This document shows positions 1 to 64,000 of a stretch of 64,000 nt of DNA, piece after piece (position 1 is the stretch's first letter; each line of letters starts with the position of its first letter). The position numbers were made by a program, and so were the translations under genes. The notes beneath the pieces are model-generated. The model ran no database searches. It had not been told where the DNA came from and saw only the letters and a program-made list of their open reading frames with translations. Origin of the DNA: Christiangramia sp. (lineage in GTDB: Bacteria; Bacteroidota; Bacteroidia; Flavobacteriales; Flavobacteriaceae); assembly GCF_029937855.1 (NCBI RefSeq), contig NZ_JAPYPC010000001.1, positions 133,275 through 197,274 of the forward strand, given 5' to 3'.

Positions 1-287
1 ACACCCACAAATGAAATAAGGGTTTTTTCATGGCTTTTATTTGACACATTGTTTAATCAATCATGGCCGTGATTAAAACCCTTTTTATAAAAAAGTAATG
101 AAGAAACTTGAGTTGCTTGATAAAATGTTAACAAACGCATTATTAACAAATAGAGAGTTTTTGGACTTAAATTAAGCATCCATTTATTTGAATTTATCAA
201 GGTCAGCTTCTAGTGGCTATCCTGCTTAGAATTTTTGTAAATATGAAAGCACCTTGATCATTAAATTTTATAAATGACGGTACGGCA
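1..287. other. Intergenic start of window with weak hairpin
   Basis: No gene is visible here. Nine-base arms at 18-26 and 75-83 are complementary and the right arm runs into a short T-tract (82-86), so this could be the end of a rightward transcript from outside the window. The 48-base interior makes it a weak terminator candidate. The rest is AT-rich sequence downstream of the leftward nrd operon; I see no clear terminator for that operon. Confidence 0.25.
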
Positions 288-665
288 TTAAGAAATCTTC
301 ATCGGATTTTTATTTTCATCTATCGCAACAAAGGTAAATTCTCCAGCGACTGCTTTTTCTCTGAAGTCAGTATACATTTCTTCTACAAAGATATCAACCC
401 GAACTTTTAAACTTGTGTTTCCAACCTTAGTAACGTATCCGCTTAATTCCACTATTGTTCCAGCTGGAATAGGTTTTTTAAAGTCGATTTTGTCACTACT
501 AACCGTAACCATTTGTTGCCTGCTAAATCTTGTTGCGGTTATGAAAGCAGTTTCATCCATCAATTGCATAGCCGTACCGCCAAAAAGCGTATCGTAATGA
601 TTAGTGGTATTTGGAAAAACTGCTTTGAATATTGTAGTTTTTGACTTTTCAATTTTTTGCTTCAT
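288..665 (-). CDS. Acyl-CoA thioesterase, hotdog fold (YciA/BACH-like)
   Basis: A 125-residue single hotdog-domain protein expected to hydrolyse acyl-CoA thioesters in the cytoplasm. The segment HYDTLFGGTAMQLMDETAF (about residues 23-41) matches the family pattern of a glycine-rich turn followed by the helix carrying the catalytic Asp (here in LMDE). The following SSDKIDFKKPIPAG is also typical of the YciA/BACH group. Its start overlaps the stop of the upstream PAS gene by 4 nt (ATGA), so it is translationally coupled and is the last gene of the nrdB-nrdA-PAS operon. The acyl chain preference cannot be read from sequence, and why a thioesterase sits behind ribonucleotide reductase is unclear. 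Confidence 0.85.
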   Translation of the reverse strand: MKQKIEKSKTTIFKAVFPNTTNHYDTLFGGTAMQLMDETAFITATRFSRQQMVTVSSDKIDFKKPIPAGTIVELSGYVTKVGNTSLKVRVDIFVEEMYTDFREKAVAGEFTFVAIDENKNPMKIS

Positions 666-1228
666 ATTACTTCTTTTTCAAAAGCGATGTAGTGTGTTGT
701 CTGATCGTTGAATAGAGGGATTATCTTAATTTCACAATTGTAAGGAGTTTTATTTTTTTTATAATTGACTATTCTGTCTTGAAAAGGCCGATCCTGAATA
801 ATCTTTTCTTTAAATCTTTTTTTTGATTCAATTGAAGTCTTTTCTCCATGTAAAAATCCAGGTGTTTTATTCATTGCAAATTTTTTAGAATAACCAGTCA
901 TTTTTGTAAATCCATCATTAATCCAAATTATTCTTTGACTTAAATCAGTAATGACTATAGCGTCGTAATCATTTTCTTTGAATACTATATTCAGGTCATT
1001 ACTCCATCTGAACTTTTTGGCTAAATAAATAACTTTTTGGATCTCCACATTTTTCTTTGCTTCAGTTATCCTCTTGTGATAATTCTCCATAAAAATATCC
1101 CAGCTCAATAAAGGCCCCCTTCTCAACTTTGAAGAATCTATCTGATGCTTGATCTTGTTATATTCTTCCTGCGACAATCCAGATAAAAAAATATCTAAAC
1201 ACCGCATATTATATAAATTGTGTTTCAT
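662..1228 (-). CDS. PAS-domain protein, no output domain
   Basis: A 188-residue protein with an unassigned N-terminal half and one PAS domain at about residues 88-186 (DAIVITDLSQRIIWINDGFT, then TGYS). The segment NKTPGFLHG aligns with the flavin-binding GxNCRFLQ motif of LOV domains, but Pro123 replaces the photoactive Cys, so it is a LOV-like PAS without LOV photochemistry. No kinase, cyclase, GGDEF or DNA-binding domain follows. It lies 9 nt after nrdA and overlaps the thioesterase gene by 4 nt, so it should be co-transcribed with ribonucleotide reductase. A sensory or protein-interaction role is inference. Confidence 0.75.
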   Translation of the reverse strand: MKHNLYNMRCLDIFLSGLSQEEYNKIKHQIDSSKLRRGPLLSWDIFMENYHKRITEAKKNVEIQKVIYLAKKFRWSNDLNIVFKENDYDAIVITDLSQRIIWINDGFTKMTGYSKKFAMNKTPGFLHGEKTSIESKKRFKEKIIQDRPFQDRIVNYKKNKTPYNCEIKIIPLFNDQTTHYIAFEKEVI

Positions 1229-1237
1229 GTTTTAATT

Positions 1238-2932
1238 TTATGCTTCACAACTGGAACAGCTTACAATATTTGATACAAATTCTTTAGAAACACTTTGACT
1301 TCTCTGGTAATACAAGGTTTTCACTCCAAGTTTCCAGGCTTCTATCATCAATTTATTTACTTCCCTAATAGGTAATCCTGCCGGTATATTTAGATTAAGA
1401 CTTTGTGCCTGGTCGATAAATTTCTGCCTTATAGAAGCCTGCTGAATGATTTCCAGCTGACTAATCTCTTTAAAGGTTTTGAAAATATCCTTTTCTTCTT
1501 GTGTCAAAGTATCTAAATGCTGAATACTACCATGATTTAGCATAATACTTCTCCAGGTCTCTTCATTATCTAATCCCTTTTCTTCAAGTAACCCTTTAAG
1601 GTATTTATTCTTTCTCATAAAGTTTCCTTTTGCAAGACCCGCTTTATAATAATTACTACTGAAAGGTTCAATTCCCGGTGATGTTTGACCAAGAATTGCG
1701 GAAGAAGAAGTAGTTGGTGCGATAGCCATTAAAGTGGTGTTTCTTAATCCATAGCCTTTGAGAATCTCCGGTTCTCCATAAATTCCTGCCAATTCTTTAC
1801 TAGCTTTTTTGGCTTTAACGCTAATATCTTCAAATATCTGGTGGGTAATTCCTTTTGCACGCATACCTTCAAAAGGAATTCTATTTTTCTGTAAATATGA
1901 ATGCCAACCCATGGCTCCCAGGCCAAGTGCCCGGTGATTTTTAGCAAAACGGTTGGCTGAAGATAAATAATGGTTTGCTTCAGTTTTAGCAATAAACTCC
2001 TGTAGCACTCCGTCTAAGAAATAAACTGCAAGCTTGACCGCTTCGGTATCTTTCCATTCATCATATAATTCCAGATTCATGGAAGAAAGACAACAAATAA
2101 ATGATTCGTCTATCGTAGAAGGTAAAGCTATCTCAGAACACAAATTACTGGAATGGATGGTTCTGTTTTTATCTTTGTAAACCTGGGGTTTAAAACGGTT
2201 TACATTATCCTTGAATAAAATGTAGGGCAATCCCTTTTGTTGGCGGCTTTCCAAAACTTTGGCCCATATTTCACGCTTTTCCATGTCTCCATCTATCATC
2301 TCCTGCATCCAGTAGTCGGGTACACAAACTCCACTGAATAAATTCTGAATTGGATTACCGATATTTTTTATTTCCAGAAACTCTTTGATATCCGGGTGAT
2401 CTATATCCAAATATGCAGCAAATGCTCCCCGACGCACCCCTCCCTGAGAAATTGTATCCATGGCCGTATCAAAAAGCTTCATAAAACTGGTTGCTCCACT
2501 GCTTTTTCCATTATCCGTAACCGCACTGCCGCGTCCTCTCAATTCCCCGAAATAGCCGGAGGTTCCTCCGCCAATTTTGGTTTGCATAATCACCTCGCCA
2601 AGTTTATGGGTGATGCCTTCAATATTATCTGGCACATATACATTAAAACATGAAATTGGCAAACCCCGTTCTGTTCCCATATTTGCCCATATTGGTGAAC
2701 TTAAACTCATCCAACCCCGCTCAATCATCTCAATAAAAGCTTCGGCTAATTCCGGTTTATATAACCTTTTTGCTGAAGCATTAGCTATACGTGCTATAGC
2801 AGATTTAACGGTTTCTCCTTTTAAAAGATATCCTCTGTTTAATATTTGCTGACTTTCATCATTAAGCCACCAAAGTCTTTTATTTGTAGGTTCATTTTCA
2901 ATTAAAGGCTGAGTTTTTACAGTTGTAGTCAT
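1238..2932 (-). CDS. nrdA: Ribonucleoside-diphosphate reductase, large subunit
   Basis: Catalytic subunit of class I ribonucleotide reductase, which makes dNDPs from NDPs with NrdB as radical donor. Visible active-site features are the redox Cys in LPISCFN (Cys95), the NLCSE loop with the thiyl Cys265, the second redox Cys near FICC (280-281), the radical-transfer Tyr pair in LKTLYYQRS, and the C-terminal shuttle pair SCSSCEA (Cys559, Cys562). At 564 residues it is much shorter than E. coli NrdA (761). The sequence enters the catalytic domain almost at once, so the N-terminal ATP-cone that gives dATP inhibition is missing. It follows nrdB by 32 nt under the upstream cobalamin riboswitch. Confidence 0.95.
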   Translation of the reverse strand: MTTTVKTQPLIENEPTNKRLWWLNDESQQILNRGYLLKGETVKSAIARIANASAKRLYKPELAEAFIEMIERGWMSLSSPIWANMGTERGLPISCFNVYVPDNIEGITHKLGEVIMQTKIGGGTSGYFGELRGRGSAVTDNGKSSGATSFMKLFDTAMDTISQGGVRRGAFAAYLDIDHPDIKEFLEIKNIGNPIQNLFSGVCVPDYWMQEMIDGDMEKREIWAKVLESRQQKGLPYILFKDNVNRFKPQVYKDKNRTIHSSNLCSEIALPSTIDESFICCLSSMNLELYDEWKDTEAVKLAVYFLDGVLQEFIAKTEANHYLSSANRFAKNHRALGLGAMGWHSYLQKNRIPFEGMRAKGITHQIFEDISVKAKKASKELAGIYGEPEILKGYGLRNTTLMAIAPTTSSSAILGQTSPGIEPFSSNYYKAGLAKGNFMRKNKYLKGLLEEKGLDNEETWRSIMLNHGSIQHLDTLTQEEKDIFKTFKEISQLEIIQQASIRQKFIDQAQSLNLNIPAGLPIREVNKLMIEAWKLGVKTLYYQRSQSVSKEFVSNIVSCSSCEA

Positions 2933-2964
2933 GGCGTTTCTCGTTTTTTCTAGCTTTGGATTAA

Positions 2965-3939
2965 TTAAAAAAGATCTGCTGCAGTAATGCTTTTATCATG
3001 CTTGGTGTACTCTACGGGGCGTCTTGCAAAGAAATCATCAAGACTATTAGCAAAAACTTCTTCCTCGAACCAAAGCATTGGCTGATATTCTTCAGGAGTG
3101 ATATTATAGATTTTTGGAAGTCCAATACTCTGTAAACTTCCATCTAGACGAAATTTCATAAAATCCATCAAATTCTTTTTACTGATATTTTCTAACTTTC
3201 CGTTTTCAAAAATCCAATCAAGGATTTCTTCTTCAACCTCAATAGATTTTTTGACAATCTTCAATAATTTTTCGTTTAGTTCTTCATTAAAATAATCGGG
3301 ATATTCTTCACGAATTTTATTAATAATATAGACTCCTGCGTTAGCATGAATTTGTTCATCTACGGAAGTCCATGCGATAATATTGCTGATATTCTTCATC
3401 ACGCCTTTAAAACGATTAAAAGAAAGTACGATAGCAAACTGACTAAATAAGGACACATTTTCAATTAAAATGGAAAACAAAATTAAAGAAGAGACATACT
3501 CTCGGGGATCATCTGCCTTGCTATATTCCAGGGCTTCAGATAAGTATTCGATTCGGTTTTTAATAGCCGGCACTTCAATTACCTTTGCAAATTCATTGTT
3601 ATAACCTAACACTTCTAAAAGCCGGGAATAAGCCTGCGAATGCCTAAATTCACATTCAGCGAAAGTACTTCCAAGTCCGTTGAATTCCGGTTTCGGCAAG
3701 TGCTTATAAAGATCTCCCCAAAACGACTTAACTGCTATTTCAATTTGTGCTATTGCCAGCAGGCTTTTCTTCACTACGTCTTTTTCCCCTTCAGATAGAT
3801 AAGTATGAAAATCCTGCACGTCTGCCGTAAAATCTACTTCAGAGTGTACCCAGAAAGACTGGTTGATAGCATCTGTAAAATCTAAAACTTCAGGATACTC
3901 AAAGGGTTTATAGTTTAGCCTCTTTCTAAAAATACTCAT
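2965..3939 (-). CDS. nrdB: Ribonucleoside-diphosphate reductase, small subunit
   Basis: Ferritin-like radical subunit of class I ribonucleotide reductase (324 residues). Metal ligands are recognisable: Glu67 in AQIEIAVKSFW, Glu97 and His100 in ECEFRHSQAY, Glu in LIENVSLFSQF, and Glu/His in DEQIHANAG. Tyr104 is seven residues after Glu97, exactly where E. coli has its radical Tyr122, so a tyrosyl-radical enzyme is expected. There is no N-terminal ATP-cone of the kind described on some flavobacterial NrdB proteins, so neither subunit carries one. It is the first gene of the operon, about 118 nt downstream of a cobalamin riboswitch. Confidence 0.95.
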   Translation of the reverse strand: MSIFRKRLNYKPFEYPEVLDFTDAINQSFWVHSEVDFTADVQDFHTYLSEGEKDVVKKSLLAIAQIEIAVKSFWGDLYKHLPKPEFNGLGSTFAECEFRHSQAYSRLLEVLGYNNEFAKVIEVPAIKNRIEYLSEALEYSKADDPREYVSSLILFSILIENVSLFSQFAIVLSFNRFKGVMKNISNIIAWTSVDEQIHANAGVYIINKIREEYPDYFNEELNEKLLKIVKKSIEVEEEILDWIFENGKLENISKKNLMDFMKFRLDGSLQSIGLPKIYNITPEEYQPMLWFEEEVFANSLDDFFARRPVEYTKHDKSITAADLF

Positions 3940-4057
3940 ATAGCTTATGTATTATGTATGAAACAAAAGCATAAAATGAAATGGAAGAGGATAGAATCGA
4001 ATAAGAAAGAAACGAAATAATCCATGACCATTACTTTTTATGCGAAAGTAAAAGTCA

Positions 4058-4154
4058 TTGATCCGAAAAGGCATTCTGGCTTATAATCTTAGATTATTTA
4101 CAGTTGCGCAACAGCTCATGAATTTCACATGATTCCCCTTGAATATCGAACCAA
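4058..4154 (-). promoter_or_regulatory. Cobalamin (B12) riboswitch upstream of nrdB
   Basis: Read leftward, this stretch has the landmarks of a cobalamin aptamer: a GGGGAATCATGTGAAATTCA block with a hairpin (4119-4138), the conserved core GCGCAACTGTAA (about 4098-4109), and the B12 box AAGCCAGAATGCC (4070-4082). A closing P1 helix can be drawn between TTGGTTC (4148-4154) and GGATCAA (4058-4064), seven consecutive pairs. Just downstream, 4030-4057 can form further hairpins that may be the expression platform; no T-tract terminator is obvious, so control may be translational. A TATTTTTAC element at about 4165-4175 could be the -7 box. The rest of the 3940-4322 gap holds no gene. B12 elements on B12-independent reductases are known in other bacteria; the effector here is inference. 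Confidence 0.85.
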
Positions 4155-4322
4155 CGAAGTATGTGTAAAAATAAAAAGAAAGAAGAACTGATCATTTGAT
4201 AGCAATTTTAGTTGTTAACACAGTTCTTCACATTTAAATTCATTTCCAAAGGGAAAATAAGCTCTTAGATATTTTAAGGAAAGTTCCCGTAGAGTTAATT
4301 ATGCTGTATATGGTAGGAATAA

Positions 4323-4676
4323 TTAGAAAATTAAATCATCCAGTAAATCTTGCAGATTCCAGTTGAATAATACGCCTTCGATTAGATCTTTAATAGCTTT
4401 CAGCTCATTTGTGCTCACTACCAGGCTTAACCCCGTTAAGGGAGTTACCAGTAAAATACTACGGCAGTTTTCAGGATTTTGACATTTGTGACATTTAGAA
4501 TAATTAATAGAAGCATCTTCTATTAATTCTCTGAACAGTTCCAATTCAGATTTTTCGAGTTCCAGGTTCAAATCTCTAAATACCAGCTGGATTTTCAATT
4601 TTTTTGGGATATTATTCCATAAAAAACCTATTCCAAACGGATTATAATATAAAATGTGGATATCCCTGTCTTCCAT
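4323..4676 (-). CDS. Hypothetical protein in the PepSY/TonB operon
   Basis: A 117-residue soluble protein that I do not recognise. It lacks a signal peptide and membrane segments. It contains a cysteine cluster CHKCQNPENCRS (about residues 62-73) that could bind a metal, inside an alpha/beta sequence with an acidic, leucine-rich C terminus. It starts 5 nt after the PepSY gene, so it is the third gene of the operon led by the TonB-dependent siderophore receptor, and a role linked to iron is plausible only by context. Confidence 0.65.
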   Translation of the reverse strand: MEDRDIHILYYNPFGIGFLWNNIPKKLKIQLVFRDLNLELEKSELELFRELIEDASINYSKCHKCQNPENCRSILLVTPLTGLSLVVSTNELKAIKDLIEGVLFNWNLQDLLDDLIF

Positions 4677-4681
4677 TGTTA

Positions 4682-5965
4682 TTACTTAGTTACTGCCCTG
4701 TTCATCCTGAACACAAAAATGTAATAAGTAAGTGCCAGAAAAATTATCCAGCCTACACTTATGATGAGAATGCTATTAGGTGAAGCCTTATATTGTTCTA
4801 TCAGCATTGCGTACATGCCAGACATAATAAGTAGGAATATCCCCCAGTTTAAATAACCCCACCATCCCATTACCACGTCCTTTTTACTTTTTGCGGCTTT
4901 TCTTTTTAAAGTGATCCAGATTCCGGAAAGAATTAAAAATGAAATACCCATGCCCAGCACAAACCAGATGATTTTTGTAATGAGTCCACCCCAGTATCCA
5001 AAATGCAAAGGATCTGCTATATCATTCAGCCACATAACGGTATCCATTTCTTCAGCTTTTTGTACTTTGATCACTTCATAGGTATATGGATTTATATATA
5101 ACCTGTTGGCCCTTTGCCTAACAAGGGGCATATCACTCTTACCGGTTAAATAAATATTGCTGCTGGGAGACTGGGGAGGAAGAATATCTCCCACTTCAAT
5201 CCCTGGAATATTAGATTTGGCTATATCAACCGCTTTATCATAATCTACCGAATAACTTAAATTTGTACTGTTGGTTTTAGTGACTATATTATCAACGAGG
5301 GGAGGACTTGGATTAACTTCTTCTCCAACCCCAGCTATATTAGCGCGTTCTATAAAATACCAGATACCCGTGATGGAAAATAAGAGGGAAAAAGGAACAG
5401 ACCATAAACCGATAAGCCGGTGGGTACTTCTAAAAAATACCAATGGGCCTTTGTTCAGTTTTAATTCGAATAATTTCCTCCACCATTTTTTATAAAAGAA
5501 CAGCGCCGTAATTAGGGATATCAATAATAGAAAACCGAAGAATAGTACAATGTAATTTCCTATTTGCTCAAATGGAATAAATAAATAATAATGGAGATCC
5601 CGAAAAAACCTCTGAAAGGTTATCGCTGTCTCTCCCTGGATTTCCCCAGTATACGGATTTGCATATACATAGGTGCGGATATCATTTTCATTTTTATATA
5701 TAATATCGCACAAATATGGCTCATCAGGCCGCATCCAATAACCAATAGCTGCATTTGGGTATTTCTCCTGAAAATTTTTGACGATGGTGTTTCGGGAAAT
5801 AAATTCAGTTTTAGGATTTGCTCTACTTGCCGGATTGAATAACCAGTCCATCTAATAACTGAGCGTGGCCAGAGTACCAGAAAAGCATACTATAAAAAAT
5901 AGTATGCTTAACTTCGTGCCAATCCAACTGTGTAATTGAAAAAAATATTTCTTTTTTAACTTCAT
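4682..5965 (-). pseudogene. PepSY-associated membrane protein, interrupted by in-frame TAG
   Basis: The full reading frame starts at 5965 (MKLKKKYFFQLHSWIGTK...) one base after the stop of the TonB receptor gene and gives a typical PepSY-TM protein: membrane helix 1 with FSGTLATLSY, then MDWLFNPA, periplasmic PepSY regions and further helices, ending at 4682. Codon 38 (5852-5854) is TAG where relatives usually have Glu (TLS-x-E-x-DW); one base change from GAG would explain it. An ATG follows at 5849-5851, so a 389-residue product without helix 1 could still be made, but its topology would be wrong. Everything else is intact, suggesting a recent lesion, a sequence error, or read-through. The family accompanies siderophore receptors and may reduce ferric complexes. 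Confidence 0.85.
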
Positions 5966-5966
5966 A

Positions 5967-8390
5967 CTAAAAAGTATAACCTACACTTAAAAGGTAATTT
6001 CTAGGAGCTCCAGGGAATAATCGCGTATAACTATAACCCCCAACCCAATGTGTTTTGTCAAAAATATTGTTTAAGGTCAAGGCCAGTTTTACTTTATTTA
6101 CTTTATAAGATAATCCCGTGTCCCAAACCATGTATCCTGGAAGCTGCAGGCTTTGTTCAAAGGTATTTCGTTCTGTTACAAAGCTGGTTCCAAGGTTGAA
6201 GTTTACTCCGTCAAGAAAATTTTCTGTGAAATTATAATTTGCAAAAAATCCTCCCGAATGTTTAGGAGCATTCTCTTTTATTTGTCCTTCTAATGATTCA
6301 TCAGCACTTTCGGTAATTTTAGCAATGTTATATGCATAATTAGCCGTGACACTCAGGTTTCGGGATATTTTTCCATTGACATCAATTTCAACTCCTTTGG
6401 ATTCTTCACCTCCTCTTTGAATTAATTGACCAGTATCAACATTAGGGATCAGGATGTTTTTATTCTCTATATGATAAAGAGCGAGGTTTACTGCTAGCTG
6501 ATCTTTAAAGAACGTCGATTTCGCACCTACTTCGTACATTCTTCCCGTTAGGGGATCAAAAGGACCTCCGTTTTCTCCAGTTAGGTCGCTTGGGTTCTGA
6601 GGTTGAAAACTTTCGGTATAGGTTCCATAAAGATTGATGTTATCATTAAGAGTATAAACAAGTCCCAGCCTGGGAAGGAATTTCTTCTGCTGTCTTTCTT
6701 CTTCATTTGATTGCTTATAATTGAGAATGTCGGTATAAAATTCCTGACGAAGACCTATCAGTACTTTTATTTTTTTCCATTCCATCTGATCTTGGATATA
6801 AACTCCGTTAGTATAATATTTATCAGGGTCTATTTCATACCTGTCAAGGATATAATCACTTGGATAACCCAGCAGGTATTCAGGATCCTCTAAATTGAAA
6901 TGAGGTATATTCGGTACGGGATTCCCGTTTTCATCAAAAAAGAACCGCTCTGGGGTTTCAGGATTATAAGTGTCCAATCCCCCGTCCTGTGTTCTATAAA
7001 TTGCTCCACTGCTGGTGAAAATACCGCCTCCTCCAGTTGGAATTGCAGATTGAATGTAATCGTACCCTAGCAATAGTTTATGTTTAATATCACCGGTTGA
7101 AGTATTATAAATAAAGTAGGAGCTAATATTATCGTTCACACGCTTTTGTTCTCGGGCACTTATTCTCATACCCATTAGTGTTGGAATTTCATTTCCAAGG
7201 CTGTCTACAGCAAATCGGTTAGAAGTTCGATGTTCAAACAGGTCTTCCTCAAAACCATAACGCATATAAGAAGCATTAAAGGAGAAATCATCGGTAAATT
7301 GATGATTTAATGAGAGTGTACCATAAGCAACATTGGTTTTATGATAATCATTGGCTGCTCCAATGGCAAAGGAAATAGGAGTTGAGTTAAGATCTGTCCC
7401 TGATGTTGCTCCAAAAATTGGCTGGCCACGGTCTAATTTTCCATCAAAATTTGTGATGACCAGATCAAAATTTAGCCTGGTCTTATCGGTGGGAAGAAAA
7501 GAAATTGAAGGAGCTACCATAAATGATTTGAACTCCTGTAAGTCCCGAAAAGAATCTGAATTTTCGTAAGCCAGATTGAGCCTGTATAACAAGGTTTTCT
7601 TTTCATCCAAGGGGCCGGTAAAATCAAGGGTAGATCTTAATGTATTAAAGCTACCTGTAGTAAAATTGATTGCTTTTCGATCTACAGCTAGAGGCTTTTT
7701 TGTAACTCTGTTAAGAGTTCCTCCCGGAGAGGCATTTCCGAACATAGCAGAAGCAGGCCCTTTGATCACTTCTACTCTTTCTAGATTTGCGAGAATTGTC
7801 TGAGGACCAAATAAATTGATGACTCTCAATCCGTTAATCAGTTCCTGTTGAGACCTGAAACCACGGATGACATAATCATTATAATATGAGAATTGATTAA
7901 TTCCACTTACGTTTTGGACAACATCATTCACTCTGTAGGCTTGCCTGTCAGCAAACACCTCTTTCGTGACATAGCTTATAGCTTGTGGAATTTCTTTAAC
8001 AGGGGTTGCAGTTTTTGTTCCTGAAAAAGCAATGGCATTTTTATAGGTTCTGGCGCGTCTTCCGGTAATTTCAATTTCCTGTAAATTTTCATTCGAGGTT
8101 TCAAGAGCGAAATTTAATTCTAAACTCTGCCCTGATTTTAAATCTATGACTTCCGTTTGATCTTCATAGCCTAAGAAAGAGGCCACCATATTATATGATC
8201 CAGGTTGAAGATCCTTAAATTCATAGTAGCCATTAAAATCAGTAAGGGTCCCTTTAATTCCGTTTAGCATAATATTAACTCCCGGAATGGGAACATCATT
8301 TTCATCTAAAACAGTTCCAGATAAACTGGAATTTTGTCCCTGAGAGGACACAATAAAAAATAAAAGAATAGGTAGTAGTAGTGATTTCAT
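5967..8390 (-). CDS. TonB-dependent siderophore receptor
   Basis: Outer-membrane receptor of about 807 residues. After a signal peptide (MKSLLLPILLFFIVSSQGQ) comes a carboxypeptidase-regulatory-like beta domain (LSGTVLDENDVPIPGVNIML), then the plug (EIPQAISYVTKEVFADRQAY, NDYVIRGF, EVIKGPASAMFG), then the beta-barrel ending in LSVGYTF with a terminal Phe. The plug motifs are those of the FpvA/FhuA-like siderophore class. I chose the ATG at 8390; an ATG ten codons upstream (8420) lies inside the likely -7 promoter element and precedes the signal peptide. It heads an operon with the PepSY gene (1 nt gap) and a small protein. The ligand, probably a ferric siderophore, cannot be named. Confidence 0.9.
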   Translation of the reverse strand: MKSLLLPILLFFIVSSQGQNSSLSGTVLDENDVPIPGVNIMLNGIKGTLTDFNGYYEFKDLQPGSYNMVASFLGYEDQTEVIDLKSGQSLELNFALETSNENLQEIEITGRRARTYKNAIAFSGTKTATPVKEIPQAISYVTKEVFADRQAYRVNDVVQNVSGINQFSYYNDYVIRGFRSQQELINGLRVINLFGPQTILANLERVEVIKGPASAMFGNASPGGTLNRVTKKPLAVDRKAINFTTGSFNTLRSTLDFTGPLDEKKTLLYRLNLAYENSDSFRDLQEFKSFMVAPSISFLPTDKTRLNFDLVITNFDGKLDRGQPIFGATSGTDLNSTPISFAIGAANDYHKTNVAYGTLSLNHQFTDDFSFNASYMRYGFEEDLFEHRTSNRFAVDSLGNEIPTLMGMRISAREQKRVNDNISSYFIYNTSTGDIKHKLLLGYDYIQSAIPTGGGGIFTSSGAIYRTQDGGLDTYNPETPERFFFDENGNPVPNIPHFNLEDPEYLLGYPSDYILDRYEIDPDKYYTNGVYIQDQMEWKKIKVLIGLRQEFYTDILNYKQSNEEERQQKKFLPRLGLVYTLNDNINLYGTYTESFQPQNPSDLTGENGGPFDPLTGRMYEVGAKSTFFKDQLAVNLALYHIENKNILIPNVDTGQLIQRGGEESKGVEIDVNGKISRNLSVTANYAYNIAKITESADESLEGQIKENAPKHSGGFFANYNFTENFLDGVNFNLGTSFVTERNTFEQSLQLPGYMVWDTGLSYKVNKVKLALTLNNIFDKTHWVGGYSYTRLFPGAPRNYLLSVGYTF

Positions 8391-8417
8391 TTTTGGTTTT
8401 TGCTTGTTTTCTGCGAA

Positions 8418-8453
8418 CAAATATAAAAACCTTAATGTTATTTAGACTAAATA
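8418..8453 (-). promoter_or_regulatory. Fur-like palindrome and -7 box of the TonB operon
   Basis: The leftward strand reads TATATTTG at 8425-8418, a match to the Bacteroidota -7 element TAnnTTTG, placing the transcript start shortly upstream of the 8390 ATG. Directly upstream, 8439-8453 is a perfect 7-1-7 palindrome, TATTTAG-T-CTAAATA, occupying the place of the -33 element. A 7-1-7 AT-rich palindrome over the promoter of a siderophore receptor suggests a Fur operator; that identification is inference. Confidence 0.55.
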
Positions 8454-8553
8454 CAAATAGAATATTTTGGATTTTCTTATAGACCTAATTTTTTCTTATT
8501 GAATCAGAGTGAGTTAATGATACAAAAATGTTATTTATTTAAATATTCTTAAA

Positions 8554-9056
8554 TTATTGAATCTTAATTCGGATCCGAAATTCAATTAGGACTAGCTGTT
8601 TATGGTATTTATCAAGAATATTGGTCGGTAACGAATCCAGATAAATTTGAGTGGTGTTTAGTTTGAAGTGACCCAGCATGGATGAAATTACATGAAGAGG
8701 AATATCTTTCGGCATTGCATGGGTTGCGAAACTATGTCTTGAAACGTAGGAGGTGAGATATTCCCTAATACCGCATTTTTTGGCAATCCTCCTGAGTCCC
8801 TTATTATATCGATTTCTTGCTTCCTGTACTTGTTTATACTGTTCAGATAATTTCTCCGAGTTTAAAACAGGTAAAATGAAATCGTCATTTTCCTTACCAT
8901 TCAAATAAAATTGAAGTATTTCATTCAGTTGATCTGTAATGCGGATATTATAATTTTTTGAAGTCTTTTTTCGTATTTAATCCTGTCTCCAACAATATTT
9001 TTCTTTTTTAAAAAAGCCATATCTATAAAGGACATTCCATTATCAGGAACTGGGGC
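8554..9056 (-). pseudogene. Tyrosine recombinase remnant, frameshifted
   Basis: The leftward strand encodes the catalytic end of a Bacteroidota phage-type integrase. An open 116-codon piece (8554-8904) includes SRHSFATHAM, SMLGH and the nucleophile region TQIYLDSL. The reading continues upstream of its ATG without a start (KTSKNYNIRITDQLNEILQF) to an A6 run at 8966-8971, where it must change frame to continue as PDNGMSFIDMAFLKKKNIVG (to 9056). A further stop at 9063-9065 ends recognisable homology. The N-terminal DNA-binding domain is absent. No attachment site, tRNA target or cargo genes are visible, so this is a dead remnant of a mobile element. Confidence 0.8.
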
Positions 9057-9180
9057 ATTATTTTAAATCAGTTCCTTACGATCTATAAAAAGGGTCAGAC
9101 TTTAAATAAGTCCAACCACTGTTATTTAAACTTTACACACTTTGCGGGATAGTCGTTTTTTAATTTGACTAATCAAAATT

Positions 9181-9672
9181 TTACTGATTAGCAGTATTTG
9201 TACTATCCAGTTTTGTCATGATAGATTCATGTTCTTGTTCCATCATGCGATGTTCTTCTTCCATAGCTTGATGCTCTTCCATCAACTGCTTATGTGTGGA
9301 AATCATTTCATCAAGTTGCGCTCTTTTTTCTGTATCAGATTTTTCATCAAAGCTTGCTTTCATTTCTTTATGCCCTTCAATAATTTCATCATGACTTTTA
9401 ATGATAGCATCATGCTGTTCTAATAGGGTGCTGTGCTTTGCTATATCATCGAATACCGTAGAATCTTGTATCTCCATAGATTCCAGTTTCTGATTAACAT
9501 CTTGAAACTTTTGTAACATCTCATCATGCGTGTTCTTAAATTTAGAATGTACCTGGGAAATACTATCGCGTTGTCGTTCCAGCTTATCGAATTCTTCAGC
9601 AAGATCCTTATTTTGATTTTGGCATCCTGCTATTAAAAACAGAATCGCAAATAAATTGATTAATTTATGCAT
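9181..9672 (-). CDS. Lipoprotein with His-heptad coiled coil
   Basis: A 163-residue predicted lipoprotein: a signal peptide ending in the lipobox LIAGC (Cys17), then an almost entirely alpha-helical, charged sequence. Histidines fall at 42, 49; 80, 87, 94, 101; and 127, 134, 141, 148, each group at exact seven-residue spacing, with Met-rich stretches (EEEHRMMEQEH) near the end. In a coiled coil this puts all His of a group on one face. Envelope localisation is well supported; metal binding is inference. It stands alone between an integrase remnant and an AT-rich gap, with no convincing promoter motif. I do not recognise the family. Confidence 0.8.
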   Translation of the reverse strand: MHKLINLFAILFLIAGCQNQNKDLAEEFDKLERQRDSISQVHSKFKNTHDEMLQKFQDVNQKLESMEIQDSTVFDDIAKHSTLLEQHDAIIKSHDEIIEGHKEMKASFDEKSDTEKRAQLDEMISTHKQLMEEHQAMEEEHRMMEQEHESIMTKLDSTNTANQ

Positions 9673-10124
9673 ATCGTTATTTTGGATTTGTTTAAAAATA
9701 CTAAAATGCTATTAATTGAAGTATTAAAAGATTTGTAAAATATTTAATTCCATTGATATTAACAGCAAAAGTGACTTACTTATAATCCAAAAAAGGGACT
9801 AGGAAGAAAAATTAGTTTAAGAGATTTAAAATTTAATATTGAAGTATTAAATTGATCGTACTATTATTTACATTTGATATATGATAAAGGACTGTTTACT
9901 AGATTTGTAAAATTGAATTTCATTTGAAAAGTATTTCCATAATTTAAATTTTCACAAAACTTTACACAGGTTTATTACGTATTTAATATATGGATAAGAT
10001 TTTTGTTGCTCATTTAGAAATTCTGAAAATTAAGCGCGTAACGGAAAATTCTTACCTTAGTCATAAAATTGCTTAGATAAATATCATTTTTAAGGCTTTT
10101 GCCGAAAATACTAACCGAACATCA
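9673..10124. other. AT-rich intergenic region
   Basis: About 450 bases with no open frame that looks coding. It separates the leftward lipoprotein gene from the rightward small secreted protein and must hold both promoters, but I see no full TTTG/TAnnTTTG pair. Short motifs recur (gaagtattaaa at about 9719 and 9840; agatttgtaaaa at about 9729 and 9902), suggesting decayed duplications. Confidence 0.4.
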
Positions 10125-10397
10125 ATGGAGCGAATGAGGTGTATAATCTTAGTGTTAGTACTCCTGTTAGGAGTTACCACTTCCTCTTTTGCTCAAAAAG
10201 ATGGTCCGCCTGCCCCTACAGAAAAAAGACATAAAGGACCTCCCTGCGATCCTGGTAATCAGGGGAATAGTGGGAATGGTAACGGAGTGCCACCTCCGGT
10301 AGGTTTATGCCTTCCAATAGATGATTATGTCTACTTGCTAATGGCGGTTGGCGTGATGTATGGCTGTTATAAAGTGCGGGATTTTAATATTTCTTAA
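10125..10397 (+). CDS. Small secreted protein with PID-CTERM-like sorting signal
   Basis: A 90-residue protein with an N-terminal signal peptide (CIILVLVLLLGVTTSSFAQ), a low-complexity Pro/Gly/Asn linker (about residues 25-58), and a C-terminal tripartite tail: LPID, a hydrophobic segment YVYLLMAVGVMYGCY, then K-V-R. This matches the layout of the PID-CTERM sorting signal seen on many small Bacteroidota proteins, thought to be handled like exosortase substrates. Translation may begin at Met1 or Met4 (10134). Its stop overlaps the convergent ribE stop by 3 nt within TTAA. No exosortase gene is present in this window. Function of the mature protein is unknown. Confidence 0.7.
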   Translation: MERMRCIILVLVLLLGVTTSSFAQKDGPPAPTEKRHKGPPCDPGNQGNSGNGNGVPPPVGLCLPIDDYVYLLMAVGVMYGCYKVRDFNIS

Positions 10398-10981
10398 GAA
10401 AATTCAGTAATTCTTTTTACGTATTTTCCAATCACATCAAATTCTAGATTAACGAGATCTCCCTGTTTTAATTGATTAAAGGTTGTGTTATTAAAAGTAT
10501 AAGGAATAATGGCAACACTAAATTCATTTTGTTTGGAATTAACCACTGTAAGGCTTACCCCATTAATTGTTATAGAACCTTTTTCAATAGTTATATTACC
10601 TATTTCCGGATCATAATCAAAAGTAAACTCCCAACTACCTTCTCTTTCTTTTACGTTCTTACAGGTTGCAGTTTGGTCCACATGACCCTGCACAATATGG
10701 CCATCCAGCCTGTCTCCAAGCTTCATTCCTCTTTCAAGATTTACCAGGGCATTTTTTTTTAGTTTTCCGAGATTAGTCTTTTCCAGGGTTTCCTGAATCG
10801 CTGTTACAGTATATTCATTTTCCTCTATCGAGACTACCGTAAGACAAACACCATTATGGGAAACACTCTGATCTATTTTTAATTCAGGAGTCATCTTTGC
10901 CCTTATGGTAAGATCCAGATTACTGCCTGATTTTTTGATCCTGGTGATTTTTCCTAATTCTTCAACGATACCTGTGAACAT
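10394..10981 (-). CDS. ribE: Riboflavin synthase, alpha chain
   Basis: Converts two 6,7-dimethyl-8-ribityllumazines into riboflavin plus the pyrimidinedione donor. The sequence begins MFTGIVEELG and has two homologous lumazine-binding repeats: first with VSHNGVCLTV, second with GSITINGVSLTVV, and LGDRLDGHIVQGHVD between. At 195 residues it is the normal length. No FMN riboswitch fits in the 61-nt gap it shares with the divergent pdxA. It stands apart from other rib genes in this window. Confidence 0.95.
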   Translation of the reverse strand: MFTGIVEELGKITRIKKSGSNLDLTIRAKMTPELKIDQSVSHNGVCLTVVSIEENEYTVTAIQETLEKTNLGKLKKNALVNLERGMKLGDRLDGHIVQGHVDQTATCKNVKEREGSWEFTFDYDPEIGNITIEKGSITINGVSLTVVNSKQNEFSVAIIPYTFNNTTFNQLKQGDLVNLEFDVIGKYVKRITEFS

Positions 10982-11008
10982 TGTTTTCTATAATAATGGT
11001 TACATTTG
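10981..11008 (+). promoter_or_regulatory. Promoter of pdxA
   Basis: TTG at 10981-10983, a 17-base spacer, and TACATTTG at 11001-11008 fit the Bacteroidota vegetative promoter (TTG/TTTG, N17-23, TAnnTTTG). The transcript would start about 30 nt before the pdxA ATG. The -33 part overlaps the divergent ribE start codon. Confidence 0.6.
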
Positions 11009-11042
11009 TGTGTAAAATTAAAATATTATATCGGGAAAGTTT

Positions 11043-12089
11043 ATGAAACAGAGCGAAATGATCAAATTAGGGATTAGCATTGGAGATTTGAATGGGATAG
11101 GAAGTGAAATTGTGCTTAAAACCTTTGATGACTCCCGAATGTTGGATTTCTGTACTCCGATTATCTTTGCATCTTCAAAGATCCTTAATTTCTTAAAGAA
11201 ACACTACCAGCTCTCAATGCATTTTCAAGGAATAGATCATCCATCAAATGCTATAGACGGAAAAGTGAATGTGGTGAATGTCTGGAAAGAAAATGTAAAT
11301 ATTAATTTTGGGGAAGAAGATCTGAAAATAGGAAATTATGCATTCAGATCTTTAGAAGCTGCTGCAAATGCTTTAAAAAAAGACGAAATTGATGTGCTGG
11401 TCACCGCGCCTATCAATAAAGCGACTATCCAATCTGAAAAATTTAATTTCCCGGGGCATACAGATTACCTGGCACAGGAACTGGGAGGCGAAAGCCTGAT
11501 GTTTATGATTACCGATAACCTGAAGGTAGGATTGTTAACAGATCATGTGGCGTTAAAAGATATTGCTTCGGTTATTACACCGGAATTAATAGAGAAAAAG
11601 ATCAAAACCATACAGAAAACTTTAAAGCAGGATTTTAGAGTGCAAAAGCCAAGAATAGCTGTTTTGGGAATTAACCCCCATAGTGGCGATAATGGTGTGA
11701 TTGGTAAGGAAGATGAAGAAATTTTAAAACCAACAATTCAGAAAATAAGGGATAAAGGAGACCTTGTATTTGGACCATATTCAGCAGATAGCTTTTTTGG
11801 ATCTAAGAATTATAAAAATTTTGATGCGGTAGTGGCCTCGTATCACGACCAGGGACTTATTCCCTTTAAGACTTTATCCTTCGGAATGGGGGTGAATTTT
11901 ACAGCTGGACTAAAAAAAGTTAGAACATCACCAGATCACGGCACTGCCTTTGAAATAGCCGGTAAAAATGAAGCGAATATTAATTCGTTCAAAGAAGCTG
12001 TTTTTAAAGCGATTGAAATATATAAAGCTCGGGAGGAATATAAAGGTTTAACCGAAAATCCGTTAAAGAAACAAGGCAGGAAGATATAA
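11043..12089 (+). CDS. pdxA: 4-hydroxythreonine-4-phosphate dehydrogenase
   Basis: NAD-dependent enzyme of the DXP-dependent pyridoxal phosphate pathway that oxidises and decarboxylates 4-phosphohydroxy-L-threonine. Family landmarks are GISIGDLNGIGSE at the N terminus, VTAPINKATIQ, FPGHTDYLAQELG, the metal-binding His region LLTDHVALKD, NPHSGDNG, SYHDQGLIPFKTL and TSPDHGTAFEIAG. Length (348) is normal. It is preceded by its own promoter and followed by the yceD-rpmF pair about 95 nt later. The usual E. coli neighbour ksgA is absent. Confidence 0.95.
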   Translation: MKQSEMIKLGISIGDLNGIGSEIVLKTFDDSRMLDFCTPIIFASSKILNFLKKHYQLSMHFQGIDHPSNAIDGKVNVVNVWKENVNINFGEEDLKIGNYAFRSLEAAANALKKDEIDVLVTAPINKATIQSEKFNFPGHTDYLAQELGGESLMFMITDNLKVGLLTDHVALKDIASVITPELIEKKIKTIQKTLKQDFRVQKPRIAVLGINPHSGDNGVIGKEDEEILKPTIQKIRDKGDLVFGPYSADSFFGSKNYKNFDAVVASYHDQGLIPFKTLSFGMGVNFTAGLKKVRTSPDHGTAFEIAGKNEANINSFKEAVFKAIEIYKAREEYKGLTENPLKKQGRKI

Positions 12090-12132
12090 ACAAAAATTTG
12101 TTTATAAAAAGAGCATAATTGATTAATTTTTA

Positions 12133-12140
12133 TATCTTTG
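12133..12140 (+). promoter_or_regulatory. -7 element of the yceD-rpmF transcript
   Basis: TATCTTTG followed by C is a full match to TAnnTTTGC. No TTG at standard distance is seen (nearest at 12119-12121 is 11 nt away). It lies 44 nt before the yceD ATG and is the best promoter candidate for the ribosomal-protein operon. Confidence 0.5.
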
Positions 12141-12184
12141 CACCCGCCTTAACGGAAACGTTGGGCACTCAAAACTGAGGAGAG

Positions 12185-12718
12185 ATGAGGAATTTAGCAG
12201 AGTTTACGATTCCTTTTAAGGGATTAAAGCTTGGGAAGCACCAGTTTGAGTATGAGTTAGATAACAAGTTCTTTGAACATTTTGAGTACGAGGAATTCAA
12301 TAGCGCCGATGTTAAGATTGACCTGTTGTTCGAGAAAAAAAGCGCTATGATGGAGCTTACCTTCAGGGCAACCGGAACAGTAAATGTAAACTGCGATCTT
12401 ACTAACGAGCCTTACGATCAGCCAATAGACAGTGAACTGTTTTTAGTGATCAAATTCGGGGATGACTTCAATAACGATGATGAAGATCTACTCATATTGC
12501 CGCATGGAGAATATGAGGTGAACATTCAGCAATATGTTTATGAACTGGTAGTGCTTTCAGTGCCGCCAAAAAGAGTTCATCCCGGAGTGGAAGACGGAAC
12601 ATTGAAATCTGATGTACTTGATAAGCTAGAAGAGCTTAGTTTGAAAAATCAGAAAAAGAAAAAAGAGGATGATATAGATCCTCGCTGGGACAAATTAAAA
12701 AATTTACTAAACGAATAA
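12185..12718 (+). CDS. yceD: YceD/DUF177 family protein
   Basis: A 177-residue member of the DUF177 family, which is encoded next to rpmF across bacteria and linked to large-subunit rRNA/ribosome accumulation. Visible are the N-terminal beta-rich part (FTIPFKGLKLGKHQFEYEL), the conserved CDLTNEPYDQPID segment and the C-terminal DPRWDKLKNLL signature. Many relatives have a second Cys for zinc in the DRxLxP segment; only one Cys (in NVNCDLT) is seen here, so zinc binding is doubtful. It is 13 nt upstream of rpmF, the classic operon pairing. Confidence 0.9.
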   Translation: MRNLAEFTIPFKGLKLGKHQFEYELDNKFFEHFEYEEFNSADVKIDLLFEKKSAMMELTFRATGTVNVNCDLTNEPYDQPIDSELFLVIKFGDDFNNDDEDLLILPHGEYEVNIQQYVYELVVLSVPPKRVHPGVEDGTLKSDVLDKLEELSLKNQKKKKEDDIDPRWDKLKNLLNE

Positions 12719-12731
12719 TTAACAGGAAGCC

Positions 12732-12929
12732 ATGGCACATCCAAAGAGAAAAATCTCGAAAACCAGAAGAGATAAGAGAAGAACACATTATAAAGCTTCA
12801 GCTCCAAAAGTGGCTGTAGATTCTGTAACAGGTGAAGCCCACTTGTATCACAGAGCTCACTGGCACGAAGGTAAACTATATTACCGTGGTCAGGTATTGA
12901 TTGATAATACTGAAGAAGTAGAGGCTTAA
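12732..12929 (+). CDS. rpmF: 50S ribosomal protein L32
   Basis: A 65-residue basic protein beginning [19 protein letters not shown], the diagnostic start of L32 after Met removal. The zinc-binding Cys pairs of many L32 proteins are absent: CxxC is replaced by [17 protein letters not shown], so this is the zinc-independent form usual in Bacteroidota. Co-transcribed with yceD and followed by a strong hairpin terminator. Confidence 0.97.
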
Positions 12930-12960
12930 TCAGGGATATAGAGCTTCAAAAAAATACAGG

Positions 12961-12986
12961 AACTCTCACATAGTGGGAGTTTTTTG
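12961..12986 (+). terminator. Terminator after rpmF
   Basis: Nine-base stem AACTCTCAC/GTGGGAGTT (one T-G pair) with a three-base loop, running into TTTTTT. It closes the yceD-rpmF transcript before the fabH promoter. Confidence 0.85.
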
Positions 12987-13109
12987 TTTTTAGTTGAATA
13001 AGTCCTAAAAAGACCTTAATTTGCACGCCGGTTCTAATTAAATTTAGTACTTTTCTATGAATGTATATGACGTTTATAGACCGGTGTAGGGTGAATTAAA
13101 TCCAATTTT

Positions 13110-14108
13110 ATGAATAAAATCACAGCAGCGATTACGGCTGTAGGTGGCTATGTGCCTGAAGATGTCCTGACAAATGAGATGTTGGAAGAAATGGTGGAAA
13201 CAACAGATGAGTGGATCACCAGCAGGACAGGAATTAAAGAAAGGCGCATTCTCAAAGACCCTGCTAAGGGAACTTCATATTTAGCAATTCAGGCAGCAAA
13301 AGATATACTTCAAAAAACCAACCTGGATCCAAAAGAAATAGATCTTATTATTTTAGGTACTGTCACTCCAGATATGCCTGTCGCTGCTACAGGTGTTCAT
13401 GTGGCAACAGAAATTGGCGCGACAAATGCGTTTTCTTATGACCTGCAAGCAGCCTGTTCCAGCTTTTTATATGGAATGTCTACGGGTGCGGCTTATATAG
13501 AATCTGGACGATATAAAAAAGTACTGGTAATTGGCGCCGATAAAATGTCATCGATCATTGATTATAAAGATCGCACTACCTGTATTATTTTTGGGGATGG
13601 TGCCGGAGCAGTTCTTATGGAGCCAAATACTGAAGGCCTTGGACTTCAGGATGAAATTTTACGTAGTGACTCCATTGGAAGAAATTCACTGAAGATTGCT
13701 GCCGGGGGATCTTTAATGCCTCCAACAGCAGAAACAGTAGCTGAAAAACTACATTATGTAAGGCAGGATGGAAAAACGGTCTTCAAATTTGCAGTTTCTA
13801 ATATGGCCGAAGTTAGTGCTCAGATCATGGAAAGAAATAAACTTTCTAATGAGGATATAAACTGGCTGGTTGCACATCAGGCAAATAAGCGTATTATTGA
13901 TGCCACAGCAAATAGAATGAACCTCAACGATGAGAGCAAGGTGTTAATGAATATACAGAGGTATGGAAATACTACCGCCGCAACATTACCCTTACTATTA
14001 AGCGATTACGAAAAACAATTTAAAAAAGGAGATAATTTAATATTTGCCTCTTTTGGAGGTGGCTTCACATGGGGGGCTACTTATCTTAAATGGGCTTATA
14101 ACTCATAA
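13110..14108 (+). CDS. fabH: 3-oxoacyl-ACP synthase III
   Basis: Condenses an acyl-CoA primer with malonyl-ACP to begin fatty acid synthesis. The nucleophile is Cys116 in DLQAACSSFLYG; the His and Asn of the triad lie in WLVAHQANKRI and QRYGNTTAATLP. Length (332) is standard. A plausible promoter is TTG (12994-12996), N19, TTAATTTGC (13016-13024). Only 18 nt separate it from accB, and accC follows, so the first steps of fatty acid synthesis are encoded together. In flavobacteria the enzyme often prefers branched-chain primers; that preference is inference. Confidence 0.95.
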   Translation: MNKITAAITAVGGYVPEDVLTNEMLEEMVETTDEWITSRTGIKERRILKDPAKGTSYLAIQAAKDILQKTNLDPKEIDLIILGTVTPDMPVAATGVHVATEIGATNAFSYDLQAACSSFLYGMSTGAAYIESGRYKKVLVIGADKMSSIIDYKDRTTCIIFGDGAGAVLMEPNTEGLGLQDEILRSDSIGRNSLKIAAGGSLMPPTAETVAEKLHYVRQDGKTVFKFAVSNMAEVSAQIMERNKLSNEDINWLVAHQANKRIIDATANRMNLNDESKVLMNIQRYGNTTAATLPLLLSDYEKQFKKGDNLIFASFGGGFTWGATYLKWAYNS

Positions 14109-14126
14109 AAACCAACACCAATTATT

Positions 14127-14630
14127 ATGGATTTAAAGGAAATTCAGAATCTGATAAAATTTGTAGCCAAGTCAGGCGCAAGTGAGGTAAAACTGGAAAC
14201 AGGAGATGTAAAAATCACCATTAGAACAGGTTCAGACGAAAAGGAAACTACCATAGTACAGCAGGTTCCGCAGCAGCAAATGCCACAGCAGATGCCAGCT
14301 CAACAACCTCAACAGCAACCAGCTCCTGCACCCCAGGAAAGTGCGCCGCAACAAAAGGAATCTAACGAATCTACTCAGGACGATTCAAAATACATCACTG
14401 TAAAGTCCCCGATTATTGGAACTTTCTACAGAAAGCCTTCTCCAGACAAACCTATTTTTGCTGAAGTTGGAGATACTGTAAAAGAAGGTGATGTACTTTG
14501 TATCATTGAAGCGATGAAACTTTTCAATGAGATTGAAAGTGAAGTTTCTGGTAAGATCGTAAAAGTATTGGTAGATGATTCTTCTCCGGTAGAATTTGAT
14601 CAACCATTATTCTTAGTAGATCCCTCATAA
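14127..14630 (+). CDS. accB: Biotin carboxyl carrier protein of acetyl-CoA carboxylase
   Basis: Carries biotin between the carboxylase and carboxyltransferase parts of acetyl-CoA carboxylase. The N-terminal region (1-40) is followed by a Gln/Pro/Ala-rich flexible linker (about 44-85) and the C-terminal biotinyl domain, where Lys131 in IIEAMKLFNEI is the biotinylation site. Length 167. It lies between fabH and accC. A small hairpin (14655-14671, AAGCCC/GGGCTT) in the gap before accC lacks a T-tract and may only tune read-through. Confidence 0.95.
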   Translation: MDLKEIQNLIKFVAKSGASEVKLETGDVKITIRTGSDEKETTIVQQVPQQQMPQQMPAQQPQQQPAPAPQESAPQQKESNESTQDDSKYITVKSPIIGTFYRKPSPDKPIFAEVGDTVKEGDVLCIIEAMKLFNEIESEVSGKIVKVLVDDSSPVEFDQPLFLVDPS

Positions 14631-14694
14631 ATTACTGCCCGTTTTAACAACTCTAAGCCCTTTCCGGGCTTCAGAACTTTAAAAGCAACTAGGT

Positions 14695-16044
14695 ATGTTT
14701 AAAAAAATATTGATTGCAAACAGGGGGGAGATCGCATTACGCGTTATTCGTACCTGTAAAGAAATGGGAATTAAAACGGTGGCGGTTTATTCTACTGCCG
14801 ACGCTGAAAGTCTGCACGTTAGATTTGCCGATGAAGCCGTTTGTATAGGTCCCGCACCGAGTAACCTTTCTTATCTTAAAATATCAAATATCATTGCTGC
14901 TGCTGAAATTACAAATGCAGATGCAATACATCCAGGATACGGATTCCTTTCTGAAAATGCGAAATTTTCAAAAATATGTGAGGAGCATGAGATTAAATTT
15001 ATCGGTGCTTCACCAGATATGATCGCAAAAATGGGAGATAAGGCTACTGCTAAAGCTACCATGAGAGCAGCAGGCGTTCCTTGTGTTCCAGGATCTGAAG
15101 GAATTTTGAAAGATTATAAAGAATGCCTTAAACTGGCAAATGAGATAGGATTTCCTGTAATGCTTAAAGCTACTGCCGGTGGTGGTGGTAAGGGAATGCG
15201 TGCCGTATGGAAAGAGGAAGACCTTGAAAACGCGTGGGAATCTGCCCGAAAAGAAGCCGATGCCTCTTTTGGAAATGATGGGATGTATATGGAAAAGCTT
15301 ATTGAGGAGCCTCGCCATATCGAGATCCAGATCGTTGGAGACAGTAGCGGTAAAGCCTGTCACCTTTCTGAAAGGGATTGTTCTGTACAACGTCGCCACC
15401 AAAAATTAACTGAAGAAACACCTTCTCCATTTATGACGGATACCCTCCGAAAAAAAATGGGGGATGCAGCGGTAAAAGCAGCTGAATACATTAAATATGA
15501 AGGTGCAGGTACCGTTGAATTCCTGGTAGATAAGCACAGAAACTTCTACTTTATGGAAATGAATACCCGTATTCAGGTAGAGCATCCAATTACCGAGCAG
15601 GTGATAGATTACGATCTTATTCGTGAACAGATCCTTGTGGCTTCAGGGGTGCCAATTTCCGGAAAGAATTATTTCCCACAGTTGCACTCTATAGAATGTA
15701 GAATTAATGCAGAAGATCCTTATCATAACTTCCGGCCTTCGCCGGGGAAAATTACAAACCTGCACGCTCCGGGAGGACATGGGGTTCGTATAGATACCCA
15801 TGTGTATAGTGGTTATATCATTCCACCAAATTATGATTCCATGATCGCTAAATTGATCACCACGGCTCAAACCAGGGAAGAGGCGATCAATAAAATGAAG
15901 CGTGCTTTGGATGAATTTGTAATTGAAGGAATTAAGACTACTATTCCGTTCCATAGACAGTTGATGGATCATCCTGATTATGTGGAAGGAAATTACACGA
16001 CAAAGTTCATGGAGGATTTTAAGATGAAACCTCAGGAAGACTAG
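14695..16044 (+). CDS. accC: Acetyl-CoA carboxylase, biotin carboxylase subunit
   Basis: ATP-grasp enzyme that carboxylates the biotin on AccB. It has the N-terminal [20 protein letters not shown], the glycine-rich ATP loop [26 protein letters not shown], and the metal/catalytic segment [18 protein letters not shown]. Length 449 is typical. It is the last gene of fabH-accB-accC and is followed by a long palindromic terminator. The carboxyltransferase genes are not in this window. Confidence 0.97.
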
Positions 16045-16068
16045 TAAGATATTTTGGATTAAATACTC

Positions 16069-16109
16069 AGACCTCCCAGGTTTTATAAAACCTGGGAGGT
16101 CTTTTTTTT
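16069..16109 (+). terminator. Terminator/palindrome after accC
   Basis: A perfect 34-base palindrome (16069-16102, arms reading AGACCTCCCAGGTTTTA) followed by eight T. It is a very strong intrinsic terminator. Palindromes of the GACCTC...GAGGTC type are, from general familiarity, common between flavobacterial genes, so it may also be a dispersed repeat; a genome search would tell. Confidence 0.85.
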
Positions 16110-16138
16110 GTATTTTGATCCCTGACTAAAATCAACCT

Positions 16139-17260
16139 ATGAATTTTTCTTTCTGGGAAACCGATTCCTGGTTCTCAAATATTAATTATTGTATTATCGG
16201 CAGTGGCATCACCGGCTTAAATTGCGCTCTAAGGCTAAAAGAGCTAAATCCAGAATCAAAGGTGATTATTCTCGAAAAAGGAATGCTATCGGAGGGGGCC
16301 AGTACAAAAAATGCCGGCTTCGCTTGCTTTGGAAGTATATCAGAGATTTTAGACGATCTTAAGACCCATTCTGAAGCGGAAGTTATAGATCTGGTTGAAA
16401 AGCGAACAAAAGGTCTTCAATTGCTTAGAAAAAATTTGGGAAATGAGGTGTTAGATTACCAAAAGAATGGCGGCTATGAATTATTCACAGAAGCCGATAA
16501 AGATTTATACACAGAATGTCTGGATAGATTACCTCAAATAAATACACTCCTGAAACCTATATTTTCTGAAGATGTTTTTGAGCTTGGTGAAAATAAATTC
16601 GGTTTTAAAAAAATTCAGCCAAAATTAATTTATAATAAATTTGAAGCGCAGATAGATACCGGCAAGATGATGACCTCTTTGGTGAAAATGGCCATTAGTA
16701 AGGGAATTCAGATTTTAAACAATGTGGAAGTAAAGTCTTTTGATAATACCGTTAATGGTGTAAGTATTAAAAGTGATAAATTCAGTTTACACTCGAAAAA
16801 GCTAATTATCGCCACCAATGGTTTCGCTTCCAGGCTGGGAATAGATAATGTGAAACCAGCCAGAGCACAGGTTTTAATCACCAGACCATTGAAAAACATC
16901 CCTTTTAAAGGGACTTTTCATTTAGATAAAGGTTATTACTATTTTCGGAATATTGGAAACAGGGTATTATTTGGCGGAGGAAGAAATCTGGATTTTCAAA
17001 CTGAAGAAACAGATGAAATCGGTACAACCAAACTTATTCAGCATCAACTTGAGGAGCTTTTAAGATCTTCTATTTTACCAAATACAGATTTTGAAATCCA
17101 GCAATCCTGGAGTGGGATTATGGGAGTGGGGGAACAGAAGAAACCGATCATCAAAGAAATTCAAAAGAATGTTTACTGTGGAGTTCGGCTAGGCGGAATG
17201 GGAATAGCCATTGGTAGTTTAGTAGGCAGGGAAGTAGCAGATTTAGCAATAAGATCATGA
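16139..17260 (+). CDS. FAD-dependent amine/amino-acid oxidoreductase (DAO family)
   Basis: A 373-residue flavoenzyme of the D-amino-acid oxidase superfamily. The dinucleotide-binding fold begins at about residue 19 (CIIGSGITGLNCALRLKEL, the GxGxxG motif, then IILEKG ending the second strand), followed by GASTKNAGFACFG, a common substrate/FAD segment. The C terminus RLGGMGIAIGSLVGR contacts FAD. The substrate is unknown; relatives oxidise glycine, sarcosine or small amines. Its stop overlaps the mtgA start by 4 nt (ATGA), so these two and the next gene form a coupled group. Confidence 0.85.
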   Translation: MNFSFWETDSWFSNINYCIIGSGITGLNCALRLKELNPESKVIILEKGMLSEGASTKNAGFACFGSISEILDDLKTHSEAEVIDLVEKRTKGLQLLRKNLGNEVLDYQKNGGYELFTEADKDLYTECLDRLPQINTLLKPIFSEDVFELGENKFGFKKIQPKLIYNKFEAQIDTGKMMTSLVKMAISKGIQILNNVEVKSFDNTVNGVSIKSDKFSLHSKKLIIATNGFASRLGIDNVKPARAQVLITRPLKNIPFKGTFHLDKGYYYFRNIGNRVLFGGGRNLDFQTEETDEIGTTKLIQHQLEELLRSSILPNTDFEIQQSWSGIMGVGEQKKPIIKEIQKNVYCGVRLGGMGIAIGSLVGREVADLAIRS

Positions 17261-17928
17261 TAAAAAAAATTTTCAAATTTATATTTAAGGTACTGCTGGG
17301 CCTTTTTCTTTTCAGCATTCTTATCGTAGTGATCTACAAATGGGTACCGGTGCCTTTTACACCTTTAATGGCAATAAGATATTTTGAAAATCCCGAAGAG
17401 CCTTTTGAGCATGACTGGGAGCCTATGGAAAATATTTCCAGGCATCTTCAACTTGCAGTTATCGCAAGTGAAGATCAAAATTTCACCAACCATAGCGGAT
17501 TTGATTTTGAAGCAATTCAGAAAGCTATGGAAGATAACAGGTCTGGCCGCAAAATTAGAGGTGCTTCTACCATTTCGCAACAAACTGCTAAGAACGTTTT
17601 TCTCTGGCCTGGAAGAACCTGGTTTAGAAAAGGATTGGAAGCTTATTTTACTTTCTTAATCGAGATCATCTGGAGCAAAGAGCGAATTCTTGAAGTCTAC
17701 CTGAATAGTATTGAAATGGGAAAAGGAATTTATGGAGCCCAGGCAGCGGCTGAATACTGGTTTAAAAAAGATGCTGTTAATCTAAGTCCTTATGAAGCCG
17801 CAGCGATTGCTGCAGTTTTACCAAATCCTCGGGAATATCGAGCTAATCCGGCTTCAGATTTTATTCAAAGAAGAAAGAACTGGATTGTACGGCAAATGCA
17901 GAATTATGGAAAATTCATTTTAGAATAA
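17257..17928 (+). CDS. mtgA: Monofunctional peptidoglycan glycosyltransferase
   Basis: Polymerises lipid II into glycan strands. One N-terminal membrane helix (about 8-28) is followed by a GT51 domain: motif 1 VIASEDQNFTNHSGFD with the catalytic Glu, motif 2 RGASTISQQTAKNVFLW, motif 3 KERILEVYLNSIEMG, and the GIYGAQAAAEYWF segment. No transpeptidase domain follows, hence monofunctional. Length 223. It overlaps the oxidoreductase gene by 4 nt and shares one base (TAATG) with the GreA-like gene downstream. Confidence 0.95.
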   Translation: MIKKIFKFIFKVLLGLFLFSILIVVIYKWVPVPFTPLMAIRYFENPEEPFEHDWEPMENISRHLQLAVIASEDQNFTNHSGFDFEAIQKAMEDNRSGRKIRGASTISQQTAKNVFLWPGRTWFRKGLEAYFTFLIEIIWSKERILEVYLNSIEMGKGIYGAQAAAEYWFKKDAVNLSPYEAAAIAAVLPNPREYRANPASDFIQRRKNWIVRQMQNYGKFILE

Positions 17929-18383
17929 TGAAAGACTTAGAGCGATCCGCATTAATTCATATTTGTCAAGAATACCTGGATAAAAAAGTTGCTGTTGTGC
18001 GTAATGCTATGAACGGTCTCAAGGAGGACCTTGAAAATGAATCTAAAAGTAGTGCCGGGGACAAATATGAAACCGGCAGGGAAATGATTAATATTGAATG
18101 GAATAAACTCACCGTTCAGTTAAATGAATATGATCGTCTTGCTCAAATTCTTAAAAGGATCGAGGAGCATAAACCTTCTAGAAAGGCAGTTTTGGGAAGT
18201 ATAGTTTTTACAGATGCCGCGAATTATTTTATTTCAATTCCGGCGGGAGAAATTCAAATAGCTGGTAAAAAATATTATGCAGTTGGCGTAAAAGCACCGG
18301 TTGCACAGCAGCTTCTTGGAAAAGAAAAAGGAGATCAGTTTGTAATGAATGGGAAAGAGTTTAATATCATAGAGGTCATTTAA
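17928..18383 (+). CDS. GreA/GreB-like protein
   Basis: A 151-residue protein with an N-terminal helical half containing ESKSSAGDKYETGREM and a C-terminal beta domain (YFISIPAGEI, YYAVGVKAPVAQQLLGKEKG, EFNIIEVI) resembling the GreA/GreB C-terminal domain with its P-x-xxLLGKxxGD pattern. The SAGDKYETGR segment resembles the acidic, Gre-type hairpin tip region but is not the standard one. Related proteins in flavobacterial annotations are often labelled 3-oxoacyl-ACP synthase, which nothing in the sequence supports. A transcription-factor-like role near RNA polymerase is inference. It overlaps the convergent ABC gene end by 8 nt. Confidence 0.65.
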   Translation: MKDLERSALIHICQEYLDKKVAVVRNAMNGLKEDLENESKSSAGDKYETGREMINIEWNKLTVQLNEYDRLAQILKRIEEHKPSRKAVLGSIVFTDAANYFISIPAGEIQIAGKKYYAVGVKAPVAQQLLGKEKGDQFVMNGKEFNIIEVI

Positions 18384-19344
18384 GTCGTTCCTTTATAAGT
18401 GTTTCAGAAATTTTGAGTTTTATTTTTTTCCCTGTAGCTATGTTTTTTTCATGATCTATCAGGATTTTTTCTCCATTTAAATCGGCTTCGATTAAATAGT
18501 TCTCCCCTTTAAAATATGTTTTAGTTACTGTGGCTTCAATATCTGATTTACGGACAAATTTTATCTCGTGAGGATAGAGCAGTACTCTTTTTCTACTCGA
18601 TTTATTTTTACTGATGTTTTTCAGCATCACATGATTTACATCTCCAAAAAGCGATGCTACGTATTTATTTGGCGGGTTTTGATATAAATCTTCCGGAGTT
18701 CCTTCGGCATAGATCCTGGCATTTTTTAAAACAAAAGTCTTGTCTGCAAACGATAATGCGTCGGTACTGTCATGCGTAGCGATCATACAGGTTATATTTT
18801 TCTCTTTTAGATATGAAAATAGCCTTCTCCTTAAATTATTTTTTCTGAAATGATCTATATGACTAAATGGTTCATCGAGCAATAAAATTTCAGGTTCTTT
18901 TGCCAATGCCCGCGCCAGGGCGATTCGCTGTTGTTGGCCACCGCTTAATAATTTGGCTTTTCTATTAGCCAGATCTTCCATTTCCACTACTTCCAGAAGC
19001 TCTTTAATTCTTCGTTGCTTTTTTACAGGATAGAAGTTGCTCAAATGCTTTCCAACATTTTCAGCAGCGTTTAGTGGAAGCATTAGGTCAAAATCCTGGG
19101 CCAGGTATTTGATAAACGGCTCCCCCGGAACCAGATTAAAATTGGGTCCCAATAGTTCTTTATCTTTCCAGGTGATTTTACCATCAGTGTGAAGTAAGCC
19201 GTAAATAAGCTTTAAGAGTGTACTTTTTCCGCAACCGCTTTCTCCAATTACTGAAATATTCTCTCCGCTCTCTATCTCAAAATTGAGGTTCTTTATAACC
19301 GGTTCCTTATCATAAGCAAAAGATACATTCTGAAGTTTCAGCAT
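18376..19344 (-). CDS. ABC transporter ATP-binding protein
   Basis: A 322-residue ATPase subunit: Walker A GESGCGKST, signature LSGGQQQRIALARAL, Walker B ILLLDEPFSHID, and a switch His in MIATHDSTDAL. After the ATPase domain a C-terminal beta region (from about 215) resembles the regulatory domain of iron/polyamine-type importers. I start it at the ATG at 19344 (MLKLQNVSFAY); the longer frame to 19395 would run through a terminator hairpin (19382-19407). No permease or binding protein gene is adjacent, so its partner and substrate are unknown. Confidence 0.85.
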   Translation of the reverse strand: MLKLQNVSFAYDKEPVIKNLNFEIESGENISVIGESGCGKSTLLKLIYGLLHTDGKITWKDKELLGPNFNLVPGEPFIKYLAQDFDLMLPLNAAENVGKHLSNFYPVKKQRRIKELLEVVEMEDLANRKAKLLSGGQQQRIALARALAKEPEILLLDEPFSHIDHFRKNNLRRRLFSYLKEKNITCMIATHDSTDALSFADKTFVLKNARIYAEGTPEDLYQNPPNKYVASLFGDVNHVMLKNISKNKSSRKRVLLYPHEIKFVRKSDIEATVTKTYFKGENYLIEADLNGEKILIDHEKNIATGKKIKLKISETLIKERLK

Positions 19345-19381
19345 AATGGTAAAATAGTAGTAGTGGCAATTTAAAATAAAA

Positions 19382-19407
19382 AAAGCGCGGAGCATAATCC
19401 GCGCTTT
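19382..19407 (-). terminator. Terminator after the S9 peptidase gene
   Basis: Read leftward: stem AAAGCGCGGA/TCCGCGCTTT, six-base loop, then a T-run. It ends the S9 peptidase transcript ahead of the ABC gene and argues against a start codon at 19395 for the latter. Confidence 0.75.
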
Positions 19408-19445
19408 AGATTCAGAAATAAAATAAAAATTTCTTGAAACCGACT

Positions 19446-19472
19446 ATTCCCGAGGCGGAGCCGTCGGGGAAT
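19446..19472. repeat. GC-rich intergenic palindrome
   Basis: An imperfect palindrome (ATTCCCGA-GGC-GGA-GCC-G-TCGGGGAAT, one bulge) in otherwise AT-rich DNA, between the S9 gene stop and its terminator. The base composition and compact fold suggest a REP-like dispersed element; no second full copy is seen in this window. Confidence 0.4.
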
Positions 19473-19486
19473 TTGTAATTTAAAGG

Positions 19487-21646
19487 TTATCCTTTTACTT
19501 TTTTATCAGTTTCACTGGGAAGCGTTTCATAACCCATATTATAAAGGGTGAAGCCAAAAACATCGGCATATTCTTCAATGATCATGCTGGTGGGTTTCCC
19601 TGCCCCATGACCAGCTTTAGTTTCAATTCGTATCAAAACTGGTTCGTTTCCAGCATGCTTTTCCTGTAATTCCGCAGCAAATTTGAATGAATGAGCTGGC
19701 ACCACACGATCGTCATGATCTCCCGTAGTGACCATGGTCGCAGGATATTCCACTCCCTTTTTGACATTATGCACAGGAGAATATTCATACAAATAATTGA
19801 ACATTTCCTTATTATCTTCAGAAGTTCCATAGTCATAAGCCCAACCTGCTCCGGCAGTAAAAGTATGGTACCTAAGCATGTCCATAACTCCAACAGCAGG
19901 TAAGGCAACCTGCATTAGGTCTGGACGCTGTGTCATGGTCGCTCCTACTAGAAGCCCGCCATTGGAACCACCTCTAATTGCAAGGTAATCGCTGGAAGTA
20001 TAATTGTTTTCGATAAGATATTCAGCAGCAGCGATAAAATCATCAAACACATTCTGTTTCTTAAGCTTGGTGCCCGCATCGTGCCATTCTTTACCGTATT
20101 CTCCGCCACCGCGAAGGTTAGGAACGGCATAAATTCCTCCCTGCTCTAACCATACACTCATAGCGGTGCTGAAACCTGGAGTAAGGCTTATATTGAAACC
20201 ACCGTATCCGTAAAGAATGGTTGGATTTTTTCCGTTCATCTCTGTTCCCTTCTTGTGGGTAATGATCATGGGAACTTTGGTGCCATCTTTAGAATTATAG
20301 AAAACCTGTTTGCTTTCATAATTCTCAGGATTAAAATCGATATTCGGTTTGTTATAGACTTCTGAAGTACCTTCTTCGATATTATATTTGTAGATGGTAC
20401 CCGGAGTTACATAATTGGTAAATGAATAATATAAAACCTCTTCATCTTCTTTCGCTCCAAAACCACCGGCTGAACCAATTCCAGGAAGTTCAACTTCACG
20501 AACCAGTTTACCTTCAGCATCATATTGTTTTACTTTTGAAATGGCGTCTACCATATATTCAGCAAAGAAATCACCTCCTGCCGTAGACGGACTCAGTACA
20601 TTTTCTGTTTCCGGTATAAAATCTTTCCAGTTTTCTGGAGTGGGATTGGAAGCATCCACGCTCACCACACGCTTATTCGGGGCATCAAGGTTCGTGACAA
20701 AAAACAGTTTGCTGCCGTCATTTTTTAATAAATAGGTGTCGGTTTTTTCATTATCCAAAATAGTAATCAGTTCGGGATTCTCTTTGGTAAGATCCATTAA
20801 GAATAATTTTCCGCCGGAAGTTGAATTTCGCGCAAAAATAGTAAGATAATGATCATCTTCAGTAACACTTCCACCTACATATCTATGTTTTTGATTAGAA
20901 GTATCTCCGAAAATCACTTTATCTTCAGACTGTGGAGTTCCCAATTTGTGATAGTATAGCTTATGCTGATCTGTTTTAGCTGAAAGTTCACTGCCATCTG
21001 GCTTGTCATAGCTGGAATAGTAAAAACCATCATTTCCTTTCCATGACATTCCGCTGAATTTTACATCCTTTATAGTATCACCCAGAATTTCCTTGTTTTC
21101 AGCGTTCATTATGATGATCTTCCTCCAGTCGCTTCCTCCTTCTGAAATGGCATAGGCGAATTTTTCACCATCTTTGGAAAAACTTAATCCGCCGAGAGAA
21201 GTTGTACCATCTTCACTAAATTTGTTTGGATCCAGGAAGATTTCAGCTTCACCATCTTCTCCTTTTTTGCGATACATTACGCTTTGGTTCTGTAAGCCGT
21301 CATTTTTAAAGAAATAGATATAATCTCCTTCGGTAAAAGGGGCACTTAATTTTTCATAATCCCAAAGCTGGGTTAACCTTTCTTTTAATTTATCCCGGTA
21401 TGGTATATTATCGAGATAATTAAAAGTCACTTTATTTTGGGCCTCCACCCAGTTTTCAGTTTCCTCACTGCGATCATCTTCCAACCAGCGATAAGGATCT
21501 TTTACTTCGGTTCCAAAATAATCGGTAACGGTATCTACTTTTTTAGTTTCTGGATAATTCAAGGCAGTAGTTTCATTTTTTTTATTGTCATCATTACAGG
21601 AGGCTAATAATCCTGTAGCAATGACCATAGTAATGATTTTTTTCAT
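19487..21646 (-). CDS. Prolyl oligopeptidase (S9A) lipoprotein
   Basis: A 719-residue serine peptidase that cleaves after proline in small peptides. A signal peptide ends with lipobox LLASC (Cys17), so it should be lipid-anchored in the envelope. The N-terminal beta-propeller starts after DPYRWLEDD; the C-terminal alpha/beta-hydrolase domain has the nucleophile Ser in [12 protein letters not shown], the Asp in [11 protein letters not shown] and the His in KAGHGAGKP. Family length is about 700, so the gene is complete. It is flanked by terminators on both sides and is probably monocistronic. Confidence 0.93.
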
Positions 21647-21678
21647 GTTATAGGTTTCAATTTTAAATAAATAAGTAT

Positions 21679-21711
21679 AAAAAAGGCCTGAAAGTTACAT
21701 CCTTTCAGGCC
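21679..21711 (-). terminator. Terminator after asd
   Basis: Read leftward: stem GGCCTGAAAG/CTTTCAGGCC around a seven-base loop, then TTTTTT. It separates asd from the S9 peptidase gene. Confidence 0.85.
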
Positions 21712-21736
21712 CTTAAGATATTAATTATTTAAATCT

Positions 21737-22726
21737 TTATACCAGCTTGTTTTCCAAAAGATATTCGGCAATTTGAACAGCATTGGTCGCCGCACCTTTT
21801 CTAAGGTTATCGGCAACAATCCACATATTTAAAGTATTGGGTTGCGAATAATCCCTGCGGATCCTTCCCACAAACACATCATCTTTTCCTTCAGCATAAA
21901 TAGGCATGGGATAGGTATTTACAGATGGATTATCCTGAACGGTGATTCCGGGGAAATCTGCCAGCAATTGTCTTACCTCGACTTCATCAAAATCTTTCCT
22001 GAATTCAATATTTACAGATTCTGAATGTCCCCCAACTACTGGAATTCTAATGGCCGTAGCTGTAACATTTACAGAATCGTCTCCCAGGATCTTCTTTGTT
22101 TCATTGCTAAGTTTCATTTCCTCTTTGGTATAGCCATTTTCCTGAAAAACATCACAATGAGGCAGCGCATTTCTATGAATAGGGTAAGGATACGCCATTT
22201 CGCCGTTCTCGCCGGCATATTCATTTTCCAATTGCTGAACAGCCTTAACACCAGTTCCTGTGATAGATTGGTAAGTAGAAACAACCACCCGCTTTATTCC
22301 GTAGGTGTCGTGTAGTGGTTTAAGCGCCATTAAAAGCTGGATCGTAGAGCAATTTGGGTTTGCAATGACCTTATCTGTTTTTGTAAGAAGTTTGGCATTG
22401 ATTTCCGGGATCACCAGTTTATTCTCCGGATTCATTCTCCATGCTGAAGAATTATCAATTACGGTAGTGCCTGCTTCAGCAAATTTAGGTGCCCATTCCA
22501 GGGAAGTTTCTCCTCCTGCTGAAAAGATGGCGATCTCAGGTTTTAAGGAAACTGCTTTTTCCAAACCGATGATCTCATATTCCTCATTTTTAAATGTGAC
22601 GTTTTTTCCTACAGATCTTTCTGAGGCTACAGGAATTAATTCGGTAAGCGGAAAATTTCTTTCTTCCAGAACTTTTAGCATTACGCTTCCCACCATTCCG
22701 GTGGCTCCAACAACAGCTACTTTCAT
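21737..22726 (-). CDS. asd: Aspartate-semialdehyde dehydrogenase
   Basis: NADPH-dependent reduction of aspartyl phosphate to the semialdehyde, feeding lysine/diaminopimelate, threonine and methionine synthesis. Begins MKVAVVGATGMVGSVMLKVL (nucleotide-binding loop); active-site Cys in NPNCSTIQLLMAL; SGTG-like loop as YQSITGTGVKA; C-terminal catalytic His in VVGGHSESVNIEF. Length 329 is normal. Transcribed alone between two hairpin terminators, from a -7 element at 22757-22764. Confidence 0.96.
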   Translation of the reverse strand: MKVAVVGATGMVGSVMLKVLEERNFPLTELIPVASERSVGKNVTFKNEEYEIIGLEKAVSLKPEIAIFSAGGETSLEWAPKFAEAGTTVIDNSSAWRMNPENKLVIPEINAKLLTKTDKVIANPNCSTIQLLMALKPLHDTYGIKRVVVSTYQSITGTGVKAVQQLENEYAGENGEMAYPYPIHRNALPHCDVFQENGYTKEEMKLSNETKKILGDDSVNVTATAIRIPVVGGHSESVNIEFRKDFDEVEVRQLLADFPGITVQDNPSVNTYPMPIYAEGKDDVFVGRIRRDYSQPNTLNMWIVADNLRKGAATNAVQIAEYLLENKLV

Positions 22727-22756
22727 TTTACAGAGTGCTTTTTAATAATTTGAATG

Positions 22757-22764
22757 CAAAGGTA
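22757..22764 (-). promoter_or_regulatory. -7 element upstream of asd
   Basis: Leftward TACCTTTG, followed by C, fits TAnnTTTGC and lies about 31 nt before the asd start. No clear -33 TTTG is at standard distance. Confidence 0.45.
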
Positions 22765-22846
22765 TTAGTTGCAGATAAACCTAATGTGTTTAAAACCAAA
22801 AAATTGTCCTGATTACAGAAATTTATACGCATTTGTAGATTTTGTT

Positions 22847-22876
22847 AAAAAAAGACCCCCGGTGTTTGCCGGGGGT
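22847..22876 (-). terminator. Terminator after mscL
   Basis: Read leftward: stem ACCCCCGG/CCGGGGGT with a six-base loop, then C and seven T. Confidence 0.88.
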
Positions 22877-22914
22877 TTGGTTAAAATAAGTAGTGTAGCG
22901 GTAAGCGTACTTCT

Positions 22915-23343
22915 TTATGAATTTTGTCTTTTTAGTTCGTCACGTATTTCTGTAAGCAACTCTTCAGGTGTTGGTCCTTTTGGAGCCGGCGCGGCAGGAA
23001 CATCCTCTTTTTTCTTCATGTTTTCGTAAGCACGTAACACCAAAAATATAAAGAATGCTATAATTATAAAATATATAATTGCCTGTAATAAATTACCGTA
23101 GGTGATCACAGCCGCTTCAGCTTCTCTCGCAGCATCAAGACTTTCATAATTATTTCCATCAAGAGAGAAGAATTTTTGGGAGAAATCTATTCCTCCTGTG
23201 AAAATACCGATAATGGGCATAATAACATCATCTACAAGCGAGCTTACAATTTTGTTAAAAGCGGCACCTATGACCACCGCAGTAGCCAGCATGATAATAT
23301 CCTTTTTAAACAGGAATTCTTTAAAGTCTTTGAAAAAGGCCAT
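22915..23343 (-). CDS. mscL: Large-conductance mechanosensitive channel
   Basis: Inner-membrane tension-gated channel that releases solutes on hypo-osmotic shock. Two membrane helices: TM1 about 15-40 with the family pattern [20 protein letters not shown], and TM2 about 85-110 ([19 protein letters not shown]), followed by a charged cytoplasmic helix ([17 protein letters not shown]). Length 142 is typical. It is 51 nt downstream of alr on the same strand and has its own terminator. Confidence 0.95.
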
Positions 23344-23394
23344 TTTTAAGGGGTTTAGCGTTAGGTGTCGCCTAATTTAGGTAAAAAATACTAA

Positions 23395-24519
23395 TTATTG
23401 ATTTTCAACTTTTTCTGGAATAATCTTGCGGGTTACCCTTCTTTGGATTCCGGTTATTAATTCATAGGAAATTGTGCCACCTGATTCGGCAAATTCAACG
23501 GGATGCTGGTCACCTCCAAAGATTATGACTTCATCCCCTTCTTCACAGGCAATGCCGGTAACATCTATCATGATAATATCCATACATACATTTCCCACGA
23601 TTGGAGCGAATTTCCCCTTCACTAGTACTCCGGCTTTTTTCTTACCATAAATACGGTTAATTCCATCTGCGTGGCCAACCGGTAAAGTAGCGATCCTGGA
23701 AGGCTTTTCGATTTTATGTGCACGGTTATATCCAACGGTGTCACCTTGATCCAGAGGCCGTATTTGCGAAATAATAGTTTTTAGTTTTCCAATCGGTTTT
23801 AAATGTGGGTCTATAGTTTTGTCATTTCCGTATCCATAGAGTCCAATTCCTGTTCTTACCATGCTAAAAGCGGCTTTTGGATAATTAATTACTCCTGAAG
23901 TATTGCAAATATGCAGTAAGGGTTCGTAATCAAGATCCTTGATGAGTTCCCAGCTCATTTTTCTGAAAAGATCTATCTGCCCAACCGTGAAATCCCTTTC
24001 TTTCCAGTCTTCACTTGCTGCAAGATGTGAGAATACCGAAGCTATTTTTAAGCTTGAAGTATCCCAAATCAATTCTTTTATTCTTGATATTTCTGGTTGA
24101 TCAAAACCTAAGCGGTTGAGACCGGTATTCAATTTAATATGAACAGGATAATTTTTTTGGTTGAGCTTTTCTGCTACAGAAATAAATGAATTTAGTGTTT
24201 TTTCACTATAGAGATTGGGTTCCAGGCAATGTTCTATAATTTCTTCAAAATGGGTGAACTGAGGATGTAGTACCAGTATTGGTGTGGTGACACCATTTTC
24301 CCGCAGCCTAACGCCTTCTTCCACGTAAGCCACGGCAAAATAATCGGTTCCCAGTTCTTCGAGTTTTTTTGCGATCGCAACAGAATCACTTCCGTAGGCG
24401 TGAGCCTTAACAACCGAAAGGAATTTTACATCAGGATCTATTTTAGATTTTAAAAACCGATAATTATGGGCCAGGTTACCTAGATTGATTTCCAGAACGG
24501 TTTCATTGGCTTCAGGCAT
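23395..24519 (-). CDS. alr: Alanine racemase
   Basis: PLP enzyme that interconverts L- and D-alanine for peptidoglycan. The PLP lysine is Lys38 in [11 protein letters not shown] (commonly VVKANAYG), and the second catalytic base is the Tyr in VGYNRAH. The C-terminal beta domain ends with [17 protein letters not shown] choose the start at 24519 ([14 protein letters not shown]), which overlaps the tdk stop by 8 nt and gives 374 residues; an ATG seven codons upstream would overlap tdk more. Coupled to tdk. Confidence 0.93.
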
Positions 24520-25159
24520 TTTCTTCTTTGGGTTTTTCATTCAATTCCTCAGCTTCATTAACATCAAGCTTTTTCACCCGTTCTTTCAGCATAGCTTTAT
24601 AATATGCAGCACGGCTTAATGGCTCATATTCTTCATTTTCACCTAAAAAGACAAGATCATCATTGATAGCTTTTCTGTAGCTGAATTGGGCTAAATTTCC
24701 GGTTCTGGTACAAACCGCATGAACTTTGGTCACATATTCAGCAGTAGCCATAAGATTAGGCATAGGGCCAAAAGGGTTTCCCTTAAAATCCATATCCAGG
24801 CCGGCAACGATTACGCGCACGCCTCGATTGGCCAGGTCGTTACAAACAGTTACTATCTCATCATCAAAAAACTGTGCTTCATCAATTCCCACCACATCAC
24901 ATCCATCTGCAAGAATACGAATATTAGAAGCTGAAGGCACCGGAGTGGAACGAATTTCATTGGCATCATGAGAAATCACCATTTCTTCGTCATAACGAAC
25001 GTCTATGGCAGGTTTGAATATCTCTACATTTTGCCTCGCAAATTTTGCACGTTTTAGTCTGCGGATGAGTTCTTCCGTTTTTCCGGAAAACATAGAGCCG
25101 CAAATAACCTCAATCCAGCCAAATTGCTCTTCGTGATTTACTGTATTTTCGAGAAACAT
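24512..25159 (-). CDS. tdk: Thymidine kinase, type II
   Basis: Phosphorylates thymidine in the salvage pathway. P-loop GSMFSGKT at residues 21-28, the catalytic Glu/Asp segment [13 protein letters not shown], and the lasso region SYRKAINDD. The two CxxC-type zinc pairs of most type II enzymes are missing: only one Cys remains in AVCTRTGN, and the C-terminal CRKHY-like segment reads SRAAYYKAM. Loss of the zinc site looks complete, but the fold motifs are intact. A TAAATTTG -7 element lies upstream at 25213-25220 (leftward). Coupled to alr. Confidence 0.93.
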
Positions 25160-25351
25160 TTTGTATTTTTCAAATCGAAACGGGGAAATACCTCTTTCGC
25201 ATAAAGGTGGGACAAATTTATTAAAAATACAACCCTGGTGAAGGCCGAATCATTAAAGTTATAAAATAAGCTATCGCCTCATTTAGGGTATCAGGTCAAA
25301 TAATTATTGGTGAATTACATCTGATCGATAAAAAACAAAAAATATAAACAG

Positions 25352-26095
25352 ATGAAAAAGAAAATTGAAGCTGAACTTATTCGTATTGCTGAAAAAATTC
25401 TTCAGGAGAAAGGAAAAATGGATACTGTTCAACTAAAGAAAATTACAAAAGATCTTTATGAAAAACTAACTGTGCTGGCTTTTACAGAGAAGCATCTGGC
25501 AGAAGAGCCCCTTAAGGAAAAAAAGATCAAGGTTCAGGAACCAGTGCAGAGACAGCCAACAAATTTTTATGATGAATTTTTTCCTGACGGCACCGAGTAC
25601 AATGAGAATTCTGATGCTATTACGGAACCAAATACAGAAAAGATCAAAGACATCGTGGCACAAATGCCTCCGGAAACCGAGAAGGTAGATCATATGATGA
25701 ACCACATCAATGCAACTCCGGAAAGGCCTAATCAATCGAGTCCGGAACAGGAAAAAAGGGACTTCAGGAATATTGGGGTAGATTATGATAATCTTCCAGA
25801 TTTTGAGCCGGTAAACCATGTTGAAAAGGCAAATAAACCAAAGTCTTTAAATGATCGTTTGAAAAAAGGGATCAATATTGGTCTTAATGAGCGTTTAGCT
25901 TATATAAAACATTTATTTGCCGGGAATACGGCAGATTATAACAGGGTGCTTTCGCAATTAAATACTTTTAGCAGCCTGGAAGAAGCCAGAAAATTTATAG
26001 AAAAAGTGGTGAAGCCAGATTATAATCACTGGGAAGGTAAAGAGGCTTACGAAGAGCGTTTTATGGCGCATATTGAGAATAAATTCAGCAATTAG
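25352..26095 (+). CDS. Conserved hypothetical protein
   Basis: A 247-residue soluble protein with three parts: an N-terminal helical pair (1-50), a long acidic disordered-looking middle (about 55-160), and a conserved C-terminal helical domain (about 165-247; LNDRLKKGINIGLNERLAYI, then HLFAGN and NHWEGKEAYEERFM). The C-terminal segment looks like a domain common in Bacteroidota next to rsmI, but I cannot name a function. No signal peptide or membrane segment. It lies 13 nt upstream of rsmI. Confidence 0.75.
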   Translation: MKKKIEAELIRIAEKILQEKGKMDTVQLKKITKDLYEKLTVLAFTEKHLAEEPLKEKKIKVQEPVQRQPTNFYDEFFPDGTEYNENSDAITEPNTEKIKDIVAQMPPETEKVDHMMNHINATPERPNQSSPEQEKRDFRNIGVDYDNLPDFEPVNHVEKANKPKSLNDRLKKGINIGLNERLAYIKHLFAGNTADYNRVLSQLNTFSSLEEARKFIEKVVKPDYNHWEGKEAYEERFMAHIENKFSN

Positions 26096-26108
26096 CATAC
26101 TCTGAATT

Positions 26109-26780
26109 ATGGGGAAATTGTTTCTGGTTCCAACTCCAATTGGAAACCTGGAGGATATTACTTTGAGGGCTATAAGGGTGCTGAAAGAAGCAGATCTTAT
26201 CCTGGCTGAAGACACTCGAAATAGCGGAAAATTACTGAAGCATTTTGAAATTCAGACGCATATGCAAAGTCATCATATGCATAATGAACATAAAACCGTA
26301 GATCATATTGTTTCCCGAATTAAAGCGGGTGAAACCATCGCCCTGATTAGCGATGCGGGAACGCCGGCAATTTCAGATCCCGGATTTTTATTAACCAGGG
26401 CCTGTGTGGAAGCCGGGGTTGAGGTAGATTGTTTGCCCGGCGCTACAGCCTTTGTCCCGGCTTTGGTAAATAGCGGATTGCCTAACGATAAATTTGTTTT
26501 TGAAGGATTTCTTCCCGTAAAAAAAGGAAGGCAAACCCGTTTTAAGATGTTAGCTGAAGAAACCAGAACCATGGTTATTTATGAATCGCCTCATAAACTG
26601 GTGAAGACCTTGGGTCATTTTGTGGAATATTTTGGAGAAGATAGACGAGTGTCCGTTTCCCGAGAGATCACTAAAATACATGAAGAAACCATTCGGGGAA
26701 ATGCTACAGAAGTACTTCATCATTATACTAACAATCCGCCAAAAGGAGAGATTGTGGTAATTGTAGAAGGAAAATCCTGA
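26109..26780 (+). CDS. rsmI: 16S rRNA 2'-O-ribose C1402 methyltransferase
   Basis: SAM-dependent tetrapyrrole-methylase-fold enzyme that 2'-O-methylates C1402 in the decoding centre. Landmarks: GKLFLVPTPIGNLEDITLRA at the start, LAEDTRNSGKLLKHF, ALISDAGTPAISDPG, and CLPGATAFVPALVNSGL. At 223 residues it is shorter than E. coli RsmI (286) and lacks the C-terminal tail, which is usual in this phylum. The UDG-family gene begins 4 nt later. Confidence 0.95.
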   Translation: MGKLFLVPTPIGNLEDITLRAIRVLKEADLILAEDTRNSGKLLKHFEIQTHMQSHHMHNEHKTVDHIVSRIKAGETIALISDAGTPAISDPGFLLTRACVEAGVEVDCLPGATAFVPALVNSGLPNDKFVFEGFLPVKKGRQTRFKMLAEETRTMVIYESPHKLVKTLGHFVEYFGEDRRVSVSREITKIHEETIRGNATEVLHHYTNNPPKGEIVVIVEGKS

Positions 26781-26784
26781 TATT

Positions 26785-27351
26785 TTGGAAGATCTTTTAT
26801 GCACCATAAGAGACTGTAAGGTTTGCGAAGATCATCTTCCACTAGGGCCAAGGCCAATTATTGAAGCCAGTAAAAATTCAAAAATTGTATTGATTAGTCA
26901 GGCACCCGGAAGAATTGTCCATGAATCTGGAATTGCCTGGAACGATCAAAGTGGAAAAAAATTGAGGGAATGGCTGGGCGTAGATAAAGACACTTTTTAT
27001 AAGCTAGATAACTTTGCTATTCTCCCAATGGGTTTTTGCTATCCCGGAAAAGCTAAAACCGGCGATTTGCCGCCCCGAAAAGAATGTGCTCCTTTATGGC
27101 ATGAATCAGTTTGGAAAGAAATGAAAAATGTTCAGCTGAAAATTATTATTGGTTCTTATGCCGCGAATTATTATCTTGGAAAAGGGAATAACCTCACTGA
27201 AAAAGTTCAGAATTATAATAATTATCTTCCAGAATTCTGGATTCTGCCACTTCCCTCTCCGGTAAACCGATTTTGGAGAATGAAGAATCCGTGGTTTGAA
27301 GAAAATGTGGTGCCTAAACTTCAGGATAAAATTGCCGATATTTTAAGCTGA
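26785..27351 (+). CDS. Uracil-DNA glycosylase family protein
   Basis: A 188-residue protein of the UDG superfamily (family 4/5-like). It has the motif-1 segment LISQAPGRIVHESGIAW, a PRKEC motif, and the late motif LPLPSPVNRFW that supplies the catalytic loop. Cys11 and Cys14 (RDCKVCED) plus the Cys of GFCYPG and RKECAP could hold a 4Fe-4S cluster. The start appears to be TTG at 26785: the frame has no ATG between it and an upstream stop at 26764-26766; ATT at 26782 is the only alternative. It follows rsmI by 4 nt. The lesion specificity is not known. Confidence 0.8.
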   Translation: MEDLLCTIRDCKVCEDHLPLGPRPIIEASKNSKIVLISQAPGRIVHESGIAWNDQSGKKLREWLGVDKDTFYKLDNFAILPMGFCYPGKAKTGDLPPRKECAPLWHESVWKEMKNVQLKIIIGSYAANYYLGKGNNLTEKVQNYNNYLPEFWILPLPSPVNRFWRMKNPWFEENVVPKLQDKIADILS

Positions 27352-27414
27352 AAATTTAAATTGCTGTAACTTGTTTTTGCTAATTTCGGTATCAATTTTT
27401 TTCAATAAATTTTT

Positions 27415-29109
27415 ATGCGCTGGACCTTAAAACCCAAACCCGATTCTATTACCGTGAATGCTTTGGCAGAAAAATTAGGAATTGGTGTTCCGGTTGCAAG
27501 ACTTTTGGTGCAACGAGGAATTACAAGTTTTGAGGAAGCGAAAAAATTCTTTCGTCCAGACCTCAAAGATCTTCACGATCCTTTTTTAATGAAGGATATG
27601 GAAAAAGCGGTGGAGCGTATTGAAAAAGCCATTGAAAATGACCAAAATATCATGATCTATGGCGATTATGATGTAGATGGTACCACCAGTGTGGCTTTGA
27701 TGTCCTCTTTTTTAAAATTTCGCTACCAGAATGTGACTACTTATATCCCAGATCGTTATGAAGAGGGCTACGGTGTTTCGTATCAGGGTATCGCTTATGC
27801 TGAGGATAATGATATTCATTTGATTATTGCGCTGGATTGCGGAATTAAAGCCATAGAAAAGGTAGCCTATGCAAAGAAAAAAGGAATAGATTTTATCATT
27901 TGTGACCATCACCGTCCCGGCACTGAAATTCCAGATGCTGTTGCCGTGCTGGATCCAAAACGTGAAGATTGTACGTATCCTTATGACGAATTATGCGGCT
28001 GCGGAGTAGGTTTTAAGCTTATTCAGGCGATTACCCAAAAGAATAATGAACCTGAGGAAATTTTATTGCCCTATCTAGATCTGGTAGCTACCGCTATTGG
28101 AGCTGATATTGTACCAATTACCGGCGAAAACCGGATTCTGGCTTATCATGGCCTGTATGTGATTAATGTAGCTCCCCGTAGAGGAATTCAGAGTTTGTTG
28201 GGCGATCGCAAAAATGTGAGTATTACTGATGTTGTTTTTATTGTCGCGCCAAGAATTAACGCTGCCGGAAGGATGAAACACGGTTTGCACGCCGTTAATT
28301 TGCTTACGGAAGAAGATGAAGCTGTTTCAGCTAAATATGCGGAAGAAATTGAAACCTATAACACAGATAGGCGGAGTGCAGATAAAACCATAACAGAAGA
28401 AGCCAGGCAGCAGATCATTCGGCTGAAGGAAGAAGAACGAATAACGACGGTAGTTTATGATGAAAACTGGCATAAAGGTGTTATTGGTATCGTAGCTTCG
28501 AGGCTTACCGAAACCTGGTATCGCCCCACGCTCGTCTTTACCAAAAGTGGTGAAAAATTAGCGGCATCTGCCAGGTCTGTAAAAGGATTTGATGTTTATG
28601 AAGCCCTGGAAAGCTGTAAAGATTATATTGAGCAGTTTGGCGGACATAAATATGCCGCCGGACTCACCCTTATGGAATCTGAATATCTCAATTTCAAACA
28701 AAAATTTGAGGAAGTGGTTTCGGGAAGTATAGACCGAAATCTTCTAACCCCCGAAATTAGTATAGATGCCGAACTTTCTCTGAAAGATATCACCCCAAAA
28801 TTCTATCGTATCTTAAAACAATTTGCACCCTTTGGCCCTGGAAATATGTCCCCCGTTTTTATTAGCCGGGGGTTGACAGATACCGGTTTTGGCAAGTGCG
28901 TGGGAGAGGAGAAATCCCACTTAAAATGCCAGGTTCAACAGGAAAAAGGAGGGCCGGCTTTTGATGTTATAGGCTTTAATCTTGGGGGAAAACTTAAAAT
29001 TATTGGGGACGGAAAAAAATTCGATGCGGTTTACAGCCTGGATGAAAATACCTGGAATGGGAATACTAAAATTCAATTGAAGCTAAAGGATATTCGGGAG
29101 AGTTTTTAG
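27415..29109 (+). CDS. recJ: Single-stranded-DNA-specific exonuclease RecJ
   Basis: 5'-3' ssDNA exonuclease of recombination and mismatch/base-excision repair. DHH phosphoesterase motifs are visible: MIYGDYDVDGTTSV, LIIALDCG, FIICDHHRPG, AVLDPKRED, and the DHHA1 part with ARINAAGRM and QFGGHKYAAGL. C-terminal OB-fold ends the 564-residue chain. A weak upstream promoter (TAATTTCG) is possible. It follows the UDG gene by about 60 nt, making a small DNA-repair cluster. Confidence 0.95.
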   Translation: MRWTLKPKPDSITVNALAEKLGIGVPVARLLVQRGITSFEEAKKFFRPDLKDLHDPFLMKDMEKAVERIEKAIENDQNIMIYGDYDVDGTTSVALMSSFLKFRYQNVTTYIPDRYEEGYGVSYQGIAYAEDNDIHLIIALDCGIKAIEKVAYAKKKGIDFIICDHHRPGTEIPDAVAVLDPKREDCTYPYDELCGCGVGFKLIQAITQKNNEPEEILLPYLDLVATAIGADIVPITGENRILAYHGLYVINVAPRRGIQSLLGDRKNVSITDVVFIVAPRINAAGRMKHGLHAVNLLTEEDEAVSAKYAEEIETYNTDRRSADKTITEEARQQIIRLKEEERITTVVYDENWHKGVIGIVASRLTETWYRPTLVFTKSGEKLAASARSVKGFDVYEALESCKDYIEQFGGHKYAAGLTLMESEYLNFKQKFEEVVSGSIDRNLLTPEISIDAELSLKDITPKFYRILKQFAPFGPGNMSPVFISRGLTDTGFGKCVGEEKSHLKCQVQQEKGGPAFDVIGFNLGGKLKIIGDGKKFDAVYSLDENTWNGNTKIQLKLKDIRESF

Positions 29110-29150
29110 GATTTATAGATTTCACTAAATTTTTCATAGAAAAATATCAT

Positions 29151-29189
29151 ATACGTAAGTACGATTTTAAGTACTTACGTATAAATTTG
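29151..29189 (+). promoter_or_regulatory. Operator palindrome and -7 box of yefM-yoeB
   Basis: A perfect inverted repeat with 12-base arms, ATACGTAAGTAC (29151-29162) and GTACTTACGTAT (29171-29182), 8 bases apart, abuts the -7 element TAAATTTG (29182-29189). The ATG at 29194 is so close that the mRNA would be nearly leaderless. Position and symmetry fit the autoregulatory operator of a toxin-antitoxin pair. Confidence 0.7.
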
Positions 29190-29193
29190 TAGG

Positions 29194-29445
29194 ATGGAAA
29201 CTGTTAACTATAGTAATTTTCGCTCTAACCTGAAATACTGGTTTGATAAGGTAATAGATAATGTTAGCGAATTGATTATTAGACGAAAAGGGGATAGGGA
29301 TCTTGTTTTAATATCCCTGGATGAGTATAACTCCTTAAAAGAAATTACCTATTTATTGACTGGTAAAAACCGAGAGGTGTTATTAAATTCTATTAATGAG
29401 CTTGAATCTGGTTCGGTAGTTCAAAACGAACTTATAGAGAAATGA
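29194..29445 (+). CDS. yefM: Antitoxin, YefM/Phd family
   Basis: An 83-residue antitoxin that should bind both the downstream toxin and the upstream palindrome. The N-terminal Phd/YefM DNA-binding domain is seen as NYSNFRSNLKYWFDKVIDN, LIIRRKGDRDLVLISLDEYN; the C-terminal tail (about 55-83) is the toxin-wrapping segment. The stop overlaps the toxin start by 4 nt (ATGA), standard for this pair. Confidence 0.92.
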   Translation: METVNYSNFRSNLKYWFDKVIDNVSELIIRRKGDRDLVLISLDEYNSLKEITYLLTGKNREVLLNSINELESGSVVQNELIEK

Positions 29446-29702
29446 AACTAATCTGGTCCTCAATCTCGTGGGATGATTATTTATATTGCCAGAACACAGA
29501 TAAAAAAATCCTTAAGCGAATAAATGCACTAATAAAAAGCGGTATGCCCACACCCTATGAAGGTATTGGTAAACCTGAAGCTTTGAAAGGGGATTCACAA
29601 GGTTACTGGCCTAGACGTATTACTTCCGAACATCGACTGGTTTATAAATATGAAAATGAAAGTTTAATGATTGCCGCTTGCCGGTATCCTTATAGAAAGT
29701 GA
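29442..29702 (+). CDS. yoeB: YoeB-family toxin with His83 replaced by Pro
   Basis: An 86-residue Txe/YoeB mRNA interferase homologue, aligning without gaps to E. coli YoeB over 84 residues. Conserved: KLIWS at the start, Glu46 in GKPEALKG, Arg65 in EHRLVY, and Tyr84. The third catalytic residue, His83, is Pro (ACRYPYRK instead of ACRYHY); the codon is CCT, one base from CAT. A two-residue extension follows. The toxin is therefore expected to be weak or inactive as a nuclease, while antitoxin binding and autoregulation may persist. Confidence 0.9.
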   Translation: MKLIWSSISWDDYLYCQNTDKKILKRINALIKSGMPTPYEGIGKPEALKGDSQGYWPRRITSEHRLVYKYENESLMIAACRYPYRK

Positions 29703-29710
29703 ACTTTTAA

Positions 29711-30463
29711 TTACAATTTTTTTAGAATAGTCTTTTCGCCATCAAATTCAGCATAGGTATAATGGCTTATCCAGTCGCCGGTATTGATATAAGTAGCTTT
29801 TCCGTTTAGATCTATCTCTAAAGGCAAATGTCGATGGCCAAACAAAAAATAATCGTAGTGTTTCTGTTCTAATTTGCGTTTACAATACTGAATAAGCCAT
29901 TCTTTATCTTCACCTAAAAATGTTTGATCTTCATCCCCTGAAATCATTTTATTCTTTACTGAAAAATATTGTGCCAGAGGAACGCCAAGATCGGGGTGAA
30001 GCCATTTATACAACCATTTTGAAAGCGGATTGGTAAAGACCCTCTTCATGCGTTTATAGCCTTTATCTCCCGGTCCCAGCCCATCTCCGTGGCCTACCAA
30101 AAAAATTTTATTATTAAATTCGAATTCTTTTGGTTGATGATATACAGGGATATCTAATTCCTCTTCAAAATAAGTGTTCATCCAGAGATCATGGTTGCCA
30201 ACGAAGAAATAAACAGGAATTCCGCTGTCTTTTATTTCTGCCAGTTTTCCTAATGTTCTTACAAAGCCTTTTGGAACCACATGTTTGTATTCGAACCAGA
30301 AATCAAAAAGATCGCCCAGTAGAAAAATGGCAGCAGCATCTTTTTTTATTTCATCCAGCCATTTTACAAATACCGCTTCCCGCTCACGACTTTTAGCCAT
30401 GGTGGGCGCGCCAAGATGATTATCGCTTGAAAAATATACTTTTTTGCCGTACGGAATGTTCAT
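29711..30463 (-). CDS. lpxH: UDP-2,3-diacylglucosamine diphosphatase (LpxH-like)
   Basis: Calcineurin-like metallophosphoesterase cleaving UDP-2,3-diacylglucosamine to lipid X in lipid A synthesis. The five metal motifs are present: SSDNHLGAP, LLGDLFDFWFE, VGNHDLWM, GHGDGLGPGDKGYK and GHRHLPLE. Length 250 is typical of the Bacteroidota form. It converges with yoeB (8 nt between stops). Upstream is a TATCTTTA -7-like element at about 30477-30484. Confidence 0.9.
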   Translation of the reverse strand: MNIPYGKKVYFSSDNHLGAPTMAKSREREAVFVKWLDEIKKDAAAIFLLGDLFDFWFEYKHVVPKGFVRTLGKLAEIKDSGIPVYFFVGNHDLWMNTYFEEELDIPVYHQPKEFEFNNKIFLVGHGDGLGPGDKGYKRMKRVFTNPLSKWLYKWLHPDLGVPLAQYFSVKNKMISGDEDQTFLGEDKEWLIQYCKRKLEQKHYDYFLFGHRHLPLEIDLNGKATYINTGDWISHYTYAEFDGEKTILKKL

Positions 30464-30650
30464 AAAAACGTAATTCGGGATAAAGATAGGAGATTTCTCC
30501 TTTTAGTTGAAATCAATAGAACGAGATTGCTTCGCCTTGCTCATAATACCAATATTCATTGAACAATTTTATTTCTGAATTTAATCATGCTGAACTTGTT
30601 TTATAATTTCCCTGAAGTTATTTGTAATTTCAGTCAAACTCTATTGATCT

Positions 30651-30903
30651 GTCATCTCGACCAGAGGGAGAGATCTCGTTAAAATTTGAATTAATCAAGA
30701 GATTTCTCCTTCGCTATGCTTCGTCGAAATGCCCAATGGGAGAATCTCAATTGCTTTACCTAACTCGCAATGTTAATTTTGTCATCTCGACCAGAGGGAG
30801 ATCTCATTGGAGTTTGAATTAATCAAGAGATTTCTCCTTTGCTAAGCTAGTTGAAATCTCAAATAGTTAAATTGATGAGATTGGTTCGCTGCACTCGCAA
30901 TGA
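30651..30903. repeat. Two tandem ~122-bp intergenic repeats
   Basis: Two direct copies, 30651-30772 and 30781-30903, each opening GTCATCTCGACCAGAGGGA and closing CTCGCAATG. Each contains internal symmetry (AGATCTC... AAGAGATTTCTCC), so each can fold into a hairpin. A related fragment is at about 30522-30550 (gagattgcttcgccttgctc). No open frame crosses them. The form is that of a non-coding dispersed repeat; copy number elsewhere is unknown. Confidence 0.6.
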
Positions 30904-30911
30904 CTCTAAGA

Positions 30912-30995
30912 AGAATTGCGCAAGGGATAGCAGCGGATAGCTCCCGCTTTTTCGCGGGACTAAGAGCGGATAGCCCGACCCGTTAGGGGTGCGCC
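30912..30995. repeat. GC-rich repeat-like element downstream of queD
   Basis: A compact GC-rich stretch directly touching the queD stop. It contains GCGGATAGC twice (about 30932-30940 and 30966-30974), a hairpin CTCCCGC-TTTTT-CGCGGGA and GGGTGCGCCC. Similar sequences (ggatagcagcggatag...) recur after genes in flavobacteria as far as I recall. It may terminate queD. Confidence 0.45.
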
Positions 30996-31448
30996 CTAAT
31001 TATTATCAGACGCATACCACTCGGCAAAAGAGGTTTCGGTTTCCTGAAGTTTTAAGGAATGCAGCCGGATGTGAGAAGGCAGGTGTTTTTTGATCTTTTT
31101 AGCAAAATCTATCACCATATTTTCGCTGGTAGGCTGGTATTCTACCAGGATCACATCGTGGCCCCGATCTTTCAACTCGTTGGCCAATTCAACGTGCGGA
31201 GTGTTTTTATTGAAAACGGTGGCGTGGTCAAATACATCCACAATTTCGGATTTTACGATTTTCTTCAGGTCGCCAAAATCTATCACCATTCCAAATTTCA
31301 CATTTTCACTATCTGTAATAGGTTTTCCAATTACGGTTACACTCAGTTTATAGCTGTGGCCGTGCACGTTCTTACATTTCCCGTCGTAACCATACAGGGC
31401 GTGGCCGGTTTCAAAAGAGAATTGTTTGGTGATTCTGATATTGCTCAT
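30996..31448 (-). CDS. queD: 6-carboxytetrahydropterin synthase QueD-like
   Basis: PTPS-family enzyme, likely making 6-carboxy-5,6,7,8-tetrahydropterin for queuosine/7-deazaguanine synthesis. Zinc His residues are in ETGHALYGYDGKCKNVHGHS, with the nucleophilic Cys in GKCKNVHGH; further motifs are MVIDFGDLK, FDHATVFN, PTSENMV and the C-terminal LQETETSFAEW Glu. Length 150. A TATCTTTG -7 element lies upstream at 31466-31473 (leftward). A 6-pyruvoyl-tetrahydropterin synthase role cannot be excluded. Confidence 0.85.
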   Translation of the reverse strand: MSNIRITKQFSFETGHALYGYDGKCKNVHGHSYKLSVTVIGKPITDSENVKFGMVIDFGDLKKIVKSEIVDVFDHATVFNKNTPHVELANELKDRGHDVILVEYQPTSENMVIDFAKKIKKHLPSHIRLHSLKLQETETSFAEWYASDNN

Positions 31449-31524
31449 CTAGGCATATTTTGGTACAAAGATAATTGATTTTTTAAGCCTGGTTTTTTAA
31501 CACTTTACAATTTACTTTCTGAAT

Positions 31525-31532
31525 TATATTTG
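31525..31532 (+). promoter_or_regulatory. -7 element of the 2OG oxygenase gene
   Basis: TATATTTG followed by C fits TAnnTTTGC and lies 17 nt before the ATG at 31549, giving a very short leader. It is divergent from the queD -7 box. Confidence 0.5.
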
Positions 31533-31548
31533 CGAAATTTTCTAGATC

Positions 31549-32202
31549 ATGTCAGAATCAATTCAGGAACTTTTCGAACAGCTGGAATTTAAAGAGAATC
31601 CGCTATATGAGCAGATTATTCAGGATATCCTAGAGAAGAAATATAGTATTATTGATGGTTTTTTTAACGAAGCTGAGGTTGCTATCCTTAGATCTCAGCT
31701 ATTGAAAAAGTACGAGGAAGATAATTTCAAAAAAGCTGCGATCGGCAATAAAACAAGTGAGGTGATTGAACGATCTATTCGTGGGGATTTTATTCTCTGG
31801 ATCAATGAAGCCGAAGCAGGAATAGCTGAAAAGACCTATTTTAATAAGATAAATTCCCTGATAGATTATCTCAACAGGACCTGCTTTATGGGGATTCTCG
31901 CCAAAGAATTTCACTATGCGGTGTATCCTGAGGGAACTTTCTATAAACGGCATTTAGATACATTTCAAAATGACGGTAGAAGAAAATTATCTATGGTCTG
32001 TTACCTGAATGATGAAGATTGGAAACCTGAAAATGGGGGAGAATTGGCAATTTATACCCAGGAAAATGGAGAAGAGGATCAAATTAATATTTTTCCCTTT
32101 CCGGGTCGGGTAGTGATATTTGAAAGTCAGGAACTGGAACATGAAGTGAAACCGGTAAAAGTTCCACGGCTGAGTATTACCGGATGGCTTAAAACGAGGT
32201 GA
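31549..32202 (+). CDS. 2-oxoglutarate/Fe(II) oxygenase, prolyl-4-hydroxylase-like
   Basis: A 217-residue dioxygenase of the P4H superfamily. The iron-binding HxD is in TFYKRHLDTFQNDGRRKLS, the distal His in LEHEVKPV, and the 2OG-binding Arg in VPRLSITGWLK; NGGELAIYTQE is the usual core strand. Substrate unknown; relatives hydroxylate proline in ribosomal or other proteins. Flanked by a divergent queD and a convergent microprotein operon. Confidence 0.85.
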   Translation: MSESIQELFEQLEFKENPLYEQIIQDILEKKYSIIDGFFNEAEVAILRSQLLKKYEEDNFKKAAIGNKTSEVIERSIRGDFILWINEAEAGIAEKTYFNKINSLIDYLNRTCFMGILAKEFHYAVYPEGTFYKRHLDTFQNDGRRKLSMVCYLNDEDWKPENGGELAIYTQENGEEDQINIFPFPGRVVIFESQELEHEVKPVKVPRLSITGWLKTR

Positions 32203-32313
32203 TTATTTCTTGAATTTCTTATATAAAAAAACACCAATAAGGATAAGGGCTAAAATTAGCCAAAACCCCATTCCGCTTAGATAGCTTAAAACTTCCCAGG
32301 TATCCTGATCCAT
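32203..32313 (-). CDS. Microprotein, single membrane helix (36 aa)
   Basis: A 36-residue frame beginning MDQDTWEVLSYLSGMGFW, with one hydrophobic helix (about 15-30, LILALILIGVFLY) and a basic end KKFKK. Its ATG shares one base with the stop of the upstream 60-codon gene (TAATG at 32311-32315), so it is coupled. Length, acidic start, single helix and basic end are shared with the two genes upstream. No family recognised. Confidence 0.6.
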   Translation of the reverse strand: MDQDTWEVLSYLSGMGFWLILALILIGVFLYKKFKK

Positions 32314-32495
32314 TAATTTTTATATTTTCGTGAGTTTCTTACATTCCATCGATGCCGGGCGTAGAAAAAGAGGCCCAGCAATATCAGGATGGCCAGTAAG
32401 TACCAGAAATTTTCAGTAATAAATTCCTGGATCGTCCATCCCCATTCCTGTATTTCGTTAGGATCTTTATCTTTTGGTAGATGTTCCTGCATCAT
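32313..32495 (-). CDS. Microprotein, single membrane helix (60 aa)
   Basis: A 60-residue protein: acidic, polar N terminus (MMQEHLPKDKDPNEIQEWGW), one membrane helix (about 31-46, YLLAILILLGLFFYA) and a basic tail (RHRWNVRNSRKYKN), hence probably cytoplasmic C terminus. It overlaps the preceding gene by 4 nt (ATGA) and the following one by 1 nt. Function unknown; it could be an accessory subunit of a membrane complex. Confidence 0.65.
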   Translation of the reverse strand: MMQEHLPKDKDPNEIQEWGWTIQEFITENFWYLLAILILLGLFFYARHRWNVRNSRKYKN

Positions 32496-32650
32496 GGTTT
32501 CGCTTTTAAGTTTTTTCTCATTACAACAGCCACAATAATCCCAACAATTAGACCCACAATAAGAAATATATTGTCTGCAATAAAATTTCCCAAATCGTAA
32601 TCCATTTGATTAGCCTTATTCCCGTTTGAAATCTGTAATAGATAGCGCAT
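32492..32650 (-). CDS. Microprotein, single membrane helix (52 or 37 aa)
   Basis: A frame that starts either at 32650, 2 nt after the echA stop (52 aa, MRYLLQISNGNKANQ...), or at 32605 (37 aa, MDYDLGNFIADN). One hydrophobic helix (IFLIVGLIVGIIVAVVM) is followed by RKNLKAKP. The MDYDL start resembles the MDQDT start of the third microprotein and may be the true one. It overlaps the next gene by 4 nt (ATGA), making a three-gene coupled cassette behind echA. Confidence 0.6.
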   Translation of the reverse strand: MRYLLQISNGNKANQMDYDLGNFIADNIFLIVGLIVGIIVAVVMRKNLKAKP

Positions 32651-32652
32651 AC

Positions 32653-33420
32653 TTATTTTTTAAATTTCGCAAGCGCCTTCTTGGTAAAGTCTGAAAGTAC
32701 TAATTCTCCGGAAATTGCTGCTCTTTCTTCCAGAAGACCGGTCCAATTACCTGTATTTTCCCAAAGGATTTTTTTCATTTCAACTAAAGCCTGGGGATTA
32801 TAAGAAGCTAATTTTTCAGTAAAAAGAGCTATTTCCTTATCTAAGTCTTTAATTGATTCAAACACCTTTGCATACAGTCCTTTTTCTTTGGCCCAATAGG
32901 CATTTTTCCATTCATGGGCTGCCAGTGTTAATTCCGCCAAAGCATCTACTCCCATTTTCCTTTCCACCGCCGGGGCGATTACAAAAGGACCAATCCCTAT
33001 ACTCAATTCTGAAAGTTTAATCGCTGCTGCATCTGTTGCCATGGAATAATCACAGGCTGCTACCAGGCCTACTCCGCCACCAACTGTTTTGCCCTGAACT
33101 CTGCCTACAATTAATTTTTTACACTGTCTCATGGCATTAATCACTTTGGCAAAACCTGAGAAGAATGTTTTTCCGGTAGCCAGATCTTCGATCTCTATCA
33201 ACTCATTAAAAGAAGCACCTGCACAAAAGGCTTTTTCACCCTCAGATTTAAGCAGAATTACATTTACTTCGTCATTATCAGAAAGCTGATTGATCTCTTT
33301 TTCAAGGCGGTCTAATAAAACTGAAGGAAAGGAGTTGCTTGCAGGATGGCCAAATTCAATCGTGGCGATCTTATTTTCAATATTTGTATATAAACTTCCG
33401 TTCTCGCGGCTGGTGGTCAT
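32653..33420 (-). CDS. Enoyl-CoA hydratase/isomerase family protein
   Basis: A 255-residue crotonase-fold protein. Oxyanion-hole segments are KAFCAGASFNELIE (about 65-78) and GKTVGGGVGLVAACDYSMA (about 109-127). The second conserved acid of true hydratases is not clear: the GIGPFVIAPAVERKMG segment resembles isomerase/methylglutaconyl-type paralogues, so the exact reaction is open. It is preceded by a TAACTTTG -7 element (33438-33445, leftward) and followed at once by three microprotein genes. Confidence 0.85.
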   Translation of the reverse strand: MTTSRENGSLYTNIENKIATIEFGHPASNSFPSVLLDRLEKEINQLSDNDEVNVILLKSEGEKAFCAGASFNELIEIEDLATGKTFFSGFAKVINAMRQCKKLIVGRVQGKTVGGGVGLVAACDYSMATDAAAIKLSELSIGIGPFVIAPAVERKMGVDALAELTLAAHEWKNAYWAKEKGLYAKVFESIKDLDKEIALFTEKLASYNPQALVEMKKILWENTGNWTGLLEERAAISGELVLSDFTKKALAKFKK

Positions 33421-33483
33421 AAATAGTTAGTTTTTACCAAAGTTAAGGATATTGAAGGAAAGCAGCCGGTTCGTTAACAGAAT

Positions 33484-34812
33484 CTAAACGTCCTTTTGTA
33501 GATATTTTCTTCGGAAATAAATAACCAGGGTACTACTCCTAATAAGCATCCAGACGTAAAAAGCGATCCAGATACCATATAATTTTAATCCGAAATGGTC
33601 TGAAATAAGCAGAGCAGGAGTAAATCCTAAAAATGTTGCTGCTAAAAGTACATTCCGAAGATATTTTGCTTCTCCAAGACCTTTAAAAATTCCGTCGAAC
33701 ATAAAAGCTATGGCATTTACGGGTTGCATAAGTAGAACGATCCAGAAAACTGAAGAGAATAAAGCCAGCACGCTAGTTTCTTTATTAAAAAGTAAACCAA
33801 TCTCATTATAGAACAGTGTGCAAACTCCCATTAATATCAAGGCAATCAAAACAGCATATTTACTGATCTTTTTGCTGAGTTCCCATAGGTTCTTATAATC
33901 CATGGCGCCTAATAATTTTCCGCCAATGGCATTCCCTGCATTTGCATAACCATCGATAAAAAAGCTAAAGAAAAGCCAGATATTCATTAAAATACTTTGG
34001 GCGGCGATATAATTTTTTCCGTAATCTGTAGCATAGGCGTTTGCCAGATAAATAGCAAAATTTAAAGCAGCAGTCCGAACAAATAGGTTAGCAGCCATGA
34101 GCAAGAGCCCTCTCATTCTTGGATTGATATTGAAGCTCAGTTTTAAATGAAAAGGTGTTTTCTTAAAAAAGAACCATAACGCCATGATCAACATCGTTGC
34201 CTGGGCGGCCAGGCTGGCATACGCGGCACCTTTTAAATGCATGGCCGGTATAAAACCTTCTATTCCATAAACAAGCAAATAATCAAGTGCAACGTTTACC
34301 ACCGCTCCCGTAAGACTGCATTTCATTGCCCATAAGGTATTTTGCAAACCTCTAAAAACTCCAAAGATGGCAAACGTAACTAAGGTTAGAGGATATCCTA
34401 AAGCCCTAATCTGGTAATAATCTTCAGAATATTGCAAAATGAGGCCCTCGGCATTATAGGCACTAAAAATGGCTTCAGCAAAGAAGGCGGTCAAAGCATA
34501 TATAAGCAGACTAAAAATAAAATTGAAAAAAATGGCCTGTGGAATAAGCGTTTTCACCGCGTGTAAGCGATTTGCACCTAAATGTTGGGAGACAATTGCC
34601 GAAATTGCTGTTTTCGTTTGGGCTACTATCCAGATTATTGCTGAAAGAAATGATCCAACGATTCCGGCCGCGGCCAAGGCTTCAATAGAATTATCATCTA
34701 CATTTCCAATAACAGCAATATCGGTTAGAGAAATAAGGGGTTCAGCAATTCCCGCGATAATTGCGGGAATGGCGATCTTATTGATATTTTTAAAACTTAC
34801 CGAATTTTCCAA
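33484..34812 (-). CDS. MATE family efflux transporter
   Basis: A 442-residue multidrug and toxin extrusion transporter with about 12 membrane helices in two MatE halves. DinF-like features include IAIPAIIAGIAEPLISLTDI at the N terminus and IVAQTKTAISAIVSQHLGA. It should be an H+ or Na+ antiporter in the inner membrane; the substrate cannot be read. A TATATTTGC -7 element sits upstream at about 34831-34839 (leftward). The downstream neighbour echA is separated by 63 nt. Confidence 0.93.
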   Translation of the reverse strand: MENSVSFKNINKIAIPAIIAGIAEPLISLTDIAVIGNVDDNSIEALAAAGIVGSFLSAIIWIVAQTKTAISAIVSQHLGANRLHAVKTLIPQAIFFNFIFSLLIYALTAFFAEAIFSAYNAEGLILQYSEDYYQIRALGYPLTLVTFAIFGVFRGLQNTLWAMKCSLTGAVVNVALDYLLVYGIEGFIPAMHLKGAAYASLAAQATMLIMALWFFFKKTPFHLKLSFNINPRMRGLLLMAANLFVRTAALNFAIYLANAYATDYGKNYIAAQSILMNIWLFFSFFIDGYANAGNAIGGKLLGAMDYKNLWELSKKISKYAVLIALILMGVCTLFYNEIGLLFNKETSVLALFSSVFWIVLLMQPVNAIAFMFDGIFKGLGEAKYLRNVLLAATFLGFTPALLISDHFGLKLYGIWIAFYVWMLIRSSTLVIYFRRKYLQKDV

Positions 34813-34851
34813 AGGGAGTGAAAATGAATGGCAAATATAGAATGCCCTGAA

Positions 34852-35352
34852 TTAAATAAGCAATTCATAACAGTAAAAAGGATGTTCACTTTGTTTTGGA
34901 AAGTAAATATTACCAAGGCGTTTGTAGCCCCTGGCTTCGTAAAACCTCTGATTACGCTTATTTTGACTGAAAGTATCCAGTCTTACAGATTCAAATTGAT
35001 TCTTTTTAGCATAGTTTTCAGCAAAATCCATAAGTTTTTGGGCATATCCCTGTCCCCAGAAATCGGGATGTGTTGCCAATCTGTGTATATAGATGTTATT
35101 AGATGTTCTGCTTAACCAGGTGATAGGAATATATTCCTCATCCATTGTTTCGGTAATAACAATTATTCCAATGATCTTATTCTGTTCCTGGAAAACATAT
35201 AACTCTTCTTTTAAAATATCAGCTTTTAATTTTTTAAGGGAAGGATAATGTTCATTCCATTGAAGGATTCCTTTTTTGATCATTGCCCTGGCGCAGGCTT
35301 CGGTGAGGTTTTTTATTTCCTGAAGTTCGGTGATTTTGGCTTTTCTAATCAT
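34852..35352 (-). CDS. GNAT-family N-acetyltransferase
   Basis: A 166-residue GNAT protein. The acetyl-CoA pyrophosphate loop is in IHRLATHPDFWGQGYAQKLM (R/Q-x-x-G-x-A pattern), followed by RLDTFSQNKRNQRFYEARGY, the typical motif B with the Tyr acid. Substrate unknown. It lies between a MATE transporter and tRNA-Ala, reading leftward. Confidence 0.88.
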   Translation of the reverse strand: MIRKAKITELQEIKNLTEACARAMIKKGILQWNEHYPSLKKLKADILKEELYVFQEQNKIIGIIVITETMDEEYIPITWLSRTSNNIYIHRLATHPDFWGQGYAQKLMDFAENYAKKNQFESVRLDTFSQNKRNQRFYEARGYKRLGNIYFPKQSEHPFYCYELLI

Positions 35353-35397
35353 TATTAAGAGAAAAAAATAAACATTTCTATATTTCCGAAAAATTAT

Positions 35398-35406
35398 TAC
35401 ATTTGC
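35398..35406 (+). promoter_or_regulatory. -7 element of tRNA-Ala
   Basis: TACATTTGC is a full match to TAnnTTTGC and ends 8 nt before the mature tRNA 5' end, consistent with a short precursor leader. Confidence 0.6.
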
Positions 35407-35413
35407 CCCAGTC

Positions 35414-35487
35414 GGGGGATTAGCTCAGCTGGCTAGAGCGTTTGGCTGGCAGCCAAAAGGTCATCGGTTCGACTCCGATATTCTCCA
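35414..35487 (+). tRNA. tRNA-Ala (anticodon GGC)
   Basis: A 74-base cloverleaf: acceptor arms GGGGGAT and ATTCTCC, D-stem GCTC/GAGC, anticodon stem TTTGG/CCAAA with loop CTGGCAG (anticodon GGC), T-stem ATCGG/CCGAT with loop TTCGACT, discriminator A. The third acceptor pair is G3-U70, the alanine identity element. CCA is not encoded. A terminator follows directly, so it is a single-tRNA transcript. Confidence 0.96.
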
Positions 35488-35492
35488 CAAAT

Positions 35493-35521
35493 AAAAACCA
35501 CTGTTTTTGCAGTGGTTTTTT
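35493..35521 (+). terminator. Terminator after tRNA-Ala
   Basis: Stem AAAACCACTG/CAGTGGTTTT with a six-base loop and a T-run. The A-rich left flank means it may also serve the leftward hydrolase gene that ends at 35526. Confidence 0.85.
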
Positions 35522-35525
35522 AGTT

Positions 35526-36422
35526 TTAATCCTCATTAGAATCTCCGTATTCGTCCCATAGGGTTTTAGAATCGGTTTTAAGAAAATCGATGCTTTTACT
35601 GATCACGTGGTTAAATTCTTTGGTAAGTTCTTCTTTATCCCATGGGTGTTGGATTCCGAAGACATGATCTGCATTCTCCACCAATAAGAGTTTGGGCGCA
35701 GGGCTCCATTCAAAAAGATTTCCTGCTTCTCCAATAGAAACACTGGTATCGCTGCTGCCATGAGCTATTAAATGGGGGATTTCAAGATTTTTAGCCGCCT
35801 TTTTAATATTTAGGCGTTCTTTATTTTCTTTGAAATTCCTATAGAACTGGTAGTGATGAGGTAATTCCTGGCCGGTTCTGCTGTTTTTAATATAACGTAC
35901 TCCTTTCTTTTCCCACTTTTCAAGTTCTTTTGCTTCCGGAAAACGAGAACCGAAATCGGCAACTGAAGCAAGTGTAATTAGTTTTGTAATTCTTTTATCT
36001 TCTGCAGCCTTTAAAAGCACAATTCCACCACCTCTGGAATGACCTATTAAATTAATATTATCTGGCTTTATTTGTTGAGCAAACTTGAAATTGGGTAAAA
36101 GAATCCAGTCTATTACAGATTGAAGATCATCTAATTCAATCACATAATTGTTATCACCAAAGGCTTCTATATTTAAAAAGTCAGTAGGATTATCTGGATT
36201 GGTACCATTATGGCTAAAGTTAAATTTAACGAAGAAAAAACCCTCTTTGGCAATTCTCTCGCCCATTTTATCCCATGCGCCCCAGTCTTTAAAACCTTTA
36301 TAGCCATGGGCAAAGATTACTATAGGTTTTGGTTTACCATCATCTTTAAAAATGATATCGGCTGCAATTGGTTTATTATGTTTGCCATCTATAACGATGT
36401 TCTTTTCTTTAGAAACTTCCAT
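35526..36422 (-). CDS. Alpha/beta hydrolase (dienelactone hydrolase/prolyl-peptidase-like)
   Basis: A 298-residue cytoplasmic alpha/beta hydrolase. The nucleophile elbow is GHSRGGGIVLL (Ser in G-x-S-x-G); oxyanion-hole segment FAHGYKGFKDWG; the acid in HGSSDTSVS and the His in VENADHVFGIQHPW. Substrate unknown, probably an ester or acyl conjugate. Its start overlaps the addB-like gene end by 14 nt, so the two are co-transcribed. Confidence 0.88.
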   Translation of the reverse strand: MEVSKEKNIVIDGKHNKPIAADIIFKDDGKPKPIVIFAHGYKGFKDWGAWDKMGERIAKEGFFFVKFNFSHNGTNPDNPTDFLNIEAFGDNNYVIELDDLQSVIDWILLPNFKFAQQIKPDNINLIGHSRGGGIVLLKAAEDKRITKLITLASVADFGSRFPEAKELEKWEKKGVRYIKNSRTGQELPHHYQFYRNFKENKERLNIKKAAKNLEIPHLIAHGSSDTSVSIGEAGNLFEWSPAPKLLLVENADHVFGIQHPWDKEELTKEFNHVISKSIDFLKTDSKTLWDEYGDSNED

Positions 36423-39162
36423 ATTTCTTTTTAATTTCCTTTTCTATGAATGGAATCTTCGGGTCGCAGATCTCCATAATTAAACGTTTTAATTCTTTTT
36501 GGAACATTTCTAAAGTTTCCTGGGTGATTAAAGAATCTTTTTTTCTTGTTCCTGCTTCTTTTTTCTCAAATTTTAAAAATCCGGACTTTAAATTTTTAAA
36601 TGAGATTATTCCAGCTTCCGCGGGGAATTTAAGGTCTTTCTCCAGCGCAATCAAGGAGGCATAAGTTAAAACCTGAAAACTTTTGGAGTAATTGTCATAA
36701 TCTTTTGTTATTTCCTCCCAATCGGTTACGTTTAAATGCCTGGATTCCACTTTTCCAGTTTTGTAATCTATAATTCTGGAAGTGCCATTTGAATTTTCCA
36801 GTCGGTCTACTTTTCCGCGAAGATATACCGAAAAAGGTAAATCATCTATAGGAAGCTTTATTTTAAGATCTTTCTCTATCTGAATTATTTCAATTTCTTC
36901 ACCAGACTCGATTCGTTTTAATTCAAATCTCAGAAAATTATGTAAATAGCGTTTGGCCACTTCAAAAATCAGCAGGTTTTTACCTTTATCCAGGGGAACT
37001 TTACTATAGGTATCGGCAAATTCCTTTATAATTTCCCGGTTAGCTTGCTTAATAAAATCCTTCGTAATTTCCTCTGTTAGCAGTTTGCCTTCAAAAGGCT
37101 TATAAAGGTTTTCCAAAGCATTGTGTACCACGGTTCCCAAAGTATTAAATGCCACAGTCTCTTCAACTTCCTCCTGATCTCGAACACCAAGTACATATTG
37201 CTGATAAAAATCCAGGGGATTTCTTATATAAGTAGTTAGTGCCGATGGCGAAAATCCGGAATAGGCCAAAGCCTTTATTTTCTCCATCATGTCCGGAGTT
37301 TTGTCAACTTTTTTCAGGTCTTTACCAGTGGTTGGAACTTCCGGACTTATAAGCAGTTTTTTCAGCTGATGCGATGGCTGTTTTTCAATTTCCAGTTGGG
37401 TAATAAACCTGCTTTTCTCTCCAGAATTTAATCCGTCGGTTTCCGTATTATAAAATAAATAGACATTTTTTGCCCTCTGCAACAACCTATAAAAATGGTA
37501 AGTATAAACCGCATCTTTTTCTCTATAGGTGGGCAAATTATACTCCTGTTTTAAATCGTAAGGGATAAAAGAATTATCAGATTTCCCGGCCGGGAGTACG
37601 CCTTCATTAAGCGACGTGATGATCACCGTTTCAAAATCCAGGGCTCGTGATTCCAGCATTCCCATTAGTTGAAGTCCCTGGAATGGCCTGCCCTGAAAGT
37701 CCAATGTCTCGGTGCCTACCAATTCTCGATAAAAGCCATAAAGAGATTTAATGGTTTTTAAGTGTGGATATTTTTCATTTAGGTTGTTTAGTTTATTGAA
37801 AAGGACATGAAAATGATAGAGGAATTCTAGGGAAATCTTATCTTTTTCCTGCTTCAGCTGAATTTTTATTTGCTGAATTATTTTTTGAATATCAGATAGG
37901 AATGAGGATACTGAATCATTTTTATGGCTGAAACAGGCAGTAATAAGTTCTTTCAATTCTTTTGAAAAATTAGAAACGATCTGGGCTGGTTCTAAATACA
38001 CCAGATTTTCTGAATTTATTTTTATAATTAGTTTTTCCGCATCTCCCTTCAGCAAAGTATTTAAAGAAGGGTGATTTATAATTGAAATTACTTCTTTGTA
38101 ATAAAAAGAGTTGTTCTTATTGATATGTAGTTGAAAAAGGTTTTCAAACAGGGAATTTATAGGGGCATTTTTTATTGGAAATCCCATCGTAATATTTAAC
38201 TCCTGTATTTCTTCAGGTAAAGAATTTAGAACAGGTAAAAGCAATTCCTCTTCCCCCAGTACAATTGCCGTATTTTTCAATTGATCTGGCTCAAGATTAG
38301 TTAGAATTTCCCCCAGATATTTCGCCTGACCTATATTCTTCGGAACGCCAATAAGTTCAATTTGCTTTTCTTTTTCGTAATTCGCTGAGAATCTATTTGG
38401 AGTGTTTTCTTCATAATACTTCCAATTTTTTAAATAATCCCTTATAAATATGGAAGCACCATGATCACTGTCATTATAAAAAGTTTTATCTAAATCCCAA
38501 TGAATTTCAGCTATGCCAACTTCTAATAAGAACTGGATAATGTATTGTTCCGAGGCATTTAAAGCATTAAATCCTATAAATACATGCTTTTTGCGAGATG
38601 CAGCATAAGACTTTATATTAGCGGCTGCTTTTCTATAAATAAGTCCCTGATAGCCTTCATTCCTGGATAGTAGTCGCTTTGAGAGTGCATCATAATAAAA
38701 AGGTAAATTCTTCCAGAAGGCCAGGTATCTTTTGATGAGGGCTGTTTTTTCATCTTTTAAATACCAGTGATTGATATCCTGGATTTCGGAGAGATAATTA
38801 AAAAAAGGTTTATAGTCTATTAAATAGCGGTCAATTTCGTTGAAATCGTGAATAAGGCTTTGCGCCCAGGTGATAAAGGTTTCGAAATCTTCCCTGTTTT
38901 CAGTATCGGTGAACTCCTTATAGACTTCATAAAATTCAAATAAGGTGATAGTGTTATCTATAGGTTCGAGGCCGGAAACAACCTCTGTAAATTCTTCAAT
39001 GCTATAAATAGTGGGGGAAAAGATATTTTCATCTGAGAGAATGGAAAGTTCTTTTATAAGATAGGAACCTGCCCGTTTACTGGGAAGAATAAAGATTATT
39101 TCAGATAAAGGGGTAGGAGAATTTTTAAGATCCTGTAAAACTTCGCGTATAAATGATTCCAT
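36409..39162 (-). CDS. addB: AddB-like PD-(D/E)XK nuclease/inactivated helicase
   Basis: A 917-residue homologue of the AddB/RexB subunit of double-strand-break resection enzymes. The N-terminal helicase-like region starts IIFILPSKRAGSYLIKEL, where the Walker A is degenerate. The C-terminal nuclease domain begins GFSPSALTTYIRNPLDFYQQ and carries LGTVVHNALENLY, YLRGKVDRLE and the catalytic RIIDYKTGK. Only one Cys is seen near the C terminus, so the four-Cys iron-sulfur staple of classical AddB is lacking. Its likely partner is the UvrD-like gene at 42094-45201, with ompA and kbl in between. Confidence 0.82.
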   Translation of the reverse strand: MESFIREVLQDLKNSPTPLSEIIFILPSKRAGSYLIKELSILSDENIFSPTIYSIEEFTEVVSGLEPIDNTITLFEFYEVYKEFTDTENREDFETFITWAQSLIHDFNEIDRYLIDYKPFFNYLSEIQDINHWYLKDEKTALIKRYLAFWKNLPFYYDALSKRLLSRNEGYQGLIYRKAAANIKSYAASRKKHVFIGFNALNASEQYIIQFLLEVGIAEIHWDLDKTFYNDSDHGASIFIRDYLKNWKYYEENTPNRFSANYEKEKQIELIGVPKNIGQAKYLGEILTNLEPDQLKNTAIVLGEEELLLPVLNSLPEEIQELNITMGFPIKNAPINSLFENLFQLHINKNNSFYYKEVISIINHPSLNTLLKGDAEKLIIKINSENLVYLEPAQIVSNFSKELKELITACFSHKNDSVSSFLSDIQKIIQQIKIQLKQEKDKISLEFLYHFHVLFNKLNNLNEKYPHLKTIKSLYGFYRELVGTETLDFQGRPFQGLQLMGMLESRALDFETVIITSLNEGVLPAGKSDNSFIPYDLKQEYNLPTYREKDAVYTYHFYRLLQRAKNVYLFYNTETDGLNSGEKSRFITQLEIEKQPSHQLKKLLISPEVPTTGKDLKKVDKTPDMMEKIKALAYSGFSPSALTTYIRNPLDFYQQYVLGVRDQEEVEETVAFNTLGTVVHNALENLYKPFEGKLLTEEITKDFIKQANREIIKEFADTYSKVPLDKGKNLLIFEVAKRYLHNFLRFELKRIESGEEIEIIQIEKDLKIKLPIDDLPFSVYLRGKVDRLENSNGTSRIIDYKTGKVESRHLNVTDWEEITKDYDNYSKSFQVLTYASLIALEKDLKFPAEAGIISFKNLKSGFLKFEKKEAGTRKKDSLITQETLEMFQKELKRLIMEICDPKIPFIEKEIKKKYGSF

Positions 39163-39173
39163 ACGCCTAAAAT

Positions 39174-39203
39174 AAAAAAACGCCCCGCAATGCGGAGCGT
39201 TTT
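39174..39203 (-). terminator. Terminator after ompA
   Basis: Read leftward: stem AACGCTCCGCA/TGCGGGGCGTT, then seven T. It should separate ompA from addB. Confidence 0.85.
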
Positions 39204-39224
39204 GTTTATGATTATTAAGGAAGA

Positions 39225-40649
39225 TTAGTTCATTTCCTCGTCACCAGAATTGTTTTTCATCTCTCTGTCTTTATCTAGAGAAATCTCAACACGTCTGTTT
39301 TCCTGTCTTCCTTTTGCAGTACTATTAGTAGCTATTGGTTGAGTTTCACCATATCCTTCAGAAGTTAATCTGTTTGATGGGATACCGTTTTGTTCTAACC
39401 ATTTTTCTACAGAAGCTGCACGCTCTTTAGAAAGCTTCATATTGTATGAATCACTACCACTACTATCTGTATGTCCTTCGATATGGAAGATAGTCTGTGG
39501 GTATTCATGCATGATATCGTGAATTGACTGTAGTGCATCTTCAGAATCTGGTCTTATTGTCGCTTTATTCAGGTCAAAAAGAACAGTTTTAGAATATTCA
39601 TTTAATTCAGAAATCACTTCTGCAGTTGGTTCTGGACATCCGTTAGATGCAGCAGGACCAGCTTGTTCTGGGCACTCATCATCTTTATCAAGGATTCCGT
39701 CACCATCAGTATCAGGCCATGGGCATCCGTCATTTTCAGCAGGACCAGCTTCGTCTGGACAATTATCTTCATCATCTCTTACTCCATCGCCATCAGCATC
39801 TGGACAACCATTCATTTCAGCAAGACCAGCAACTTCTGGACACTCATCATCAGGATCGGCTACACCATCACCGTCAGAATCTGGACATCCGTCAAATTCA
39901 GCAAGACCGGCTTCGTTAGGACATGCATCCTGGCGATCTTCAATTCCGTCACCATCAGTATCAGGGCAACCGTTGAATTCTTCAAGACCTGGTTCTTCTG
40001 GACACTCATCATCTTTATCATATATTCCATCCCCGTCTGAATCTGTTCCTCCGAACATGAATTTAATACCGGCAGCATGTTGGAAATGCTGAGCACCATC
40101 AGTATCAAATGTATGCTTATATTTAGATTCCAGTGTTAATGCGATATTATCTGAAAACCAGAAATTTAATCCTGCTTTACCATTTAAGGTAGGATTACTG
40201 AAATTTTCAAGATCAGCTCCATCCTGATCTCCTATCCATGTGTAACCACCACCAATACCAAGAACGGGATCAATCCATCCGTCATTTAGCAATGCTCTAA
40301 GGCTATAATCTGCACTAAGATCAACTGCATAGTAAGCTAAATCTCCAACAGATCTATCACCATACTTATCAATCTGGTTAATCGTACCGCTTATTTCACC
40401 AACAAATCCAGCTCCAATATATCTGGAAACAGAAAGTTTTGATACAGCTGGCAAAATGTTCCAGTGCTCACCAGTGTTAAAATATTCGTCAAACATACCA
40501 CCTAAAGGAGCATCCTCCCCAGTTGGATAGAAATCAACAGCATTGGCACCAATACCAATTGCCCATGGGTTGTCAGCATCCTGTGCCTTAACCGAAGTAA
40601 AGCCCAATATCAGTAAAGAGGCCAGTACAATTTTGCTAAGATGTTTCAT
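39225..40649 (-). CDS. ompA: OmpA-family outer membrane protein with TSP3 repeats
   Basis: A 474-residue abundant-type outer-membrane protein. Signal peptide (to about KAQD), an eight-strand-like beta-barrel (about 24-205), then five calcium-binding thrombospondin-type-3 repeats of about 27 residues ([19 protein letters not shown] and kin, about 206-340), then an OmpA peptidoglycan-binding domain with [30 protein letters not shown] and [10 protein letters not shown]. The repeats also make an 81-bp imperfect DNA tandem. A consensus promoter and terminator make it an independent, probably strongly expressed unit. Confidence 0.93.
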
Positions 40650-40683
40650 ATTTAATAGTTTAGTTTTAAGTGTTAATCGTAAG

Positions 40684-40714
40684 CAAAAGTATATGCTTAA
40701 ACCATATTAACAAA
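40684..40714 (-). promoter_or_regulatory. Consensus promoter of ompA
   Basis: Leftward TTTG (40714-40711), exactly 19 bases, then TACTTTTG (40691-40684) and C. This is the best match in the window to the Bacteroidota vegetative promoter and fits high expression of an OmpA protein. Confidence 0.85.
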
Positions 40715-40833
40715 AGTAAAAATAATAAAGTTTTCTTAATTACAGCGCCTTTCCAAGCGATTTATAGTGTTTTCATTAACTGATAATCAGGTATTTTCAC
40801 TTCTAAGTTGCTAAAATTTGAGGCTAAGATTTA

Positions 40834-42027
40834 TTAAATCACTTTAAGTTCTTTACCAATTTTTACAAATGCTTTAATGGCCTTATCTAAATGTTCTTTC
40901 TCGTGGGCTGCAGAAAGTTGCACTCTAATTCTGGCTTTTCCCTTAGGAACTACCGGGTAAAAGAAGCCAATCACATAAATTCCCTCTTCAAGTAGCTTAT
41001 CAGCCATATCCTGAGATAATTTAGCATCATGTAACATAACGGGCACAATCGCAGCCTCGCCATCTATAATTTCAAATCCTGCTTCTTTTATGCCTTTTTT
41101 GAAGTATGCAGTATTCTCTTTTAATTTATTGCGGAGATTATCATCATTTTCTAACATTTCAAACACCTTAATAGATGCTCCTACGATAGCTGGTGCAAGG
41201 GAATTGGAAAATAAATAAGGTCTGGATCTTTGTCTTAAAATTTCAATGATCTCTTTTTTTGCCGTGGTGTATCCTCCCATGGCTCCTCCAAGGGCTTTTC
41301 CTAAGGTTCCAGTAATAATATCTACACGGTCTAAAACCCCTTTTTCTTCCAGTGTTCCAATTCCTTTTTCTCCAATAAATCCTGTCGCATGACATTCGTC
41401 TATCATCACAAGCGCATCGTATTTATCTGCCAGGTCGCAAATTTTATCCAGAGGAGCTACAAGTCCGTCCATAGAAAACACCCCATCTGTTACGATAATT
41501 TTAAATCTTGCTCCTTTTTCATTGGCGTCTTTAAGCTGCTTTTCCAGATCTTCCATATTCCCATTTTCGTATCGATATCTGGCAGCTTTACAAAGCCTCA
41601 CCCCATCTATGATAGAAGCATGATTAAGTGAATCTGAAATTATAGCGTCCTCTTTCGTTAAAAGCGGTTCAAAGATTCCTCCATTGGCATCGAAACAGGC
41701 TGCATAGAGAATAGTATCTTCAGTTCCGTAGAAATCAGCGATCTTTTGCTCCAGTTGTTTATGGATATCCTGGGTGCCACAGATAAAACGTACACTGGAC
41801 ATTCCAAATCCATGAGTGTCCATAGTATCTTTAGCTGCCTGGATTACTTCCGGGTGAGAAGAAAGCCCGAGGTAGTTGTTGGCGCAAAAGTTAATGACTT
41901 CCTGGCCGGTTGAAATCTTGATAACGGCATCCTGAGGTCCCGTAATGATCCTTTCTCGTTTGTAGAGCCCGTCATTTTTGATCTCTTCAATTTCTTTTTC
42001 TAAATGTTCCTTTATTTTTCCGTACAT
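40834..42027 (-). CDS. kbl: Glycine C-acetyltransferase (2-amino-3-ketobutyrate CoA ligase)
   Basis: PLP enzyme of the alpha-oxoamine synthase family that, with threonine dehydrogenase, converts threonine to glycine and acetyl-CoA. Landmarks: [18 protein letters not shown], the substrate-stacking His in [26 protein letters not shown], and the PLP lysine in [17 protein letters not shown]. Length 397 matches Kbl. No tdh gene is adjacent. It follows the addA-like gene by 66 nt on the same strand. Confidence 0.93.
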
Positions 42028-42093
42028 ATTGGTTTATTTTCTGTTTTTATTAAGGACTGCTCTTTTATTTCAATTCACAAATTTAAATTTCTT

Positions 42094-45000
42094 TTACACA
42101 TTCTTGATAATAATGGGGGTATTGGTATAGATCAATAGACAATTATCCACTTTATATCCCATGGAGCTTAGTGCTGTGGCATAATTTGAAATTTGTCTTT
42201 CGTGATGATTCACAAATCCGCCAGTCTTGTAATCTATGATGGTAATACGTTTTCCTTCCATATTAATCCTATCCGGCCGCAGTCTTTGCCCTTCTATGGT
42301 GATGATCTCTTGTTCATTCATATTTTTTATCCCTTCGGAATAATATTTTTTCAATTCCGGGTGGGATATAATTGCTGAAATAAGTTCGAAAATTTCATTT
42401 TTTGATCCCGGGGTCATCATTCCTGAAGTTATTGCCCAGTCTATCGCTTTATCTACATCTGCTGAAGTATTTATTCTTGCAAGGATCTCATGCGCGAGTT
42501 CTCCTTTTTCAATAGCTTCCTGTTGCCGGGAATCCCATAAAGATCCAGCTCGTGTAACAATATTAACCGCTTTATTTTGTGTGGAAGATGAATAAAAATG
42601 CCCGCTGGAAATACTTAAATTTTCAATTTTCCCTGATTGGAAAATTCCCGTTTTACCAAATTCATATTTCAGGTTATCATCCCATTTTCCAGAGTACCGG
42701 AGATAATCGATAAGTAAATCTGAAATATTTGGAGTGTTCTTAGGTTTTTCGTGATAATTTGAAAGTATATACAATTGTTGAGAAGCTCTCGTACATGCTA
42801 CATACAATATATTTAAGGTGTCTAATTCATTTTTATATATCAAATCCTTATAGGTTTCTGCCGCATTCTCGTTCCAGTTCAACATTTTTTGAGAGGCATT
42901 TACATAGGCAACGGGAATGGTTTCATCATTAATTTCTAACCAGGAATTATCATTTTTGGTATCCTGAAGATCGGAATTGGCAAAAGGATAGATAACTACT
43001 GGAAATTCCAGGCCTTTCGACTTATGAATCGTCATAATTTGCACCGCGTTGTCGGTTTCGGGAACTACAATGCTGAGCTTATCTTTTTTCTGTTCCCATT
43101 TATCGAGAAAATCATTCAGACTGTTAGAAGTTTTTTGCGCAGTTTCAAATACAAAGTCAAGGAAAAACTGAATGTAAGCGTCTGATCTTTCAACTAAATT
43201 GAAACTTCGAATGATATATTCTGCCGCTTCATATAAAGAAAGCCTTTTCAACTCATTCATATTAAACTGAATGTCATAGTCTATCAACCAGTCAAAAAAT
43301 GCTGAACCATGCTTTGCTAAATTCTGAATTAGTACATTATACGCTTCCTCCTTTAATTGAAATTCTTCCGCCAGGTAATCAAAGAGCTGAAGCTTTAAGA
43401 CATCGTCTTCAGTATTCATAGAAAATTTTAGCAGGTCTACTATAAACTGCACCTTTGGTGATTGCGAGAGCAATAATGTTTCAGAAGATATTACCGACAC
43501 ACCTTTTTCACTTAAAAACTCTGCAATGGCTACTCCCTCGCTCCTTTTCCTGGTAAGAATGCAAATCTCCCTCCTGTTTAAGCCCTGGGAATCCAGTCCC
43601 TGTATAATCTCCAGGATCTTTTCCGGGTAGATCTCAAACTCTTCCTCGCGATTGGCTGCTTCTACGAAATTGATATTCACGGAGCCGAAATCACCTTTTT
43701 TCGGAGTTTGTAGGGAAGCTTTAAAAAGCTCAGAATATTCAGGATAGCTTAATACAGACGCTGCAAACTGAAAAAAACTATTGTTAAAATTCACAATTTC
43801 AGAACCACTTCTAAAATTGTTTGGAAGGTTTACCACGTTTTGTTGTATTTGAAAAGGCAGGCTTTTTCGCGAACTCAGGTCGATTAACTGTTCAGCACGA
43901 CCGCCGCGCCATCGATAGATACTTTGTTTCGCATCACCCACAATGGTAAGGCTGGTGTTATTTTCACTACCCGAAAGATTGTGGTTAATAAGAGGGATAA
44001 GGTTTTCCCATTGCATGGTGGAAGTATCCTGGAATTCATCTATAAAGAAATGCTGATACCGCTCTCCAAGCCTTTCATAAATAAAAGGCACCGGTTGATC
44101 CTTCACCTGTTCACTAATTTTAGGATTGAACTCTGAAATAAGTACCAGGTTTCTCTCATTTTTAATCGATTCTACTTCCTGATTAATTTCATTTAATAAG
44201 GAAAGCTGAACAAGATTTTTCCTGATCTCGTTTAAAAATTCAAGTTGAAAGTAGGCTTGTTTGGAAGCATTGAAAATATCAACTACTTGAGCCTGTATGT
44301 TATCCAGGGCTATTTTTGCATCCGCAGCTGCTTTCTTTGGATAAAGTGGTTGTTCAGCAATTTTCTCGGCCCATTTAGCATTAAAATTCAATGAATTATT
44401 TCCGGCTTGTAGTTTTCTGAAATGTTTTGGAACATACTGACCGCTAAAATCACTTTCCTGAACTCCATTATTTTGAATAAGCTCAAAAAAGGAATCGGCA
44501 GAAAGTTTTAGAGTTTCTTTCGCGATTTTGATATCCTTCCTTAGTTTATTACCAAATTTTTCAAAATCTTCCAGACGTTTATCTTTCAAAACCTGAAGCG
44601 GTTTCTGGTGATTTTCGTTAATCAGAAGTTTTGAGATATTAAAAAGGTCCCTGCTTATGTCCCAACTCTTATCATCGTCGGTTTTAGACAAGGTATAATC
44701 TACTAGAACCTTTGTTAGTTTTTCATCGGTTCCGGCCCGATTAATAAGACTGTCTACTGCTTCCTTGAGGACATCGTCTGCACTAAGCTCCACTTCAAAG
44801 TTCATGGGAATCCCGAGATCCCTGGCGAAGGTCCTTAATACGCGATGTGTAAAACCATCTATGGTGGAAATTTCAAAGGCTGCATAATTATGAATAATAC
44901 TTTTTAAAATTTCGGCAGATTTAGTTCGGATGGCTTCCGCAGAAAGCTGGGTTTCTTCAACCACTATTTTAAAAAGTGGATTATTTTCAGAAGTTACTTC

Positions 45001-45201
45001 ACCTTTGGAAAACTCAGCAAGGCTTTCTATGATCCTGGTTTTCATCTCTCCTACAGCCTTGTTAGTAAATGTTATAGCCAGAATATTTTTATATCGATCC
45101 TTTTTAGGAGATGTAAAAAGGATAACCAAATATTCTTTTACGAGGGTAAAAGTTTTACCGGAACCTGCCGATGCATTATAAATATTAAAGGAATTCTTCA
45201 A
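42094..45201 (-). CDS. addA: AddA-like UvrD-family helicase/nuclease
   Basis: A 1035-residue superfamily-1 helicase with a C-terminal nuclease domain, the counterpart of AddA/RecB. Walker A is YNASAGSGKTFTLVKEYL; motif Ia region ITFTNKAVGEMKTRI; Walker B FFIDEFQDTSTMQWENL; motif III VGDAKQSIYRWRGG; motif V/VI regions MTIHKSKGLEFPVVIYPF and LYVACTRASQQLYIL. The C-terminal nuclease shows KGELAHEILARI and RITIIDYKTGG. It is divergent from sodA and upstream of kbl. It probably forms an AddAB-type complex with the addB-like product. Confidence 0.87.
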   Translation of the reverse strand: MKNSFNIYNASAGSGKTFTLVKEYLVILFTSPKKDRYKNILAITFTNKAVGEMKTRIIESLAEFSKGEVTSENNPLFKIVVEETQLSAEAIRTKSAEILKSIIHNYAAFEISTIDGFTHRVLRTFARDLGIPMNFEVELSADDVLKEAVDSLINRAGTDEKLTKVLVDYTLSKTDDDKSWDISRDLFNISKLLINENHQKPLQVLKDKRLEDFEKFGNKLRKDIKIAKETLKLSADSFFELIQNNGVQESDFSGQYVPKHFRKLQAGNNSLNFNAKWAEKIAEQPLYPKKAAADAKIALDNIQAQVVDIFNASKQAYFQLEFLNEIRKNLVQLSLLNEINQEVESIKNERNLVLISEFNPKISEQVKDQPVPFIYERLGERYQHFFIDEFQDTSTMQWENLIPLINHNLSGSENNTSLTIVGDAKQSIYRWRGGRAEQLIDLSSRKSLPFQIQQNVVNLPNNFRSGSEIVNFNNSFFQFAASVLSYPEYSELFKASLQTPKKGDFGSVNINFVEAANREEEFEIYPEKILEIIQGLDSQGLNRREICILTRKRSEGVAIAEFLSEKGVSVISSETLLLSQSPKVQFIVDLLKFSMNTEDDVLKLQLFDYLAEEFQLKEEAYNVLIQNLAKHGSAFFDWLIDYDIQFNMNELKRLSLYEAAEYIIRSFNLVERSDAYIQFFLDFVFETAQKTSNSLNDFLDKWEQKKDKLSIVVPETDNAVQIMTIHKSKGLEFPVVIYPFANSDLQDTKNDNSWLEINDETIPVAYVNASQKMLNWNENAAETYKDLIYKNELDTLNILYVACTRASQQLYILSNYHEKPKNTPNISDLLIDYLRYSGKWDDNLKYEFGKTGIFQSGKIENLSISSGHFYSSSTQNKAVNIVTRAGSLWDSRQQEAIEKGELAHEILARINTSADVDKAIDWAITSGMMTPGSKNEIFELISAIISHPELKKYYSEGIKNMNEQEIITIEGQRLRPDRINMEGKRITIIDYKTGGFVNHHERQISNYATALSSMGYKVDNCLLIYTNTPIIIKNV

Positions 45202-45330
45202 AAAAGTGATATGTTAGGAGGATTGATAAAACAGTAAATGCATAAATTTAAAATAAAAATGACTTTTAAAACCCAGATGCTTTTAAGTATTTTATAACAT
45301 TAAATAATTTCCTTTAAATAGCTGAATGGC

Positions 45331-45338
45331 TAAATTTG
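45331..45338 (+). promoter_or_regulatory. -7 element of sodA
   Basis: TAAATTTG matches TAnnTTTG and lies about 40 nt before the sodA ATG. No TTTG is found at the ideal upstream distance, so activation may need another factor. Confidence 0.5.
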
Positions 45339-45378
45339 AAGGAGTTTAAGTACTAATCACTAAAAAAATCAGATAATT

Positions 45379-45993
45379 ATGTCATTTGAGTTACCAAAAT
45401 TAAAATATGCCTTTGATGCACTGGAACCACATATAGATGCTAAAACGATGGAAATCCACCATGGTAAACATCATGCAGGTTATACTAAAAAGCTAAATGC
45501 CGCCATAGAAGGAACAGATATGGAAGGGAAAAATATTGAGAATATTTTAAAAAATCTTGATATGTCTAATAAAGCCGTTCGAAACAACGGTGGCGGTTTT
45601 TATAATCACAATCTTTTTTGGGAAATTATGTCGCCAGATGGTGGCGGAAAACCGGAAGGCGAACTAGCTAGTGCAATAGAGTCGGCTTATGGTTCTTTTG
45701 AAGCCTTTAAAGAAGAATTTTCCAATGCAGCAGCGGGACAATTTGGTTCTGGATGGGCATGGCTTTGTGTACATGAAGGAGGAAAGGTAGAAGTTTGTTC
45801 TACTGCAAACCAGGATAATCCAATTATGCCTGAAGTAGGATGTGGAGGCACTCCAATCTTAGGTCTTGATGTTTGGGAACATGCTTATTATCTGAATTAT
45901 CAGAATAAGCGTCCAGAGTATATCGATGCATTTTTTAACGTAATTGATTGGAAAGAAGTTTCCAGTAGATATGCCAAGGCAAAAAGTAAATAA
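45379..45993 (+). CDS. sodA: Superoxide dismutase, Mn-type (or cambialistic)
   Basis: A 204-residue cytoplasmic Fe/Mn SOD. Metal ligands: His in [12 protein letters not shown], His in [11 protein letters not shown], Asp and His in [12 protein letters not shown]. The metal-tuning positions look manganese-like: Gly in NNGGGFYNH and Gln in [10 protein letters not shown], as in Mn-SOD, rather than the AAQ of Fe-SOD. Starts [18 protein letters not shown]. No signal peptide. Single-gene transcript with a -7 element at 45331-45338 and its own terminator. Confidence 0.95.
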
Positions 45994-46014
45994 TTAAGTA
46001 TATCATATAAATAG

Positions 46015-46042
46015 AAAAGGCCGCTATTAGCGGCCTTTTTTT
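46015..46042 (+). terminator. Terminator after sodA
   Basis: Stem AAAAGGCCGC/GCGGCCTTTT with a five-base loop TATTA and seven T. Confidence 0.9.
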
Positions 46043-46264
46043 ATTCTTCAGTATTAAAAATAATCAGGATTCTCGTTTGTAAATAAAATTTAAACTAATA
46101 ACCTGTTCCTGTATTCTACATCTGTCTGTACCGTAGAAATTTTTCTATCAGGATAAAAAATGATGCAGCTTGTTTCGCTAATGTATATTGAAAAGTAATA
46201 TAACTTGTCTTTGATTAAGTTATAGGGAATCGCTTTCAATTAATGCTTGCTCAGTTAATTCCAT

Positions 46265-46338
46265 AAAAAAAGGCGGAATAAATTCCACCTTTTTTTGCCC
46301 CAAATCTACCATGAACTTAACCTACTTATGCTATGGTA
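46265..46338 (-). ncRNA. Candidate small RNA, copy 1
   Basis: Read leftward from about 46338: CCATAGCATAAGTAGG, GTTAAGTTCATGGTAGATTTG, GGGGC, then AAAAAAAGG-TGGAAT-TTA-TTCCGCC and seven T, an intrinsic terminator. A TATATTTAC -7-like element (about 46341-46349) precedes it. The terminator stem has a G-U pair on this strand but a C-A mismatch on the other, in all three copies, favouring leftward RNA. Resemblance to the Flavo-1 RNA family is a hypothesis to check. A rightward 27-codon frame (46311-46394) overlaps it. Confidence 0.5.
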
Positions 46339-46485
46339 TAGTAAATATAAACCCAATTATTTTAAAAATTTCACTTTTTAGACCAAACGCATAGATATTA
46401 GTTAAAAAGCTGTTTTGAAGGAAATTGAGAATTTTTATCGATGATTTTATGATTTGAAGGAATATCCAGCTTGATTTAATTCCAT

Positions 46486-46561
46486 AAAAAAAGGCGGAAT
46501 TAAAATTCCACCTTTTTTTGCCCCAAATCTACCATGAACTTAACCTACTTATGCTATGGTA
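46486..46561 (-). ncRNA. Candidate small RNA, copy 2
   Basis: Second copy, identical to copy 1 from the TAnnTTTA element through GGGGC; the terminator differs only at the top of the stem and loop (GGAATT/AATTCC), so pairing is kept. It lies about 220 nt from copy 1. A rightward 24-codon frame (46534-46608) overlaps it. Confidence 0.5.
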
Positions 46562-46699
46562 TAGTAAATATAAACAGAATTATTTCTAGTGTCGGGCTTT
46601 TTAGATGAAGTACCTGAAAATTAGTTAAAGAGTTGAAAATTAAAAAATTGTAAAAAGAAGAAGTGGTTTTTTTCTACAAAATAATTGATGACTGAAAAT

Positions 46700-46772
46700 A
46701 AAAAAAGGCGGATCGAATCCACCTTTTTTTGCCCCAAATCTACCATGAACTTAACCTACTTATGTTATGGCC
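46700..46772 (-). ncRNA. Candidate small RNA, copy 3
   Basis: Third copy. The core is identical to copies 1-2 except C-to-T-type changes near its 5' end; the terminator stem is shorter (GGAT/ATCC) but paired. Upstream, leftward TTTG, N19, TACTTTAG gives a near-consensus promoter, the best of the three. It lies downstream of purF on the same strand and could also be made from its 3' end. A rightward 33-codon frame (46745-46846) overlaps it. Confidence 0.5.
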
Positions 46773-46849
46773 TCACTAAAGTAGATAGAATTATACTACA
46801 CCCAAAGAATATTAGACCAAATGCAATTATATTAGTTAAAAGGTAAATT

Positions 46850-48748
46850 TTAATAGGCTCTGTCCTTTTTTCCCTCGAAAAAGTTCATAAATGCCCGATT
46901 TACTACACGGTTTCCTCCCGCAGTGGGATAATCTCCTGTAAAGTACCAATCTCCAAGGTTCTTGGGACATGCTTTATGTAAATTATCTACAGATTGATAA
47001 ATGACTTTCACCTCGGCATTTACATCGGTATCGCAAAGAAGTTCTGAAATTTTATCAGAAATTTCCTCATCGGTGAATGGTTCATAGATTTCCTTAACAA
47101 AATTCTGAACTTCCTTATCATCAAGATCTACCTGCTCTTTGCATTTGTCATATACCTTTTCAACTATGTAATATTGGTTATTGTCCTTCAGCAATTCAAG
47201 GGCAGCTCTAAAAGCGACCAGGTCTTCTAATCTTGCCATGTCTATCCCATAACAATCTGGATACCTGATTTGAGGGGCAGAAGATACCACGATGATCTTT
47301 TTAGGTTTTAACCGGTCCATCATTTTAATGATACTCTTCTTCAGGGTTGTGCCCCTAACAATACTATCATCAATAATCACCAGATTATCTTCAGGCTTTA
47401 CAACTCCGTAAGTGACATCATAAACGTGGGCAACAAGATCGTCCCTGCTGCTATCTTCAGTAATAAAGGTTCTTAACTTTACATCTTTAATGGCAATTTT
47501 TTCAGTTCTGAGGCGATGGGAGAGTATTTCCTGAAGCCTGGCATCGGTCAGGGATTCTTTTTCCTGAAGAATTGCTTCATTCTTTTGTTTGTTCAACTCA
47601 TCCTGTGCCGCTTCCACCATTCCGTAGAATGAAGTTTCCGCAGTATTGGGAATAAAAGAAAAAACGGTTTTTAGCGTATCGTGGTTTATGGATTTTAGAA
47701 CTTCAGGCATCAATAGCCTACCCAGCATTTTTCGTTCTTCATAGATTTCTGCATCACTTCCCCTTGAAAAATAAATACGCTCAAAAGAACAGGCTTTTCT
47801 TTCTAAAGGTTCAATAATTTCCGTAATGGAAACATCTCCATTCTTTTTGGTAATAATGGCATTTCCCGGAGGTAATTCATGTACATCCTTAAAATCTACA
47901 TTAAATACGGTTTGAATTACCGGTCGTTCTGAAGCTACTACTACCACTTCATCATCCTTATAATAATATGCCGGCCTAATTCCCGCAGGATCGCGAAGAA
48001 CAAAGGAGTCTCCATGACCAATTAATCCTGCCATGGCATAACCGCCATCCCAGTTTTTGGATGATTTCTTCAGGATCTTGGCAACATTTAGTTTTTCTGC
48101 AATTATTGGTGAAGCTTCTACTTTAGAATAACCCTCTTTTTTAAGTTTTTTATATAGTTTTCGGACTTCAGAATCCAGAAAATGGCCAATCTTTTCCATT
48201 ACGGTGACCGTATCTGCCCTTTCTTTTGGATGCTGACCTAGTTCCACAAGATTATTAAAAAGCTTGTTTACATTGGTCATATTAAAGTTTCCGGCCACGA
48301 TCAGGTTACGGTGCATCCAGTTATTCTGCCTAAGAAAAGGATGAACGTTCTCTATACTATTCTTTCCGAAAGTTCCATATCTAACATGACCAAGGAATAC
48401 TTCGCCTAAATAGGGAATATATCTTTTCTGAAGGTCGGTATCATCAGCATATTCCGGGTTTGCCTGTATCTCCTCATTGATCCTTTGATTGATCTGGGCA
48501 AAAATATCCTGAATTGGTTGTGCCTGGTTAGAACGGACTCTGCTAATGTATCGCTCCCCGGGAATCGTATTGAGCTTGATGCTGGCAAAACCTGCACCGT
48601 CCTGGCCCCGGTTATGCTGTTTTTCCATCATCAGGTACATTTTATTCACACCATAAAATGCGGTCCCGTATTTTTTCTTGTAGTAATCAAGAGGTTTTAA
48701 AAGCCTAATATGCGCAATTCCGCATTCGTGTTTTAAAGCATCACTCAT
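46850..48748 (-). CDS. purF: Amidophosphoribosyltransferase-like protein, long Bacteroidota form
   Basis: A 632-residue class II glutamine amidotransferase plus phosphoribosyltransferase, related to PurF (first step of purine synthesis: PRPP and glutamine to phosphoribosylamine). The nucleophile is Cys9 in MSDALKHECGIAHI, exposed after removal of eight residues; QHNRGQDGAGFAS and the PRPP-binding loop NLVIIDDSIVRGTTLKKS are clear. It is about 130 residues longer than E. coli PurF (505). The phylum may carry a second, standard PurF, so this one could be a paralogue with another role. purN lies nearby. Confidence 0.82.
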   Translation of the reverse strand: MSDALKHECGIAHIRLLKPLDYYKKKYGTAFYGVNKMYLMMEKQHNRGQDGAGFASIKLNTIPGERYISRVRSNQAQPIQDIFAQINQRINEEIQANPEYADDTDLQKRYIPYLGEVFLGHVRYGTFGKNSIENVHPFLRQNNWMHRNLIVAGNFNMTNVNKLFNNLVELGQHPKERADTVTVMEKIGHFLDSEVRKLYKKLKKEGYSKVEASPIIAEKLNVAKILKKSSKNWDGGYAMAGLIGHGDSFVLRDPAGIRPAYYYKDDEVVVVASERPVIQTVFNVDFKDVHELPPGNAIITKKNGDVSITEIIEPLERKACSFERIYFSRGSDAEIYEERKMLGRLLMPEVLKSINHDTLKTVFSFIPNTAETSFYGMVEAAQDELNKQKNEAILQEKESLTDARLQEILSHRLRTEKIAIKDVKLRTFITEDSSRDDLVAHVYDVTYGVVKPEDNLVIIDDSIVRGTTLKKSIIKMMDRLKPKKIIVVSSAPQIRYPDCYGIDMARLEDLVAFRAALELLKDNNQYYIVEKVYDKCKEQVDLDDKEVQNFVKEIYEPFTDEEISDKISELLCDTDVNAEVKVIYQSVDNLHKACPKNLGDWYFTGDYPTAGGNRVVNRAFMNFFEGKKDRAY

Positions 48749-48786
48749 ATTGTAGTTTCCTTTAGGGATGTTGTTGTGTTGGTCAT

Positions 48787-48811
48787 AAAAAAAGCCCTGA
48801 AATTACAGGGC
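48787..48811 (-). terminator. Terminator after the PfkB-family kinase gene
   Basis: Read leftward: GCCCTG/CAGGGC stem with a six-base loop and seven T, between the kinase gene and purF. Confidence 0.85.
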
Positions 48812-48818
48812 GTTATAT

Positions 48819-49742
48819 TTAATCAAGCTGTGTTTCGAATTGCGTTAATTTCCTGAAAGTGCCCAGCCGTTTACTTACTTCTTTACCTGATAATGATTGC
48901 ATCCTTTCTGTTCCGAATTTTTCCACGCAAAAGGAAGCAAGATTAGAACCATATATAATGGCACTTTTCATATTCTCAAAGGAGGTATCTCCGGTTTTGG
49001 CGAGATAACCAATAAAACCACCGGCAAAGGTATCGCCGGCACCGGTAGGATCAAAGACTTCTTCCAGAGGTAAGGCCGGGGCAAAGAAAATCTGGTCTTC
49101 ATGAAAAAGTAAAGCTCCATGCTCACCTTTTTTGATCACTACATATTTAGGCCCCATTTTTTCTATCTTTCTTGCCGCTTTTACCAAGGAATATTCTCCG
49201 GAAAGTTGCCTCGCCTCCTCATCGTTGATGGTAATAACATCTACTTTGGCGATCACTTTCATTAAATCATCCATTGTATTGTCCATCCAGAAATTCATAG
49301 TATCTAAAACCACAAGTTTGGGATCCTTTACCTGTTCAAGTACACTTAACTGAACTAAGGGATGCAGGTTTCCCAGCATAACGAATTCAGCATCTTTATG
49401 CGATTCTGGAACCACAGGATTAAAATCTGCAAGTACATTCAGTTGAGTTTCCAGAGTATCCCTGGTATTTAGGTCATTATGATATTTACCACTCCAAAAG
49501 AAAGTTTTACCTCCTTCTACAATTTCTACTCCTTCAATATCAATTTTATTCTTTTTAAGAAGATTGAGGTATTCTTCAGGGAAATCTTCCCCAACAACCG
49601 ATACTACAGCGCTCTGTATATCAAAGTTAGCAGCAGAAAGGCCAATATAGGTGGCTGCCCCGCCTAAGATTTTATCAGTTTTTCCAAAAGGGGTTTCAAT
49701 GGCATCGAACGCAAGGGTTCCTACAATAAGTAATTTACTCAT
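48819..49742 (-). CDS. PfkB-family sugar/nucleoside kinase
   Basis: A 307-residue ribokinase-family kinase. It begins MSKLLIVGTLAFDAIETPFG, has the substrate glycine pair LGGAATYIGLSAANF, and the anion-hole/catalytic motif DPTGAGDTFAGGFIGY. The ATG at 49742 is preferred over 49787, which would add 15 residues unlike the family. Substrate unknown; proximity to purine genes suggests a nucleoside or ribose-type sugar. It follows rnhA by 74 nt. Confidence 0.85.
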   Translation of the reverse strand: MSKLLIVGTLAFDAIETPFGKTDKILGGAATYIGLSAANFDIQSAVVSVVGEDFPEEYLNLLKKNKIDIEGVEIVEGGKTFFWSGKYHNDLNTRDTLETQLNVLADFNPVVPESHKDAEFVMLGNLHPLVQLSVLEQVKDPKLVVLDTMNFWMDNTMDDLMKVIAKVDVITINDEEARQLSGEYSLVKAARKIEKMGPKYVVIKKGEHGALLFHEDQIFFAPALPLEEVFDPTGAGDTFAGGFIGYLAKTGDTSFENMKSAIIYGSNLASFCVEKFGTERMQSLSGKEVSKRLGTFRKLTQFETQLD

Positions 49743-49816
49743 AACGGGTTTTAAAATATCGCTGCAAATATACAGTTTGTTTTTCAAGGGATAAACCTCA
49801 AATTAGAGACAAAATG

Positions 49817-50281
49817 TTAAGCTTTATAACCAGTATCCTCCGGTAGGTTTTTCCCTTTGGAAGCCATTACGGCGAGTGTATCGCAACGTTCATTTTGTGG
49901 ATGATCGTTATGGCCCTTAATCCATTGAAGTTGTACCTGATGCTTTCTGAAAACTTTTAAAAAGGCTTTCCACAGGTCGGTGTTTTTTCTTTCAGCGAAA
50001 TTTTTCTTTTCCCAATTAAACACCCAGCCTTTATTTACAGCATCTGCCACATATTTAGAATCTGTAAAGACTTTTACGGGAGTTCCGGGTTTTTTAAGCT
50101 TGCTAAGGGCAACGATAACCGCCATTAATTCCATACGGTTGTTGGTAGTTAGCTTAAAACCCTGAGCAAATTCTTTTTTATAGGATTTGCCTAGCCATTC
50201 CATAACAATTCCAAAGCCTCCCGGTCCCGGGTTGCCTCTTGCTGCACCATCGGTGTAAATATGAACCTTTGGGGAAAACAT
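49817..50281 (-). CDS. rnhA: Ribonuclease HI
   Basis: Degrades RNA in RNA-DNA hybrids. Catalytic D-E-D-D set: Asp in HIYTDGAARGNPGPGG, Glu in NNRMELMAVI, Asp in VFTDSKYVADA, and the last Asp in NERCDTLAV; the active-site His is in WIKGHNDHPQN. Length 154 matches the family. Its ATG shares one base with the purN stop (TAATG), so the two are coupled. Confidence 0.95.
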   Translation of the reverse strand: MFSPKVHIYTDGAARGNPGPGGFGIVMEWLGKSYKKEFAQGFKLTTNNRMELMAVIVALSKLKKPGTPVKVFTDSKYVADAVNKGWVFNWEKKNFAERKNTDLWKAFLKVFRKHQVQLQWIKGHNDHPQNERCDTLAVMASKGKNLPEDTGYKA

Positions 50282-50877
50282 TAATTTCTTTCTTCTAATA
50301 GTTGCTGAATCACTTCAGGGAAATGTTTATACTCTAAATCATGTATTTTCTCCGCCAGACTTTCCGCGGTATCATTATCTTCTATTGGAGTCGTAGCCTG
50401 AAAAATAATGTTTCCTTCATCATATTTTTCATTCACATAATGTATGGTAATCCCGCTTTCCTTATCCTTTTTACCGATCACAGCTTCATGTACTTTAGAG
50501 CCATACATCCCTTTTCCACCGTATTTTGGTAAAAGGGCAGGGTGAATATTGATAATTCTATCAGGGAATTCTTTAATGATGTTCGCTGGCAATAACCAAA
50601 GAAACCCGGCAAGGACGATTAGGTCTGGATTTATGTCTTTAAGAATATTAAAAACATCATTAGTTTGATAAAAAGCTTCTTTATCAAACAACAGCGCTTT
50701 TACATTTAAGTCATGTGCCCTTTTCAAAGCTCCTGCAGATCTTCGGTTGGATAGAACTGCAGCAACTTCGATATTTTTGGTTTTTTGAAAGTATTTTATG
50801 ATATTTTCAGCATTGGTACCGGAACCTGAAGCAAAAATTACAATCTTTTTTGTGTCTGCACTTTCTTTATAACTCAA
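50281..50877 (-). CDS. purN: Phosphoribosylglycinamide formyltransferase
   Basis: Transfers formyl from 10-formyl-THF to GAR, third step of purine synthesis. Landmarks: IVIFASGSGTNAENIIKYF, the catalytic segment INIHPALLPKYGGKGMYG with Asn and His, and GITIHYVNEKYDEGNIIFQ with the Asp. Length 198. Coupled to rnhA by one-base overlap. Divergent from acpP. Confidence 0.95.
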   Translation of the reverse strand: MSYKESADTKKIVIFASGSGTNAENIIKYFQKTKNIEVAAVLSNRRSAGALKRAHDLNVKALLFDKEAFYQTNDVFNILKDINPDLIVLAGFLWLLPANIIKEFPDRIINIHPALLPKYGGKGMYGSKVHEAVIGKKDKESGITIHYVNEKYDEGNIIFQATTPIEDNDTAESLAEKIHDLEYKHFPEVIQQLLEERN

Positions 50878-50987
50878 AATAAGGCTGTTAACATTTATTA
50901 GGATGTAAAATTAATTGCTTTCAATGAATTTTATGTAAATTACCCTCACATTTTTAGAGGAAAAATCGGTTTTAAAATAAAGTTTTT

Positions 50988-50996
50988 TATTTTTGC
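50988..50996 (+). promoter_or_regulatory. -7 element of acpP
   Basis: TATTTTTGC matches TAnnTTTGC and lies 29 nt before the acpP ATG. No clear -33 TTTG is seen in the preceding A/T-rich stretch. Confidence 0.5.
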
Positions 50997-51024
50997 CACC
51001 TAATCAAAATTAAAATAAAAAATT

Positions 51025-51261
51025 ATGTCAGACATTGCATCAAGAGTAAAAGCTATTATCGTTGACAAATTAGGAGTTGACGAGAATGAAGTTGTAAACG
51101 AAGCCAGCTTCACCAACGACTTGGGTGCTGATTCACTAGACACAGTAGAATTGATCATGGAATTCGAAAAGGAATTTGACATCCAGATACCAGACGATCA
51201 GGCAGAGAATATTGCTACTGTAGGTCAGGCAATTTCATATATTGAAGACGCTAAAAAATAA
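51025..51261 (+). CDS. acpP: Acyl carrier protein
   Basis: A 78-residue carrier for fatty acid intermediates. The 4'-phosphopantetheine site is Ser37 in [16 protein letters not shown]. Highly acidic, four-helix family length. It is the first gene of acpP-fabF-rnc; fabF begins 13 nt after its stop. Confidence 0.97.
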
Positions 51262-51274
51262 ATCAACACACCAT

Positions 51275-52528
51275 ATGGAGTTAAAGCGAGTAGTAGTTAC
51301 GGGCCTTGGTGCCTTAACCCCAATTGGTAACAATTTAGAGGAATATTGGGAGGGACTTGTAAGCGGTAAAAGTGGTAGCGCGCCTATCACTTATTTTGAT
51401 ACCGAAAAGTTCAAGACTAAATTCGCTTGCGAACTCAAAAACTTCAATCCTTTAGATCATTTTGATCGCAAGGAAGCAAGAAAACTTGATAGGTTTGCTC
51501 AGTACGCCATGGTTTCGGCAGATGAAGCCATTCAGGATTCAGGAATAGACCTAAACACTGTAGACAAGTTTCGCGTTGGCGTTATTTGGGGTGCAGGAAT
51601 AGGTGGTCTTGAAACTTTCCAGAATGAAGTTATCAATTTTGCGGAGGGGGATGGGTCTCCAAGATTCAATCCTTTCTTTATTCCGAAGATGATAGCAGAT
51701 ATTGCTCCTGGTAATATCTCTATCAAACACGGATTTATGGGTGCCAATTATACAACGGTATCGGCTTGTGCATCTTCAGCAAACGCGATGATAGATGCTT
51801 TAAACAATATTCGTTTAGGCCACAGTGATATCATTGTTTCCGGAGGGTCTGAAGCTGCAGTTACCATAGCAGGAATGGGTGGATTTAACGCAATGCATGC
51901 CCTTTCTACAAGGAACGACAGCCCAGAGACAGCATCAAGACCATTTGATGCAACCAGAGACGGGTTTGTGCTTGGTGAAGGTGGTGGTGCGCTTATATTA
52001 GAAGAGTATGAGCACGCTAAAGCCAGAGGAGCCAAAATCTATGCTGAAGTGATGGGTGGAGGATTGTCTTCTGATGCTTATCACATGACGGCTCCACATC
52101 CTGAAGGAGATGGGGTTGTGGCAGTAATGAAAAACTGTCTTAAAAATGCCGGACTACAACCGGAAGATGTTGATGCAATTAATACGCATGGAACTTCAAC
52201 ACCTCTTGGTGATGTTGCTGAACTTAAAGCAATCACAAAGGTTTTTGGAGAACATGCCAAAACAATGAACATCAACTCTACCAAATCTATGACCGGTCAT
52301 TTATTGGGAGCAGCAGGAGCGATTGAGGCCATAGCAGCAATCCTTTCTATGAAGCACGGAATTGTACCGCCAACCATTAATCATGAGCATAACGATGAGA
52401 ACATTGATCCTGAATTAAACCTTACGTTAAATAAGGCTCAGAAGAGAGATGTAAAAGTCGTTATGAGCAATACATTTGGCTTTGGAGGTCATAATGCCTG
52501 TGTGGTGTTTAAAAAACTTGACGAATAA
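51275..52528 (+). CDS. fabF: 3-oxoacyl-ACP synthase II
   Basis: Elongating condensing enzyme (417 residues). Start ELKRVVVTGLGALTPIGNN; nucleophile in TVSACASSANAMIDA; the two catalytic His in NTHGTSTPLGD and MTGHLLGAAGA; C-terminal NTFGFGGHNACVVF. I use the ATG at 51275; an in-frame ATG at 51242 lies inside acpP and adds 11 residues foreign to the family. Same order acpP-fabF-rnc is common in bacteria. Confidence 0.96.
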   Translation: MELKRVVVTGLGALTPIGNNLEEYWEGLVSGKSGSAPITYFDTEKFKTKFACELKNFNPLDHFDRKEARKLDRFAQYAMVSADEAIQDSGIDLNTVDKFRVGVIWGAGIGGLETFQNEVINFAEGDGSPRFNPFFIPKMIADIAPGNISIKHGFMGANYTTVSACASSANAMIDALNNIRLGHSDIIVSGGSEAAVTIAGMGGFNAMHALSTRNDSPETASRPFDATRDGFVLGEGGGALILEEYEHAKARGAKIYAEVMGGGLSSDAYHMTAPHPEGDGVVAVMKNCLKNAGLQPEDVDAINTHGTSTPLGDVAELKAITKVFGEHAKTMNINSTKSMTGHLLGAAGAIEAIAAILSMKHGIVPPTINHEHNDENIDPELNLTLNKAQKRDVKVVMSNTFGFGGHNACVVFKKLDE

Positions 52529-52531
52529 ACA

Positions 52532-53263
52532 ATGAGCGTTATTCGTAACATATTAAATTCCCGTTCTTCTCAAGGCGGGAATTTTTTTAATATTCTTACT
52601 CAAATCCTCGGCTTCAAACCCAAATCTATTTTACCCTATAAAAAAGCTTTTACCCATCGATCTTTAAATCGAAAGGATGAAGAGGGAAACGCGATAAATT
52701 TTGAACGTTTGGAGTTTCTTGGTGACGCCATGTTAAGCGCCGTGGTGGCCTCTCACCTGTTTAAAGCCGTTCCTGGCGGGAATGAGGGCTATCTCACCAA
52801 AATGAGGTCTAAAGTGGTTAGTAGAAAGCATTTGAATGAACTGGGGAAAGATCTGGGTCTTATTTCACATGTACAAACCAATATACCCAAAGACCAGTTC
52901 GGGGTTAATATCCATGGTAATTTATTTGAAGCACTTGTAGGAGCAATCTATTTAGACCGAGGTTACAAATACTGCAAAAGGTTCATCTACGAAAGAGTCA
53001 TAGATCCTTATGTAGATATTGAACAGCTGGAAGGTAAAGTAATAAGTTATAAAAGTCTTGTTATTGAATGGTGCCAGAAGGAAAAGAAGGAATTTGATTT
53101 TAATGTTTACGAGGATACCGGAAATGATGAGCTTAAACATTTCGCTGTAAAATTGCGTATAAATGGCCGGGTGGTGGCTAAGGCCCGAGCAACTTCAAAA
53201 AAGAAAGCTGAAGAAAAAGCCTCAAAAAGAGCTTATTACGCCCTTCAAAACAAAATGGATTAA
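52532..53263 (+). CDS. rnc: Ribonuclease III
   Basis: Double-strand-specific RNase (243 residues). Signature ERLEFLGDAMLSAVVASHLF carries the metal-binding acids; second acid pair in NLFEALVGAIYLDRG. A C-terminal double-stranded-RNA-binding domain ends with ARATSKKKAEEKASKRAYYAL. It begins 3 nt after the fabF stop. The N terminus has an extra 25 residues before the RNase domain. Confidence 0.95.
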   Translation: MSVIRNILNSRSSQGGNFFNILTQILGFKPKSILPYKKAFTHRSLNRKDEEGNAINFERLEFLGDAMLSAVVASHLFKAVPGGNEGYLTKMRSKVVSRKHLNELGKDLGLISHVQTNIPKDQFGVNIHGNLFEALVGAIYLDRGYKYCKRFIYERVIDPYVDIEQLEGKVISYKSLVIEWCQKEKKEFDFNVYEDTGNDELKHFAVKLRINGRVVAKARATSKKKAEEKASKRAYYALQNKMD

Positions 53264-53378
53264 TTTTTTAAGGATTCTTTGAAAACTAAAACGTTTTCGT
53301 AAATAATTGCTGATTTTTAGGGCTAATTATCTTCAATTTGTTAATCATATAGTATCTTTAACCTTAAAGTAAAAGTTT

Positions 53379-53864
53379 ATGCAATCGCATAAAGTTCTTC
53401 TGGAAGTTGAAGATGAACATTTTAATTTAATCGCCATTTATTCCTCACTCGAGGGATATAAAATGGCGTATTTTTTAAATAAATATCTTAAAATCAGGCT
53501 CGAAAGGGAGCGAAAAGATGTTGATTTTAATCATACTGAATATGATGCCTTATATGCATTGTTTTCGCACAAAGACTCGAATTATTATTACAGTTTAGAG
53601 CTTGTGGCAAATAAATTCAAGGGAGAGCCAAAAAAGATCCTTAGTTCAGGATCGCTTTTTAAAGAAGAAGAACTAAGTCCTCAGGAAGTGCATTTGATTC
53701 CTGAATATAATCAAGTTGATTTTTTCCTTAAAATAGGGGAAGAGATACTTCCGAAAGAATTTAACAGGATCCTGCAGACCATAGGGCATATACCCGGAGT
53801 ACAGGCTGCATACGCGATTGACATAGAAAATTTAAAATCCAAACAAAACCTAATATTCGAATAA
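53379..53864 (+). CDS. IPExxxVDY family protein
   Basis: A 161-residue protein of a Bacteroidota-specific family named for its motif, here IPEYNQVDF (last Tyr is Phe) at about residues 110-118. No signal peptide or membrane helix. Function unknown. Its stop shares one base with the pyk start (TAATG), so it is coupled with pyruvate kinase; that link may point to a role in pyruvate kinase expression or activity, but this is speculation. Confidence 0.85.
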   Translation: MQSHKVLLEVEDEHFNLIAIYSSLEGYKMAYFLNKYLKIRLERERKDVDFNHTEYDALYALFSHKDSNYYYSLELVANKFKGEPKKILSSGSLFKEEELSPQEVHLIPEYNQVDFFLKIGEEILPKEFNRILQTIGHIPGVQAAYAIDIENLKSKQNLIFE

Positions 53865-55294
53865 TGCCTACCAACAAAAAAACAAAAATAGTCGCCACAT
53901 TAGGTCCTGCGACCAGTAGTAAAGATATTTTAAGAAGAATGCTGCAGGAAGGTGTGAACGTGTTTCGCATCAATTTTTCTCATGCGAATTATGATGATGT
54001 AAGGGAAAGGATCCAGATGATCAGGGAATTAAACGAAGAAGATGGTTTTACGGCAGCGATTTTGGGAGACCTGCAGGGGCCAAAACTAAGAGTTGGCGTG
54101 ATGAAGGAAGAAGTGGTCGTAAATGAAGGAGACCGCATTGTTTTTGCTACCGGAAAGGAATTCAAAGGTACTGCAGAAAGAGTTTATATGAATTATGACT
54201 CTTTTCCGCAGGACGTAAAAGCGGGAGAAAGGATATTATTGGATGACGGAAAACTAATCTTTGAAGTGGTGAAAACCAATAAAAAGGATGAGGTTGAAAC
54301 CAAAGTAATCCAGGGTGGACCTTTAAAATCGAAGAAAGGTGTTAATCTTCCCAATACCAGTATATCATTACCGGCCCTGACTGAAAAAGATGTGAAAGAT
54401 GCCATATTCGCCTGTGAAATGGGAGTGGATTGGATGGCGCTTTCTTTCGTAAGACATGCTGAAGATCTTATGGAGCTTCAGGAATTGATCAAACAGCATT
54501 CTAAATATAAGATCCCTATTGTAGCTAAAATTGAAAAGCCGGAAGGAGTAGCCAATATTGATAAAATTGTGGCTTATTGCGACGGACTTATGGTAGCCCG
54601 TGGAGATCTAGGAGTTGAAATTCCAGCGCAGGAAGTTCCCTTAATTCAGAAAAAGCTGGTGCTAACCGCTAAAAAAGCGAGAATTCCGGTGATTATTGCT
54701 ACCCAGATGATGGAAACTATGATCACCAGCCTAACTCCTACAAGAGCAGAGGTGAATGATGTAGCAAACTCTGTGATGGATGGGGCAGATGCGGTGATGT
54801 TGAGCGGGGAAACTTCTGTAGGACAATATCCGGTTCAGGTGATTCAAAAGATGTCTCAAATTTTACAAAGTGTAGAGAATTCTCCTCTAATTAAAGTCCC
54901 TCATGAGCCACCTCATGTACGAACAAAGAGATATATTACCAAAGCGGTTTGTTACCACGCAGCCCATATGGCCAATGAAATTAAAGCTAAAGCTATTTGT
55001 ACGTTAACAAATAGTGGTTATACTGCTTTTCAAATCTCTGCCTGGAGACCGGAAGCGCACATTCTGGTTTTTACTTCCAATAGGAGAATTTTAAATCAGT
55101 TAAGTCTGCTTTGGGGGGTGAAAGCTTTTTATTATGATAAGTTTGTAAGTACAGATGAAACCATAGAAGATATTAGCGGTATGGCTAAAAAAACAAAATT
55201 TGTTGAAACAGGGGATTTCACCATCAACCTGGCAGCAATGCCTATTACAGCAAAAGGAATGGTGAATACATTAAGGGTTTCTGAAATAGAATAA
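53864..55294 (+). CDS. pyk: Pyruvate kinase
   Basis: Final step of glycolysis, PEP plus ADP to pyruvate and ATP. Motifs: KIVATLGPATSSKDILRRML, FRINFSHANYDD, the catalytic Lys in IPIVAKIEKPEGVANIDKI, GDLGVEIPAQEVPLIQK, and the substrate loop ATQMMETMITSLTPTRAE. C-terminal domain has ICTLTNSGYTA. Length 476. Coupled to the IPExxxVDY gene and followed by a strong terminator. Confidence 0.96.
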   Translation: MPTNKKTKIVATLGPATSSKDILRRMLQEGVNVFRINFSHANYDDVRERIQMIRELNEEDGFTAAILGDLQGPKLRVGVMKEEVVVNEGDRIVFATGKEFKGTAERVYMNYDSFPQDVKAGERILLDDGKLIFEVVKTNKKDEVETKVIQGGPLKSKKGVNLPNTSISLPALTEKDVKDAIFACEMGVDWMALSFVRHAEDLMELQELIKQHSKYKIPIVAKIEKPEGVANIDKIVAYCDGLMVARGDLGVEIPAQEVPLIQKKLVLTAKKARIPVIIATQMMETMITSLTPTRAEVNDVANSVMDGADAVMLSGETSVGQYPVQVIQKMSQILQSVENSPLIKVPHEPPHVRTKRYITKAVCYHAAHMANEIKAKAICTLTNSGYTAFQISAWRPEAHILVFTSNRRILNQLSLLWGVKAFYYDKFVSTDETIEDISGMAKKTKFVETGDFTINLAAMPITAKGMVNTLRVSEIE

Positions 55295-55314
55295 ATTCTT
55301 TTAAATACTATAAA

Positions 55315-55347
55315 GCCACGAATACACTGGCATATTCGTGGCTTTTT
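55315..55347 (+). terminator. Terminator after pyk
   Basis: Stem GCCACGAATA/TATTCGTGGC with an eight-base loop and TTTTT. It lies between convergent pyk and dinB and may serve both. Confidence 0.88.
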
Positions 55348-55375
55348 CAATTGAATTTTGATACCAGGGATATTA

Positions 55376-56467
55376 TCAAAATTTGAACTTTAGTTGCACA
55401 AATATTTCCTTTTTTTCTTCCTGTGAATCTGCTTTATCAGTGTTGAGGTTAGAAAGCGAAATTCCCAGTAGTCTTACTGAATTTTTCATTTTTTCCTGAT
55501 ATAATAGATCTTTGGCGATTTCAAGGATAAGATCCTTGTCTGAAATATAATAATCGATCGTCTTGCTGCGTGTTTGCAGGGTAAAATCACTATATTTTAT
55601 TTTTAAAGTAATCGTTTTTCCGGCCACTTTACTTTTCTTCAAGCGACGCTCAATCTCTTCAGCAATATTTTCAAGCCTTTCCAACATAAAGATTTCCGAA
55701 GCTATATTTTCATTAAAAGTTCGTTCGGCACCGAGGGATTTTCTAATACGATGTGGTTTTACCTCACTAAGATGGATCCCGCGAACCACATTATAAAAAT
55801 GGCTGCCACTTTTCCCAAAATGCCTGGTTAGATACTCCTCAGATTTTGATTTCAGATCTTTTCCGCTGAAAATTCCCAGTCGGTACATTTTTTCAGCAGT
55901 CACTTTTCCAACTCCATAGAATTTTCTAATATCTAGCTCCTCAAGAAATTCAATCACCTCTTCCGGCTGCACCGTTTTTTGTCCGTTTGGTTTATTAATG
56001 TCGCTGGCAACTTTCGCAATGAACTTATTGATAGAAATCCCTGCGGAAGCATTGAGTCCCGTTTTCTCCTTAATGCGATCTCTAATTTGTTTTGCTATTA
56101 AAGTGGCGCTGGGATTTCCTTTTTTATTTTCGGTGACATCCAAATAGGCTTCATCTAGGGAAAGTGGTTCTACCAGGTCTGTATATTCAAAAAAGATTTC
56201 TCGTATCTGTGAAGAAATTTCCTTATAGCGTTCAAATCTTGGTTTTACAAAAATTAGATCAGGACAATTTCGTTTGGCAATTACACTGCTCATGGCGCTT
56301 CTTACCCCAAATTTTCTGGCTTCGTAACTAGCGGCGCTTACCACTCCTCTTTGTGAACTTCCGCCCACTGCCACTGGTTTACCCTGAAGTTCCGGGTTAT
56401 CAAGTTGCTCCACAGAAGCATAGAAAGCATCCATGTCTATATGGATTATTTTGCGAAGTCTTTCCAC
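55376..56467 (-). CDS. dinB: DNA polymerase IV (Y-family)
   Basis: Error-prone translesion polymerase (363 residues). Active-site carboxylates: IIHIDMDAFYASVEQLD and LVEPLSLDEAYLDVTE; steric-gate region DAFYASV; helix-hairpin-helix FYGVGKVTAEKMYRLG; little-finger domain from about 240. The C-terminal FVQLKFKF resembles a beta-clamp-binding motif. No LexA box is apparent in the short region before the divergent gene. Convergent with pyk. Confidence 0.93.
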   Translation of the reverse strand: MERLRKIIHIDMDAFYASVEQLDNPELQGKPVAVGGSSQRGVVSAASYEARKFGVRSAMSSVIAKRNCPDLIFVKPRFERYKEISSQIREIFFEYTDLVEPLSLDEAYLDVTENKKGNPSATLIAKQIRDRIKEKTGLNASAGISINKFIAKVASDINKPNGQKTVQPEEVIEFLEELDIRKFYGVGKVTAEKMYRLGIFSGKDLKSKSEEYLTRHFGKSGSHFYNVVRGIHLSEVKPHRIRKSLGAERTFNENIASEIFMLERLENIAEEIERRLKKSKVAGKTITLKIKYSDFTLQTRSKTIDYYISDKDLILEIAKDLLYQEKMKNSVRLLGISLSNLNTDKADSQEEKKEIFVQLKFKF

Positions 56468-56567
56468 CTGGTAAATTTAGTGAAACTTGTGATGGTCCAT
56501 GCAGTTTCTGATTAAAGCATTTCTGAATCCATTTCTAAGGATATAATTTCCTTTGGAACATAAAACT

Positions 56568-56575
56568 TATCTTTG
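56568..56575 (+). promoter_or_regulatory. -7 element of the epimerase-CYTH-lipoprotein group
   Basis: TATCTTTG matches TAnnTTTG, 19 nt before the ATG at 56595, giving a short leader for the coupled genes downstream. An ATTT at about 56545-56548 is the only -33 candidate. Confidence 0.45.
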
Positions 56576-56594
56576 AAAGAAGACGTTATTCAAA

Positions 56595-57260
56595 ATGGAA
56601 CAAAAAACTGCCATAATTTTAGGTGCCACCGGGTTAACCGGAAGTATTTTACTTAGAAAACTTATCGAGGATGCCAGGTATAGAAAAATAAAAGTCTTTT
56701 CTAGAAACCATGTTCAGCAAAAAAGTGAAAAGCTGGAGGAGTATCTTATCGATCTTTTTGAACTTGAAAAAGTCGCAGATCTGTTTACTGCAGATGAGGT
56801 TTACTGCTGTATTGGAAGTACTCAAAAGAAGACACCCGATACGGAGGTTTATCGCAAGGTGGATTTTGGCATACCGGCTACTGCAGCAAAGCTCTGCAGT
56901 AGAAATAACATACATACTTTTCAGGTTATTTCAGCCATGGGAGCCGATGAGAAAAGCAGGTTCTTTTATAATAAGGTAAAAGGCGAAATGGAGGGAGCTG
57001 TTCTGGAAGAAAAAATTAGGAACACTTATATTCTTCAACCTTCATTAATTGGTGGAAAACGAGAAGAAAGCAGACCTTTTGAATTTATTTCGAAAAAAAT
57101 AATGAGCCTTGGAGATCATTTGCTGGTAGGCAAGCTAAAGAAGTACAGAAGTATACATCCGGAAACTATTGCAAAGGCTATGATATATTTGGCTAATAAT
57201 GATTATAAAAGTAGAAGGATACCTTCAGATGAAATAAAAAGTATTGCAGAAAGAAAGTAA
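56595..57260 (+). CDS. NAD(P)-binding Rossmann protein, TIP30/HTATIP2-like
   Basis: A 221-residue atypical short-chain dehydrogenase. Dinucleotide-binding loop ILGATGLTGSILLRKL at the N terminus, FSRNHV strand-2 region, and YCCIGSTQKKTPDTEVYRKV, typical of the TIP30/YbjT-like group with FYNKVKGEMEG as the Y-x-x-x-K segment. Substrate unknown. It is the first of four closely packed rightward genes (gap 4 nt to the CYTH gene). Confidence 0.82.
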   Translation: MEQKTAIILGATGLTGSILLRKLIEDARYRKIKVFSRNHVQQKSEKLEEYLIDLFELEKVADLFTADEVYCCIGSTQKKTPDTEVYRKVDFGIPATAAKLCSRNNIHTFQVISAMGADEKSRFFYNKVKGEMEGAVLEEKIRNTYILQPSLIGGKREESRPFEFISKKIMSLGDHLLVGKLKKYRSIHPETIAKAMIYLANNDYKSRRIPSDEIKSIAERK

Positions 57261-57264
57261 GAAA

Positions 57265-57738
57265 ATGCAGGAAATAGAGCGAAAATTTTTAGTTGGTTCA
57301 GTAGACTTTAAAGAACAGGCTTCTAAGAAAACACATTTTGTACAGGCTTATTTAAATACGCATCCAGAAAGAACTATAAGAATTCGTATAAGTGGGGAAA
57401 AGGCTTTTATGACCATTAAAGGGAAGTCTTCAAAGAATGGTTTATCAAGATTTGAATGGGAGAAAGAGATTGAAACAGCGGAGGCAAAGCAGTTATTGAA
57501 ATTATGTGAACCTGGAAAAATCGAAAAATACAGATATCTAATTCCGAAGGGAAAGCATACGTATGAAGTAGATGAATTTCTGGGCGAAAATAGAGGACTT
57601 GTTTTAGCCGAAATAGAACTTACTAGTGAAGAGGAAGAATTTGAAAAACCAGACTGGTTAGGAGAAGAAGTGACAGGGGACCTGAAATATTATAATTCGA
57701 ATTTAATAGCTAAACCATATATAAACTGGCATCAATGA
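57265..57738 (+). CDS. CYTH-domain (triphosphate tunnel) protein
   Basis: A 157-residue member of the CYTH superfamily, which bind and often cleave triphosphates in a beta tunnel. The ExExK motif is EIERKFLV at the N terminus; TIRIRISGEKAFMTIKG and SRFEWEKEI supply the basic and acidic tunnel residues. Start taken at 57265, since a frame start at 57244 lies within the upstream gene. Class IV adenylate cyclase, thiamine triphosphatase or tripolyphosphatase are all possible. It overlaps the next gene by 4 nt. Confidence 0.85.
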   Translation: MQEIERKFLVGSVDFKEQASKKTHFVQAYLNTHPERTIRIRISGEKAFMTIKGKSSKNGLSRFEWEKEIETAEAKQLLKLCEPGKIEKYRYLIPKGKHTYEVDEFLGENRGLVLAEIELTSEEEEFEKPDWLGEEVTGDLKYYNSNLIAKPYINWHQ

Positions 57739-58235
57739 GAAAGCTGTTATTCTCTATGATTCTTGGGCTGGGATTAGCGTGTACCGATAATCCAAAAAAT
57801 CTTTCTGAACCTGAAAAAGCAGGAACTAAAGATACTTTAGGTGGAAAGAAGCATGAAATGCCTGATATTGAAACTGGTCTTAAAGAGAAAGGCTATAAAA
57901 CTTTTAGTTATAAAGAAGGGGATACCACCTATTTGATGCAGCAATATTATATGGTATTTTTAAAAGCCGGTCCCAATCGTAGTCAGGGTTCTACCGAGGC
58001 TGCTGAACTTCAGAAAAGTCATATGGCGTATTTAGAACGTCTTTCAGTAGAAGGTTATACCAGTTTAACCGGACCTATGGGAGATGATGGCGATCTAAGG
58101 GGTATCGTAGTTTTTAATACTGCAACCCAAAAAGAAGCTGATAGTCTGGCTAAACTGGATCCTATGGTAAAAGCGGGCAGGCTTAAAGTGGAAGTTCATC
58201 CATGGTGGGTGGCCAAAGGAAGTAAACTCAACTAA
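57735..58235 (+). CDS. Lipoprotein with YciI-like domain
   Basis: A 166-residue predicted lipoprotein (LGLAC, Cys16). After a short linker, residues about 65-165 resemble the YciI ferredoxin-like fold: YYMVFLKAGPNRSQGS, KSHMAYLERLSVEGYTSLTG, IVVFNTATQKEADSLAKLDP, VEVHPWW. YciI-like proteins are small putative enzymes with His/Asp residues; here the His in LQKSHMAYL and the Asp in LDPM are kept. Anchoring it in the envelope is unusual for the family. It overlaps the CYTH gene by 4 nt. Confidence 0.78.
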   Translation: MRKLLFSMILGLGLACTDNPKNLSEPEKAGTKDTLGGKKHEMPDIETGLKEKGYKTFSYKEGDTTYLMQQYYMVFLKAGPNRSQGSTEAAELQKSHMAYLERLSVEGYTSLTGPMGDDGDLRGIVVFNTATQKEADSLAKLDPMVKAGRLKVEVHPWWVAKGSKLN

Positions 58236-58239
58236 AATT

Positions 58240-59169
58240 ATGGGCTCAACCAATGATTTACCTGTACTTAAATACCTGGACAACGAAAATAAAAAGCTGA
58301 CCCTTCATCTGTATGTTCAAATTTTAGGAAAAATTAGGATGTGTTTTGCTCCGCGAAAAAATCATTGGTGGTATATCACACTATATGTTTATGATAAAGG
58401 CTTTACCACCAGGTCTATTCCCATAAATAACGGTTTTGATTCATTTTCGCTTAATCTGAATATACTTCAGAATAAACTGGAGATTACTAAGAGTACCGGA
58501 GAACTCAAAGATTTTGATTTATACAATGGGCTTCCCGTAGCTACGTTTTATAATAATGTGATTAACTTTTTAGAGGATCTTGATATTCAGGTGAAGATGA
58601 ACGATAAACCCTATGATTTAAATATTGATAACAGATTTTCAGAAATAACAGACTTACATTATTATGAAATGGAGTATAGCAATGCTTTCTGGAGAACTTT
58701 TCTCTGGATAGATTCGATATTTAAAGAATTTAGCGGAAGATTTTACGGAAAGACCTGCCCTATTCACCTATATTGGCATTCGCTGGATCTGGCGGTAACT
58801 CGTTTTTCCGGAAAAAAAGCTCCGGAAATGCCTAAAGAAGCACGAATTTCAGATAAAGATGCTTACACCCATGAATGTATAAGTTTTGGTTTTTGGGCGG
58901 GTGATGAAAATATGCAGGAACCGGCATTCTATTCTTATACGTATCCTGCACCAAAAGGGTTGGAAAAAAAGGCCCTTAAACCAAATGCGGCAAAATGGGT
59001 TATCAATAATGGGAATCCGATGGCTATTTTAACCTATGCAGAGCTTTTAAAGGAAAATGATCCTGGAAAATCGCTGTTGAAATTTCTGGAAAGTGCGTAT
59101 CAGGCGGGAGCTGAATTAGCTGAATGGGATGTTGAGAACTTGACGGTTCCTCCGCTTGAAGATTTATAG
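58240..59169 (+). CDS. DUF5996 family protein
   Basis: A 309-residue protein resembling the DUF5996 family. Visible are an N-terminal beta-rich part (CFAPRKNHWWYITLYVYDKG, FSLNLNILQNKLEI) and the C-terminal signature CPIHLYWHSLDLAVTRFSG followed by ECISFGFWAGDENMQEPAFY and YAELLKENDPG. No signal peptide or membrane helix. Function unknown. It begins 4 nt after the lipoprotein gene and its end abuts the convergent thioredoxin gene with no gap. Confidence 0.78.
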   Translation: MGSTNDLPVLKYLDNENKKLTLHLYVQILGKIRMCFAPRKNHWWYITLYVYDKGFTTRSIPINNGFDSFSLNLNILQNKLEITKSTGELKDFDLYNGLPVATFYNNVINFLEDLDIQVKMNDKPYDLNIDNRFSEITDLHYYEMEYSNAFWRTFLWIDSIFKEFSGRFYGKTCPIHLYWHSLDLAVTRFSGKKAPEMPKEARISDKDAYTHECISFGFWAGDENMQEPAFYSYTYPAPKGLEKKALKPNAAKWVINNGNPMAILTYAELLKENDPGKSLLKFLESAYQAGAELAEWDVENLTVPPLEDL

Positions 59170-59466
59170 TCAGGCAGAAGTGATTTTGTCTTTAATCTCG
59201 TGCTTCTGAAGTACTCCAGACTGTCTCCAAACCTGCGCTCCATTCTTAAAAAGTATCATGGTTGGGACGCCACGCACCTGATATTTGGATGCTAAAGCCT
59301 GGTTTTTATCAACATCTATTTTTACAATTTTCACCTTATCCCCAAGTTCTTCCTTTACATCTTTTAGAATAGGGGCAAGGGTTTTACAGGGGCCACACCA
59401 GTCGGCATAGAAATCGATAAGAACAGGTGTTTCACTTTTAATAATTTTACTAAAACTACTTTTCAT
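59170..59466 (-). CDS. trxA: Thioredoxin
   Basis: A 98-residue redox protein with the active site WCGPC (Cys24, Cys27) in FYADWCGPCKTLAP, the buried Lys/Asp region KIDVDKNQALASKYQVRGVP with the cis-Pro, and TMILFKNG. No signal peptide, so cytoplasmic. It could supply electrons to the ribonucleotide reductase elsewhere in this window, but any thioredoxin could. Single gene. Confidence 0.93.
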   Translation of the reverse strand: MKSSFSKIIKSETPVLIDFYADWCGPCKTLAPILKDVKEELGDKVKIVKIDVDKNQALASKYQVRGVPTMILFKNGAQVWRQSGVLQKHEIKDKITSA

Positions 59467-59525
59467 AACAATTCGAGTTTTAAATAAATTTAGGGATTAT
59501 CGGGCACAAATTATTTAAGAAAGAC

Positions 59526-60368
59526 TTAAAAAGTACCTACAATACCAACCCTGCCAAGTCCAAGATGCATCTTCCAGCTGATCCCATTTTTATCAGCATC
59601 TTCATAATTTCTTTCGGTACTTAAATACTTATCTATCGTATCTACTACCGCCACACTCAGCGCAAGGCTTAATCCCACATCGGTTAACCAGTGCGCACCA
59701 GACCATAATCTTGAAACTGGCGAAATAAGACCCACGCCCATGAGCCCTGCTTTTATAAATGGATTTTTAAATTGTTTGGAAAGCGCATACATAGTAGTAA
59801 AAGATAATATAGTGTGGCCAGAAGGAAAAGCATGATACTGGCCTTCACTACTGAAGGGTTTAAAACTATTTTTACCCTCTTCAGCTGTGGGTCTGGCTCT
59901 GCCCACTGCTGTTTTAGAAATGGATTGAATAATTCCTGAAGCTGTTGCAGCAGAGATCATTAACACACCAGTTTTCCTTATTTTTTCATTCTTAGTAAAA
60001 ACACCAACCAGATAAACGGCTCCGGTAAGTCCGTAATTATTCTGGGGACTACCAAAATACCAGCCAATATCTCTTACCAATTGAGGGGCGCCTTCCCCCT
60101 GCTTTCTAAAATAATCGCTGGATTCCTCATCAAAGGTGTAAAGGGCTGCTGTTCCCAGAACCACCGCTCCTGCAGTAATAAAATCATCCTTCTGCCAGTT
60201 TAACGGAGCAGTATAGGCTTTTTTTAGTCCGGCAAAAGCACTTGCTCCATCATATTTCATCAATTCCCAGGTAGTGGGAAGACTATCGTTTTTAGCATTT
60301 TCCTGCGCAATTAAACTTGGTGGCAGTAATCCGATAAATAAAACTAACAGTACTAATAATTTTTGCAT
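59526..60368 (-). CDS. PAP2-family phosphatase
   Basis: A 280-residue phosphatidic-acid-phosphatase-type protein with an N-terminal signal peptide (QKLLVLLVLFIGLLPPSLIA). The three phosphatase motifs are present: KTAVGRARPT, FPSGHTILSF and SRLWSGAHWLTDVG. Hydrophobic segments around 120-260 suggest several membrane helices. Substrate may be undecaprenyl pyrophosphate or a lipid phosphate. It follows the asparaginase-like gene and its terminator. Confidence 0.87.
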   Translation of the reverse strand: MQKLLVLLVLFIGLLPPSLIAQENAKNDSLPTTWELMKYDGASAFAGLKKAYTAPLNWQKDDFITAGAVVLGTAALYTFDEESSDYFRKQGEGAPQLVRDIGWYFGSPQNNYGLTGAVYLVGVFTKNEKIRKTGVLMISAATASGIIQSISKTAVGRARPTAEEGKNSFKPFSSEGQYHAFPSGHTILSFTTMYALSKQFKNPFIKAGLMGVGLISPVSRLWSGAHWLTDVGLSLALSVAVVDTIDKYLSTERNYEDADKNGISWKMHLGLGRVGIVGTF

Positions 60369-60526
60369 ATTTTTTAAATTAAGTCCTCAATCTGGTGGTT
60401 AGAGGACCAACTTCAATTAACTTTTTGGAAGCAGCGATACAGGAAAAATTTTGAAGTGCGAAAATACATTTAGTTCAGTTATTTCTATATTGGAAACCCT
60501 CTAATTAATCGTTAAATTCCAGATAT

Positions 60527-60554
60527 AAAAAAACCCGGAGCGAACATCCGGGTT
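60527..60554 (-). terminator. Terminator after the isoaspartyl peptidase gene
   Basis: Read leftward: AACCCGGA/TCCGGGTT stem with a seven-base loop, then a seven-T run. Confidence 0.85.
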
Positions 60555-60575
60555 AGGTTAATTTTTGAAGGAGGC

Positions 60576-61640
60576 TTATTCTTCGTAAATGCCTATTTCA
60601 AGATCTCCGTTTGCATTCATCGTGGCGCGATACATTCCAGCAGTATTAAATTCCATAGAGACATTTCCCTTGTTATCTATAGCGATAATTCCGCCGCTAC
60701 CACCTAATTCCGGTTGTTTATTCTGAATAACTTCATGAGTGGCTTCTTTTAAAGAAACTCTTTTATATTCCATCATTGCAGAAATATCATAGGCTACCAC
60801 TCCTCTAATAAAATATTCACCCCATCCGGTGCTTGAAATCGCAACTGTTTTATTATTGGCATAGGTTCCTGCTCCAATAATAGGTGCATCACCAATCCGG
60901 TTATATTTTTTATTAGACATTCCTCCGGTTGATGTTCCGGCTGCGAGATTTCCATTTTTATCAAGTGCTGCACAACCTACCGTTCCAAATTTTTCATCCT
61001 TTACAAATGGATCGTAGAAAGCAGTTTTATTGCTCTTCTCTTTAGCTCTTTCGCGGGCTCTTTCCATCGCTTTGAAGCGATTTTCAGTATAAAAGTATTC
61101 AGGGTCAACAATTTCAAGGCCCTGCTCTTTGGCAAATTCTTCCGCTCCTTTACCTGAAAGCAAAACGTGTTCTGAATTTGTCATGACTTCATAAGCCAGA
61201 TTAATGGGGTTTCTCACGTTAGTAACCCCGGCAGCGGCACCAGCATTAAGTGTTTTACCGTCCATAATGGAAGAATCCAGTTCATTTTTACCTTCATTGG
61301 TAAAGACCGCCCCTTTTCCTGCGTTAAACAACGGACTATCTTCCATCACATTTATAGTTCTCTGTACTGCTTCCAGTGCTGTTCCTCCATTGGCAAGGAT
61401 TTCGTGGCCTGTTTTAATGGCCTCCTCTAATTTGTCTTTATAGGCCTGTTCCAGCGAGTCACTCATATTTTCTTTTAGAATGGTCCCGGCTCCCCCGTGG
61501 ATAACAATTCCAAAATTTTGGACACTGTCATTTTTAGTGTTTTTTTCGGAATCTTCCTGAACATAATCCTGTGTAGACTGGTTAGCATCATTACAGGAAA
61601 TTAGACAGATAAGGCTGAAAAGTAGCAGTAGATTTTTCAT
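60576..61640 (-). CDS. Isoaspartyl peptidase/L-asparaginase, lipoprotein
   Basis: A 354-residue Ntn-hydrolase precursor that self-cleaves to alpha and beta chains. Lipobox CLISC (Cys16) after MKNLLLLFSL, so anchored in the envelope. GIVIHGGAGTI near the start; the nucleophile Thr is in EKFGTVGCAALD at the start of the beta chain, with GTSTGGMSNKKYNRIGD following, and GTGWGEYF-like STGWGEYF. Start at 61640 rather than 61712, which would put 24 residues before the signal peptide. It releases aspartate from isoAsp dipeptides or Asn. Confidence 0.9.
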   Translation of the reverse strand: MKNLLLLFSLICLISCNDANQSTQDYVQEDSEKNTKNDSVQNFGIVIHGGAGTILKENMSDSLEQAYKDKLEEAIKTGHEILANGGTALEAVQRTINVMEDSPLFNAGKGAVFTNEGKNELDSSIMDGKTLNAGAAAGVTNVRNPINLAYEVMTNSEHVLLSGKGAEEFAKEQGLEIVDPEYFYTENRFKAMERARERAKEKSNKTAFYDPFVKDEKFGTVGCAALDKNGNLAAGTSTGGMSNKKYNRIGDAPIIGAGTYANNKTVAISSTGWGEYFIRGVVAYDISAMMEYKRVSLKEATHEVIQNKQPELGGSGGIIAIDNKGNVSMEFNTAGMYRATMNANGDLEIGIYEE

Positions 61641-61741
61641 ATTGATAGATTTAAGTCGAAAGTTAATCAAATTATCAAAAATAACAGCCCGAAACCGGCT
61701 AGTTCGGTGCATATTCAGTAATTTTAAGTAAAATTTTTGTT

Positions 61742-62284
61742 ATGCCAGTAGAAAAACCTTTCAATTTAAATAAATGGGTTGAACAGAACCGGGAAAGTTT
61801 GAAACCTCCGGTAGGAAACAGGAACCTTTATAAAGAATCCGGAGATTATATTGTGATGGTCGTAGCGGGTCCAAATGCCCGTAAAGATTATCATTATAAT
61901 GAAACCGAAGAATTATTCTACCAGCTTGAAGGCACGATTGAAGTACATATTCAAGAAAATGGTAAAAGGAAAACCATGAAACTGGAACCGGGAGATATGT
62001 ACCTTCACCCGGCCAAGGTTCCGCATTCTCCCGTGAGACATGATAATTCTATTGGCCTGGTGGTAGAACGAAAAAGATTGAATGAAGAAGGCAAAGATGG
62101 TTTGATGTGGTATTGTGATAATTGTAATAATAAATTATATGAAGTTTTTTTTCCGCTTCGGGATATAGAAACAGATTTTTTAAAGCACTTCAAAGAATTT
62201 TACGGGAACAAAGATCTTCGAACCTGTAATAATTGCGGAGAAGTTATGCCTGTTGATGAACGGTTTACAGCAGTTGAGGAATAG
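61742..62284 (+). CDS. nbaC: 3-hydroxyanthranilate 3,4-dioxygenase
   Basis: A 180-residue cupin iron dioxygenase that opens 3-hydroxyanthranilate in the kynurenine pathway to quinolinate/NAD or catabolism. Metal ligands His, Glu, His lie in ARKDYHYNETEELFYQLEG and HPAKVPHSPVR. The C-terminal rubredoxin-like pairs YCDNCNN and CNNCGEVMP bind a structural iron, as in bacterial enzymes. It is 60 nt before the ALDH gene; together they could degrade 2-amino-3-carboxymuconate semialdehyde, though the ALDH looks like a different subfamily. Confidence 0.9.
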   Translation: MPVEKPFNLNKWVEQNRESLKPPVGNRNLYKESGDYIVMVVAGPNARKDYHYNETEELFYQLEGTIEVHIQENGKRKTMKLEPGDMYLHPAKVPHSPVRHDNSIGLVVERKRLNEEGKDGLMWYCDNCNNKLYEVFFPLRDIETDFLKHFKEFYGNKDLRTCNNCGEVMPVDERFTAVEE

Positions 62285-62344
62285 CGGTTTATTTTTCCTA
62301 TTTTCGCAATAACTACACAAATTAATCGATAAAAACACAAATTA

Positions 62345-63898
62345 ATGAGCAAAATCGCTGAAGAATTCGGGATTAAACAAGCCCTGAAAGATTTAGGTTT
62401 GAACGACATCAATAACGGAACCTCAACCGGAAATGACTGGTTTAGTAATGGAGATATCATAGAATCTTATTCTCCTGTTGATGGAGCACTTATAGGTAAA
62501 GTAAAAGCTACTACAAAAGAGGATTATGAAAAAGTGATCACTACTGCCGAGAAAGGTTTTAAAGAATGGAGAACCTGGCCTGCACCGCAACGTGGTGAAG
62601 TGGTTAGACAGTTCAATGACGAATTAAGAAGGCTTAAAGAACCTTTGGGGAAACTCGTTTCTTATGAAATGGGAAAATCTTACCAGGAAGGTCTGGGAGA
62701 AGTTCAGGAAATGATAGATATCTGTGACTTCGCGGTTGGACTATCGCGCCAGTTACATGGATTGACCATGCATAGTGAACGCCCAGGACATAGAATGTAC
62801 GAACAATACCATCCACTTGGAGTAGTTGGGATTATTTCTGCTTTTAACTTCCCTGTGGCTGTTTGGTCCTGGAATACAGCGTTAGCATGGGTTTGTGGCG
62901 ATGCATGTATTTGGAAAGGTTCAGAAAAAACACCACTAACTTCAGTTGCCTGTCAAAATATCGCAGCAAGGGTTTTTAAAGAAAATAAAGTGCCTGCAGG
63001 AATTTCCAGTTTGATTACGGGAGATTATAAAGTAGGTGAAATGATGACCAAAGATGAACGCGTTCCTTTGATTTCTGCAACAGGATCTATAAGAATGGGT
63101 AAAATCGTTGCTCAGGCGGTGGCTGCAAGGTTAGGAAAGACCTTATTGGAATTAGGCGGAAACAACGCCATTATCGTGACTCCAGATGCCAATATTAAAA
63201 ATACGGTGATTGGGGCTGTTTTTGGTGCGGTAGGAACCTGTGGCCAACGTTGTACCTCTACAAGAAGGCTCATCGTGCACGAAGATGTATATGATAAGGT
63301 AAAAGATGCTGTAGTTAAGGCCTATAAACAGATTAGAATAGGAAATCCGTTGGATGAAAATAATCATGTGGGGCCGCTTATAGATAAGGATGCGGTTAAA
63401 AATTATCAGGCTGCTTTAGATAAAGTGGTGGAAGAGGGTGGAAAAATTTTAGTGAAAGGCGGAGTCTTGGAAGGTGAAGGTTACGAAAGCGGATGCTATG
63501 TAAAACCTGCCATTGCTGAAGCTGAAAATCATTTTGAGATCGTACAGCATGAAACCTTTGCTCCGGTGCTTTATCTTATGAAGTATTCTGGAGATGTAAG
63601 TGACGCGCTTAAACTTCAGAATGGGGTAAAACAAGGACTATCTTCAGCAATTATGACGAACAACCTTAGAGAGGCAGAAAGATTTCTTTCTTCTGAAGGT
63701 TCAGATTGTGGAATTGCCAATGTAAATATTGGTACTTCAGGAGCTGAGATTGGTGGAGCTTTTGGAGGTGAGAAAGAAACCGGTGGAGGCCGCGAATCTG
63801 GATCTGATGCCTGGAAGATTTATATGAGAAGACAAACCAATACGATCAATTATACTACTGAACTGCCGCTGGCACAGGGAATAAAATTCGATTTATAG
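62345..63898 (+). CDS. Aldehyde dehydrogenase, ALDH7-like
   Basis: A 517-residue NAD(P)-dependent aldehyde dehydrogenase similar to ALDH7/AmaB (alpha-aminoadipic semialdehyde or piperideine-6-carboxylate dehydrogenase). GVVGIISAFNFPVAVWSWN, the Glu in LLELGGNNAIIV, and the catalytic Cys in GTCGQRCTSTRRLIV are present; NIGTSGAEIGGAFGGEKETG is typical of this subfamily. A TATTTTCGC -7-like box is about 62313-62321. Lysine catabolism is the likely pathway. Followed by a terminator. Confidence 0.88.
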   Translation: MSKIAEEFGIKQALKDLGLNDINNGTSTGNDWFSNGDIIESYSPVDGALIGKVKATTKEDYEKVITTAEKGFKEWRTWPAPQRGEVVRQFNDELRRLKEPLGKLVSYEMGKSYQEGLGEVQEMIDICDFAVGLSRQLHGLTMHSERPGHRMYEQYHPLGVVGIISAFNFPVAVWSWNTALAWVCGDACIWKGSEKTPLTSVACQNIAARVFKENKVPAGISSLITGDYKVGEMMTKDERVPLISATGSIRMGKIVAQAVAARLGKTLLELGGNNAIIVTPDANIKNTVIGAVFGAVGTCGQRCTSTRRLIVHEDVYDKVKDAVVKAYKQIRIGNPLDENNHVGPLIDKDAVKNYQAALDKVVEEGGKILVKGGVLEGEGYESGCYVKPAIAEAENHFEIVQHETFAPVLYLMKYSGDVSDALKLQNGVKQGLSSAIMTNNLREAERFLSSEGSDCGIANVNIGTSGAEIGGAFGGEKETGGGRESGSDAWKIYMRRQTNTINYTTELPLAQGIKFDL

Positions 63899-63920
63899 TT
63901 TAGTTTTTTAAGTGTGATTA

Positions 63921-63951
63921 AAGCCTGTTTTATTTTAAAGCAGGCTTTTTT
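63921..63951 (+). terminator. Terminator after the ALDH gene
   Basis: Stem AAGCCTG/CAGGCTT with a long A/T loop and six T. Confidence 0.75.
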
Positions 63952-63953
63952 AT

Positions 63954-64000
63954 TTACTGATGTTTAAAAATTCTAAGGGCGTGATCATAATTCATAGTTA
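63954..64000 (-). CDS. Possible C-terminal end of a leftward gene
   Basis: From the window edge a leftward frame reads TMNYDHALRIFKHQ and then TAA (63954-63956). It could be the last 14 codons of a gene lying outside the window, converging on the ALDH gene, but the piece is too short to identify and may be chance. Confidence 0.25.
   Translation of the reverse strand, partial: TMNYDHALRIFKHQ

What the first reader, a model, noticed from the sequence alone, without database searches (positions are those of the whole stretch)
46255..46846. Three tandem copies of a small-RNA-like element between sodA and purF
Each copy has an identical 40-base core and an A7-hairpin-T7 terminator whose stem top varies while pairing is kept. 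On the leftward strand the stem position that is C-A on the other strand becomes a G-U pair in all copies, so the leftward RNA (about 75 nt) is the better-folding product. A TAnnTTTA/TAnnTTAG box precedes each at the same distance, and copy 3 has a TTTG 19 bases upstream. A tandem triplication suggests dosage or multi-target regulation. The core may correspond to the Flavo-1 RNA motif; that is memory, not a search.
Basis: partly seen in the sequence, partly recalled or inferred. Interest (0 to 1): 0.85.

Follow-up and report, generated by a model that had tools for sequence, protein, structure and literature searches.

The report
Tandem small RNA of Flavobacteriaceae
Between the genes purF and sodA this marine bacterium carries three tandem copies of what looks like a 72-75 nt regulatory RNA, which matches no family of the RNA library searched here and is found in most of the sampled genomes of its family, usually at the same place and behind a conserved switch-like DNA site.

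Summary
Three leftward units (RNA 46771-46700, 46560-46486, 46337-46265) each have a paired DNA site, a sigma-A-type -7 box, a near-invariant 41-nt 5' domain and a terminator. A covariance model finds the RNA in 320 of 397 sampled Flavobacteriaceae genomes; outside the family only 29-38-bit hits appear. Where purF or sodA was found beside it, the order was purF > array > < sodA (178 and 167 of 197 loci). Covariation and G-U wobbles favour the leftward strand. It is not Flavo-1; no Rfam 15 family reaches its gathering score. Upstream lies a direct repeat with a 20-bp offset, LytTR-like in layout; at 3 mismatches or fewer it occurs in the own genome only at these copies. Best reading: a multicopy base-pairing sRNA switched on by a response regulator, working like LhrC or FopS but a member of neither. 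One candidate target, a stand-alone response regulator, has a leader matching the RNA's loop and linker, conserved in its genus; this is suggestive only, and genome-wide target tests were negative. No expression data were available.

The parts
46265..46337 (-). sRNA copy 1 (distal, sodA side), 73 nt, predicted +1 at 46337
46486..46560 (-). sRNA copy 2 (middle), 75 nt, predicted +1 at 46560
46700..46771 (-). sRNA copy 3 (purF-proximal, first in direction of transcription), 72 nt, predicted +1 at 46771
46342..46349 (-). -7 box TATATTTA of copy 1 at -12 to -5
   Evidence: profile; spacing rule in PMC9723704 (passages)
46565..46572 (-). -7 box TATATTTA of copy 2
46776..46783 (-). -7 box TACTTTAG of copy 3
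46803..46806 (-). TTTG (-33-type element), only in copy 3
   Evidence: TTTG in 21 of 24 A-type copies of the genus against 4 of 50 G-type copies
46378..46406 (-). paired activator-type site of copy 1: TTTAACTAA (46398-46406) and TTGGTCTAA (46378-46386), offset 20 bp
46601..46629 (-). paired site of copy 2: TTTAACTAA (46621-46629) and TTCATCTAA (46601-46609), offset 20 bp
46812..46840 (-). paired site of copy 3: TTTAACTAA (46832-46840) and TTGGTCTAA (46812-46820), offset 20 bp
46850..48748 (-). purF, conserved upstream neighbour on the same strand
45379..45993 (+). sodA (Fe/Mn superoxide dismutase domains), conserved convergent neighbour
   Evidence: synteny

Best explanation
Each unit is a self-contained gene for a short base-pairing RNA. 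A DNA-binding response regulator (most likely LytTR type; not identified) binds two direct half-sites at -69 and -49 and switches on sigma-A transcription from a -7 box; the RNA ends at its own terminator. The RNA has a 5' hairpin with an invariant GUAGG loop, a single-stranded linker with invariant UUUGGG, and the terminator hairpin. Loop and linker are the likely contact sites for mRNAs, blocking translation starts. Tandem copies raise output; the purF-proximal copy, the one with a -33-type TTTG, may give a basal level while distal copies depend on the activator. Shown by sequence: the units, strand preference, promoter layout, paired site, spread, synteny. Inferred: that it is transcribed, the activator class, action by base pairing, the basal role of the first copy, and the targets.
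For: Family spread: 320 of 397 sampled genomes, 10 of them with weak E-values above 1e-7. Covariation on 130 distinct copies: 11 of 13 terminator pairs and 3 of 11 hairpin pairs change on both sides; 97.8% of cells paired against 33-59% when slid. The changes at pairs 1:30, 7:23, 45:75 and 51:69 keep a standard pair only on the leftward strand. AGUAGGU and UUUGGG are present in 130 of 130 distinct copies, UUUGGGG in 125. TA and TT at -12, -11, -8 and -7 in 263 non-redundant copies, as described for sigma-A boxes in F. psychrophilum (PMC9723704, passages). Direct repeat: identity 0.603 at offset 20 against 0.438 for permuted partners; each other offset from 10 to 33 is at most 0.37. LytTR sites are described as direct repeats, in LytTR systems mostly 12 and sometimes 11 or 13 bp apart, and in Bacteroides systems 11 bp apart, just upstream of the promoter (PMC6193735, passages); here 11 bp. 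The site is found only at the three copies of the own genome at 3 mismatches or fewer.
Against: No transcript data. The 5' hairpin is so conserved that it shows few double changes, and pair 13:21 is broken in 32 of 130. No general excess of complementarity at translation starts: with the seed anchored on the start codon, 205 of 300 permuted seeds do at least as well in the top 20 and 99 of 300 in the mean. The two-block pattern CCCCAAA..CCTAC is no commoner than its reversed control: 225 against 228 matches in 59 genomes (totals). The candidate target was found only in one genus, while the RNA is family-wide. Full AlgR-type boxes occur in only 10 of 263 second half-sites and 1 of 263 first half-sites.
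Confidence: 0.6

Rival explanations
1. The RNA is a protein-binding or protein-titrating RNA (CsrB/Rsm or 6S manner): the invariant hairpin-loop-linker is a protein site, and tandem copies set the dose of the sponge.
For: Both paired and unpaired positions of the 5' domain are almost invariant, more than a seed needs; no genome-wide mRNA complementarity signal.
Against: I see no motif repeated inside the RNA; no partner is known. Only one RNA-binding protein family, RRM_1, was searched for, and none was found in this genome, which says nothing about other families.
Confidence: 0.25
2. It is a flavobacterial branch of the Bacteroides FopS family, repressing starts through a UUCAUGG-type anti-start-codon seed.
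For: Same plan (multicopy, about 70 nt, own promoter, 5' domain plus terminator); shared blocks TTCATGG, TAGATTT and AGGTTAA with FopS copies. By shared 7-mers, 66, 243, 259 and 1715 of 20000 shuffles are as good for the four FopS copies compared.
Against: FopS model gives 20.7, 20.4 and 18.6 bits on the copies against a cut-off of 56; no FopS in the own genome; of 198 class genomes searched 6 match and none is of this family; no RRM_1 protein; block order differs; by local alignment 159, 204, 367 and 1941 of 5000 shuffles are as good; no start-codon register signal in 944 starts, of which only 4 were SusC-like, so the SusC question is hardly tested.
Confidence: 0.08
3. The repeats are only the 3' ends of purF transcription: terminators and repeated intergenic DNA without a free RNA.
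For: Where neighbours were found the array lies between purF and a convergent sodA, and each unit ends in a terminator.
Against: Each unit has its own conserved promoter and paired site; copies also occur away from purF and sodA (8 of 197 loci show none of the seven neighbour genes tested, some being cut by the locus end); the 41-nt body is far more conserved than the terminator.
Confidence: 0.05
4. A small protein is encoded.
For: A short open frame starts at the ATG in the body of the minus strand.
Against: Body and A-tract vary by single-base insertions and losses, and the terminator loop length varies. I ran no coding-potential test beyond this.
Confidence: 0.02

Closest known systems
FopS (RF04319) of Bacteroides
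   Same: Multicopy sRNA of about 65-70 nt in Bacteroidota, canonical promoter per copy, 5' recognition part followed by a terminator (PMC11697453, passages); some shared 7-mers.
   Different: Copies at scattered places; predicted single-stranded 5' seed instead of a hairpin; binds the RRM protein RbpB, while no RRM_1 protein was found here; model score far below cut-off; not found in this family's genomes.
LhrC1-5 of Listeria
   Same: Several nearly identical copies, each promoter depending on one two-component system; [quoted passage not shown]
   Different: 111-114 nt, redundant UCCC sites, binds Hfq, other phylum; sequence relation not tested.
Qrr sRNAs of Vibrio (named in PMC11697453; details recalled)
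   Same: Small family of near-identical sRNAs behind dedicated regulator sites (recalled).
   Different: Sigma-54 and LuxO driven, not tandem (recalled).
Flavo-1 RNA (RF01705)
   Same: Reported as widespread in Flavobacteriaceae (PMC9723704, passages).
   Different: No match to any copy.
Rfp sRNAs of Flavobacterium psychrophilum (PMC9723704)
   Same: Independent short transcripts of a member of the same family; one of them could be this RNA.
   Different: Rfp18 is said to pair through a third stem-loop (section read); this RNA has two. The Rfp sequences were not readable here, so identity with another Rfp is open.

Membership tests
Flavo-1 (RF01705) | score at or above the gathering cut-off of 42 bits | tested here: not met
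   no match on a copy; 15.1 bits at 46101-46159
FopS (RF04319) | score at or above the gathering cut-off of 56 bits | tested here: not met
   20.7, 20.4 and 18.6 bits; none in the own genome at E 0.001 or better
FopS (RF04319) | RRM_1 partner protein (RbpB) in the genome | tested here: not met
   no PF00076 match at E 0.001 or better in the own draft genome; 2 of 14 control genomes ring, Bacteroides ihuae among them
FopS (RF04319) | conserved recognition part single-stranded at the 5' end | tested here: not met
   the similar stretch sits in the 3' arm of a predicted hairpin
FopS (RF04319) | pairs with translation starts, chiefly of SusC-type genes | tested here: inconclusive
   no register signal in 944 starts of a sample with only 4 SusC-like genes; above 60 shuffles but confounded
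multicopy regulatory sRNA (working type) | several near-identical short units, each with promoter and terminator | tested here: met
   (by sequence only)
multicopy regulatory sRNA (working type) | expressed as a free RNA | not testable with these tools
   no RNA data
LytTR-type binding site | direct repeats of 8-13 bp about 11-13 bp apart upstream of the promoter | tested here: met
   (offset 20, 9-bp half-sites, 11 bp between); rule from PMC6193735 and PMC4064291, passages
LytTR-type binding site | half-site like CCGTTCGTC (AlgR) | tested here: inconclusive
   second half-site: full CCGTT[CT][AG]TC in 10 of 263, GTT[CT][AG]TC in 38, TT.[AG].C in 156; first half-site 1, 6 and 142
LytTR-type binding site | bound by a LytTR protein | not testable with these tools
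   needs a binding assay; no LytTR gene was searched for

The most novel reading that the evidence does not exclude
A family-wide two-tier sRNA array: one basal copy next to purF and a variable number of activator-only copies behind it make an RNA that grips mRNA leaders at two points, hairpin loop GUAGG and linker UUUGGGG, in a genome without an RRM_1 protein; in Christiangramia it silences a stand-alone response regulator, so one phospho-signalling pathway damps another.
Probability: 0.22. Interest if true: 0.78.

Novelty: new member of a known kind. Interest (0 to 1): 0.62.

Why it matters
Post-transcriptional control in Flavobacteriaceae, which include many marine polymer degraders (recalled), is little explored. 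A conserved, syntenic, multicopy RNA with its own paired regulatory site gives a single deletable locus for testing sRNA control in this family, and since no Rfam 15 family reaches its cut-off here, annotation by Rfam will pass it over.

Tried and rejected
Flavo-1 and other Rfam families: the best sub-threshold line is HrrF at 29.6 bits against a cut-off of 77 (E 0.005); I judge it and the other weak lines to be driven by the A-tract terminator, without a separate test. FopS membership: rejected as above. Start-codon targeting: 944 starts from 1.2 Mb of a same-genus genome plus the window. RNAduplex energies beat all 60 shuffled RNAs on four measures, but that test rewards any CAUG-bearing query; the anchored test was negative. 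Some antisense 7-mers are commoner in leaders than inside genes (for example GCCCCAA 3 against 2 counts, 0.50 against 0.08 per 10,000 positions; TAACCTA 11 against 11 counts, 1.82 against 0.41), but numbers are tiny and uncorrected for the number of words. Two-block pattern over 59 genomes: no excess over the reversed control (totals). Of 8 loci of that search that I opened, 2 were the response-regulator leader; the other 6 were not in front of a recognised gene, one (L320) lying 29 nt before a 77-aa frame. Structure-aware ranking put the regulator 12th of 943, not first. Phage carriage: 0 exact pattern matches in viral contigs. A first pattern for the upstream site was mis-spaced and found nothing; the corrected one was. 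Nine loci with copies and without the full neighbourhood gave no common neighbour by eye; in F. orientale two copies follow two kinases and a receiver-only regulator, whose leader lacks the CCCCAAA motif. No LytTR gene was searched for, and no test was made of which regulator co-occurs with the RNA.

Literature searches; none listed a paper on a tandem sRNA between purF and sodA. That is no proof that it is unpublished, since the supplement of PMC9723704 could not be read and most subscription journals are not held.

Full report
What is there. On the minus strand between purF (46850-48748) and sodA (45379-45993) lie three repeated units. Each codes, by its signals, for an RNA of 72-75 nt: RCCATARCATAAGTAGGTTAAGTTCATGGTAGATTTGGGGC, an A tract, and a terminator hairpin ending in T7. 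Predicted starts are 46771, 46560 and 46337; the longest stretch identical in all three is 47 bases. The leftward strand folds at -21.5 to -22.7 kcal/mol with z-scores of -3.6 to -4.0, the rightward at -15.3 to -16.5 with z-scores of -3.2 to -3.7; a version of copy 1 shortened at both ends gave -17.9 and -2.7. The predicted fold is a 5' hairpin with loop GUAGG, an 11-nt unpaired linker, and the terminator.

Strand. Among 53 distinct copies the variable pairs 1:30 (A-U/G-U), 7:23 (A-U/G-U), 45:75 (A-U/G-U) and 51:69 (U-G/U-A) keep standard pairs on the leftward strand, whereas G-U there reads A.C on the other strand. On a wider alignment, from 71 loci that I chose out of about 200, the tool aligned 150 of 159 matches (130 distinct): 14 of 24 pairs show changes on both sides against 7.5 in shuffles, and 97.8% of cells pair against 33-59% when the partners are slid. 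Most of that signal is in the terminator (11 of 13 pairs); the 5' hairpin has 3 of 11, and its pair 13:21 is broken in 32 of 130. That alignment was fitted to the model, which leans towards the structure.

Spread. BLAST with the own copy found it in 55 of 99 genomes, own genome included; four or more of these were weak. A covariance model found it in 320 of 397 sampled genomes of the family and 199 of 237 genera; 10 of the 320 have weak E-values (4e-7 to 9e-4) and may be chance. In samples of the order and of the phylum, which share genomes, 12 of 196 and 11 of 296 genomes matched from outside the family, all at 29-38 bits; I take these as chance but did not inspect them. All three searches used filters that lose weak matches. 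In the own draft genome three copies were found. The window's genus is Christiangramia by inference: G011, same genus as the window, has a contig of 1,227,444 bases, as does the C. sediminis record of L146.

Place. Of 197 loci with copies (some are repeat views of one array) 178 show purF upstream on the same strand and 167 show sodA downstream and convergent; no locus shows either in another arrangement. Eight show none of the seven neighbour genes tested, in part because the copy is near the end of the locus. The loci read hold one to six units, median spacing 212 bp (unique copies only); one genome has 7 matches (G285).

Transcription signals. In 263 non-redundant upstream regions (of 354 unique copies) TA (0.89, 0.90) and TT (0.98, 0.93) stand at -12, -11, -8 and -7, the place given for the sigma-A box TAnnTTTG in F. 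psychrophilum (PMC9723704, passages). Further up are two half-sites, TTnRnCTAA at -69 and -49. Identity between them within a copy is 0.603 at offset 20 against 0.438 when partners are permuted; all other offsets from 10 to 33 are at most 0.37. The core TT.[AG].C is at -49 in 156 and at -69 in 142 of 263, both in 135; it is one base further up in 70 and 69. In the own genome the pattern TTTAACTAATNTNNNNGNNNTTCGTCTAAAA with up to 3 mismatches occurs three times, at the three copies. LytTR regulators bind direct repeats with about 11-13 bp between them just upstream of the promoter (PMC6193735 and PMC4064291, passages); here it is 11 bp. That the regulator is of this class is inference, and no such gene was looked for.

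Two kinds of copy. Among 74 unique copies of the genus with enough upstream sequence, 23 of 24 with A at base 7 are the first, purF-proximal unit of their locus, and 21 of the 24 have TTTG between -37 and -30; of 50 with G at base 7, none is first and 4 have TTTG. So the array holds a distinct proximal member and a set of distal members. That the first gives basal output is inference.

What it pairs with. AGUAGGU (loop and one stem base on each side) and UUUGGG (linker) are in 130 of 130 distinct copies, UUUGGGG in 125. In 944 gene starts from 1.2 Mb of G006 and the window, one leader carries CCCCAA then CCTAC: a 134-residue receiver-only response regulator (the domain call, 77, is on its orthologue in the own genome). 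Reversed and swapped patterns gave 0 starts each, and a looser pattern 2 against 1, so one hit is not significant alone. Its orthologues were then read: 22 found in the 24 genomes of the genus searched, 21 leaders readable. With the looser blocks CC[CT]AAA and CCTA, 18 and 19 of 21 have one and 16 have both in order; for two leaders I moved the anchor by hand to allow for an N-terminal extension. Shuffles of each leader give 0.9 on average and never more than 7 of 21; 17 of 944 starts in general have both. Shared descent inflates the excess over shuffles. The own genome's leader is at G000:C42:52424-52439; the gene upstream codes for a PAS-rich protein with a HisKA match below cut-off and no ATPase domain match. 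Cofolding gives -10.0 to -18.2 kcal/mol, better than the mean of 60 shuffles in 20 of 21, but at most 3 of 60 shuffles as good in only 8 of 21; in the G006 sample the gene ranks 12th of 943. The pattern search over 59 genomes gave 225 matches against 228 for its reversed control. I hold this target at about 0.3.

Known families. Flavo-1 and FopS fail their cut-offs on the copies; no FopS and no RRM_1 protein was found in the own genome. FopS and this RNA share TTCATGG, TAGATTT and AGGTTAA in a different order; 66, 243, 259 and 1715 of 20000 shuffles do as well for four FopS copies. In working type it resembles LhrC1-5 of Listeria: several near-identical copies, each promoter depending on one two-component system, recognition in loops and in the stretch between stem-loops (PMC4132741, passages).

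Verdict. An RNA family with strong comparative support and, by the searches made here, no name; mechanism plausible but untested; class of system known.

Noticed in passing
window 4061-4151, minus strand: AdoCbl-II (B12) riboswitch at 43.9 bits, above its cut-off of 36.5.
   Followed up: no
L184 621-7458 (Flavobacterium orientale): Two copies of the sRNA lie just after two histidine kinases and a receiver-only response regulator and before a gene for a ParA/NUBPL-type ATPase; purF and sodA are not in that locus.
   Followed up: partly
L336 4018-7785 (own genome, contig C42): Genes for a PAS-rich protein and a receiver-only regulator separated by 24 nt, 16 of them CCCCAAAAAACCCTAC; similar leaders in orthologues of the genus.
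   Followed up: yes
window 46015-46042: Symmetric terminator-like hairpin after sodA, GGCCGCTATTAGCGGCC with T7, facing the array.
   Followed up: no
L112, L129, L113, L096, L101, L103: Second copies scoring only 51-62 bits beside a copy of 77-89 bits, perhaps decaying or specialised units.
   Followed up: no
G028, G030, G037, G047; G310, G446: Copies at distant places or on other contigs of one genome, so the unit also occurs outside a single array; their neighbours were not read.
   Followed up: no
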